A stretch of 36,452 nt of DNA from Lobulomyces angularis. Its lineage: Eukaryota; Chytridiomycota; Chytridiomycetes; Lobulomycetales; Lobulomycetaceae. The position numbers were made by a program, and so were the translations under genes. Shown piece after piece: positions 1 through 36,452 of this stretch. Every line of letters begins with the position of its first letter. The stretch's first letter is position 1. Location of the stretch: assembly GCA_027604685.1 (NCBI GenBank), contig JADHYX010000200.1, positions 1 to 36,452 on the forward strand. Reading direction: 5' to 3'. Below the pieces are notes generated by a model. The model saw nothing but the letters and a program-made list of their open reading frames with translations, searched no databases and had not been told where the DNA came from.

Positions 1-1989
1 CAATTAATTTTTTTAGAAGAATTCCCTTAAGTCTGTAAAGAAAAGTATAAAGTGGTTAAAACATTTAGTAAAAAAATGTTATTGAATTTATTTTATAAAA
101 TATATTTTTAATGCAATTTTATACCTTGCAGAGTTAATAAATTGAAGCTTTTGTCATAAGGTAAAGTATTCTTTCATACTAAAATAAAAAAAAACTCATT
201 TTGACTTTAAAATTTTTACAACTCTCATTAAAGATCTTACCGATTACTGTAAGATAACAAATAACCAAATAATCTGATGAGTAATTTAAATATCTTCAAA
301 TATCGCGAAAGTTCGACAATATACAACTTTGAAAAGTGTAAGTTTAAAGTCAGCCAAACCGAAATCCCTACTTTGAAAACAATCTATTATTTTGATTACT
401 CAGCATATATAGTAAGAAAACAATATTCAGAATTTTTAAATTCTTAAAATTCCAACAGTATTTCTAATATCTTTGTTAACCAATGCACAACATATTTCAA
501 TTTTTTTAATTTTGAAAAAGGTCTACCAAACACAAGATTGACTGTGTTGAAGGCGTTAATCAATCACAAATTTGAATGGTTTAAAAAAAAAGTTTGATGT
601 ATAAAACATTAGTTAAACGACATTAATTCGACAATTTAAACTCCGACAAAAAGATAATCGAAGTTGAAAGTAATTAATGGAAAATAAAGAATACAAAACA
701 GGTTGAATCAAATATATACATTGAAAATATGTTTTTTGCAGAAAAATGGTAGCCTTATTCCAAACCTGAACTTACAAAAATGAAGAATCAATTAAAAAGA
801 GTTTGCAAGTCAGATTTGGAAAAAAAAAGCTTTTGACAGTAAAGAATTATACTATATTTTTCTTATGTTATTATCATATTTTAAAGTTGAATATTGGTTA
901 CTATTTTACAAGTAAATGTCTATTTCATAGTGTTACTTATTTCAATTTAAAAAGCCGTTGACGCAATTAAAAAAATTAAAATGTAATTTAAAGCACTTTT
1001 TAAAAAAAGAAATTTTTTATCTGTACTGAAGTCTTTGAAAAAAGTATGTAACAGATTTTTGAAATTTTTTGGTAGGAAAGTAATTTCTCTCTAACTATAG
1101 CCTATTACATTATCAGTTATAGTTTAAACTTAATAGATAAAAAATATAGTTTAATATAGATTATAACTAATAAATTCCATTTCCAAAGATTTGCTGCCTT
1201 TTGGGCTGAAGTTTTGTTTACCTGGAAAACAATTTATGAAGGTTTTGAATCACTTCAACCAAATACAACGGATTCTTATACAATGCTGTATTGGGTGGGT
1301 AGAAGTTTTATCGTTTAACTAACACCAATTTAAGATCTTGCGCCTTCATTTCCAAGATTCACTCAGATTATTGTTGCGTAGTCACTAAAGTATTTACTTG
1401 AGCCTTGAATGTTGTTAAGGTATCGCTCATATTGGTTGATATACTCCTGTGTCAGAAATATGAGAATGTAAGTTGAGGTAATATCATCTGCACATTAATT
1501 ATCTCAGTCCTCCATATACTGTAACTATATAGTTGGTAACTTGGGTGTTACAAGTAGTTATAAAATGTAAGATCAAATTCTGAAAAACTAAAAAATATCT
1601 TTATAGATTGAAGTTTTAAACTGCGATAATGATAAAAAGCATTGGATAAATGTAGTCTAAACGACAATTTCATCAATAATGCTGCTAATTTCGGAATTAC
1701 AGCGTTAGATATGTAAGAATTGAATGCAAACATCCTGACAGGATGTTTCCATCTACCTTGCAGATTATAGAAGTAAACACATATTTTTTTCTTTTTTTTC
1801 CTTCTAAATTTCAATTACCAAAAATTCAATAATTTATCTTAAACATTTTTTCTACTTTTTAATGTAATATTAAAAATTGAGCAATACAAATAAAAATAAA
1901 AAAAATATTTCATTATTTACAGTTACATTTTATTGAAAAAAAAGGTTTTTTTAAAAAAAAAAAAATTAAGAAGAAAAATATGTAATTAG
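1..1989. other. gene-poor AT-rich stretch with decayed coding scraps
   Basis: No intact gene was found. Two short stretches read like protein but end in stops and have no plausible flanking exons. About 1151-1318 (+) includes FAAFWAEVLFTWKTIYEGF and is rich in Trp and aromatics. About 514-596 (+) includes LPNTRLTVLKALINHKFEW. They could be remains of a retroelement or of an old gene; I cannot assign either. A minus-strand open frame over 1548-1814 overlaps the palindrome and has no recognisable domain, so it is not called as a gene. Confidence 0.4.
1728..1748. repeat. 21-bp near-perfect palindrome
   Basis: The arm AAACATCCTG is followed by a single A and then by its exact reverse complement CAGGATGTTT. 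Ten-base arms with a one-base centre can form a cruciform or bind a dimeric protein. It lies in the decayed region with no gene close by, so function is unknown. Confidence 0.75.
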
Positions 1990-2451
1990 CTATACAAGAT
2001 GAGGAATGTTTCTCAATCGTTTTATTATTTCTTCAAGCTCATAAAGATCTCTGACAATAGCTCTATAATGAAAAAGGTAGTCAACCTTATCTAAATATAT
2101 TTTTTTTAATGTTTTATACCCAATTTCCCCTTCAAGTTCAATTCTAGACCAAAATTCTAATTCAACTAGTTCTTTAGGAACGAAAAAAGTTAGAAAGTCT
2201 TTGCTAAAGGAAAACATTTTAATTTCTTCAGGAATCTCTCTTGATTCTAAAGTATCATATTTATTATGTTTAAACTGTTTTTTTGTAACCAAATTATATT
2301 CTTGTTTCTTACAATTAAGTTTGAGCAGCAAATGGTTAAAAAATTTAACTTGCCTTATTAACTTCTTTCTTTCTCTCTTCAAGTGTAGCTTTGTCAAGTA
2401 AGTTTGATTTTGACCTTCTAAACTGGATTTTTGAAAGATCTGTGGTATCAT
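1990..2451 (-). CDS. small charged orphan protein
   Basis: An uninterrupted 153-codon frame starts at a true ATG (2451) and ends at 1990. I do not recognise the family. The protein is rich in Lys, Glu and Leu. The N-terminal half has a basic helix-prone stretch (KRERKKLIRQVKFFNHLLLK) and the C-terminus an acidic/basic helix (DLYELEEIIKRLRNIPHLV), so coiled-coil or helical interaction is plausible. There is no signal peptide or membrane segment. It could be the last exon of a longer gene whose upstream part I cannot see: the bases CCACAG just after the ATG would also serve as a 3' splice site. It is followed (3') by the decayed region and preceded by AT-rich spacer. Confidence 0.5.
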   Translation of the reverse strand: MIPQIFQKSSLEGQNQTYLTKLHLKRERKKLIRQVKFFNHLLLKLNCKKQEYNLVTKKQFKHNKYDTLESREIPEEIKMFSFSKDFLTFFVPKELVELEFWSRIELEGEIGYKTLKKIYLDKVDYLFHYRAIVRDLYELEEIIKRLRNIPHLV

Positions 2452-3090
2452 AAATTATTTTATCAAGTGTAAGTAAATTCTTAATAAAAATTTATTTTTT
2501 GTTTAATTAATTGAAATTCTGTAACAAAAATTATTCTAAATTTTGTTTTTTTTTTTATTTGAAACAATTTTTTTTTTTAAGGAGATTCTTTGTCTTTTTT
2601 TTTCAAAAATAAAATATAAGGATTATTTTTTTTTTGGATCTTATTTTTTTTGTAAAGGCTGGTGAAAAAAAAAGAAAATAATAGTTAAAACAGCCAAGTT
2701 TATTAGAAATGAAAAAGCTTAAAATTATTTTTTTGAAGTTATGAAAATCATATTCTTTTTATCATTTCTTTGTATGAAAAACAAGTAGACAATGCAAAAA
2801 GTCATGTCTTCTACATTGTGAGTAGAAGGCTTTGTTCCAATTAGGAAAATGCAGTAGGTTTTCTAAGTACGAAGGGAGAAATTTAAGTTCTTTTATGAAA
2901 ACAAAGAAGTCTTTCAAAGATCAGAAGTGGATTTTGCAAAGCAAAACACCACAGTGATACAAATAAAATTCGAATTTTAAAAATAAATAACTTAAAATAT
3001 TTTTTTCATTTTCTCATTACTTTTTCTTCATAACATTTTCTTAAATAAAATATTTAATAATTTAACTAATGGTTTTTTCTTATTATGAGA
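2452..3090. other. intergenic, one coding-like scrap
   Basis: AT-rich spacer with many T and A runs. About 2827-2955 has higher GC and an open plus-strand frame reading KALFQLGKCSRFSKYEGRNL then about 25 more residues to a stop. It has no start and no recognisable domain, and may be a relic or a fragment of a mobile element. Nothing else seen. Confidence 0.35.
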
Positions 3091-4061
3091 CTAAACTTTT
3101 ACAGATTCAGAATTAGTATTGTTGAAACTACTGAAACCAGAATTAGTTGATGGAGTAGTAATATTCGAGCCGTTCAATCTTTTGGTTTTTAAATCAGCCT
3201 TTTCTATTTTTGACAATAACAAGTCAAATAAAGTAAACGAATTGATGCTAGTATCAAAATTTATGAATATATTGTTGATTTGAATCGACAATTCAGTACC
3301 TGTAAAAAGAGAAAGTAAATGATGATTGAGAGAATCTAATTTAAAAATAAATAAATTACCCTGAAATTCACATGCCAACCGTAAAATAATACTCGCAGTT
3401 ATAAAAAAAAGTTGCATCCCCACTGATCTAACTAACATCATTAAAATAGATGTTATCCCACTTTTCTTTTTTCCTGCAACTTTAAAACTTTTATGTAATT
3501 CTTTTATAAAATTATATTGCAAAACAAAGTCGCATATAGCTAATAGAGAAAAGTAAAATATATTGTAAAAACTTGAATGGGTTGAGTTATTATGCATGGT
3601 TCTGTCTGCAATATCTGTTTGTATATCATTAGATTAGGAAAATTGATAGTTCCCTAGAAAATACCTGCTAGTCTTAAGGCTGCACCGCCAGCAGTGCCGA
3701 TAATGCAAATCATCCAAATGTATCTACTGAGAGTGTGGTTTTGTTTGAACTGCTTTAATCTATACTCAAACAACCAGACGTCGCCCCACTGCTAAAAACA
3801 AAAAAAACAATCCCTAAAAACCAATTGAGTAATACTTTTTTTTTATTTTTTTATACTATAGCATAAAATAATATCCAGTTTAAGCTGCCTGTTTCAAAAG
3901 CTGCTTTATCAAATTCGAGTTCGAAACCAAACCACGAGCAGAAGCATATAGCCCAAAGTCCAATCCATAATGGTTTTAATCCAAAATAATTAAGGTATAC
4001 GAGGAAAGGAGCAAATTTAATATTGCTATCCAATAAAATGAATATTTTTTTTTGCAAACAT
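3091..4061 (-). CDS. multipass membrane protein, family not recognised
   Basis: At least four coding exons read on the minus strand: about 4061-3865 (joined product ...NWILFYAI), about 3793-3661 (QWGDVWLFEYRLKQFKQNHT...GTAGGAALRLAG), about 3610-3360 (...FYNIFYFSLLAICDFVLQYN... to RLACEFQ) and about 3299-3091. The intron-exon joins keep the frame through CEFQ-GTELSIQ. Four or five hydrophobic helices are visible, with polar loops and a Ser/Thr/Asn-rich cytosolic-looking tail. It may be a receptor-like or small transport protein, but no motif allows a name. The likely start ATG at 4061 is separated from the reading frame by one base in a run of nine A (4045-4053 on the plus strand); with eight A the frame would run straight from the ATG. 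Either the assembly has an extra base or the start is elsewhere. Confidence 0.6.
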
Positions 4062-4393
4062 TATTTTTTGGATTATGTTTTAGTTTCTTTATACATGAAA
4101 AAATTTTAAGGTGACATCATACATACTTCCACTACAGTTTCTTGTTTCAATTATAAAGTCTTAATTATATGTTGTAATTTTTATTTTATTTTATTTTTCA
4201 TTAGGATATCCAATCAAAACAAAACAAAAAATTTGTTGTAAAATCAATGGTAATATTGTAATAAAAATGTATAATTTTTTTAATTCTTGAAAACTTTTCC
4301 ATATTAAAAAATAGCCAGTCTATTCTAATTTATTTTAGTATTTTTTTTTTTTTTATAATATCTTAACAACCTATGAATTAATTAAAATTTACA
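4062..4393. other. intergenic spacer
   Basis: AT-rich DNA between two minus-strand genes with poly-T and poly-A runs. It must contain the promoter of the membrane-protein gene and the 3' end of the DOMON gene. No motif could be assigned. Confidence 0.5.
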
Positions 4394-5327
4394 TTAGAAA
4401 GATAATGTAAATAGAGTCAAAAAGAAAATTAAGCCAAAAGAATGAGAAATTATCCCGTCACTAGTAGCAGAAGGTGAAGTAGTTGGTGCAGTAGTAGTCG
4501 AGGCAGTCAAGGTGCTAGCTACAGGTTTAGCTTGGGATTCCTCTGGTACAACGATTTGTTTACCAGCAGCAATAGAAAACAACTGCTTGGCAGAAAAAGG
4601 ACCATATTTACCCATATCATGAGCTCCAATTGCATCCGCTGAAGCTGGTACTTGAGGCCCTATTGCCCACATAAATTCAGTTCTATTTGTTTTATTTAAA
4701 TTAAAAAAATTTTTTTTTCCAATTAAATTACGGTAAAACTTCTGGTAGCTGATGAGTATATCTGCAAACAAAAATTGGAAAATCGGTAACATTTTCCATA
4801 GGTTGATGAACTTTAGACTCCACCGTATTTAGTGTTAAGGTTTCTTCTAATGGTATTACATTGTGACCTTGGCCTTTTAAAAATATATGTATTTAAAAAT
4901 TAGGTGATGTTTAAAGTAATTTTTTACCTAACTTGGATACCAGACTAGCTGATGTACCATCTGTAAACAAAAAAATTATTCGTTAAAATAGGTAAAAAAT
5001 TTAAATTTAACCTGATGTTGGCCAGCATATATCAAGTTTACTTCCATCCATTTTAGATCCAGTTCCGATCCCTGAGAAAAAATTGAAATAAACCTAAAAA
5101 AATGTATTTTATTTTATACCAATCCAACCCAATGAGGCAGCACCAATTAAAGAAATATCTGCTAAACCAGGGGAATTAGGCACAGCTCTTACTTGAATTC
5201 TAAATGAAGGTTGACCATCGGCCTCTAATATAGCGGATGCCCACTCTGTAACTTCAGAATTGAAACCAGTCTGGGAAGTTGCAAAAGTAGCCAAAAAAGT
5301 TGAGATTATCACCGTTAATAGTTTCAT
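4394..5327 (-). CDS. secreted, GPI-anchored-type DOMON domain protein
   Basis: The start ATG at 5327 opens a signal peptide (MKLLTVIISTFLATFATSQ). Exons 5327-5120, 5071-5012, 4960-4928 and 4873 onward join in frame to give SLGWIGIGTGSKMDGSKLDI then CWPTSDGTSASLVSKLG. This is followed by an exon reading IYSSATRSFT and a final exon EFMWAIGPQVPASADAIGAH to the stop at 4394. This order (GWxGxG core, SSATRSFTV strand, MWAIG strand, then an H-x-x-x-G turn) is typical of DOMON domains, which bind haem or sugar in extracellular redox proteins. The C-terminus is a Thr/Ser/Pro-rich spacer plus a hydrophobic tail, as in GPI-anchored proteins. No cytochrome b561 part follows. I could not close the frame between the SSATRSFT exon and the MWAIG exon: the obvious GTAATT...AAATAG intron leaves a two-base mismatch, so one splice site or base there is wrong. 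The family call does not depend on it. Confidence 0.72.
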
Positions 5328-5988
5328 TGATATGATTGTTATATGGAATAATGGTTTTGTAAAGAATAATAAAAATCTGTTTGATTATCACTAAAAAATC
5401 TCTATTGAAATCTATTCCAAAAAAAAAAAAAAAATGCTGTTTTTAGCTTTAAATTTAATTTATTTTTTTTTTCTTAACTGAGGCTTTAAAAAATTTTTCT
5501 TACCCCTTTATAAAAAAAAAAAAAAAGTGCTGGAGTTTGACCAATAAAAAAAAAAAAAAAAAAAATAGATAGTATCTTAAAGAAAAAAATCATAAAATAT
5601 TATTTTGAGGAAGTATATACATTATAAATGTATGTGAGATCTAGGAATATATTGTAATTTTTAACCTTAGATACGTATATCTAATATTATAAATTTTACA
5701 TTGCTTTTTAGCTCATTTCAGTACTAAAAAAGCTCAATGTCTCCACAACAACACTGGTACCTTACCTTGTGTCTAACACAATTAAAAAATTAGTAGATAT
5801 ATAATTCTGATGGTGGCATCTAATATATTTATTTATATAATTAGTTCTATATCTATTAAAATTTCTAAAGAATTAGTATAATTATTTTTGAACAAAAAAA
5901 AAAAAAAAAAATTAACGAAAATTATTTTTTTGATATATTAACCTATTATCTGTAAAAAAAAATAAAAAATAGAAAAAAAAATTTATGG
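5328..5988. other. intergenic, poly-A/T-rich
   Basis: Spacer upstream of the DOMON gene and downstream of the carrier gene. It holds several A runs of 14-21 bases (near 5421, 5515, 5550 and 5895). The middle part, 5700-5830, is less monotonous but has no open frame of note and no tRNA-like fold that I could find. Confidence 0.5.
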
Positions 5989-7229
5989 TTACAAAGTATT
6001 GAAGTATTTAGAACAATTTTCATAGACCCCAAATGTAATACAAGTTCCAGGTAGAACGCGAATAATGTTAGGTCCAAGACCTTTATAAAACCCAACAAAT
6101 GATTCATTTCTAAGAAAAAAAAAAATTTATTGATGAATTTTTTTTATTATTATAATATTAAAGAGAGTACTTGAATATTCGAACAACTGTTTTCACTAAT
6201 CCATTATAATGTGAGGTATTTGATTTTTCGTTCTAAAAACAAAAATATAAATAAAACAAAAGAAAAAAAATTTACCTGCATTCTGGCTCTGATCACTTGA
6301 TAAGGATAAGTACACACTGTAGCAAATACTTTAGAACTAGCTGCGAATGTGATATATTCTAGGGTACTTAGCTTCGTTGTAGATTTTCCATATGATTCCT
6401 TTCTCAAAATTTTTAATTCTTCATATACCATGAATTGAATAGCGCCATGTGACACTCCGAATAGTCCAGGAACAATTCCTTTGTATAATCCTTTTGTTCC
6501 CTCAAATTTCCTAATTTGAAACTGATTATGTAAAGTTTTTAAAGGTAATCAAACCATGTTCGGTAAAGCCCATCAAATAAACCTTTAAAAGCATCTGGAT
6601 CCGAATATTTACTAGCACATAATCTAGTTTTTACCAACCCTTGCAAACAAAACAGAAAATGTAAATAAACAAAAATGAAACAAAAATTACATATAGGATT
6701 AGTTACTAGCGACGTTAACGCACCAGCTTGAGCTGAGCAAATCAAGTGCTGTGTGGGGTTTAAATTTTTCTGCCTAACACCTTTTGAATTTTCTTTAAAT
6801 TTCTCATAGAGCAAAAAATATAATCCCCAACTAATAGTTCCACCTGCCAAATTTGCTGATAATCCTCTATATAATGTTTTCAATCCTTTTTATAATTTTT
6901 ATTTATATAGAAGTATAGTTGTAGTTGATTAAAAAAATTTTAATTTTTAAAAAAAAATAATTAATAAATAAATAAAAAAAATTACTTTTTTATTAAAGAA
7001 AAAACAACCTTCTGTTTGTTTTATATTCATAAATGTAGAATAAGTTTTCATACGTCCACTTTCATTTACTGTTTAAAAAAGTTGAGTATAGAAAAATAAA
7101 ATAAAAAAAAGTAAATAAACCTTGAAAACGTGTTTTTATTAAATCCAAAGGGTGCAATATTCCAGTTGATATAAATGAAGCAATAAATCCTGATATAGCT
7201 TGATCCACTGCATTTGAAATTAAAACCAT
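5989..7229 (-). CDS. mitochondrial carrier, FAD/folate type (SLC25A32/Flx1-like)
   Basis: Inner-membrane carrier of the SLC25A32/Flx1 branch, which moves FAD or folate into mitochondria. The whole protein can be read through about seven short introns, from ATG at 7229 to the stop at 5989-5991. Three carrier repeats are present, each with its signature: [11 protein letters not shown] in repeat 1, [14 protein letters not shown] in repeat 2 and [12 protein letters not shown] in repeat 3. PIWLVKTR and the segment [20 protein letters not shown] are hallmarks of this branch, as is the C-terminal [18 protein letters not shown]. Several donors are only loosely canonical (GTTTAT, GTTTGA, GTACTC), yet every junction closes the frame. 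The gene is divergent from the dehydrogenase at 7378 with 148 bp between starts. Transport of NAD or another nucleotide by this subfamily cannot be excluded from sequence alone. Confidence 0.9.
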
Positions 7230-7377
7230 TTTTTTCAGTTTAAAAATAAAACTGAGGAAGCAAAAAGATATAAAAAACCAGTAGCTACTTGAGTTTCTTT
7301 CTCTTTGTTTTAGTAATTTGCGTTTAGTAAAAGAAAAAATTAGAAAAACCCTGCATCTCCAAAAAACATAAATATTA
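7230..7377. promoter_or_regulatory. divergent promoter region, carrier / dehydrogenase
   Basis: The 148 bp between the ATGs of two oppositely oriented genes must contain both transcription starts and much of both 5' UTRs. It has T-rich and A-rich blocks but no clear TATA or named factor site. Confidence 0.5.
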
Positions 7378-8663
7378 ATGTCAAGATTATCCGGAAAAGT
7401 TGCTTTAATAACAGGAGCAGGTACATTATATTATAATATTTTTATTCATAATGCTGGATTATTCTTAAGGTAGTGGTATCGGATTGGAATCTGCTACTTT
7501 GTTTGCGAAGGAAGGTTAGTACTCTCAAAAAATTGTTACGCTGCAACGAAGCATCATCTTTTCAGTTTATTTATATTATTACAAACGATACTGATTTCTT
7601 TTTCAGGTGCTTTTGTGTTAGCCTGCGACATAAATGAAGAATCAGGGAAAAAAACTGTGGAAAACATAAATAAACTTTTTCCAAGTATTGATGGTAAAGC
7701 GAGAGCAGTATTTTGTAAAGTTGATGTTTCAAAAGAAAATGAAATTAAAAATGGTAGTAAAAATTAAATTTTCTAATTTTAATGTCTTTTTTTTTCCTAA
7801 AAAAAGCTGTGGAAACTGCTGAAAAATTGTTTGGTAAATTAAACATTGTCTTTAACAATGCTGGTATTATGCATCCAGCAGATGACAAGTAGGAATAAAC
7901 CCATTTATCGCTGCTAAACTTTTCTTCTTACAGCGCAGAGGTTACCGAAGAAAAAGTCTGGGATTTAACAAGTAAAGAATTTTTTTAATGGAAATAAAAA
8001 TTAACTAGAACCTTTATACACGAATATACTATTTCAGTGCAAATCAACGTAAAAGGTGTGTGGTGGGGATGTAAGTATGCTATTCCTGCATTAAGAAGAG
8101 CTGGCGGTGGCTCAATAATAAATACTGCTTCCTTTGTTGGTAAAATGGGTGCAGCTACTCCACAGTTGGTATAAAAATTTACATTTTTTATTTTTTACTT
8201 AAACAATTCAGGCTTACACAAGCAGCAAAGGTGCTGTGCTCGCTATGACAAGAGAGTTAGCTGCCATACATGCTAGAGAAAATATTAGATTCAACAGTTT
8301 GTGCCCTGGACCACTTAGAACCCCATTGCTAATGGATTTCTTAAATACTGAGGAAAAAAAAGAACGCAGACTAGTTCACGTTCCTATGGTTCTTTTTGTT
8401 GTTTTTTTTTTTATATAATTATTTCTTGTAGGGACGCTTTGGGGAAGCTATAGAGCAGGCTTACAGTGCATTGTTCCTTGCTTCTGATGAGTCAACATAT
8501 ATTACTGGAACAGACTTTTTATGTGATGGAGGGTTGACTAGTTGTTGTAAGATAAAATTTTTTGCTATTTTTATAATTCTCAACATTTTTTTTATTGTTA
8601 GATGTTACTCCTTTGGGTAAGACTACTTCCAATAGTGTTCATAAAAATTTTTCTGGAGTTTAA
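7378..8663 (+). CDS. short-chain dehydrogenase/reductase, classical SDR
   Basis: NAD(P)-dependent oxidoreductase with a Rossmann fold. The start ATG is at 7378 (MSRLSGKVALITGAGSGIG) and the stop at 8661-8663. Exons separated by short introns all join in frame. Motifs in order: TGAGSGIG cofactor loop; acidic residue after strand 2 (LACDINEES), which favours NAD over NADP; NNAG (FNNAGIMHP); catalytic Ser in NTASFVG; catalytic Tyr and Lys in AYTSSKG; then the PGP turn (LCPGPLRTPLL). The C-terminus has YITGTDFLCDGG, common to the classical family, and a YVTPLG tail. Length (about 280 residues) is normal. The substrate cannot be deduced. The first exon ends inside the cofactor loop, at TGAG|SGIG. 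Confidence 0.92.
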
Positions 8664-9069
8664 CGTTAGAAGGTAAATTTTAATTCTAGTTTAATTTTTG
8701 TTAGTTTGGAAACCAATAAAAAATTGATTTCATTTTCTGCAAAGATTTTTGAATAAAAACAAAATATTTTGAAAAACTTTTGAAAATATTATCCAATTAA
8801 TGAGCATCTGTAATATTACAGCCTTTTTTTTTGTTGTTGTACTTATAATGAACAAAACTTTTGTCTCACTTTTATTCTACAATTTTCAAAGCACAAAAAG
8901 TAAACTTCTATTGTTTAACCACCAAGAAATATTCGAAGTTGGAATCTTCTTGATTTTGTTTTATGTTACTGATATAACATGCTATTAAAATTATTATAAT
9001 TATATATGGATATTTATTTTATTACACTGACCCTAAAACCCTGGTCATGTTTTAGAGAAACCAATAAGA
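8664..9069. other. intergenic spacer
   Basis: AT-rich DNA between two plus-strand genes. A 62-codon frame at 8800-8988 is hydrophobic and low-complexity and is not called. It should hold the dehydrogenase 3' end and the promoter of the Myb-like gene. Confidence 0.5.
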
Positions 9070-10135
9070 ATGGCAGAATTTAAACCACAGTCAATGAAGC
9101 AAGGTGACCAAAATAATAATTAAATTTTTGTCCAATCTGCAGATGCACTCATACTGAAATTTTAAATTCAAAAGGTCAGAGGAATGTTCTAAGGTCAAAT
9201 GATTCCACTTCGCTGTTTAATTTCACCTTGTCACCTGGTATCAATGAAAAGGAAGCTGTAAATTTAACAAAATTAATAAAATTTTTAGGTTGGTCAAGGG
9301 AAGAAGCTGAAACTTTGCGTTTAGCATTAATGAAATTTGGTATAGGGAACTGGAAAAGTATTTTAGAGAGTGGTTGTCTGCCTGGTAAAATGACTGCCCA
9401 ATTAAATCTTCAAACCCAAAGGATGCTGGGCCAGCAAAGCACAGGAGGTAACTTAGTAATGAAAATTAAAAAAGTAATTAACTCTGATTCTGTTTTTTAA
9501 GAATTTGCAAATGTTCAGTTAGATCCTTACGTGATAGCAAAGTTGAATTTAGAGAAACAAGGTCCAGATATATTAAGAAAAAATGGATACATTATTAATT
9601 CCGGTGCAAAGTTATCTAGAGAAGAAGTTAGAAGGAGAATAGCTGAAAACAGAGCAAAGTAAATATTTTTTTATATCTTATTTTTTTATTTCATAAAAAT
9701 TATCGATACAGTTATGGATTATCGAAAGAGGAAATTGATGCAATTGTTTTACCGAAACCTAATGTAAGTTCATATAGCGTATCTTTTTTGTTCCAAATTT
9801 AAAATGTTCCATAGGTGAATAATTTAACCGAAACTAAATTGAAATTTAACGAAAATCCCACGAAGAATTCAGCTTTAGCAAATGAAAACATTAAAAGAAC
9901 TAATAAAACCATTGAAAAAAAAAAAATGGAATTAAAAGAATTGAAGTTAGAGCTAAGAGAATTACAAATTTTAATGAAAGAAACATTTCGCGAAGATTTT
10001 TGCATGGATAATGATGCTTTGGATGTGGAGGAATTATTTAGTGATGATGATGACTTTGAATATTTTTACAAACCTAAAGAATTAAAAAGTAGGCGAGGAC
10101 GGAATATTAAAAGAGTTAAATTTTATGATGAGTAA
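9070..10135 (+). CDS. Myb/SANT-like domain protein
   Basis: Probable nuclear DNA- or chromatin-binding protein. The central block LGWSREEAETLRLALMKFGI followed by GNWKSILESGCLPGK and QLNLQTQRMLGQQSTGEF is a single Myb/SANT repeat (W...E...L..A...FG.GNW..I), of a type I recall as widespread in protists and fungi. Downstream, RKNGYIINSGAKLSREEVRR and YGLSKEEIDAIVLPK are also conserved features of that family. The C-terminus is a Lys/Glu-rich coiled coil (KKKMELKELKLELRELQ), an acidic patch with DDDD and a basic end. Introns at 9434, about 9660 and 9763 join in frame. The first exon (ATG at 9070) does not: it leaves one base, while the next exon (CTHTEILNSKGQRNVLRS...) needs two. The true N-terminus is therefore unresolved. 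The CxC...H pattern before the Myb block could be metal-binding. Confidence 0.75.
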
Positions 10136-10519
10136 TCATTTTTTTTTCCATTTCTTTTTTTTTTAAAATTCATGTCATTAATTAGACTTCTTTTCACAAA
10201 ACTTTATAACAATAATCTTTTTTAAAAAACAATAACTGAAAAAATTAATCTAAAATTTAATTGCAATGAAGATTATTTTTTAACTTTGCTTTATGTCAAA
10301 TATTAAACATTACTATTGTATTGTATTTTTTTGGTGGCTCAAAAAGTCAAAAATTATGTTCATTGTTCAAAATTTCTAAAATTTCATAAGTGAAATCATC
10401 AAAAAATTTAAAAATAACAATCTTTCTGTTTGAAATTAGCTAATCCAACTTTTCTCATTTAATAGCGTTACATTTAATTTTTTTTACATAAATTTTTAAC
10501 AATAATTCAACAAAATAAA
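10136..10519. other. intergenic spacer
   Basis: AT-rich region between the Myb-like gene and the SLC12 gene, both on the plus strand. No open frame or structured element seen. Confidence 0.5.
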
Positions 10520-13500
10520 ATGAGTAAATTTCTAAACAAAGCTGGATCTCAATTAGATATTAACATCTCTGAATTGCAAGGAAACCAAAATGAAGCATCA
10601 AATAGAAATCTTTCAATGCAGTCAACTACTTCTGACTTAATTAATAAACATAAGTTGGGAACTTTTCCTGGAGTATTTGTACCTGTCTTCTTATCGATTT
10701 GGGTAATCCAAAATGTCAAAATTTATATGAAGAAAAGAAGTCATTTTTAATGTTTCTTGCTTTTAAAAAATGTGAAAATTACAAATTTAACTTTTGATGT
10801 TATAGGGCATTATCCTATTTTTACGTTTCGGATACATTTTGGGTAGTTGTGGTTTAATATGGACCTTGATATTATTTACAATATCTGTATGGCTTAAACT
10901 ACAATAAAAATTAACTTTTTACTTTAGTACCTCATTACTTCCTCTACCTCCCTAAGTTTATCTGCTATCTCTACAAATGGTACTGTGGAAGGTGGTGGGC
11001 CATATTATTTAATTTCAAGGTATATAATATCCTTTAATTTCAGTTCTGCTTAAATTATTGTTTGTAGGTCGTTGGGACCAGAGTTTGGGGGATCAATAGG
11101 TAATCCTGTTTATACTTTTTAAGTCAAACTCACTTAGTTTATTTTTATTTTGTAAAATGTAGGATTAATTTTTTATTTTGGAACGATATTAACAGCTGCA
11201 ATAAATGTTTTGGGTTTTACTGAGACTTTTATTTATAATTTTGGTGAAATAAATGGAAGTATTTTTAGATTTTTACCAGAAAGTGAATGGCTTTATGTTC
11301 TTTACAGCTCCCTTCTTTTTTTAGTGTGCTTGGCTATATGTCTAAACGGAGCACAAGTAAAAAATTATTTTGTAAATTGATATTTTGATAAATTCCTAGC
11401 TGTTCGCGCGTGCCTCTATTCTTCTTTTGGGGATTTTAACAATATCTACCATATCAATCTACATTTCCCTTATTTTTCGTCCAGCATTTTCCAATCCAGA
11501 CCTCAAGCTAATTTTCACTGGCTTAAAAAAGGTTAAATTTCCAAGAATTATTAAACTGAGATAGATGTTGTTATTTTTTAGGAAACCTTAGTGAGTAATC
11601 TTTGGTCTAATTTTGAAGGTATTTCCCTAATGAACGGTCTGCAAAATGCTTTTGCTATTGTTTTTCCCGCTTGTACAGGTAAGTATTCTTGCCATTAGGA
11701 GTTGTATTTTTTGTTAATAGGTATTTTGGCTGGCGCTTCAATGAGTGGAGATCTAAAATCTCCTTCTAGGTCAATTCCGCGAGGTACACTAGGGGGGTGC
11801 GTTTATTCATTGGTTACTATTTTTATTTGTTTTTTTTTAAGAGTATTTTTCACTTACATTTTATATGCTTCACTCGGAGTTTTATTGGCGTCATCGGTGG
11901 ATAGAAAGTCTCTGAAGTTAGATTTGAGTATTATGCAGGATATATCATATATTCCCTTGCTAGTTACCTTGGGTTCAATGTCTACATCATTATTTTCAGC
12001 TCTCGGGAGCTTATTTGGAGCTAGTCTTATAATCCAGGCAATTGCAAAAGACAAGTTAATTAAAGCTTTAGAAGTCTTTGACCGTGTTGAACCAAATAGA
12101 GCACTTGTGTTTTCATGGATATTGGTTCAATCGATTCTAATATTTGTATCTCAGTTGGACGATATTGCCATATTTGCTACTATGTTTAGTTTGCTAACAT
12201 TTCTGGTTCTAAATATGGCATGTTTCCTCCTGTAAGTTAAGTTTCAGTTTATATAAAAATTAAATTAAAATGGCCATAGGAGAATTACCGGATCTGTAAA
12301 CTTTCGTCCTTCCTTCATTTTTTTTTCAGTAATAAAAAAAAAAAAAATTGCTTTAACTAATTTTCTAACATAAACCCTTTTACGTAGTGGAAGACAGCTT
12401 TAATTGGAGTCATTTCGAGTTTTTTGGCGATGTTTATTGTAAATCAATTATATGCAGCTTTATCAGTAGGAAAAAAAAATATTCTTATTTATCTTTAACT
12501 TTACAGGTATTAATGATGTCTTCATTATTTCTGTTCCTTCATCTTACCGCACCTCCCAAGGCGTTAGTAGTTTTTCTAAATACCTCATATTTATGTGTTT
12601 TTTTAGGTGGGGTGACGTAATGCAATCTTTAATATATCGTAAATATAAATAAAATAAATATCAATTTTTTTTCCTTCACATTTACATTTTTTAGATCAAG
12701 TTAGAAAATATCTTTTGAGGCTTGACTCCAGAAAAGAACATGTCAAGTTTTGGAGACCACAGATTTTAGTCTTAATTAATTCTCCAACTGAAAACTACTT
12801 GCTAATAAAGTTCTGTAACGATCTGAAAAAAGGCGGTTTGTTTGTTCTTGGCCACATATTGAAGGGAGACTTTGCACATAGAATTAATGATTATAAAGCA
12901 CAAGTATTTTTTTTTAGCTTTTAATGAAATATTTAAATTTACACATACTATAGTTACCGGCATGGTTACAGTTTGCGGACTTAGGAAGAATTAAAGGTGA
13001 CAAAATTTTTTTAATTAAAATTAACAATAAGTTTTAGCATTTGTAGAAATAATAATTGCAAAAACTGAAAGGATTGGGGCACAAAATTTACTACTTACGT
13101 CTGGATTAGGAGGTAAGAAAAGTTAGAAATTATGGAAGGTTTAATTTTTGGAAAGGAATGAAACCAAACATTATAGTTCTCGGATTTTTTGAAGAAAAGA
13201 AAAGATCATTTGAATTTTTTGAAGGAAATAGTGGAGATTCTTCGAAAACACCAAAAATGTCAATTAGCAGTTGGAAAAAACCATCTGGAGGATGGAGTTT
13301 ATTTGGAAAAAAAAAAAGTAATTCTCATGAACATGAAGCTATACTTTCTGATATTGCAAATGGTAACGAAAAATTTTTAACCGGAGTTTAATCTTTGTAT
13401 ATTGCAGACCCACTTTGCGCCAAGTTTTTACCAAATGCCACTGATTTTGAAAATTTTGGTAAAAAAGAATAAAGAAATAACAAAAACTTAATATTTTTTT

Positions 13501-15037
13501 TCTACATTGTTTAAATTTATTTTTAGGAATAAGTGTTGAAAGTTACGTGGGTATCATTGAGGACACTTTACAACTAAACAAAGCAGTTGCTATAGCCAGA
13601 AACTTTGAAAGGTATATTTGCTGCTTAGAATAACCATACAATTTTTTTTTAGCCTGGAACAAATCAGCGAAGCTGGTAGCTCAATGCAACTGCCATCCCA
13701 AAAAGGTAAAAGGCAGATTTTTAATAAGGTTCCGAATATTGCTGAAGAATTTCACAGGTAATTAATATTCTTCTCACTCATATAGCTGTTTTTAGATTAT
13801 CATATTTCTTCCAATCTGGGAATTTCAGTGAAACTGAAACTGAAGATGAAGCTGACATTGAAGAAAATATGCCCTTAATTGACGAAGAAAGTGATTCAGG
13901 TCTGGAAATATCAAAAACATCCTATGGTAAGAGATATATTGATTTATGGCCCATTCAAATGGCTTCCAGCGATTTGGGAACTGCATGCTATAGCTTTGAA
14001 ACTTACACGATGGTACTGCAAATGGGTACCATATTGCATATGGTAGTTCATATATTTTTTTTGAAACCATGATAAAATTTAAAAAATTTAGAACTGGTAC
14101 TGGAAACAAAATTATCATTTGAGAGTAATGGTTTTTGTGGAGCTAGAAGAGGATGTAGATGAAGAGGTTTCAAGAGTAAAACTATTGCTTAAAGGTTTAA
14201 GAATAAAGGTAATATAATAAAACAATTAAATGAATATTGTATTCTTATTTTCAAATGTCAGGCAGAAATCAAAGCTGTATTTTTGAAAGGGAAAAATAAT
14301 AAAAGTGACAGTGAGGTAAAGTGACCAAATTTTATAATCTTTTTTAATAGCAGTTGAAATCAAGGAGTATGAGTTGCAAATAAATAAGAATTCGCATTGC
14401 AAGCCTATACATAATGATTTCAACACAGAATGTAATGATCGAAATGGTGATTCCGAAAGTTATTCAAACCCAACAAACTCTGGTACGCGTTACACCACAA
14501 AGCCAAGAAGAAAGCGATCTCTTATGGCAACAACTAAAATACCCCAAAAATTTATAAAAAACATTGGGAGCAACATCGAAAATGATACTACAAATGAAAA
14601 TAATATGTATTTTGAAACTACTCAGCGAAACTCTCCGATACGCTCATCACCTGTGGAATCTTATAAAGAAGAAAATAGTAGCGATGAAAATTTTAATTCT
14701 TTTGATATAAAAATACAGCACAAAATTTTAAATCAGTTAATGAAAAAACATTCTTCAGAGAAAACTACTTCAGTTATTTTTTCCGCTTTGCACGCACCTG
14801 AGAAAGGCACATCGTTTAGCAAGGAAAGATCTGAAAATTATATAGAGGAGGTTAATGTAAGATAGATTTTTTCTACATAAAAAAAAAATTAATATTTTAT
14901 TAATATTGACTTAGATTTTAACGAAAGACTTACCCTCAACCATACTAGGTATTTGGATATTCTATTTTCTTTTTCAACTAATTATTATTTGTTTTCTAGT
15001 TCACGGCAAAGGCTTAACGGTAACAATGTCCCTTTAA
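10520..15037 (+). CDS. cation-chloride cotransporter, Vhc1-like (SLC12 family)
   Basis: Electroneutral cation-chloride symporter; the yeast homologue Vhc1 sits in the vacuole membrane. ATG at 10520, stop at 15035-15037, about 17-20 short introns. The N-terminal transporter core begins [20 protein letters not shown] and contains the family signature [20 protein letters not shown] followed by [15 protein letters not shown], then [20 protein letters not shown]. The long cytosolic C-terminal domain is complete: [18 protein letters not shown], then [28 protein letters not shown], a Ser/Lys-rich insert, [26 protein letters not shown], and the terminal [18 protein letters not shown] just before the stop. 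The penultimate region has a low-complexity Ser/Asn/Lys insert (14360-14860), a common place for regulatory phosphorylation. The 3' splice site before EYELQINK uses an AAG. Similarity to Vhc1 makes K-Cl transport the best guess. Confidence 0.9.
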
Positions 15038-15496
15038 TGAAGTCAAACTTTAATATCTACAGCAGTTTGACAAACTACATTCCTCTATATTTATTTATCT
15101 TATATAATATACATAAAAGATTTAACATAGTAACCTTAAATATAAGTGGTAAAAGAATTAAATGCGATATAGGGAGGTTTTTTGATATACTTTCAGCAAA
15201 AACTATTTTTTTTTTTTTAATAAAAATAAACTCCATAATATTTACAATATTTTATGAGTTAAGAAAAAGAAAAATTAATTTTACTACAAAAAAAAAAAAG
15301 AAACATTAATCGTATTCGCAACCATGTGATACCTCTTGGTTAATTCAAGTTATCCTGTTACTACATTGCTTGAAAAGGTGTTTAAAGTTTCGTGTTTTAA
15401 CAAATTTTTTAAACTCCGAATTTTCACATCCAGATACCTAATTTAGCTTCATCTTAATTATCAAAAATTATAATTTACAAATTCAGTAATTAATAA
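15038..15496. other. intergenic spacer before the formin
   Basis: AT-rich. A plus-strand open frame that overlaps the last SLC12 exon continues to 15309, but it is the wrong frame for that exon and low in complexity. The formin promoter should lie in the last 200 bp; no clear motif seen. Confidence 0.5.
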
Positions 15497-18400
15497 ATGG
15501 GACATCGACCATCAAAGCAGCTGGAGTCCCCATCAACTCCAACTGGAAAAGGTCAAAAAAAAAAAAACTCAAAAGACCATACTGGTACAGAAGATAATAC
15601 AAATTTTGCAACAACTTCAAAATCAAAAATATTGAACAACACCATTGCACCATCTTCAAAACCATTAGGTGACTTAATTTCTCCTCCAACTTCTGTTCAA
15701 AAATTAAACTCTGGAAACGAAGCAGCATCAGCTGCATCCAGCCAGGATAATGTAAGAGGTTCAAAAGATTCAATAAAGAAGAAAAAAGGTGGTGAAAAAA
15801 GTTCTAGACCTGAAATCGGTCCTGTTAAGCATGTAGATGAAGCAACGAGGGAAAAGTTGGGAATGGGCCTCACAAATAACATGCCGGCTGAATCTGAAGT
15901 TAATGCACTTTTTGAAGAATTTTTGGTATTATCAAACCAGTAAATTTGAGAATTTTTTTTTACATGCAAATTTTCAACATAGCAAGGGCTAGCATTACCT
16001 GAATCCAAATGCATACCTATGCGTCTAATGCCTTATGATAAAAAATGGATGCTAGTTCAGCAACAAAAATCTAAAGATCAACCTGTTAAGGTAAAATTTC
16101 TTGTGAAATTCGAATTAGTTTACAAAAAAATAATATTGACAATTTTTGAAATTTAATATGTCCATATTTAGCCAAAAGATTTACATAGTCCGTTAAGCCC
16201 ACAGTCCCCAAAGCGAGAACCTTTCCAATTTGTTGAATTATTGGAGGAAGAGGATTTGGGAAATATTGAAATTGGAAGAGAATTGCAATCTTTAGAAGTT
16301 TCCTTACGAACTGAGCCGATAAAGTACTGAAAAAATATTTTACTTATTTTTATTAAAATAATTTATTTAGTTGGGTTAAAGAATTCGTAAAAAGTGGAGG
16401 ATGTGAAGTTTTACTAAAAGTTATGAAGAGATATAGTCTAAAAACAACGTAAAGTTATACAATTATAATCGAAAATAACACTTTTAATAATAAATTAAAA
16501 AAAGACTTGCTAATTCGGAAAGGGATTGTCAAGCACACTCCGTTAGAGCTATAAAAGCAATGATGAATAACAGCATTGGACTTCAAGCCATGCTGACAAT
16601 CAACGATGCGATTAACATTTTAGCAATGGGTTTAACATCATCAATAATTAAAGTGAAAACTTCTACTCTGGAAATGATGGCAGCAGTCTGTTTTGTCCCT
16701 AATGGGCATAAGTTGATCCTAATTGCAATGGAAGCTCTAAAAGAAATCAAAAAGGAAACGTTTAGATTCTCCAAACTGATGGAAAGCCTTGTCGACAAAA
16801 CACTCGAAAGCGGGACTGAAAGTGCTGCTTATTTGGAATACCAAGTAAGGAAGAATTATATATGCTTCAATTAAAAAACATTCCTATACAACCAAAAAAA
16901 ATTAGATTGCCTGTGTTGCATTTTTAAACGCCATTGTAAATACTCCAGAAGATTTGGATTTTAGAGTTTCACTGAGAAATGAATTGATGCAGTTAGGAAT
17001 AGCTTCAGCAATTCTAGAACTTAAAAAAAACGATAACGAAGAATTGAATACTCAATTAAGTATCTTTGAAGAAGAAGGTGTTGCCGATATTGATGCATTT
17101 TATGAAGATCTTGAAGCAGAAGGTTTGGATTTACAGGACCCAGATGCAGTATTTGATAAAGTTAAGAGTAATATTCCTGATTCAGACTCATATCAATGGT
17201 TTGTTAGAGTTATACAGGGACTACTTTCTATACCTAGGGACAAATATAGAAGGTGAAAAACTCACATTTTTAATTTTTATTTTTTTAATACTTTTATTAA
17301 ATTTGTTAAATTGTTTTTTCATTAAAAGCCCTAAGTATTGGGAACTTTTAAGTATAATTGTAAGCCAGGTAGCTTTAGAAAGGAATGGTCTTGCACCAGA
17401 TATAACGAGATTTAACGTAAATGTGGAAAAATCTGTATCCCACTTGGTAACAACTGAAGAGTACGAAGTTCAAAAAGTTAATTTTGCCGCTTTAGAAAAT
17501 CAAATGGAAGAATGGAGAGCTAAAGTTGAAAATTGGGAAAGAAATGAAAAACTTTTGAGAGAATATAAAGAAATTTTAATTAGAAAAGATGAAGAATTAA
17601 GAAGATTAAAAGAAAACAACAAAAATTTAAATAATAACTCTAGCACAATTAAGGTAAAGGATACAGCCAAGCGTATGTCTAGCCAAATTAATGTAAATAA
17701 TGCAAATTCTACTGCGTCAGGGAATTCTTGTGTCGAAACTAGCAATTCGAGTTTAAATTCAACTACAGTTGACGAAAAAAAATCTAGTCAAAAAAATGCC
17801 ATTGTACCGGAAAAGACATCTAATAAAGTTATTGATGTTAATTTTGATTTTAAAAGTATTGTATTTCCTTTAAATATAAAAAAAGAGGAAGATTTAAAAC
17901 ATTTGGTTTTCGAGAAATACAACATAAATCTAACGGAAAATAAATTTAAAACGGCTGAAACCATAGATATCAACAATGCAAATAGCAATATACCCGCTAC
18001 GGCAGGTATTTTACCAGTGACTTTCATTCTTAATAAAAAAATTTTATTTTCATAGCCATATTATCTTCTAATTCTGGTAAATTATTAATAATCTTAAATG
18101 AAGTGTATCCATTTTTTCTATAGCACCACCTCCTCCTCCGCCTCCTTCTTTTGTATCAGGTTCAAAATTATATTTTTTTTAATAACTAAGTAAAAAATTA
18201 TTGTAGGACCTCCTCCAGCAATTTCCAAAAGTAACTTATATTTTAAATTTTTTTCTACTTGGCTCATTCAATCCCCAACTTTTTAATTTTAATAGTTGCC
18301 CCACCTCCACCACCTCCACCGTCTCATTCAGGTAAAGTTGAAGATTAAAAGTTGAACCTTGTAACCAAAATTTTTTTTTTATGCAGATTCAAACATCTTA

Positions 18401-21400
18401 AGTACATTGCCACGTAACAAAATTAAAATAAACTTCTTTCTTTTATATCTAAAATTATATAAAAAAAAATCTCTTAGCACCAGTTCCTGGTGAGTTAGAA
18501 TTTTTAATTTGTGAATTCTGAAGTAAAAAATTTTTTAGCACCGGCAGTAAATGGAGGGCCATTGCCGCGTAAGCAAAATATATCTTTCTTTATTAAAAAG
18601 TAAATTTTTTTTTTTATAAAAAAAATCAGCACCACGTAAGTTTGAAAAAATAAGGTTGCATAAAAGTATTAACGTTTAAAAAAAATTGTTAATGTAGCTC
18701 CTCCAGGAATGGGAGGACCACCACGTAAAAATATATTAAAAATGATAAGATCTATATTAAAATTTTTTTAAAAAAACTAAAAATTAGCACCTCCTCGTAT
18801 TTTAAAAATTTCTGTTATACTTTTTCTAATGTTCTAAACAATATTTGTTTCATAGCTCCACCAGGAAAATGTGGCCCACCACGTAAGATAGCAAAAACAA
18901 AAACTATAATTAATTATAATAATTTTCTTTTGTTAATTATAATTTACAGCGCCTCCAGGTTCGTCAAGAATATAATTTTTAACTTTATTAAAAATGTTTT
19001 AAAATAGCTCCTCCAGGTATGGGTGGCCCACCACGTAAGATTAACTATATCTAACTGTTGCTTTAATTTTTTTTTTCTTTTATCTAAATTGTTTAGCACC
19101 TCCAGGTATACACGATTTGCAAAATTTTTTTCCCCTAATTTTTAATAGCACCACCAGGTATGGGTGGCCCACCACGTAAGATTATTATTATTGAGAAATG
19201 TTTCTTCACAAATTTACTCTTTTCCATTTTGAACTTTTCTAGCACCACCAGGTATAAATAATTTTATGTATTGTTTGTTTAGTTTCCATTATAGGTCCTC
19301 CACTACCGCCTGGAATGGGACCTGCAGTGATAGCTTCACCTGCGACTTTTGGTATAGTAATAAGAATTTGGCACTAATTATTATTGCAAAATAGGGTTTG
19401 AAAAACAAAAAGTACAACCAACTGTAAAAATGAGACAAATCCAATGGACAAAAATTGCACCAGTAAATTTAAATGCAACAATCTGGAAACCATTAGCAGA
19501 AAAAGGAAAGGATGGAGAAGAAAGAACCCGCAGGGAAAAAATCGATGTGAAGGAATTAGAATCGCTATTTTCTGTTCAGCCTATAAATAAAGCTGTTAGT
19601 GCAGGGGAAGTTTTATCTAACAAAGAAGTTAAGAACGAAGTGAAAAAAGTTAGTTTATTGGATGGTAAACGATCCAACAATGTTTGTAAGTTTTGAATGT
19701 TTAAGTTTTTGTTTAAGTGATTGATTTATTTCTATTTTATTTTTGGTATGACCTTTAGCTATAATGCTGGGAAGAATAAAGATTCCATTTAATAAAATTA
19801 GAGAGGCAATTATAAATCTAAATGAAGAAATTATTAGTGAATCAATGGTAAAACAATTTTTACAACAAATACCTGGTAAAAAATTTTACCAACTGATTTA
19901 ATTTTAATCTTTGAAAAAAATATCATTTTTAGCGGAAGACGAAATGTTTCTTTTAAAAGACTATGTAGGTACCAATGAAAACAAAGTGAAAGATTTACCG
20001 AAAGCTGAACAATTTTTTTGGGAGGTATTAATAAAAGTTTTATAAAGGTTCATTAAAAAAATTTCCCTTTTTGTTCTTACAGATGATGAAAATTCCAAGA
20101 TACGAACAAAAACTAGTGTCTTTAAATTTTAAAATGAAATTTTTTGAAAGAATTAGTGAATTAAGACCAGTAAATTTTTTTATTTGATAAGTTTTTAGAT
20201 ATTTAATTTAACACTTTTTTTTAGGAAATTGAAGTTGTAAATCAAGCGGCAATATATTTAAAAGAAAGCAAAAAAATATCAAAATTATTTGAGGTAAAAA
20301 TGTTCATAAAAATATAATTTTTTACTTAAAGGGCATTAGGTTATTTTAGCAATTGGAAATTATATGAATGGAGATACATTTAGAGGACAAGCTTTTGGTT
20401 TTTCCATTGATATTTTAACTAAAGTATTTTTTCTTTTTCATTGTTTTCAACCCAAAAATATTAACAATTGCTTAACATAATTTTTTTTTAATTTTTGCAG
20501 CTTGGAGATGTAAAATCAACTTCAGGAAAAACTACTTTATTATCATACTTGGTGACATTGATTGACAAAAAATTTCCAGAGTTAAAAGATTTAACCTCCG
20601 AAATGAGCTTTTTGGAAAAAGCTTCCAGAGTAAGTTTAATCACAATTAGTCAAGAAGTGGCAGAACTGGAAAAAGGATTGGAAAGATTGAAACTGGAAGT
20701 AGAGCAACAGAGTTTAATAAAAGGATGTGAAACTTTTTGTAAAGTGTTCAGAGAATTTTTAGAATGTAATTTGATCTTTTTTGAGGATTTAAAAAAAAAT
20801 AAACTTGAAATGGAACTCAACTTCAAATTTATTGTGAACTTTTTTGGTGAAGATCTTAAACTAAGTACACCTGAATCTTTCTTTGGAATTTTTAATACTT
20901 ATGTAATGGGATTTGAGGTTTTTATAATCTAGATATTTTAAATTTCGTAGTAAACTATTATTTTTTTTTTGAATTTTTTAGAAAGCAAAAAAAGACATCG
21001 AGAAGGATGCAGAAGCACAAAAAAAATTACTAGAAAAGGAGTTAAGGATTCAAGAAAAAGAAAAAGAAAAAGAAAAGAATGAAGAAATTTTAAAAAAGGT
21101 GAGCAAAAATGTTATGGAGAATTACTTATTGAATAAATATTATAATGCAGACAAGGGATTTGGAAAAAGAAAAAAGTCAAAACTTACTTCAAGAAGACAG
21201 AAAAGGAGTCATGGACGATTTAATTAACAGCTTAAAAACAGGTGATGCGTTCAAAGGTAAAGTAAAGAACCGACAAAGATCTAATTCGAAAGTGCTGAGT
21301 TCAACATCTAAATGCAATTCTTTGGTAAAAATTAAATAGAATTACTAATTTACTTATTTTGGCTTGTATAGGATGCAGAAAAATTATTAGCACAACTTAG

Positions 21401-21410
21401 CATAAAATAA
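15497..21410 (+). CDS. Diaphanous-related formin (GBD-FH3, FH1, FH2, DAD)
   Basis: Actin nucleator and elongator controlled by Rho GTPases. My 34-exon model closes exactly: 4011 nt, 1336 residues, ATG 15497, stop 21408-21410. Exons: 15497-15925, 15983-16090, 16172-16323, 16371-16448, 16505-16844, 16906-17252, 17329-18005, 17 micro-exons at 18056-19351, then 19395-19685, 19759-19875, 19933-20024, 20083-20169, 20225-20293, 20340-20423, 20501-20917, 20982-21098, 21151-21324, 21372-21410. Domains: basic Ser-rich N-terminus; GBD/FH3 from about residue 120 to 530 (LRTEPINWVKEFVKSGGCEV, then ERDCQAHSVRAIKAMMN); coiled coil near 560-610; FH1 about 711-841; FH2 about 850-1240 (IQWTKI, NNVSIMLGRIKIPFNKI, AIGNYMNGDTFRGQAFGF); DAD near 1285 (GVMDDLINSLKTGDAFKGK). 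GBD and DAD together imply autoinhibition released by a Rho protein. Yeast Bni1 has the same order. Confidence 0.93.
18056..19351 (+). repeat. array of 17 FH1 micro-exons, all phase 1
   Basis: Exons: 18056-18076, 18124-18159, 18207-18230, 18296-18331, 18387-18413, 18478-18489, 18539-18568, 18630-18635, 18698-18724, 18788-18796, 18856-18882, 18950-18958, 19008-19034, 19097-19105, 19149-19175, 19243-19251, 19295-19351. Every length is a multiple of three and every flanking intron is phase 1. From 18698 they alternate 27, 9, 27, 9, 27, 9, 27, 9 nt. The 27-nt exons encode variants of PPGMGGPPP, the 9-nt exons add PPP. The total is 393 coding nt in 1296 bp. The reading is supported by clear GT and AG ends and by frame closure on both sides. 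Splicing of each individual exon has not been shown. Confidence 0.85.
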
Positions 21411-22063
21411 AATAAACAATAAAATAAAATAAAAAAAAAAGAATAAAATATAATAGTTACTTCAATTAAATTTTTTTTTTTTTTTCCAATTCATGGATTA
21501 TGAAACCTGCGAAACACTTAGAATTAAAATTGTAAGTATTAAAAACTAAATTTGTGAATAAATCTTATTAAGTAATGCAAGGTTAAGATCATACCAGAAT
21601 ATACAGATTGTGGTCTGACCTGTGTTGCTAAGTTTCTTTATTGCCAAAATATCAATTATTTTGTGGTGGATGGGATATATTAGATTACTTCTATACTATT
21701 AATAGCCCAAAAATTATAGCTGCTTTACTATTATTTATAATATAAATTTTTCATCTAAATGCAATGTAATATACATTAAACTATTGAGGAGAACAGCAGT
21801 TTGATACACTTCTCTATTTAGATGGTGAACGTAACTTAAAAATTCCTGGTTGGAAGTATGAAGGAAACTGGACCTAGAGAGTGTTTACTGATATATACTA
21901 TTGATGTACTATCAAATATATATTGATTTTGAAGTGAAGAGGTTCATAACATTGCACTTTTCATTTTAAAACCCTATTATCACATAGTTTTCAATTCATT
22001 GGCTTTAATAGGTATATTTCACCTATCTAATGGGAATAAATAATAACTTTAGTGGAGAGCAAT
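21411..22063 (+). pseudogene. possible GUCD1-like relic in formin/PHD intergenic
   Basis: From an ATG at 21493 a short exon (MDYETCETLRIKI) can be joined across an intron (GTAAGT at 21532, GCAAG at about 21581) to VKIIPEYTDCGLTCVAKF and about 16 further residues, then a stop at 21681-21683. DCGLTCV after a short basic strand resembles the start of the GUCD1/C39-peptidase-like fold, where the Cys is the catalytic-position residue. Further weak pieces follow in the right order: YTIDVLSNIY near 21895 and YYHIVFNSLALIG near 21980-22010, comparable with the TID and H-x-x-V segments of that family. Stops separate them, so this is either a decayed copy or a gene with introns I cannot place. The rest of the interval shows nothing. 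Confidence 0.3.
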
Positions 22064-23989
22064 ATGGTTTGTTGTGTATGCTTACTACAATGTGATGAAA
22101 TACCCTGTACACGGTGCAACATTCAACTTCACTCTCACTGCTCCATTTCTAATGAACATTGCTGTGTATGAAAGTTTTTTCATCTCTATGTTTAATTCTT
22201 TTCAGTCTTGGAAATTTTTGTATAATAATATCTTTCTTTCTAAAACTTATTAGGAATTGGATTTAACTTCTTGCGTTTTATGCTCTCAAAGACATGGGTA
22301 ATAAAAATTAAGAAATTTATTCTTTGTAACATTATTCAGTTCTTTTGTACGGGTTAAAAATGCTGATAATTTGGATACGTTTTGCCATATTGTTTGCTCT
22401 AAGTATATAAAAGAATGTGAGATTACTGATGATAACTTAATTGATATCAGTAATATTCCTCTTAGTTTATGGGAAGAGGTAAAAAGAAAGTAACCTCACT
22501 TTTTTTTTTTTAATACATAATTATGTATTTCTAATATTAAAATGTATATATTTTATTTTTAACACTACTTAGACACAATGCTCAATATGCTTTTCAGATT
22601 ATGGTGTTAAACTTCCCTGTGATGCATTTGGATGTAAAAATACCATTCATGTCACTTGGTAATACAATAAGTTAATTGTAAGCAATTTTTTTATTTAAAT
22701 CTTTTTTTTTTTTTTTTTTTAAGTGCTCAAAATTGGAATTTGTTGGTAAAGGATGTTGAAGTTAAAGAAGCACCAGATTTTATTTTCTGTAAATTTCATT
22801 CTTCTGGTGATCCAAAGGTACAATTTCAAGCAACTCTAATAATGTACCTCCATTTTTTTTTTAGAAAAACGAATACATCAAGTCAGTTGAAAAAGCAGAA
22901 CAAATTAGAAATAAAAAATTATCAGAAAAATCAAATATGGTAAAAACTGAAAAATTAAATTATGATCCAAGAATAATTATAAAATCACAACTTGCAAATT
23001 GGTTTAAAAGTGTTGATGAACATCAGTTTTTTTTGAATTCCAATTACTTTTTCAGATTAAGTGAAAAAAAATTTATTCAAAATCAGTTACCTTTTCAAAA
23101 AGAAATTTTACAAAATCACATTGAAGAACTGAAGGTAAAAAATAAAAAACTTTTGGAAATTTAAGTAACTCACTTTACAATGAATTTTTTTTTTTTTTTT
23201 TATCAATACATTTTGTTACTTTTGTCTTTAACAGAAAGTTGAAAGCACCCGTAAGGAGCTTGAAAAAGTTTTTAGTGAATTGAAAGTGAATTTTTTAAAA
23301 TCATTGCAAATTTTTGAAGAAAAAATTGAATCCACTGACACGAATACTTTAAATAACGAATTTGACAAAAAAAAAGAGGATAATTTAACAACTGACCAGT
23401 TTGATTTAGTTTTTGAAAAGTTTATCAAATTTCATGAAAATTTTACTTTAAAAAAAAATACAAATAAAGATTTAGCCGACATTGAAATGTTTAAAAAATG
23501 TTTCAAAACTCATCTGAACTCAAAATCGAAGCTGAATTTAAAAAAATATCAGGATTTTTCCAAAATGATAAAGTTTGATGCTTTAATAAAAAACGAGGAA
23601 ATTGCACCATTGAGGAAAAATTCCAATTTAAAGATTAAGAAAAGAAAAATTGATGAAATTTTTACCAGTGAGGCTAGCATTTGTAACATTTGTTTAACTT
23701 TCAAAGGAAATAATTTAAGTGAAAAAATGACAAGGTAAAATATTACATATATATGTATATTCAATTTTTTGTATTTTAACAAATTCTCTAAATTATTTTT
23801 ATATGTAGGTTTATAAAATGTGAAGATTGTAAAAAGCTTTTTCATTTTGGATGTTTAGATCCACCTATGAAAAGACTGCAGAAATGGTATACATGGAATT
23901 GCCAAAATTGCGTTCAAAGAAATTTGAATTTAAGTTCAGATGAAGGATCTGCTGAAGTCTTGAATGAAAAAAAGCAAGAAAGTGGCTAA
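22064..23989 (+). CDS. PHD-finger protein, PHF14-like
   Basis: Probable chromatin reader. ATG 22064, stop 23987-23989. An N-terminal PHD-type zinc finger starts at residue 3 (CCVCLLQCDEIPCTRCNIQL, HSHC). It runs directly into an extended PHD: ELDLTSCVLCSQRHGSFVRV, then FCHIVCSKY, QCSICFSDYGVKLPC, GCKNTIHVTCAQNWNLL and FCKFH. A long Lys/Glu-rich helical middle follows. The third finger is at about 23670-23920 (SICNICLTFKG, IKCEDCKKLFHFGCLDPP, WNCQNC). The PHD - ePHD - coiled coil - PHD order, and HVTCAQ and FHFGCLDPP in particular, match animal PHF14 best; JADE/BRPF-type proteins are the alternative. The N-terminus is very short before the first Cys, so upstream exons may be missing. The last exon could extend in another frame (KKVAKCLQLLEEGAK, stop near 24022) if an A run at 23967 were one base shorter. 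Confidence 0.85.
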
Positions 23990-24829
23990 ATGTTTGCAAT
24001 TACTAGAAGAAGGTGCTAAGTAAAGATATCTGTGGAATTGTGAATAAATACTTGAGCAATTAAAAACTAATTACAAATGGTGCAAGTAGAGGAAAACGCG
24101 TCTAAAATTTTTCTTTCACTGTTTGTGTTTTAAATTTTTCATTTATTATCAATTTTTCTTCAATTTTTTATTATTTATAGACTAGATTTAATTAATGCAT
24201 ATCCTGTAAAGTTTTTAACCAAAAAAAACGAATTGCCCTTTACGAAAAAAAAAAAAATTCTCTAAAATGAATAACAAAATCAATCAATATTTGAATCTTA
24301 AAAAAGCTATACCAACGTTTAGGTGAAGATTCGAAAAACTCAAAAGTTTTTCTTAAACACTTTAACCCAATTGCAGAGTTTCTCAAAATTTTTATAATTT
24401 AATAGATTAAACTGGAATTTTTTTAAATTCTTAAATTTTTAATTCTATAAGGAAAAATTATTAAGGGTCGTATTGTAGTGGAGAAATACTGTTATGCTTA
24501 CACTGAAAATAACTTTACCATTTCAAAGGAAAAGTTTATTTAAATCACTATGGATTATTGCATAAAAAATTTGCAAGTTTTGAATGCATTTGGAACTGAA
24601 AATTTTACTCTCTTTTTAAATAAAATTTGTTGTGTCACTTGAAATTGAAAAAGTTACTTTTTTAGATAGCATATTTCATACATCTGCTCTACGTCACAAA
24701 AATTAACCATTTACTGTTGTGTTGTATTTTTACATATTACTACACTTTTGTACACTTTTGTACACTACTAATTTACCTACATAACCCATTTACCTACACT
24801 ACCCATTACCTATCAAAAATGAAAAAAAA
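23990..24829. other. intergenic spacer with short direct repeats at its end
   Basis: AT-rich DNA between the PHF14-like and LRR genes. No open frame of note. The last 90 bp, just before the LRR gene, are a run of short repeats (listed separately). Confidence 0.5.
24741..24813 (+). repeat. short tandem repeats just upstream of the LRR gene
   Basis: The ten-base unit TACACTTTTG occurs twice in a row and then begins a third time (TACACTAC). It is followed by two copies of a 17-base unit starting ATTTACCTACA and ending CCC, and a partial third. They lie 6-80 bp upstream of the LRR start and could be promoter or 5'-leader sequence, or a slippage product. Confidence 0.7.
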
Positions 24830-25897
24830 TTGCGAAACTCCATACGAATTATAAGTTCACATTCTAAAATCACAAAGATTGAAAATTTACCTAGTAATTT
24901 ACAACATTTCGAATGTCACCATAATTTGATTAAGGAAATAGTAAATTTACCATCGACTTTATTACATTTTGACTGTAGTTTTAATCAAATTATAAAAATT
25001 GAAAGTTTACCTTTTTTTTTACTGCACTTTAACTGTAGTTATAATCAAATTAAAAAAATTGAAAACTTACCTAGTTTTTTACAAGATTTTTATTGTGAAG
25101 GAAATCAATTTACAAAAGTTGAAAATTTACCTAGTAGTTTAAAGCATTTTGAATGTTCTTATACCCAAATTACCAAAATTGAAAATTTGCCCAGCACTTT
25201 ACTATATCTCGGTTGTGAAGGTAATCAACTTACAAAAATTGAAAATTTACCTTGCTCATTATTAAAATTTGACTGTATTCGTAATTGTATTACAAAAATT
25301 CAACATTTACCTATAAATTTACAATGTTTTATTTGTTCTTTTAATTTAATTACAAAAATTGAAAATTTACCCTTTTCTTTAAAGAATTTTCGTTGTTCCA
25401 GTAATAAAATATCAAAAATTGAAAATTTACCAAGTTCTTTAGTAACTTTTCACTGCTGTTTTAACCAAATCACAAAAATTGAAAATTTACCAAATAGTTT
25501 AGTACATTTTGACTGTGACGATAATCAAATCACGAGAATTGAGAATTTACCTTGTACTTTATTAGAATTTTGCTGCAGCAATAACCCAATTACTAAAATT
25601 GAAAATTTACCAATGGGTTTAACCGATTTTTTAATAGATGAAGAAATAACTGAGTTTGTGGATAATGTACCCTATAAAGGATTATATTTTGTGTTAGAAA
25701 GATATCAAGCAATTAAGAGAATGCAATTGAGAATAAAGCGAAGACATAAATACAAAATCAAGGCAATAAGAACAATCCAAGCAGGTTGTCATAACTGGGT
25801 CTGGAAGCCTCTTTGTAAAGATGGTACATCTGGGATAAGGCCAAGATTAGATTTAATACATTTAAATATAGACTGTAAAAGAAGAAAATTATCCTAG
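24830..25897 (+). CDS. leucine-rich repeat protein, 20-residue units, giant-virus-like
   Basis: The longest uninterrupted frame in the window: 355 codons, no intron. Residues 14-273 are thirteen tandem 20-residue repeats of consensus ITKIENLPssLxxFxCsxNq, with Leu, Ile, Cys and Asn at fixed places. A non-repeat C-terminal domain follows: basic helix (MQLRIKRRHKYKIKAIRTIQ), then AGCHNWVWKPLCKDGTSGI and RPRLDL. To my recollection, 20-residue repeats built on xLPxxLxxLxCxxN, capped by an IQxGCxNWxWKP motif, are common in large DNA viruses of protists and rare in fungi, so acquisition from such a virus is a reasonable inference. Dictyostelium-type FNIP or bacterial LRRs are alternatives. The frame begins with TTG; the nearest ATG (24819) is out of frame by one base across a run of eight A. 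Function is probably protein-protein binding. Confidence 0.85.
   Translation: MRNSIRIISSHSKITKIENLPSNLQHFECHHNLIKEIVNLPSTLLHFDCSFNQIIKIESLPFFLLHFNCSYNQIKKIENLPSFLQDFYCEGNQFTKVENLPSSLKHFECSYTQITKIENLPSTLLYLGCEGNQLTKIENLPCSLLKFDCIRNCITKIQHLPINLQCFICSFNLITKIENLPFSLKNFRCSSNKISKIENLPSSLVTFHCCFNQITKIENLPNSLVHFDCDDNQITRIENLPCTLLEFCCSNNPITKIENLPMGLTDFLIDEEITEFVDNVPYKGLYFVLERYQAIKRMQLRIKRRHKYKIKAIRTIQAGCHNWVWKPLCKDGTSGIRPRLDLIHLNIDCKRRKLS
24869..25648 (+). repeat. thirteen tandem 60-bp repeats encoding LRR units
   Basis: The repeat is exactly 60 bp with no indels over 780 bp. The segment coding for KIENLP is the best conserved at DNA level (AAAATTGAAAATTTACC in most units), while the x positions differ. 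This suggests in-frame duplication with some later homogenisation. Confidence 0.92.
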
Positions 25898-26522
25898 TGC
25901 GGTCAAGTGTGTTTTGTAGATTTGATTAATAGAATGATGTGATTGTTATCTAATGTTATTGCTGTAATAAATATATATATTCATTCATCATTTACAAAAG
26001 CTTTTAAAATTTTCCTTTTTTGCAAATGACACGCCTTGATTGTTGAGAAGGAGATATTAATAAAAATACTTATAGTTCTGACTTGTAAAGTATATCGTTA
26101 ATTTTATTGAAGTCATTATCATTATCAAAAAAATATCTAATGATTTTTAGTGTTGTGATTTATCAAAATTATTTTGACTTCTTATCATATTAGCTAAACT
26201 CTTAATTTAGAGCCCTTTTTCTTTAATACTTCCATTGTTTCATAACCACCGACCGAATAATATACCTTCATCTACGGACTATAATTTTTCTATCTATGGA
26301 TTATACTGATTGCTTTTATTTAAAATTCCCTTTCCTAGGGAGGATAGAACATCACATAAAGTTACTTATTTTTTAATCAAAATGACTTTCTAAGACAAAG
26401 ATTTTTATGTATCACAAAAAACAGTTTTAAAGAAGACATTCTCAAAAGTAATTACTATTAATAGATCAATAATATATGATACTGTAGTCCCAAGATCCAA
26501 ACTATTTTATTTTTTTAAATAT
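25898..26522. other. intergenic spacer, tail-to-tail
   Basis: Between the 3' ends of the LRR gene (plus) and the amino-acid transporter (minus). AT-rich but with less homopolymer than elsewhere. A weak direct repeat (TCTACGGACTATAAT / TCTATGGATTATACT) lies at about 26270-26310. No open frame. Confidence 0.5.
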
Positions 26523-28349
26523 CTAACTACACCGATCGTTTTGAATGTCATTATCTTCCTCAAAGAAGTCATTGATTGTGATTACAGAATTAAATAACAA
26601 GGAAAGTATACCAAAAACTAAGATTAACCAATCTTTTATTTTTTCGGTTTTACTCTTTGCATAGTAACCTAAGAAAAATAAATGTGAATTATTTTTTAAA
26701 GATATAAATTCTTGTTACTGTGAAAAAGAGAAGGGTATATAAACATCAGAGGGATGCTAGCAAAGCAACCTATTAAGAAAAGTCAACACTATTAAATCTG
26801 TAACATAAAAATCAAACCAACTAAGCTAGTAAATTTGTCCAGATAGGCAGATCCAAAGAAAGCTACAGCGGCTAAAACTGACATCAGAAAAGCTCTAAAT
26901 AAATTCTAGAATAAAAGTTAAACGAAATATTGTATTTTGTATTTAAAAATTAAAACCTTTTTCCACTTTACTGCATTGGAAACTCTACCACTGACAGAAA
27001 AATGAAATAATCTAGTTTCCATAATTTGAATGGTTGGGTAAATTGTAATTGGAAAAGACAGAGCGATTGATAACCCATCTATAAAAACAAAAAAAAGAAC
27101 ATTGGAATAAACTTTAATATATGGACATTTTCTTTTTTTACACAAAAACTGAATAATGGAAGTAAGATAGGTATCGGGTAAATTTAAAAATGCAATGTTT
27201 GAAACTCTGTTACCAAAAGCTAAGTATCCCTAAAATGTGTTTTCATTGTTATTAAAAAAATTTTTTCTAGATAAGTAAGTTTAAATACCGTTCCTCCAAT
27301 TAAACCAAAGATTACCAATATTGTGATAATGCATACGGACAATGTGTTGTTAAATTTTTCAGGCTTTTTCATAGAATCTGCTATAGGAAGAATCAAACAA
27401 ATTCCTTCCAGACTGAACAAAGACGTTCCTATAAAAAGATGAAAACTTTCGGAATTGAACAGCAAAATATCCTTTTCTGGACCGCTGGTATATAATATTG
27501 CTACATTATAGAAAAGTATGTAAGCGACGCTTAAAAATATGAAAACGCTTGCAATTAAGCATGGCAAGCTGAAATAATTTAACTTTCTGACCCAAGAAAG
27601 TGGAATAAATACTAAGACTTGAAAAATGATAAAGAACCATTCCGGCAGTACTAAGTTACAGTTCGATATAAGCATGACAAGGTCTTTTAAATTCTTTGCA
27701 ACAAAGATATAGTAGGCACAACAAAACCCTATGGTATAAGGAAAAAAGTATTAAGATAAACATTTTTAAGTATGAGGTAAACAAATTGCTTCATACCACT
27801 TTGAGCCAAAGCAATGGAAAAAAGGACGATATTTCTCATTTTTCTGCCATATAATTTTCCTCCTATATCTCCATATGACAATCCACCTAGTCCTCTACTA
27901 ATATCAACAACAAGATTCATACTGTTTTATAATTATGAAAAGAAATGTGTTTAACTTCAGATACCAGTGAAGTGCTAAAAAGCCTGTTAAGAATAGTACG
28001 ATCGTAGAAAAAATTATTCCACCATTATAAAAAGCTTTTGGAAGAAATAAAACTCCAGTTCCTACAAATGCTGCAGTGCAATAATAAAAAAATTTACAAA
28101 AAAAAAAAATGTTACTTCAGAGAAAATCAAAAGAAAAACAAAAATACCATTTATCAACAAAAAAAAGGTTTTTTTAGTTGAAACTCCATATTCGTCTTCG
28201 ATAATTAAAAGTGTATTTGATAGTAACGGAGTAGATTCATTGGAAGAGTAGCTGTGGTAATCACATGCAATACCGTTTTCATAAATTTCTGAAATTGTTG
28301 AAACTTGAGGTGTATTAGATTGATCTTGTACATTTAATCTCATGTTCAT
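26523..28349 (-). CDS. vacuolar amino-acid transporter, AVT/SLC36-38 type
   Basis: Amino acid/auxin permease family member; fungal AVT3/AVT4 relatives export amino acids from the vacuole. The ATG at 28349 gives a polar N-terminus (MNMRLNVQDQSNTPQVSTIS), then STPLLSN and helix 1 with NAFVGTGVLFLPKAFYNGG, the family's most typical segment. Further exons join in frame: YGDIGGKLYGRKMRNIVLFS, AQSGFCCAYYIFVAKNL, FNSESFHLFIGTSLFSLEGI, GYLAFGNRVSNIAFLNLP, FLYGLSIALSFPITIYP, then GCFASIPLMFIYPSLFH and a last helix ending NDRCS with the stop at 26523. About eleven hydrophobic helices fit the family. One donor is GTAAAA after FL-Y. Localisation to the vacuole is inferred from the family, not seen. No other transport gene is adjacent. 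Confidence 0.9.
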
Positions 28350-28782
28350 TCCAAAAAAAATTTTCAAATAAAAAAAATTTTTTTGGTGTTTACAATTATA
28401 GTATAATTGCTACAGAATTTAAAATAAAAGTTAACCTCTACACCAAAATAATGATCAAAATAATCATCGAGATGTGTAATCAGTTTACTGGCAACTTCTT
28501 AATAAACTCAGATTAAAAATTTGTAAAAAATATTATCAAAGTGCATAGTTGCCATTTTTTTCTTTAAATCTTTGATCTAAACCAACAATGGTCAACAAAC
28601 AATTTTTCATTTTTTTGAAAATCAATTTCTAAAATTTTAATTGATAAACTATTTTAGAAATTTTATATATTTGAGCAATTCAAGAAATGATGAAGTAATT
28701 TTGATTTATTTGATAATTTCTATTAAATAACAGATGAATTTACTCTTCGTAAAACAAATTTATTTTCTAACATTCTAAGCTT
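28350..28782. other. intergenic spacer
   Basis: AT-rich DNA between two minus-strand genes, containing the promoter of the amino-acid transporter and the 3' end of the Rab-like gene. No motif assigned. Confidence 0.5.
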
Positions 28783-30538
28783 TTACAACCAATCCACTTT
28801 TTGCGAAGCAACTTCATGCTTCGGATGCCTTCTATCTAGTGCTGCATTGTATCTGAATCTGCTAAAATAATTAACTTCATTTTCTCCTTGGGAAATAATC
28901 TCAACCGTTTTATTAATCGCATCAGTGTTATTGGAATCATTTATAACTTCACTTATGCCATCTGCACAAAAAATAAAGTTGCCATTCTTTCCCACCATTA
29001 AGATGCCATCACCATCATCACCGAAGTGACTCAACGCTTGATTCACTATTTCAGGTAGTTCTGTTTTCTGTTTTTCCAGATTTTCTGTTTTTTCCAATTG
29101 ATTTTCAAACGGTTCAAAATTGGATGGCAATGAAATATACAACGGTCGATGAACCTATACAAGTTAAGTTTTTTTAGTTTTTATATAACAAACGTTAATA
29201 TGTAAAGAAAGCAACAAGTCCGGCGGTACTGATAAAATGTTTAAGCAAGCTTGATAGTTTCTGTCGGTAACGGAACTCTCATTAATATTGTTAACTGGAG
29301 CCTGAGGCAACTGCAGAAGAATTAGGTTTATTAAATTTTTAACCCTAAATTATAAATTTTAAAGCAGTTAAAAAAGAAGCTCTTTCAATTTTAAAATTAT
29401 TTGCACTTACACCTGTTTGAAAACAATAAAAAAGTTAAAAAGAGAATTTCATAATTCTATATGATCTTGTTGAATTAAATAACTTACAGATTTTGGATTC
29501 TCAGATCTTTCGTTAGACTCTAAATTGGTCGCTTCATATTGAGAATCAGACTTTTTCAGGAGATCATTGATATATTTTTCTTCTTCTTGCAACAGTTCTT
29601 CTTCCACATCCTCCTTAACTTTTGGGAGATTTTGACAAGTCACTTCATAGTATTCAACTGAAAATCCGTAAGCTGCATCGCTTCCATCACTGTAGTGCAC
29701 TCTTCTAAATGCATTTAAATCGGTTTTATTTCCAACCAAGAAAGTTGGTGGTCTGTCACGTTTTTTTTTCTCTTCTTTTTTACAAATAAAATCCCTCTTA
29801 TGGTTTCCAAAATGTCTATTTTTATCCAACTCTTCCAACCAGGTTTTGGCGCTAATTAATGAGTACTTTTCTGTTACTAGAGAGATATTTTTGATTATTT
29901 TTAACATTAGATATTACTTTTTCCCACCATCAAACAAAGCAATAACTCCTGCAACATTGGACAATAGTTTACATGATCGTGATCTCCAATTCTCATCCCC
30001 TGGTGCACACCAAAAGTTTACTTTGCAAACTTAAAGATATTAGAAAAATAAAATATAAATAAAAAATGTATCATACCTAAATCATTGACAATCAGCACTT
30101 TTGATTTGAATATTATTTGTTTTCGTCTTATGTCAACTTTGGAGACATTTTCCTCCCCACAGACTTTCCTTAAAAACGATCTTTTTCCTGACTAGTAATT
30201 TTATTAGATAAATGTTATGTAGTTCATATATCTCACTTCATCAGCACCAACAACGGCTATTTTGTAAAAAAAAAAAATTAAAATTTTAATTTGCATGATA
30301 AATTACCAATTGTAAATGATAAATCAACATTACAATCAATGTTATACAGTTCATCTCCTTCATTACTAGGTTTCTGCAGTCTTTGAAATTAAAATTTTTT
30401 TTCAGTATTACAGGTTTTTAAATTAGATTACCCTTGAAAGTTTGTGGAAAGTTCACTGTTCGGATCTTCGTTGTCTTCAAAATCTAATTGCAAATCAGAG
30501 TTCCATGAAATTATTGATTCATTACTCGATGCGGCCAT
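28783..30538 (-). CDS. atypical Rab-like small GTPase with long C-terminal extension
   Basis: ATG at 30538 starts an acidic N-terminus (MAASSNESIISWNSDLQLDF). After three introns the GTPase core reads AVVGADESGKRSFLRKVCG (P-loop), DLVCKVNFWCAPGDENWRSR (position of WDTAGQE), GVIALFDVTEKYSLISAKTW (Rab-like FDVT...W) and PTFLVGNKTDL (NKxD). The base-recognition loop is EVT instead of the usual ETSA. The residue after the P-loop Lys is Arg where Ser or Thr normally binds Mg, so nucleotide binding or hydrolysis may be altered. A basic insert KKEEKKKRDR precedes NKTD. The C-terminal third (29310-28783: LPQAPVNNINESS..., DILSVPP-type segment, NYFSRFRYNAALDRRHPKHE) is not recognised and ends KVDWL without prenylation Cys. 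It joins to the GTPase part by a phase-0 intron, though it could be a separate gene. IFT22/RABL-type proteins are alternative relatives. Confidence 0.72.
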
Positions 30539-30829
30539 ATTAAGAACTTTTTATTTTTACTGTTTCTAAATTACTTTACTTTTTTACACTCCGCAAACTA
30601 CAATAGTGATCAAATTTTGGAGTCTTTGTAGAAATCTTTTTTTAAAAAAAAAAAAAAAATTCCCTTAAGGAATTTATAAAAAAAGATAAATTTTTTTTAC
30701 AGAACAAGTATATATACACTTTAATCACTAGATCAAGCTATATATCGTTTTTATTTTCTTAACTTGGAGGAAGGTTTTCAAAGATTTAAGTTTCAACACA
30801 AAGAAAAAAAAATTTATTTTTATAAAATT
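30539..30829. promoter_or_regulatory. divergent promoter region, Rab-like GTPase / TBCK
   Basis: The 291 bp between the two ATGs contain an A run (near 30645) and the palindromic AATTCCCTTAAGGAATT at about 30659-30675. Both genes must start transcription here. Confidence 0.5.
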
Positions 30830-33800
30830 ATGTTTGGTAATTAAAAAAATTGCTAATATACTTTACTTAATTTTTTAAATATTTTTTTTTTTTTTTTTTT
30901 TTTAGGTGTAAAAAATGATCTAAAAAAAAAAAGATCATCTTTTTCTTCGTCATTAGCAGTATTAACTTTTTGGTTTAATAAAAAAAATTAATTAAAAAAA
31001 AAAGTAAATAATTGAAAATCTTTTTTTTAAAAATCTTAATTTACAGGGGAAATACAAAATCTATGAATTTAGTAGGAAAAATTAATGAAACAAATTATAC
31101 ATCTCGAATTATCGGTAGATTTCAGCGGCTTAAATGTATTAAGCATCCTTCTCTTTGCCAGTATGTGGTAAATTTATATTTTTTTTTAATTTGATGTTTA
31201 TAATTACTCATAGGAAATACTCAAAAGTAGAAATGAACGAATATATATTATAAGTGAAAGTTTTCCAACTACTTTAAAATCTATATACGTAGCCAATGGA
31301 GGACGTCTAAAAAATTTGGATACTTTGAGAAGGTAAAGCTAACTATAACTTCAAAATTAATAAAAATTAGATTAGCAGTAGAGATATTAGAAGCATTGTT
31401 ATATCTAGAATCATTGAATATTAGTCACCGTAACATATGTTCTGACAACATCTTAATCAGTGAAGATGGTGGAGTAAAATTGAGCAATTGGGGATTAAAC
31501 GCAATGTCTGGCAACGGTTAAGCAATAGAATTCTTTTTTCCTGACATTGTCTTTTTTTTTAGGTGAAGATGTTCCGTTTCCTATCGGGTATGAAGTTTTT
31601 TGTTTAATCAATGTTGAATTTTAGATAGCCATCCAATGTATTTGCCCCCTGAGTCGATATTTTCTTATGATGCATTGAAATATACCTTTAATCCAAAAGC
31701 AGACGTTTGGTCTCTTGGGATTTTACTGTTAGGTGCGTCAACTTTTTTTTTAAATATTGTAGCATAAATCTGTTTCCTCCTGTTAGAATTATATTATGGT
31801 GAAAACTTTTTTGGTTTAAATGACTCTAATGATATACAATCAATCTTTGGACAATTGGAACGTTGGATATTTCCAGATGCAAATAGTTCAGGCTGGAAGT
31901 ACAATTCATTAGAGGAGTTATTTGATAAGCAAGAGTTTGAAATTGATTTCGAATTAAGAAGCTTCATTAAATCTTGTTTAACGGTAGATATCGGCAGTAG
32001 GCCCTCTTTAGAAGAGATTTTTTCACACGATTTTATCAAACAGTTTGTAAATTCCTTAGCAAAAAAAAACCAACTGTATAAACGTGCCCCAGTGTTACTA
32101 AGTTCCTTTGCTAAACCTGTGACGGCATCGGAAAACACTTCGGATCCTTTTGATATACTAAATTTAAACGAAATATTTCATTTATGGTTACTTTCAATAA
32201 ATGGAAATATTGATGCTGAATTAATAAAACAAGGATCCAGCACTATTCCCTCTATGGAAAAAATACCAAATTTAATACAAGTTGAATTAGACCTTGAAGC
32301 GACTCTTGATTCTGTAAATTCAACATGTAAATCTCTAAACAATTAAAAATTATAAAAACAGGCTTTACCACATGTGAATAGACTTTATTCTGATAAAACT
32401 TATTTAATATCACTGGACCATTTAAGAAGAGTTTGTTTAGAATCCTCCAATCTAGAGGTATCTCCTAAAGATAACCTCAGAAAAAGTTCTTCTTTTTCGC
32501 AGCTGTTATTAGATACTTTTGATGAAGTACTAAATTCACCATTAGCCATAAAAAATTATAGAGCTGAAGATTGGAAAAAAAATCCTGAATGGAAACATGA
32601 AAATTTAAATAACGATGAAGAGCAGAATTTGAAAAGACTTTATGACCAGAGGATTCAGTTGAAAGCAAAAGAAAAATCTGTTGGTAAATTAGACTTCCTT
32701 TTGTTAAAACGTATATGTATATTTTTTTTTTTTTTTTTTGATAAATATGTAGCTTACCAATATCAAAGAATAAAATTATTTAAAAAGCTCTTAACAGAAT
32801 TTCCTTTATCAAAGAATGAAATTCGTGCGGAATCTTTAATCGACATTCCTCCTGTACGTGAAAAATAATTTATTTACGTTAATTTTTTTTTTTTTTTTTT
32901 TTTAATTATTTCCTAGATTTTTAGAGGAAAGATTTGGGCAGCTTTGTTAAACGTGTGTGGAAATCCGCAGTATTTTTTTGATAAAATTGATACTACAATA
33001 GAACTTACAACAGATAGGGTAAAAAGTGTTAAGAATTAATAATTTTTTTTTTTTTTTAATTTTTTTAATTATATTTTTAATTTTTAAAATTACAGCAACT
33101 GGACCTCGATATTCCACGTTGTCACCAGGTAATCACATAAAAAAATATTTTATTTAAATAATTATATTATCAAGTATAACGAATTACTTTCATCTCATGT
33201 TGGAAGGGATGTTTTAAAGCGAATTCTAGTATAATAAAGTTGTTATAAATTTTTGTTGTTTATGGTACATTTTAGAAAGCATGGGTTTCCACCGAAAAAA
33301 ATAATGTGTACTGGCAGGGACTTGACAGTGTATGTGCTCCATTTGTGAGCTTAAATTTTCAGGATGAAGTAAAAGAAATGAATTAAAAATAATTCAATTA
33401 AATTTTTTTTTTCTTTTGGTTAGGCTATTGCTTTTTTTAGTTTTAAAAGTTTTGCATCGAAATTTTCAATAAAATTTTTTGTGCCAGATAACTCCTTAAT
33501 CATTCAAGAGTACATGACTGCATTACAAGTAAAATTTCAAGAAAAAAATAAATACAAATTTTTTTTTTTTAATAATTTTTGAAATTATTAATAAATAAAA
33601 ATAAAAAATAAAAAAAAATATTAGCAACTAATATCTTTTCACGATCCTGGTAATAAAAAAAAAAAAATTGTGTTTCTTTTTTTATTTTTATTTTTTATAA
33701 TTTTTTTTTGCCCAAAAAAAAAAATAGAACTTTCCTGTTATTTGCATAAAATAGGGTTAAAGCCGGAATTATATGCAATATCATGGGTAATGACTTTATT

Positions 33801-34860
33801 TTCTCATGTATTTCCTTTGGATAAGATTTACCATCTCTGGTAATAAACATGCATTGACAATAGTGAAAATTTTCTTGTATTATTTTAGGGATGCATTTTT
33901 AACGGGCCCTCCATTTCCTCAATTATACGCTGGATATGCTATATTACAGCACTTTAGAGATAGTTTGACTAACCAGGACTTTAATTCAGTAAGAAATCTA
34001 TTATAACTCAACAAAATTAAATAAATTAAAAAAGTGCATGCTGTTATTTTCAGATGTATCAGCAGTTGACATTGAAGAAATTACTCACGTTTTATTTAAA
34101 ACTTCTCGTTTCACCCCTCCTTCTGCGTTATCCCACCTTGAATTTTTTGATCAATCGGTAAATTCTGATATAGATAACTTGAACCTTCCTCAGGTTTCTT
34201 AAAAATAAAAAAATATTTATTAAATCTTTTTTTTTTTTCTTTTTTAAATAATAAGTCTGTTCCTATTGCAGTTAGAAAAGAAGTAAAAAAAATTAAGTTC
34301 TAATTATTGTAACCTTTTTTTTTCTCTTTTTTTTTTTTAAAAAAAAAAGGAATTATCCTTTAGAATATCACTAAATGATTTCAAAGAAATGAAAGCAAAT
34401 AGTTTAGTATTTGATATTAGGGATCCAGCAAATTTTGAATTAGGTTTAACACGAAAAAAATAAAAAAATTGATTTTTTAACTTTTTTTTTATTTATTTAT
34501 TTTAGCTCACATCCCATACTCATATCAAATAAAAATTGAAAATTTTCAACAAATTTTTTCCTTGTTAAAAAATATTGGAAAAAACTTTATCTTTGTTGTC
34601 GTTATTTGTGACGATGATGTTAAAGGTGGAAAGGTAAAATAATATTATAAAAAAAATATTATAAAAAAAATATAATAAACTTAATATTTTATGTTATAAC
34701 ATATTTTCAGTTGGCCAACCTACTAGTCAATGCTAAACTACGCAGAGTTTGCGTTCTACATGCCTCCATGGCTGGAATGGAATACGTCGAACAACACTTA
34801 TGCTCTTGTATTTGTCCTACTATGGATGGAATCGTTAAATGTTTAAATGGAGAAATTTAA
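30830..34860 (+). CDS. TBCK: TBCK: pseudokinase, TBC RabGAP and rhodanese domain protein
   Basis: Homologue of TBCK, in animals a subunit of the Rab5 effector complex FERRY. ATG 30830 (first coding exon only MF plus one base), stop 34858-34860. Kinase-like domain: [20 protein letters not shown], then [20 protein letters not shown] and [20 protein letters not shown]. The catalytic Asp of HRD is Asn (31426-31434) and DFG is replaced by NWG (31486-31494), so it is a pseudokinase. TBC domain: [19 protein letters not shown], the Arg-finger motif DLDIPRCHQ and the Gln-finger motif [13 protein letters not shown] are all intact, so RabGAP activity is plausible. The rest follows animal TBCK closely ([36 protein letters not shown]). 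Rhodanese-like domain from 34353: [19 protein letters not shown], ending [13 protein letters not shown]; no clear active-site Cys loop. About 20 introns, several with very long T runs. It lies head-to-head with a Rab-like GTPase. Confidence 0.93.
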
Positions 34861-35044
34861 AAAATAACAAAATGATATAGAAAAAGTATGAGTTTTTGTT
34901 ATATATTTTTTTTTTTTTAACATCAAAAAAAAAGATTAAATTTTAGATAAAAAAATAAAAATTTCTTAAAATGATTTAATGAAATGGATAACAATTTTTT
35001 TTTTTTTTTATTAAATTTAAATTTATTTTTTATTAATTTTTTTT
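34861..35044. other. tail-to-tail spacer, homopolymer-rich
   Basis: About 180 bp between two 3' ends, made mostly of T and A runs of 8-14 bases. Nothing else seen. Confidence 0.6.
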
Positions 35045-36416
35045 TTAAAAAAAAAAAAAATTATTCAGCTGGTTCCAGCCATCATCAGCATAATAAATTA
35101 TAAATTCAAAATATAAATTATTGTTTGTTTTTTCAACTTGGCATGAATTTTCAAATGATTTTAGTTTTTTTATAACTTGGTCCACATTTTTTGGTAGAGG
35201 CAAAAATTTTATGTTCAACTCTTTTGCTATACTCTTCATTTTTTCTGTTGGTGGTATTATTAAAATTCCCAATTCTGCGTGTACTCTATTTTTTTTTTTT
35301 TAGTAAAAAAAAATAAAATAAAATAAATTTAAAGGTTTAACATTTTTTTTTATATTTTTTTTCTTACAGTGCTAAAAAATCACCCTCTGAATCTCCAACA
35401 TAAATTATACCTTTAAAAAAAAATTTAATTAATGAAAAAAAAAAATCAAAAATTAAACAAAAAAAAAAAAACCTTTTCCATCATTGTCCAGTTCTTTTTG
35501 GAACTTTAACTTATCACATGTATTATATATCTCACCCTGCACTAGGCCACTGGTGACATAGTAGCTATCATTCAATTTTTCAAATATAAAGTTTGGTGAA
35601 TTGATGTTGGTCTCCTCAATAAGATAACTTTTCCCAACTTTTTTAATATTATTTTCATTATTTTGACAGTGGTTATACAAACAACCTCTAATTAAATCCT
35701 TACTCCAATTTAAACTATTGATGTAAAGCGTAATATTACAATTTTTTTTTGCTAAAAAAATTTTTTTTTTACTTTTTTTATGGCATAGTTTTATTTTAAT
35801 TTAAATTTACCTTTATAATTTAAAAAATTACCAAAAAAATGGTTAAAATTTGATCTGGTTTTAATCAACTTTCCACTTTCAAATAATTCAACAGAGTTTA
35901 ATCCTTTTAAAACTTTTTTTTCTTCAAACAGTTGTATTGAGTCAATTTCTGCCTCTCTATTGTTATAAAAAAAAAAAAGATTATAAATATAATAATGAAT
36001 AAGTTCATATTTTTTTATTTTATTTAATTTTAATCTTTACCGAAATTGATAATAAAACATGTATAAAAAGTCGAGCACTTTTTCTTTTTCAATGACATCA
36101 GTATCCTGAACATCCAAAATTTCATTTTTAAAGTGGGAGATATCTTTAGCAGTGGCTTCCAAAACTTTTAACTTTTCAACTCTATAGTCATCAAAATCTT
36201 TCCAATTTGCACCAAAATCACTAGAGTTACTTTGATTATTAGGGTTATTTTTATAGTATGGAAATAAACTTGCTAAATATTGTATTGTATTTTCTGAAGT
36301 TATTGTTCTAGTTTTTTTTAAAAAAAAAAAAAAAAAAGTTTAAATGTTGAAATTACTTTTTTTTCTGTTGTTATGTACCCATCAAAATCAAGTACAAGAT
36401 ATTTGAAATGTTCCAT
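35045..36416 (-). CDS. HAD-superfamily phosphatase, fungal YNL010W-like
   Basis: Predicted cytosolic hydrolase of the haloacid dehalogenase fold. ATG 36416; exon 1 (36416-36379) joins the next at GAT-GG|A to give LVLDFDGTITSENTIQYLAS, the DxDGT nucleophile motif. Then LYINSLNWSKDLIRGCL, where this family usually has S-x-NWS...IRG (motif II region). Then GIIYVGDSEGDFLALVHAEL followed by GILIIPP (motif IV; GDSxxD conserved). The stop is at 35045. Five or so exons are separated by introns dominated by T runs. These motifs, in particular NWSKDLIRG and IYVGDSxxDxxxL, are those of the fungal YNL010W group, whose substrate is uncertain. The last few residues (NNFFFF) read into a T run, so the exact C-terminus could be affected by a homopolymer error. 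Confidence 0.88.
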
Positions 36417-36452
36417 TAAAAGAATTATTGTTTTTAGCAAAAGAAAAAAAAA

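What the first reader, a model, noticed from the sequence alone, without database searches (positions are those of the whole stretch)
18056..19351. FH1 domain of a formin built from 17 skippable micro-exons
The proline-rich FH1 is normally encoded in one or a few exons. Here it is cut into 17 exons of 6-57 nt, each a multiple of three, each flanked by phase-1 introns, together giving a perfect frame into FH2. Any combination could be skipped or included without frameshift, so one gene could make formins with many different numbers of polyproline tracts. FH1 length affects profilin-actin delivery and elongation rate, so splicing could set actin assembly speed. This is the best candidate for an undescribed system in the window.
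Basis: partly seen in the sequence, partly recalled or inferred. Interest (0 to 1): 0.92.

Follow-up and report, generated by a model that had tools for sequence, protein, structure and literature searches.

The report
Micro-exon array encoding formin FH1
In a chytrid fungus, the proline-rich stretch of an actin-building protein is cut into 17 tiny exons that keep the reading frame whichever are joined, and other genes of the same fungus are built the same way; whether cells really skip these exons is unknown.

Summary
Window 15497-21410 (+) is a 34-exon formin gene (GBD-FH3-FH1-FH2). Its FH1 consists of 17 exons of 6-57 nt at exactly 18056-19351; all 18 flanking introns are phase 1, 43-67 nt. 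A public gene model has the identical FH1; shuffles come nowhere near it.

New: it is not a one-off. A second formin (C11) has 20 such internal FH1 exons and a proline-rich protein of unknown function (C1) has 11; with three further genes, all 54 exons modelled are multiples of three, read in phase 1. In C1 the 90-bp exon+intron unit is recently tandem-duplicated (introns up to 100% identical).

"Skippable" is formally true: none of 131,072 subsets has a stop. But nothing shows skipping: splice-site scores do not differ significantly from the rest of the gene, introns are short, and reported exon skipping in fungi is comparatively low. Best reading: mostly constitutive splicing of an array that grew by unit duplication, in which exon skipping would be frame-neutral. 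The organism is a Lobulomycetaceae chytrid; public labels conflict. No RNA was available.

The parts
15497..21410 (+). formin gene, 34 exons, 1,336 codons plus stop
   Evidence: spliced frame open throughout; identical to public protein P0001 over residues 1-1324
15881..17407 (+). Drf_GBD and Drf_FH3 domains (exons 1-7, residues 129-511)
   Evidence: 126.8 and 132.6 bits, cut-offs 30.1 and 27
18056..18076 (+). FH1 micro-exon 1, 21 nt, AILSSNS
18124..18159 (+). FH1 micro-exon 2, 36 nt, APPPPPPPSFVS
18207..18230 (+). FH1 micro-exon 3, 24 nt, GPPPAISK
18296..18331 (+). FH1 micro-exon 4, 36 nt, IAPPPPPPPSHS
18387..18413 (+). FH1 micro-exon 5, 27 nt, DSNILSTLP
18478..18489 (+). FH1 micro-exon 6, 12 nt, PPVP
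18539..18568 (+). FH1 micro-exon 7, 30 nt, APAVNGGPLP
18630..18635 (+). FH1 micro-exon 8, 6 nt, PP
18698..18724 (+). FH1 micro-exon 9, 27 nt, PPPGMGGPP
   Evidence: one of 4 copies of a 46-nt repeat that includes both splice sites
18788..18796 (+). FH1 micro-exon 10, 9 nt, PPP
18856..18882 (+). FH1 micro-exon 11, 27 nt, PPPGKCGPP
18950..18958 (+). FH1 micro-exon 12, 9 nt, PPP
19008..19034 (+). FH1 micro-exon 13 (exon 20 of the gene), 27 nt, APPGMGGPP; internal in-frame donor at 19017
19097..19105 (+). FH1 micro-exon 14, 9 nt, PPP
19149..19175 (+). FH1 micro-exon 15 (exon 22 of the gene), 27 nt, APPGMGGPP; internal in-frame donor at 19158
19243..19251 (+). FH1 micro-exon 16, 9 nt, PPP
19295..19351 (+). 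FH1 micro-exon 17, 57 nt, GPPLPPGMGPAVIASPATF
19403..20908 (+). FH2 domain (residues 845-1224, exons 25-31)
   Evidence: 307.2 bits, cut-off 34.8; nearest solved chains DAAM1 2z6e and 2j1d
21205..21249 (+). DAD-like segment (residues 1285-1299)
   Evidence: Drf_DAD 17.3 bits, below cut-off 27.3

Best explanation
The gene is a Diaphanous/DAAM-type formin whose FH1 is encoded by 17 phase-1 symmetric micro-exons. Proline-rich regions in this chytrid grow by tandem duplication of a short exon together with its short intron (seen directly in the C1 gene; inferred for the formins). Because every unit begins and ends at the same point of a codon, mostly after the first base of a Pro, Ala or Gly codon, each added or lost unit keeps the frame and most add or remove prolines. 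In the mRNA the short introns are recognised one at a time (intron definition), so the micro-exons are normally all included and the main product carries seven tracts of 5 or more prolines that feed profilin-actin to FH2. Occasional skipping or use of an in-frame internal donor would keep the frame and could give minor length isoforms. Shown: exon structure, phases, frame neutrality, recurrence in six genes, recent unit duplication in C1. Inferred: constitutive inclusion, duplication origin of the formin arrays, profilin function.
For: Exons, phases and open frame; null models; identical public FH1; domains. Density 18 introns per 393 nt of FH1 against 15 per 3,618 nt elsewhere in the gene; phases outside FH1 are 0:10, 2:3, 1:2. 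Same architecture in C11 (20 of 20) and C1 (11 of 11) (whole-gene frames) and in C515, C147 and C296 (6 of 6 exons multiples of three between AG and GT; the phase-1 frame was imposed). C1 unit: period 90 bp, 6.5 copies, 88% matches; introns 71-100% identical among 7 units, three of them 100%. In the window, 4 copies of a 46-nt repeat spanning acceptor, 27-nt exon and donor, 141-158 nt apart, 76-91% like the reference copy. A near-identical relative's protein has 5 rather than 8 C1 units. Inclusion: FH1 sites not significantly weaker than the others, equal median intron length of 57 nt; low exon skipping in fungi (PMC6142364). Retention of any of the 18 introns brings a stop (13) or a frameshift (5).
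Against: No RNA data. Introns of the formin arrays are no more alike than shuffled ones, so duplication there rests on similarity of exons and their edges and could be old, or the introns could have been inserted separately. The donor mean is lower in FH1 (5.57 against 6.38), though not significantly, with a coarse matrix from 133 uncurated introns, 2 of which are among the 15 comparison introns. In two 27-nt exons an internal donor scores higher than the annotated one (5.7 against 4.1). The public model of the near-identical C11 gene leaves out three micro-exons and truncates a fourth (my reading). The fewer C1 units in the relative could be assembly collapse or a gene-calling effect.
Confidence: 0.7

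Rival explanations
1. One reading: the array is a combinatorial splicing device; exons are skipped in regulated ways so that one gene makes formins with different numbers of proline tracts and different elongation rates.
For: All 131,072 subsets open, 0-7 tracts, 78,336 distinct proteins; same design in other proline-rich genes; schistosome micro-exon genes use small symmetric exons this way (PMC4350168, passages); a yeast Bni1p variant with fewer tracts elongates more slowly (PMC11773026, passages).
Against: Splice sites not significantly weaker than in the rest of the gene, introns short, skipping would need 114-156 nt introns; low exon skipping in fungi; skipping three of the four 9-nt exons does not change the tract count.
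Confidence: 0.15
2. Alternative donor use rather than exon skipping is the main variable: the internal CAG|GTATGG sites of two 27-nt exons shorten them to 9 nt, still phase 1, moving proline tracts by 6 residues.
For: In-frame internal donors at 19017 and 19158 score 5.7 against 4.1 for the annotated ones; the public C11-type model appears to use such a site in a 33-nt exon (my reading).
Against: The public model of the window gene uses the full-length exons; the donor matrix comes from only 133 uncurated introns.
Confidence: 0.08
3. The introns arose one by one at proto-splice sites: Pro-Gly coded as CCA GGT contains AG|GT at phase 1, so insertion or internal duplication in a Pro/Gly-rich region gives phase-1 introns by necessity, without exon duplication and without selection for skippability.
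For: Formin introns show no mutual similarity beyond shuffles; most boundaries fall in Pro, Ala or Gly codons. The proto-splice idea itself is recalled, not tested.
Against: The 27/9-nt alternation and the 46-nt repeats that include splice sites; direct unit duplication in C1.
Confidence: 0.07

Closest known systems
Schistosome micro-exon genes (MEGs)
   Same: most of a coding stretch made of very small symmetric exons; [quoted passage not shown]
   Different: MEG products are secreted or gland-associated proteins of a flatworm and their alternative splicing is reported; here a cytoskeletal protein of a fungus, only its FH1, splicing untested
Diaphanous/DAAM-type formins
   Same: GBD, FH3, FH1, FH2 order and family scores; DAAM1 is the nearest solved FH2
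   Different: FH1 broken into 17 (window) and 20 (C11) internal small exons; exon structure of other formins was not examined here
Titin PEVK and elastin exon arrays (recalled; only a search listing seen)
   Same: runs of short symmetric exons coding low-complexity protein (recalled)
   Different: animal genes with longer introns (recalled); here introns of 43-67 nt

Membership tests
Diaphanous-related formin | FH2 domain | tested here: met
   307.2 bits, cut-off 34.8
Diaphanous-related formin | N-terminal GBD and FH3 | tested here: met
   126.8 and 132.6 bits, over cut-offs 30.1 and 27
Diaphanous-related formin | proline-rich FH1 next to FH2 | tested here: met
   63 prolines in a 148-residue stretch that holds the 131 FH1 residues; 7 tracts of 5 or more
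Diaphanous-related formin | C-terminal DAD | tested here: inconclusive
   17.3 bits, below cut-off 27.3
Micro-exon gene (MEG) architecture | small symmetric exons | tested here: met
   17 of 17 multiples of three, phase 1
Micro-exon gene (MEG) architecture | most of the coding sequence in such exons | tested here: not met
   393 of 4,011 coding nt
Micro-exon gene (MEG) architecture | alternative splicing yields protein variants | not testable with these tools
   no RNA data

The most novel reading that the evidence does not exclude
In this chytrid lineage proline-rich regions, actin regulators among them, are built as cassettes of interchangeable phase-1 micro-exons that expand and contract by unit duplication and are also sampled combinatorially in splicing, so that one formin gene yields a population of proteins with 0-7 profilin-binding tracts and splicing tunes the speed of actin assembly.
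Probability: 0.14. Interest if true: 0.88.

Novelty: new variant of a known kind. Interest (0 to 1): 0.6.

Why it matters
It points to a route, other than codon slippage, by which proline-rich regions of actin regulators can lengthen: whole exon-intron units that keep the frame. It offers a compact natural test of two questions: how a spliceosome handles 6-9 nt exons between introns of about 43-67 nt, and whether FH1 tract number is tuned in living cells by splicing. One long-read cDNA experiment would decide between the readings.

Tried and rejected
Rejected: chance or mis-read frame (null models); one large intron or retention (retained introns would break the frame; the public model splices the stretch as I do); a shared, introner-like intron sequence in the formin arrays (intron identity equals shuffled). 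Weakened splice sites were sought and not clearly found (donor mean lower but p=0.53). The de novo intron set (138, 73 and 37 introns at three flank lengths, phase 1 in 65, 41 and 22) comes from the window and 24 loci, all chosen for formin or polyproline content, so its phase-1 excess is not a genome-wide baseline. I considered the public C11-type model (P0033) as evidence of skipping and dropped it: the same model retains an intron inside FH2, so it looks like gene-caller error.

Coverage of the polyproline scan: one search gave 78 matches to six CCN codons (a lower bound by its own note). Of the 20 stretches fetched for those not already held, only C1 and C296 were modelled; C102 (a RhoGAP domain and a WH2-like segment below its cut-off) looked similar but was not modelled; the others were only read by eye, several lying in longer exons or looking like antisense runs. 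So the 54 exons are those I chose to model, not a rate.

Literature: 10 searches. The search for formin + FH1 + microexon returned one paper, on schistosome gene expression (listing seen only). In these searches I saw no report of a micro-exon FH1; many subscription papers are not in this library, so absence there is weak evidence.
Full report
OBSERVATION. I spliced the whole gene. It runs from 15497 to 21410 on the + strand in 34 exons and gives 1,336 codons and a stop. Exons 8-24 are the 17 FH1 micro-exons, 18056-19351, lengths 21,36,24,36,27,12,30,6,27,9,27,9,27,9,27,9,57 nt, 393 nt in all. All 18 introns that flank them are GT..AG, 43-67 nt, phase 1. Outside FH1 the 15 other introns have phases 0:10, 2:3, 1:2, and the intron density is 4.1 per kb of coding sequence against 45.8 in FH1.

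NOT CHANCE. The best chain of phase-1 symmetric exons in 18006-19394 reads 54 CCN codons in 16 exons. In 200 dinucleotide shuffles the maximum was 8 codons and 4 exons; the reverse complement gave 2 codons in 1 exon; 24 other + strand stretches of the window gave at most 4 codons. A public protein (P0001) carries the same FH1 residue for residue. It departs from my model only after residue 1324, where it leaves out the last exon and continues into the next gene. How that model was made is not known to me.

WHAT THE GENE IS. Pfam: FH2 307.2 bits, Drf_FH3 132.6, Drf_GBD 126.8, all over cut-off; Drf_DAD 17.3, under its cut-off of 27.3. The nearest solved FH2 is DAAM1. Of the 32 proteins found with the FH2-tail region, the 16 after P0001 are 38-46% identical; 14 of them are named, all zoosporic fungi (chytrids, Piromyces, Paraphysoderma; group membership recalled).

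WHICH ORGANISM. The labels conflict. The window formin is 100% identical over the searched region to a record named Lobulomyces angularis. The C11 formin of the same genome matches a Clydaea vesicula record: 1,110 identical residues and one clear substitution, the other differences following exon choice. The C1 protein matches Clydaea vesicula HK099_003816 with three substitutions outside the array, but a Lobulomyces angularis record (P0153) at only 59%. Searching the window's own genome with P0153 gave the C1 gene at 41-60% and one weak 30% match on C291, so no near-identical copy. Both species are in Lobulomycetaceae. I call it a Lobulomycetaceae chytrid, Clydaea vesicula or close kin. A small-subunit rRNA search did not complete.

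THE ARCHITECTURE RECURS. The FH2 search of the genome showed formin regions on C11, C16, C147 and C515 besides the window. C11 encodes a second GBD-FH3-FH1-FH2 formin (my model: 1,144 codons in 34 exons, its 3' end not modelled; the matching public record carries those three Pfam domains). Its FH1 has 20 internal exons of 9-96 nt, 19 of them 33 nt or less, 20 of 20 multiples of three in phase 1. A scan for runs of six CCN codons gave 78 matches; 20 stretches were fetched for those not already held. One, on C1, holds a 915-aa protein with no Pfam match in the parts tested. A search with its later part found 12 proteins, its own near-identical record included; 9 name an organism, all chytrids (group membership recalled). 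It has 11 internal exons of 24-45 nt, 11 of 11 phase 1. C515 (3 exons), C147 (1) and a gene with a WH2 motif on C296 (2) add 6 of 6 multiples of three between AG and GT, read in an imposed phase-1 frame without stops. Total: 54 of 54 modelled. These were chosen because they looked like phase-1 proline-rich exons, so this describes those arrays and is no rate over all polyproline exons; a few of the 54 hold little or no proline. C16 appears to have a single intron in its FH1 (by eye).

HOW THE ARRAYS GROW. In C1 the array is a tandem repeat of 90 bp, 6.5 copies, 88% matches, each unit being one 33-36 nt exon plus one 49-56 nt intron. Introns of 7 units are 71-100% identical, three of them 100%. 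A public protein of a near-identical genome has five such units where mine has eight; this may be copy-number change, assembly collapse or gene-calling. In the window, four copies of a 46-nt repeat hold the acceptor end, the 27-nt exon and the donor, 141-158 nt apart, but whole introns are no more alike than shuffled ones, in the window and in C11. So unit duplication is shown in C1 and inferred, as an older event, in the formins.

SKIPPABLE IN PRINCIPLE. No junction of any upstream exon with any downstream exon makes a stop: 0 of 171 in the window array, 0 of 231 in C11, 0 of 78 in C1. All 131,072 subsets of the 17 exons are open and give 78,336 distinct proteins with 0-7 tracts of 5 or more prolines and an FH1 of 0-131 residues. 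Losing any one of exons 2, 4, 7, 8, 9, 11, 13, 15 or 16 lowers the count from 7 to 6; losing any one of 1, 3, 5, 6, 10, 12, 14 or 17 leaves it at 7. Retaining any of the 18 introns brings a stop (13) or a frameshift (5).

SKIPPED IN FACT? No evidence. FH1 donors average 5.57 and the others 6.38 (p=0.53); acceptors 5.23 and 5.09 (p=0.99); median intron 57 nt in both. Skipping one exon would need an intron of 114-156 nt; the gene's introns are 43-81 nt. The score matrix comes from 133 uncurated introns, including 2 of the 15 comparison introns and none of the 18 FH1 ones, so this is a coarse test. Across 65 eukaryotes fungi have comparatively low exon skipping, and short exons between long introns are the ones prone to it (PMC6142364, passages and one section). 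With short introns on both sides, intron definition predicts inclusion (inference). In FH1 exons 13 and 15 an internal in-frame donor scores above the annotated one (5.7 against 4.1), so alternative donors are another possible source of variation. The public C11-type model (P0033), as I read it, skips three micro-exons and truncates one, but it also keeps an intron inside FH2, so I do not count it as evidence.

WHAT IT WOULD DO. FH1 tracts bind profilin and deliver actin to FH2; a yeast Bni1p variant with two tracts replaced elongates more slowly (PMC11773026, passages), and human FHOD3 with linkers in place of its FH1 tracts left heart muscle cells with very few sarcomeres (PMC12263155, passages). 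So unit number, whether changed by evolution or by splicing, should matter; this is inference for the chytrid protein.

VERDICT. The structure is real and striking. The broader and better supported finding is that proline-rich regions of several genes of this fungus are made of frame-neutral micro-exons that can multiply as exon-intron units. The regulatory splicing claim remains an untested possibility.

Noticed in passing
window 21372-21410 and 22251-23986: The public model P0001 skips the formin's last exon and continues into the next gene; its precomputed Pfam domains include PF13771 and PF13832 (PHD-like zinc fingers, names recalled). Probably two genes.
   Followed up: partly
window 24785-25897: An open frame with about 11 copies of a 60-bp repeat (67% matches) that looks like a leucine-rich-repeat unit (by eye).
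   Followed up: no
public records P0001, P0033, P0152, P0153: Records named Lobulomyces angularis and Clydaea vesicula both match this genome almost perfectly for different genes, while another L. angularis record is only 59% alike: possible mislabelling or cross-contamination of chytrid assemblies.
   Followed up: partly
L013:2622-3198: Young 90-bp exon-intron tandem array in a protein of unknown function with no Pfam match in the parts tested.
   Followed up: partly
L020 (C102): Gene region with a RhoGAP domain and a nearby WH2-like segment (below cut-off), with several polyproline blocks next to short introns.
   Followed up: no
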